DNA from: Pseudobutyrivibrio sp.
Lineage (GTDB): Bacteria > Bacillota_A > Clostridia > Lachnospirales > Lachnospiraceae
Reading direction: 5' to 3'
Assembly: GCA_024691465.1 (NCBI GenBank)
Contig: JAILNO010000061.1
Span: forward strand, 1 to 5,094
Length of the DNA: 5,094 nt
Part shown: positions 1-5,094 of the stretch, in pieces
How the letters are laid out: each line of letters opens with the position of its first letter
How positions within the stretch are numbered: the first letter of the stretch is position 1
Translations under genes and position numbers: made by a program
Notes under the pieces: generated by a model
What the model was told of the DNA's origin: nothing
Database searches by the model: none
What the model saw: the letters and a program-made list of their open reading frames with translations, nothing else

Positions 1-15
1 TAACCTACCTCACAT

Positions 16-21
16 AAGGAG
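16..21 (+). promoter_or_regulatory. Shine-Dalgarno of the GH42 gene
   Basis: AAGGAG is a near-perfect Shine-Dalgarno. It lies 10 bases before the ATG at 32 and only 5 bases before an out-of-frame ATG at 27. The ATG at 27 reads ATG TTA TGA and stops at once, so the start at 32 is the productive one. No promoter is visible in bases 1-31. Confidence 0.85.
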
Positions 22-31
22 ATTAAATGTT

Positions 32-2074
32 ATGACTAGTAAGAAATTATTCACCAAGATAGATGGTCTACTCCACGGCGGTGACTACAATCCCGAACAG
101 TGGTTGGATAGACCAGATATCCTTGCAAAAGATATTCAGTATATGAAGGAAGCTGAGATTAATTGCGTCTCTTTGGGAATATTCTCCTGGGCAGTACATG
201 AGCCTACCGAAGGGGATATTAATCTAGACTGGCTTCAGGAGATCATGGATAAGCTCTATGCCAATGGCATCTACACCATACTTGCCACTCCTACTGGTGC
301 TCGCCCTGCCTGGCTTGATGAGAAGTATCCTTCCGCCATGCGCTGCGACGAGTATGGCGTACGCAATCATCATGGTGTTCGCCATAACCACTGCATGACC
401 TCCCCTGAGTTCCGAGAAAAGGTACGAATAATCGACACCGCACTAGCCAAGCGTTTCGCAAATCATCCAGGCCTTCTTATGTGGCACATATCTAACGAGC
501 TGGGAGGCTTCTGCTATTGCGACAGCTGTAAGGCCAGGTTCAGACAGTGGCTGGCCAAGCGTTATGACAACGATATCAACAAGCTTAACAAGGCCTGGTG
601 GACTACCTTTTGGTCTCATACTTTTACAAGCTTCGAACAGATTGACCCACCATATGCTAACGGTGAGAGCTGCATCCTGGGCCTTAATCTAGACTGGAAG
701 CGCTTCACCACCTTTTCAGCTACTGATTTCATGAGATTTGAGATAGATACTCTGAGAGCTGCAGGTGCTACGGAACCTACCACCACTAATTTCATGGAGA
801 TGTTCTATGATTACGACTATCACTACATGAGTCAATTCATAGATGTAATCAGCTGGGATAATTATCCTGAGCTACATAACAACTGGAAAAGTGACGCTGA
901 TACCATGCTTGAGCGCAGCTTTAACCATGCATTATTCAGGAGTATGAAGGTTGATCAGCCATTTATGATGATGGAGTCAGCACCAGGGCTTGTTAACTGG
1001 CGCCCTGTCAACAAGTATAGACGCCCTGGGGTGCACAAGCTAATCTCCCTTCAGGCTATAGCCTGTGGTTCAGATACTGTCCAGTATTTCCAGATCAGGA
1101 AGAGTCGTGGTTCCTCTGAACAGTTCCACGGAGCTGTCATAGACCACATCGGAACTAATGACACCAGAGTATTCAAGGAAGTGGCTTCTGTTGGAAAGGA
1201 CCTGCTATCGCTTGAGGAAATTACAGGCTCCCTATCTGGTAATAGAGTAGCCCTAATCTTCGATTGGGATAATCGCTGGGCCATAGATGATGTGAGGGCT
1301 CTTTCTCAGGAGTCTAAGAAATATGTGGAGACCTGCATGGATATATACAATGAATTCATGAGTATGGGAGTTGAGCCTGATATTATTTCATCAGATATGG
1401 ACTTTGATAAATATTCTATCATAGTAGCCCCTATGCTATATGTATTACATGATAATATAGGTTCCAAAATAGCTTCATTTGTGGATAATGGTGGTGAATT
1501 CATGGCCACTTATTTCACTGGATATGTGGATAAGTCACTGCTTACATTCCTCGGTGGATTCCCAGGGGATGGCCTATCTAAGGTATTCGGCCTCAGGTCA
1601 GAAGAAATAGACTCTCTATATCCTGATGATCAGGTATCCATAAGTATATTAGATAGGACAGGGCATGGAACCTACACTGTGGCTGTCCATGATTATCAGG
1701 AGATGCTTAGGGATGTAAATGCCGATGTGCTTGCAAGGTACGAGGAAGACTATCTGGCTGGACTGCCTGCAATCACCTGCAATTCCTACGGTGATGGTCA
1801 CGCCTACTACGTGGCCTGCCGAACCGAGCAGTCCCAGATTGAGTTCCTGTATAGAGACATGCTAGAGCGAGCTCATATCCCTTATAAGAAGCTTCCTGCA
1901 GGTATCGAGAAGCACACCCGATACAAGGATGACATTACCTATGACTTCTATATGAATTGCACTAGTGAAGCTAATACCGTGACAGGTATATCAGGATTCA
2001 ATCTCCTTAATTCCACTGAAGTATTAGATACACTTACCCTTAATCCATATGAAGTAGCTGTACTCAAGAGTTAA
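32..2074 (+). CDS. Beta-galactosidase, glycoside hydrolase family 42
   Basis: This 680-residue enzyme should remove terminal beta-D-galactose from galactosides by the retaining mechanism of GH42. There is no signal peptide, so it probably works in the cytoplasm on imported oligosaccharides, such as those from galactan or arabinogalactan. Visible landmarks: the N-terminal GGDYNPEQW motif (residues 16-24); a TIM barrel over about 13-395; the acid/base Glu156 in HISNE; the nucleophile Glu315 in MMMESAPG; and a cysteine set Cys121, Cys161, Cys163 and Cys166 matching the structural zinc site of many GH42 enzymes. Residues about 400-610 fit the Rossmann-like trimerisation domain and about 615-680 the small C-terminal beta domain. 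Length is normal for the family (650-700). The start at 32 is set by AAGGAG at 16-21. One oddity is Ile355 in YFQIRKSRG, where relatives usually have Trp. The family call is firm; the natural substrate is inferred. Confidence 0.95.
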   Translation: MTSKKLFTKIDGLLHGGDYNPEQWLDRPDILAKDIQYMKEAEINCVSLGIFSWAVHEPTEGDINLDWLQEIMDKLYANGIYTILATPTGARPAWLDEKYPSAMRCDEYGVRNHHGVRHNHCMTSPEFREKVRIIDTALAKRFANHPGLLMWHISNELGGFCYCDSCKARFRQWLAKRYDNDINKLNKAWWTTFWSHTFTSFEQIDPPYANGESCILGLNLDWKRFTTFSATDFMRFEIDTLRAAGATEPTTTNFMEMFYDYDYHYMSQFIDVISWDNYPELHNNWKSDADTMLERSFNHALFRSMKVDQPFMMMESAPGLVNWRPVNKYRRPGVHKLISLQAIACGSDTVQYFQIRKSRGSSEQFHGAVIDHIGTNDTRVFKEVASVGKDLLSLEEITGSLSGNRVALIFDWDNRWAIDDVRALSQESKKYVETCMDIYNEFMSMGVEPDIISSDMDFDKYSIIVAPMLYVLHDNIGSKIASFVDNGGEFMATYFTGYVDKSLLTFLGGFPGDGLSKVFGLRSEEIDSLYPDDQVSISILDRTGHGTYTVAVHDYQEMLRDVNADVLARYEEDYLAGLPAITCNSYGDGHAYYVACRTEQSQIEFLYRDMLERAHIPYKKLPAGIEKHTRYKDDITYDFYMNCTSEANTVTGISGFNLLNSTEVLDTLTLNPYEVAVLKS

Positions 2075-2088
2075 TTTTTACATAAATA

Positions 2089-2116
2089 AAGCGCTAATCC
2101 TGCTGGACTAGCGCTT
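2089..2116. terminator. Bidirectional intrinsic terminator between convergent genes
   Basis: An 8-base-pair perfect stem pairs 2089-2096 (AAGCGCTA) with 2109-2116 (TAGCGCTT). After one A-C mismatch, three further pairs (TCC with GGA) close a TGCT tetraloop. The plus strand continues into a T-rich tract (TATTATTATTT), and the minus strand into TTTATTTATG then TAAAAATT, so the same hairpin can end transcripts from both sides. The T tracts are interrupted, so efficiency is uncertain. The mutS2 stop codon (2121-2123) lies in the plus-strand T tract, four bases beyond the stem. Confidence 0.88.
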
Positions 2117-2120
2117 ATTA

Positions 2121-4595
2121 TTATTTAAAAGTTACGATGGTAACACCTGCATCACCCTCGCCGAATTCTCCCTGATGGAATTCCTTGATATTCTTGCACT
2201 TGCGCAGATACTGCTGAACTCCCGCGCGCAAGGCTCCTGTGCCCTTACCATGTACCACCCTGACTGAAGTCAGATGACTGATGTAGGCATCATCTAAGTA
2301 CTTCTCAAGCTTAGCTATACCCTCATCTACTGTACAACCCAGTAGATTAATTTCAGGAGAAATAGACGCAGCCTTGTTGAATCCGCCGTAGGTCATATTC
2401 TTAACTCGAGTGCCCTTCTTAGGTACGAACTTATCCTCTTCCTCTATGAGAACCAGATCCTTAATATTCACAGTGGACTTCATGATACCCATCTGTACCA
2501 TCACATCCCCCTTACTGTTAGGCTTAGAGCATACATTACCAGTGAGATTCATCGAGAGTACCTTGACCTTATCACCCACATGGAGGTCGGTAGGCACATT
2601 ATGATTCTCCTGAGGCTTAGCCTCTTCCTTGGCCTTGCTCTTAGACTTGTTGATATTCTTACCAAGAGCCTGACGCTTAGCTTCCATGGCAGAGATATTG
2701 CCGTTACCTTTTCCGAACTTATTGAAATCACGGATAGTCTCATCTGCCAAATCCTTCGCTTCCTGAAGAATATCTGCAGCCTCCTGATGGGCATCTCGAA
2801 TAATCTCCTCGCGCTGAGACTTGATTCGCTCTTCCTTAGCCATAGCATCACTCAGTTTCCTCTCTGCAAGGGCCAAATCTTCTGCAGCTTTTGCTGCATT
2901 TTCCTCAACCTCATGACGCTTAAGCTCTAAATCAACCATCAAATCTTCGAAATTCTTATCGTTTTCTGACAATCTACCCTTGGCATCGTCAATTAACTCA
3001 ACAGGAATGCCTAATTTCTTAGAAATTGCAAATGCGTTAGATTTGCCTGGCACACCCATGATTAGACGGTATGTAGGACTGAGAGTTTCCAATGAGAACT
3101 CACAAGAAGCATTCTCAACACCCTCAGTTGAGAGTGCATATACCTTCAATTCACTATAGTGAGTAGTAGCCATAATACGCACATCAAGCATGTGCAATCT
3201 ATCTAGTATAGACTGTGCAAGGGCAGCGCCCTCCTTAGGGTCAGTACCAGCACACAGCTCATCGATAAGCACCAGGAACTGTGGGACCTTAGCAGGCTCA
3301 TTGCTACCATGCAACACCTTAGAATTCCTGAAGTCTATCTTATTCTTCTCTATAATCTCCTCAGTCTCATGTGAGTAGCTTCCACTATCGATAGCCTCTA
3401 GTATGTGGACAATATTAACCATATGAGATGAGAATGTGGACAAGGACTGCTCAATAGACTGCTCATCACCTATATCTGCATACACATCATCGAATACTGC
3501 AATCTGGCTCCTATCCTTAGCAGGTATATGAAGTCCCGCCTGAGCCATAAGAGTAAGCAGACCACAAGTCTTAAGAGACACGGTCTTACCACCTGTATTA
3601 GGACCAGTCACAAGCAGCAGATTATAATCCTCTCCCAGCTTGATATCTGTAGCCACGACCTTCTTAGGGTCTAGCAATGGATGACGAGCCCCTCTGAGAT
3701 TAATAATTCCATCCTCATTGAACTCAGGATTGCTTCCATTAAGCTCTATAGCATATCTACCCTTAGCCAGCACGAAGTCAATATATGTAAGCAGCTCAAA
3801 GTTACGAATAATTCCCTCTGAGCTACTCGCTATCCTATTAGAAATATCTGCAAGAATCCTTGCAATCTCATCCTGCTCCCTAACCTGCAGCTCCCTCAAC
3901 TCATTATTCAAATCAACAGCCTGCATAGGCTCAATGAAGAAGGTCGAACCTGTAGAAGACTGATCATGCACCATACCTGGCACCCTACTCTTATAATCCG
4001 CCCTAACTGGCAGACAGTACCTACCGCCACGCAGCGTAACTACAGGCTCCTGCAGATACCCACGTGTAGTACTATTATTAAGCATAGAGTTCATAACACT
4101 CTTAATCTTCTCATTAGTCTGATGCATACCCCTACGGATATCATGTAGAGCCACACTAGCATCATCTGCAATAGTATCCTCATCTATAATGCATCGTCTA
4201 ATCTCATTAAGTATAGCCACCTCTGGTGAAAGCCCATTGAAGTAGAAGCTAAGCGCATCCTCTTCCTCCACCTGATTACCATATGTACTAACCCTCTTAG
4301 TAACCTCAAGCACCGAAGCCACCGCAAGAATCTCCTCTATGGTAAGAGTAGATCCCAGCCCTAATCTAGCCAACGAAGCCCTCAGATCCGTGGTACCACT
4401 GGCACTCACATCTCCCACCTTCACCAATCGATTAAATGCGCAAGCCGTCTCAGCCTGCATCACCTTAATCTCCTCTATATCATTAATAGGCAATAGCTGC
4501 TGACACTTAATCTTAGCCGACTCACATGTAGCCAGCTCCGCAAGCCTCGCAACTATCTTGTCATATTCCAACGTCTTTAAAACTTTAAGATTCAT
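2121..4595 (-). CDS. mutS2: MutS2, Smr-domain MutS homologue (ribosome rescue / anti-recombination ATPase)
   Basis: MutS2 is a dimeric cytoplasmic ABC-type ATPase that lacks the mismatch-recognition domain of MutS. In other bacteria it has been linked to suppression of homologous recombination and to splitting of collided ribosomes. Domains seen: N-terminal core and clamp helices (about 1-300); Walker A GPNTGGKT at 331-338; signature loop DIGDEQSIEQSLSTFSSHM at 374-392; Walker B with Asp445-Glu446 in VLIDELCAGTDP; switch His479 in TTH; a long charged coiled coil (about 545-625); a Lys-rich linker (about 640-662); a KOW-like beta domain (about 670-720); and a C-terminal Smr domain (about 748-824) with HGKGTGALR at 782-790. 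At 824 residues it is longer than the usual 780-800, largely because of an insert at about 404-438. The Smr LDLRG motif reads INLLG (749-753). ATG at 4593-4595 follows AGAGGT at a good distance and begins the standard MNLKVLKTLEYDKI N-terminus. Identity is certain; the effect of the two oddities is not known. Confidence 0.97.
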   Translation of the reverse strand: MNLKVLKTLEYDKIVARLAELATCESAKIKCQQLLPINDIEEIKVMQAETACAFNRLVKVGDVSASGTTDLRASLARLGLGSTLTIEEILAVASVLEVTKRVSTYGNQVEEEDALSFYFNGLSPEVAILNEIRRCIIDEDTIADDASVALHDIRRGMHQTNEKIKSVMNSMLNNSTTRGYLQEPVVTLRGGRYCLPVRADYKSRVPGMVHDQSSTGSTFFIEPMQAVDLNNELRELQVREQDEIARILADISNRIASSSEGIIRNFELLTYIDFVLAKGRYAIELNGSNPEFNEDGIINLRGARHPLLDPKKVVATDIKLGEDYNLLLVTGPNTGGKTVSLKTCGLLTLMAQAGLHIPAKDRSQIAVFDDVYADIGDEQSIEQSLSTFSSHMVNIVHILEAIDSGSYSHETEEIIEKNKIDFRNSKVLHGSNEPAKVPQFLVLIDELCAGTDPKEGAALAQSILDRLHMLDVRIMATTHYSELKVYALSTEGVENASCEFSLETLSPTYRLIMGVPGKSNAFAISKKLGIPVELIDDAKGRLSENDKNFEDLMVDLELKRHEVEENAAKAAEDLALAERKLSDAMAKEERIKSQREEIIRDAHQEAADILQEAKDLADETIRDFNKFGKGNGNISAMEAKRQALGKNINKSKSKAKEEAKPQENHNVPTDLHVGDKVKVLSMNLTGNVCSKPNSKGDVMVQMGIMKSTVNIKDLVLIEEEDKFVPKKGTRVKNMTYGGFNKAASISPEINLLGCTVDEGIAKLEKYLDDAYISHLTSVRVVHGKGTGALRAGVQQYLRKCKNIKEFHQGEFGEGDAGVTIVTFK

Positions 4596-4599
4596 AGTT

Positions 4600-4605
4600 A
4601 CCTCT
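4600..4605 (-). promoter_or_regulatory. Ribosome-binding site of mutS2
   Basis: The minus strand reads AGAGGT, 4 bases before the ATG (5 from the last G of GAGG). It is a little close to the start but adequate, and no competing in-frame ATG lies just upstream. Confidence 0.75.
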
Positions 4606-4630
4606 TATCTAATACATCTAATTCCCTTAA

Positions 4631-4659
4631 ATTATAAGCATTTCCTCCCCTAGGCACAA
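4631..4659 (-). promoter_or_regulatory. Predicted SigA-type promoter of mutS2
   Basis: On the minus strand a perfect TATAAT (4631-4636) lies 17 bases downstream of TTGTGC (4654-4659), which keeps the TTG of the -35 consensus. Transcription would start near 4624, giving a leader of about 28 bases with the AGAGGT site. The perfect -10 and ideal spacer make this the most credible promoter in the window; the weak second half of the -35 leaves some doubt. Confidence 0.65.
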
Positions 4660-4694
4660 CACATTTTCAACCTGCCCCGCCTCACCTACTCATG

Positions 4695-4717
4695 CCCCTC
4701 CCCACCAGGCCCTGCCC
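4695..4717 (-). other. Potential G-quadruplex upstream of the mutS2 promoter
   Basis: The plus strand has four cytosine runs at 4695-4698, 4700-4703, 4710-4712 and 4715-4717. The minus strand therefore reads G3, 2 bases, G3, 6 bases, G4, 1 base, G4, which meets the usual rule of four runs of at least three G with loops of 1-7. It lies in a wider cytosine-rich stretch (about 4670-4745) and about 36 bases upstream of the predicted mutS2 -35. Folding in the cell and any effect on mutS2 are inference. Confidence 0.6.
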
Positions 4718-4742
4718 TTTATATAGAGCCACCTCCACCCCC

Positions 4743-4756
4743 GGTGCCTTAGCACC
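4743..4756 (+). other. Small hairpin followed by a T run
   Basis: GGTGC (4743-4747) pairs with GCACC (4752-4756) around a CTTA loop, with a T5 run at 4763-4767. The stem is short and the T run starts six bases away, so it is at best a weak plus-strand terminator. It may be chance. Confidence 0.25.
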
Positions 4757-4932
4757 ATCCACTTTTTGCTGGCATCGTCTGCGGATTATGATTTTCTAAG
4801 GGTCAAGTGTCGCTTTTATTATGGTGGGCGTTTTTTCAATTCTTTGCACTTCTATCGGGATGGTTTGTAGGGGACAGACACTTATATTTATATTAAGAGA
4901 AGCTTCTACAGAACTTATGGGAGCAACTGCAT
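4757..4932. other. Intergenic stretch without a recognised gene
   Basis: No gene with a start codon and ribosome-binding site is visible here. It contains a widely spaced inverted repeat (AAGTGTC at 4805-4811 and GACACTT at 4877-4883), a GGGGACAGACACTT segment (4870-4883), an A/T-rich segment (4881-4896) and a perfect 10-base palindrome AGAAGCTTCT (4898-4907). TTGTAG (4865-4870) and TATATT (4889-4894), 18 bases apart, form a poor candidate plus-strand promoter for the structured element that follows. The composition differs from the cytosine-rich segment on its left, as expected if the right-hand part were an inserted or repeated element. Confidence 0.4.
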
Positions 4933-5094
4933 GACCGTACGAGTGAGCTTAGTAAAATAGAAGCAGTTTATAATGTGAACTGGGCACGCGGAGCCATGGA
5001 CGGCGCAGCGAGCCTTAAAATGAAACGGACTGATTTTTAAGGCGGTGCCCATTCACAAATAAACTGCTTCGTAATTTTACTTAGCAAACGGGTC
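4933..5094 (+). repeat. Long imperfect palindrome: structured RNA or MITE-like element, possibly cut by the window edge
   Basis: The two halves of this 162-base segment are nested complements. Outermost, 4933-4938 pairs with 5088-5094 with one bulged G. Next, 4947-4958 pairs with 5074-5085 (11 of 12). Then 4960-4970 pairs with 5060-5070 (11 of 11). Then 4975-4987 pairs with 5045-5056 with one bulged C. These enclose a branched centre with a perfect 9-base-pair hairpin, 5012-5020 with 5035-5043, and a weak 3-pair stem, 4993-4995 with 5002-5004. This amount of ordered pairing is far beyond chance. I do not recognise the family. Possible readings are a palindromic intergenic repeat or non-autonomous mobile element, or a stable non-coding RNA; the strand is arbitrary because either strand folds. 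The pairing reaches the final base, so more may lie outside the window. Confidence 0.75.
5012..5043 (+). other. Apical hairpin inside the palindromic element
   Basis: GCCTTAAAA (5012-5020) pairs perfectly with TTTTAAGGC (5035-5043) around a 14-base loop, 5021-5034. It forms one arm of the branched centre. A 14-codon reading frame (ATG at 4996, TAA at 5038-5040) runs across it, but no convincing ribosome-binding site precedes that frame. Confidence 0.7.

Follow-up and report, generated by a model that had tools for sequence, protein, structure and literature searches.

The palindrome at the end of the window, the stretch of 5,094 nucleotides analysed here, is probably one copy of a non-autonomous, MITE-like transposon whose conserved centre is the candidate RNA TwoAYGGAY (RF01731), and those copies that are transcribed would act as sponges for CsrA. 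The family of which it is a member was known before. What is new is the nature of that family as a MITE-like mobile palindrome with a tip resembling CsrA sites, the mobility being well supported in relatives. In these data, the orphan candidate RNA family of 2010 is thus part of a mobile palindrome.

The window palindrome and its family

As first described, the palindrome spans positions 4933-5094 and comprises the core together with the pairs that close it; the window end truncates it. The plus strand has a predicted folding energy of -65.5 kcal/mol. A set of 200 dinucleotide shuffles averages -37.6 (s.d. 3.6), which puts the palindrome at z = -7.8, and every shuffle folds less well; the minus strand gives a comparable z of -8.6, as a palindrome should. 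The predicted helices of 4+2, 3+8, 12 and 6+7 pairs are in good agreement with the four successive helices of 6, 11, 11 and 12 pairs that the preliminary description had read from the letters. The 9-pair hairpin that it placed at the central junction is also there, with 5012-5020 paired with 5035-5043, but it overlooked a second, small hairpin at 4993-5004 of the plus strand. The apical loop of this small hairpin, which comes first, is AUGGAC (4996-5001), a GGA-in-loop motif, and the loop of the 9-pair hairpin (5012-5043, plus strand) holds ACGGAC (5025-5030). These are the two loops by which TwoAYGGAY is defined.

The TwoAYGGAY core itself, the tip of what appears to be a larger palindrome, occupies 4940-5092 of the plus strand. 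There the RF01731 model matches from position 1 to 168 of 168 with 50.4 bits against a gathering threshold of 43 (cmscan), and among the covariance models of Rfam it is the sole match at the curators' cut-offs in the whole window. The palindrome had been called unrecognised and without a family that could be named; with this full-length match to a known Rfam family, the outcome named beforehand as speaking against it, that claim falls. The accompanying suggestion of an undescribed structured RNA survives in part, in that the core, a putative transcript, covaries strongly (in 29 of its 30 predicted pairs) and has a strand-specific GGA-loop tip.

The 2010 discovery paper regarded the motif as probably an RNA, and its table enters 'n' for cis-regulation (PMC2864571). 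In 2014 TwoAYGGAY was proposed, from the likeness of its loops, to be a CsrA-binding sRNA of Clostridia, validation being then under way (PMC4333381). A structure study lengthened one of its helices (PMC7657543) before Rfam 15 gave the family two additional covarying pairs (PMC11701678), and a preprint (PMC11661157) finds its two hairpins to be unequally stable and describes the motif as relatively unexplored. Searches for the name and the accession listed no paper on its mobility, and among the matches listed by further literature searches no title ties TwoAYGGAY to mobile elements. The Rfam type label of RF01731 is 'Cis-reg', and the clan CL00106 presumably gathers CsrA-binding RNAs.

In the window, the palindrome is divergent from a minus-strand gene at 2121-4595 that we take to be mutS2; a long open frame at 32-2074 presumably encodes a GH42-type beta-galactosidase-like protein. 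The closest relatives of the putative mutS2 (84-89% identity in the best segment) lie in loci L001-L025 and L040, all of them from Pseudobutyrivibrio except L025 (Butyrivibrio fibrisolvens 16/4). An Rfam scan of eight of the mutS2 loci found a copy of the core in L001 only, on the opposite side of mutS2, so that the insertion site of the window is common to none of the eight. Upstream of mutS2, at a distance of 0.1 to 2.4 kb, a pan motif (RF01749) was observed in the Pseudobutyrivibrio loci L004, L005, L007 and L010.

In relatives the core is, as judged from arm-to-arm alignment, the tip of a larger palindrome; the strict alignment extends 37-348 bp past the core in 17 Pseudobutyrivibrio loci. 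From 4771 onwards the window aligns to the left arms of Pseudobutyrivibrio copies, taken in the AYGGAY orientation (73% over 234 columns for 4784-5012 against L066; 70% for 4771-5004 against L079; partial alignments for L071, L065, L056, L054 and L050). By this homology, 4771-4939 would be the left middle arm of the larger palindrome, and the right partner, if present, would lie past the window end; the element probably continues beyond 5094. The C-rich stretch at 4670-4770 is a candidate for a copy-private outer left arm, its position and composition being as in L001, L073, L100 and L111.

Dispersal and target sites in relatives

The many dispersed copies that characterise a MITE are present in relatives. 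The mutS2 loci led to 17 genomes, of which 16 have RF01731 matches, all 16 being Pseudobutyrivibrio with 1-49 copies each (176 matches summed over the 17 genomes, 49 of them in G015), and the search of the remaining one, Butyrivibrio fibrisolvens 16/4, gave zero. The taxonomic family has RF01731 in 65 of 397 genomes, in 63 of them above cut-off, with per-genome copy numbers that for many genomes are to be read as 'at least'. In a sample of the class it occurs in 36 of 391 genomes (27 above cut-off). A search with the core DNA at E 1e-5 gave no match among plasmid or phage records.

The TwoAYGGAY palindromes have the anatomy of a non-autonomous DNA transposon, and their mobility in relatives is well supported. 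A 745-bp copy (L055:1203-1947) is absent at the same place in G018, G020 and G002, where the flanks run on continuously; G003 is also without it, in a less clean alignment, and G019 has the copy with its core flipped. A 5-bp duplication considered at L055 was dropped, the site being a T-run. Genome G196 has five copies that are 93-96% identical over ~310-340 bp and have unrelated flanks. The terminal inverted repeats in this genome are ATTCGGGTGTCAAAAGGT, and part of the Pseudobutyrivibrio copies have GTTACTATTCACGG-like terminal inverted repeats. At up to 2 mismatches the G196 end sequence occurs 73 times, against 2 for a reversed control pattern.

Eighteen repeat-bounded elements of G196 are flanked, as a set, by 9-bp direct duplications: 104 of 162 positions are identical (null 75.1), a value reached in 0 of 20,000 shuffles, and the inverted flanks of the set show zero signal (69, null 81.2). 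Individual duplications score unevenly and often poorly, from 1 to 9 of the 9 positions, and in some elements the inverted flanks match better than the direct ones (for example L205, and L223, where they are perfectly inverted). The six core-bearing elements, five from the RF01731 search plus L231 (107.5 bits), give 36 of 54 on their own (null 26.2, 4 of 720 permutations). The other twelve (L223-L230, L233-L236) are 71-201 bp long and have the same ends; all twelve were scanned, with an RF01731 match at cut-off in none, and folds were computed for six. They read as shortened relatives without the tip. For Pseudobutyrivibrio copies with repeat ends of the second type, 8-bp duplications were scored in the 10 of 12 that were anchored, and the result (44 of 80, null 24.9, 0 of 1,000) is the best of 42 settings of length and offset.

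Target duplications and an empty site in relatives mark the element as a MITE-like transposon and not a fixed RNA gene. The preliminary description had offered a non-autonomous transposable repeat as one of its two readings, and relatives bear this out: their copies are dispersed, end in inverted repeats and are, as sets, flanked by target duplications, and one copy has an empty counterpart site. For the window copy, mobility would follow by homology with these relatives.

An autonomous partner was sought in one draft genome, G196, and no transposase with the element's ends was found there. PF00872 (IS256 type) is represented in G196 by one broken place. A likeness to the end sequence, with 4 mismatches, lies beside it, apparently inside the neighbouring frame, and 7 of 300 shuffles have one as well; on the other side the likeness is zero. 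This place may be at most a weak lead to the partner transposase. PF06782 (ISLre2 type) has zero matches in G196 and likewise zero in control genomes. Paired cores in divergent (inverted) orientation, ~90-850 bp apart, occur at L206, L211, L218, L221 and L222; they were considered as possible composite transposons, and inspection by eye showed no transposase-like frame between the cores.

Several insertions were observed directly behind intrinsic terminators (L055/L117, L125, L126, L130, L131, L132 and L065). Within about 15 bases of such a terminator lie 7 of 22 sides, compared with 2 of 22 control sides taken 200-275 bp away; in this tally L055 and L117 count as one insertion, and the terminator beside L126, seen by eye, stands outside the script's score. 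Group IIC introns target intrinsic terminators, and the insertions next to terminators are reminiscent of that.

Private arms and the maintenance of pairing

The copy-private palindromic arms call for a mechanism of their own. Arm blocks were compared in 20 of the 49 copies of G015, 18 of the 23 of G001 and 7 of G020. At 0-120 bp from the core, the copies within these genomes have stretches in common. Further out, at 180-240 bp, the left and right arm of a copy go on matching, with mean scores of 24, 32 and 33 (G015, G001 and G020), whereas different copies of one genome are unrelated, with scores of 10, 11 and 13 (shuffled 8, 9 and 8). The within-copy match is above the between-copy median in 18 of 20, 17 of 18 and 7 of 7 copies, or 42 of 45 in total, in draft assemblies, which may render palindromes wrongly and place many copies at the ends of contigs. 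Self-complementary, copy-private blocks of this kind were seen in loci L123-L128, L132 and L073-L112 (G020, G015, G001).

In 5 of the 7 copies of G020, the private blocks are inside recognisable terminal repeats, so in that genome they belong to the element and not to the target. That the outer arms are palindromes already present in the target is therefore unsupported in G020, and so it is at L045 and L055: what relatives have at these sites is an ordinary terminator.

Arms can reach into the neighbouring genes; read by eye, they extend to or across the stop codon of the flanking gene at L001, L044, L100 and L111. At the site of L045, three genomes (G018, G005 and G002) have convergent genes ending in KLQENK and ESRD with a plain terminator between them, and G020 has a different terminator and a first gene ending in KLAETQK. 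G003, compared with L118-L122, has the element where the intrinsic terminator would be, and its first gene ends in KLAEARD; the final two codons and the stop of this gene repeat the end of the neighbour gene in inverted form. The orthologous copies L055 (G005) and L117 (G019) have opposite core orientations, which indicates that the palindrome flips. Template switching at quasipalindromes has been reported to create and repair hairpins (PMC8794818), and we infer that it is the likeliest cause both of the copy-private arms and of the rewritten gene end at L045.

The same process bears on how the covariation of the core is to be read. Among 26 cores, two-sided changes are seen in at least one sequence for 29 of the 30 predicted pairs. 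If a single RNA strand were under selection, G-U would be favoured. In the tip hairpins, there are 7 G-U and 3 A-C in 552 cells (92 distinct hairpins). Over 137 elements, counted with duplicate places, two contig-cut loci and the paired and short loci left out, G-U stands at 361 against 418 A-C in the arms outside the core, and at 81 against 47 in the core. The five related copies of G196 alone have 36 G-U and 5 A-C, core and arms together; a comparison with the pairing of tRNAs rested on 7 tRNAs and has little weight. Since changes in the helices are two-sided and G-U is scarce, their pairing may be kept at the DNA level, and the G-U excess of the core speaks, as far as it goes, for RNA selection. 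The helices would stay paired mainly by DNA processes, namely the transposition of intact palindromes and template switching from arm to arm, and it would be these rather than selection on one RNA strand that maintain them. Paired changes alone are no proof of a functional RNA in a mobile palindrome. The conservation and covariation of TwoAYGGAY need rereading, as transposition and the copying of arms can produce what looks like selection on an RNA.

CsrA-site likeness and competing explanations

A site for CsrA/RsmE has, by consensus, GGA in a loop closed by a short stem. The plus-strand apical loops of TwoAYGGAY carry GGA closed by short stems, for example ACAUGGAUGU, and fit this consensus; in the window both loops have it on the RNA strand, as would be expected of a sponge RNA. 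Eighty of 138 folds have two hairpins (the other 58 have three to five), and among these 80 GGA is in both loops in 33, in one in 46 and in none in 1, so that at least one loop has it in 79. It is in the 5' loop only in 43 of the 80, and the 3' loop reads CACGAUG in many Pseudobutyrivibrio copies. Two-hairpin folds of the reverse strand have GGA in one loop in 3 of 96, and the tip is thus strand-specific. A stricter GGA-hairpin pattern, applied to 137 elements, occurs twice in 40, once in 58 and not at all in 39. Twelve class-sample cores were folded, of which 9 carry GGA in each loop; the other 3 have one loop of the CACGAUG type. Binding of CsrA by the tip is likely in view of these sequences.

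The hosts of the element nearly always have csrA. In the family, csrA is found in 62 of the 65 genomes with RF01731 and in 148 of the 332 others (Fisher 4e-16, for genomes that are dependent and drafts that are unequally complete). In the class sample, the figures are 25 of 30 and 10 of 50 (Fisher 2.9e-8, for genomes with the same dependence and unequal completeness), 5 of the 30 being without a csrA match. This sample took all 30 new RF01731 genomes and 50 of the 342 new non-matching ones, picked at steps and not at random; the 6 remaining class genomes with RF01731 were already csrA-positive in the family comparison. Nine of the 30 matches are below the Rfam cut-off; csrA accompanies 8 of them, and 17 of the remaining 21. 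Flagellin, in 64 of the 65 RF01731 genomes of the family and 149 of the 332 others, follows RF01731 as closely as csrA does, and the csrA link may therefore be one of motility or ancestry. Both csrA and flagellin were counted by eye from result lists for the RF01731 genomes. In B. subtilis and C. jejuni, CsrA is antagonised by the FliW protein (PMC4894983).

In the reading that we consider probable, a transposase acting in trans would move the palindrome, and a copy would be transcribed by read-through from a neighbour or from a promoter of its own. The transcript would form a single long hairpin with two GGA loops to which a CsrA dimer could bind, making each transcribed copy a small CsrA sponge. 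The predicted CsrA binding would then appear in a new light, in that a global regulator could find its sites multiplied across a genome by a mobile element. A more far-reaching version, possible but rather doubtful, is a selfish transposon linked to CsrA, which would spread only in csrA hosts, make transcript ends into CsrA sponges and template-switch its private arms, sometimes rewriting the ends of host genes.

The element could also be mobile with a tip that is a DNA hairpin, its loops being read by the transposition machinery in single-stranded or cruciform DNA and its likeness to CsrA sites being incidental. Two-sided changes almost without G-U in the tip (7 G-U and 3 A-C in 552 cells), G-U no commoner than A-C in the arms (361 against 418) and the lack of a clear sense orientation to genes speak for this. 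Against it, GGA is retained in the tip loops between flanking pairs, in the manner of the CsrA/RsmE consensus, G-U exceeds A-C in the core (81 against 47) and hosts nearly always have csrA. In addition, derivatives without the tip share the element's ends, so that the tip is dispensable in cis, at least for them. Overall, we regard an incidental likeness as rather unlikely. An ordinary chromosomal sRNA family, a CsrA sponge that has been duplicated and passively dispersed, is improbable even though the loop likeness, the printed prediction of 2014 (PMC4333381), the covariation of the core and the association with csrA hosts all fit it. It does not account for the empty site, the terminal inverted repeats, the tip-less elements with the same ends or the mixed orientation, and the target duplications largely refute it as the sole explanation.

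The placement of the copies bears on two further proposals. Orientation was tallied for 101 single-core loci with enough flank, one being unclassified and the five paired loci, shorter loci and L149 being left out. In Pseudobutyrivibrio, 13 of 26 copies lie between convergent genes and 1 between divergent genes. Together with the copies that closely follow an intrinsic terminator (7 of 22 sides, controls 2 of 22) and the L045 element, which occupies the terminator position of its relatives, this would suit an element that is mainly a bidirectional transcription terminator or a 3' end stabiliser between genes. However, the 74 copies outside Pseudobutyrivibrio show no clear preference (-/- 30, +/+ 18, convergent 13 and divergent 13), and termination does not require conserved loops, so that such a role is as improbable as a plain sRNA family. 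A cis-regulatory leader, for which the Rfam type 'Cis-reg' speaks, is expected to keep a constant orientation to its gene, but all four orientation classes occur among the 100 loci, orientation to both neighbours varies and the table of the original paper has cis-reg as 'n' (PMC2864571); this is very improbable.

Several known systems resemble the preferred reading, a mobile palindrome whose transcribed copies are CsrA sponges. As in the template-switch mutations described earlier (PMC8794818), changes would be two-sided in one step and arms would be homogenised, and the L045 gene end agrees with that of the adjacent gene read in inverted form; here the process would act on arms of up to about 300 bp inside a mobile element. 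With TwoAYGGAY as published, the window copy shares a full-length match to the model, the two AYGGAY loops and the taxa (Clostridiales), but what was published as a candidate RNA sits, in relatives, at the tip of a mobile palindrome that occurs in many copies and whose arms extend past the ends of the model. MITEs and ERIC-like palindromic repeats are short and dispersed, with inverted repeat ends, 8-9-bp duplications and shortened derivatives. TwoAYGGAY elements have all of these features; they differ in their conserved, branched, RNA-like tip with loops resembling protein sites and in arms that hold copy-private self-complementary blocks. Finally, sponge RNAs of the CsrB/RsmZ type have many GGA sites in hairpin loops. 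TwoAYGGAY, as a putative sponge RNA, likewise has GGA in hairpin loops, and in pairs, but it offers one or two sites and not many, and is mobile.
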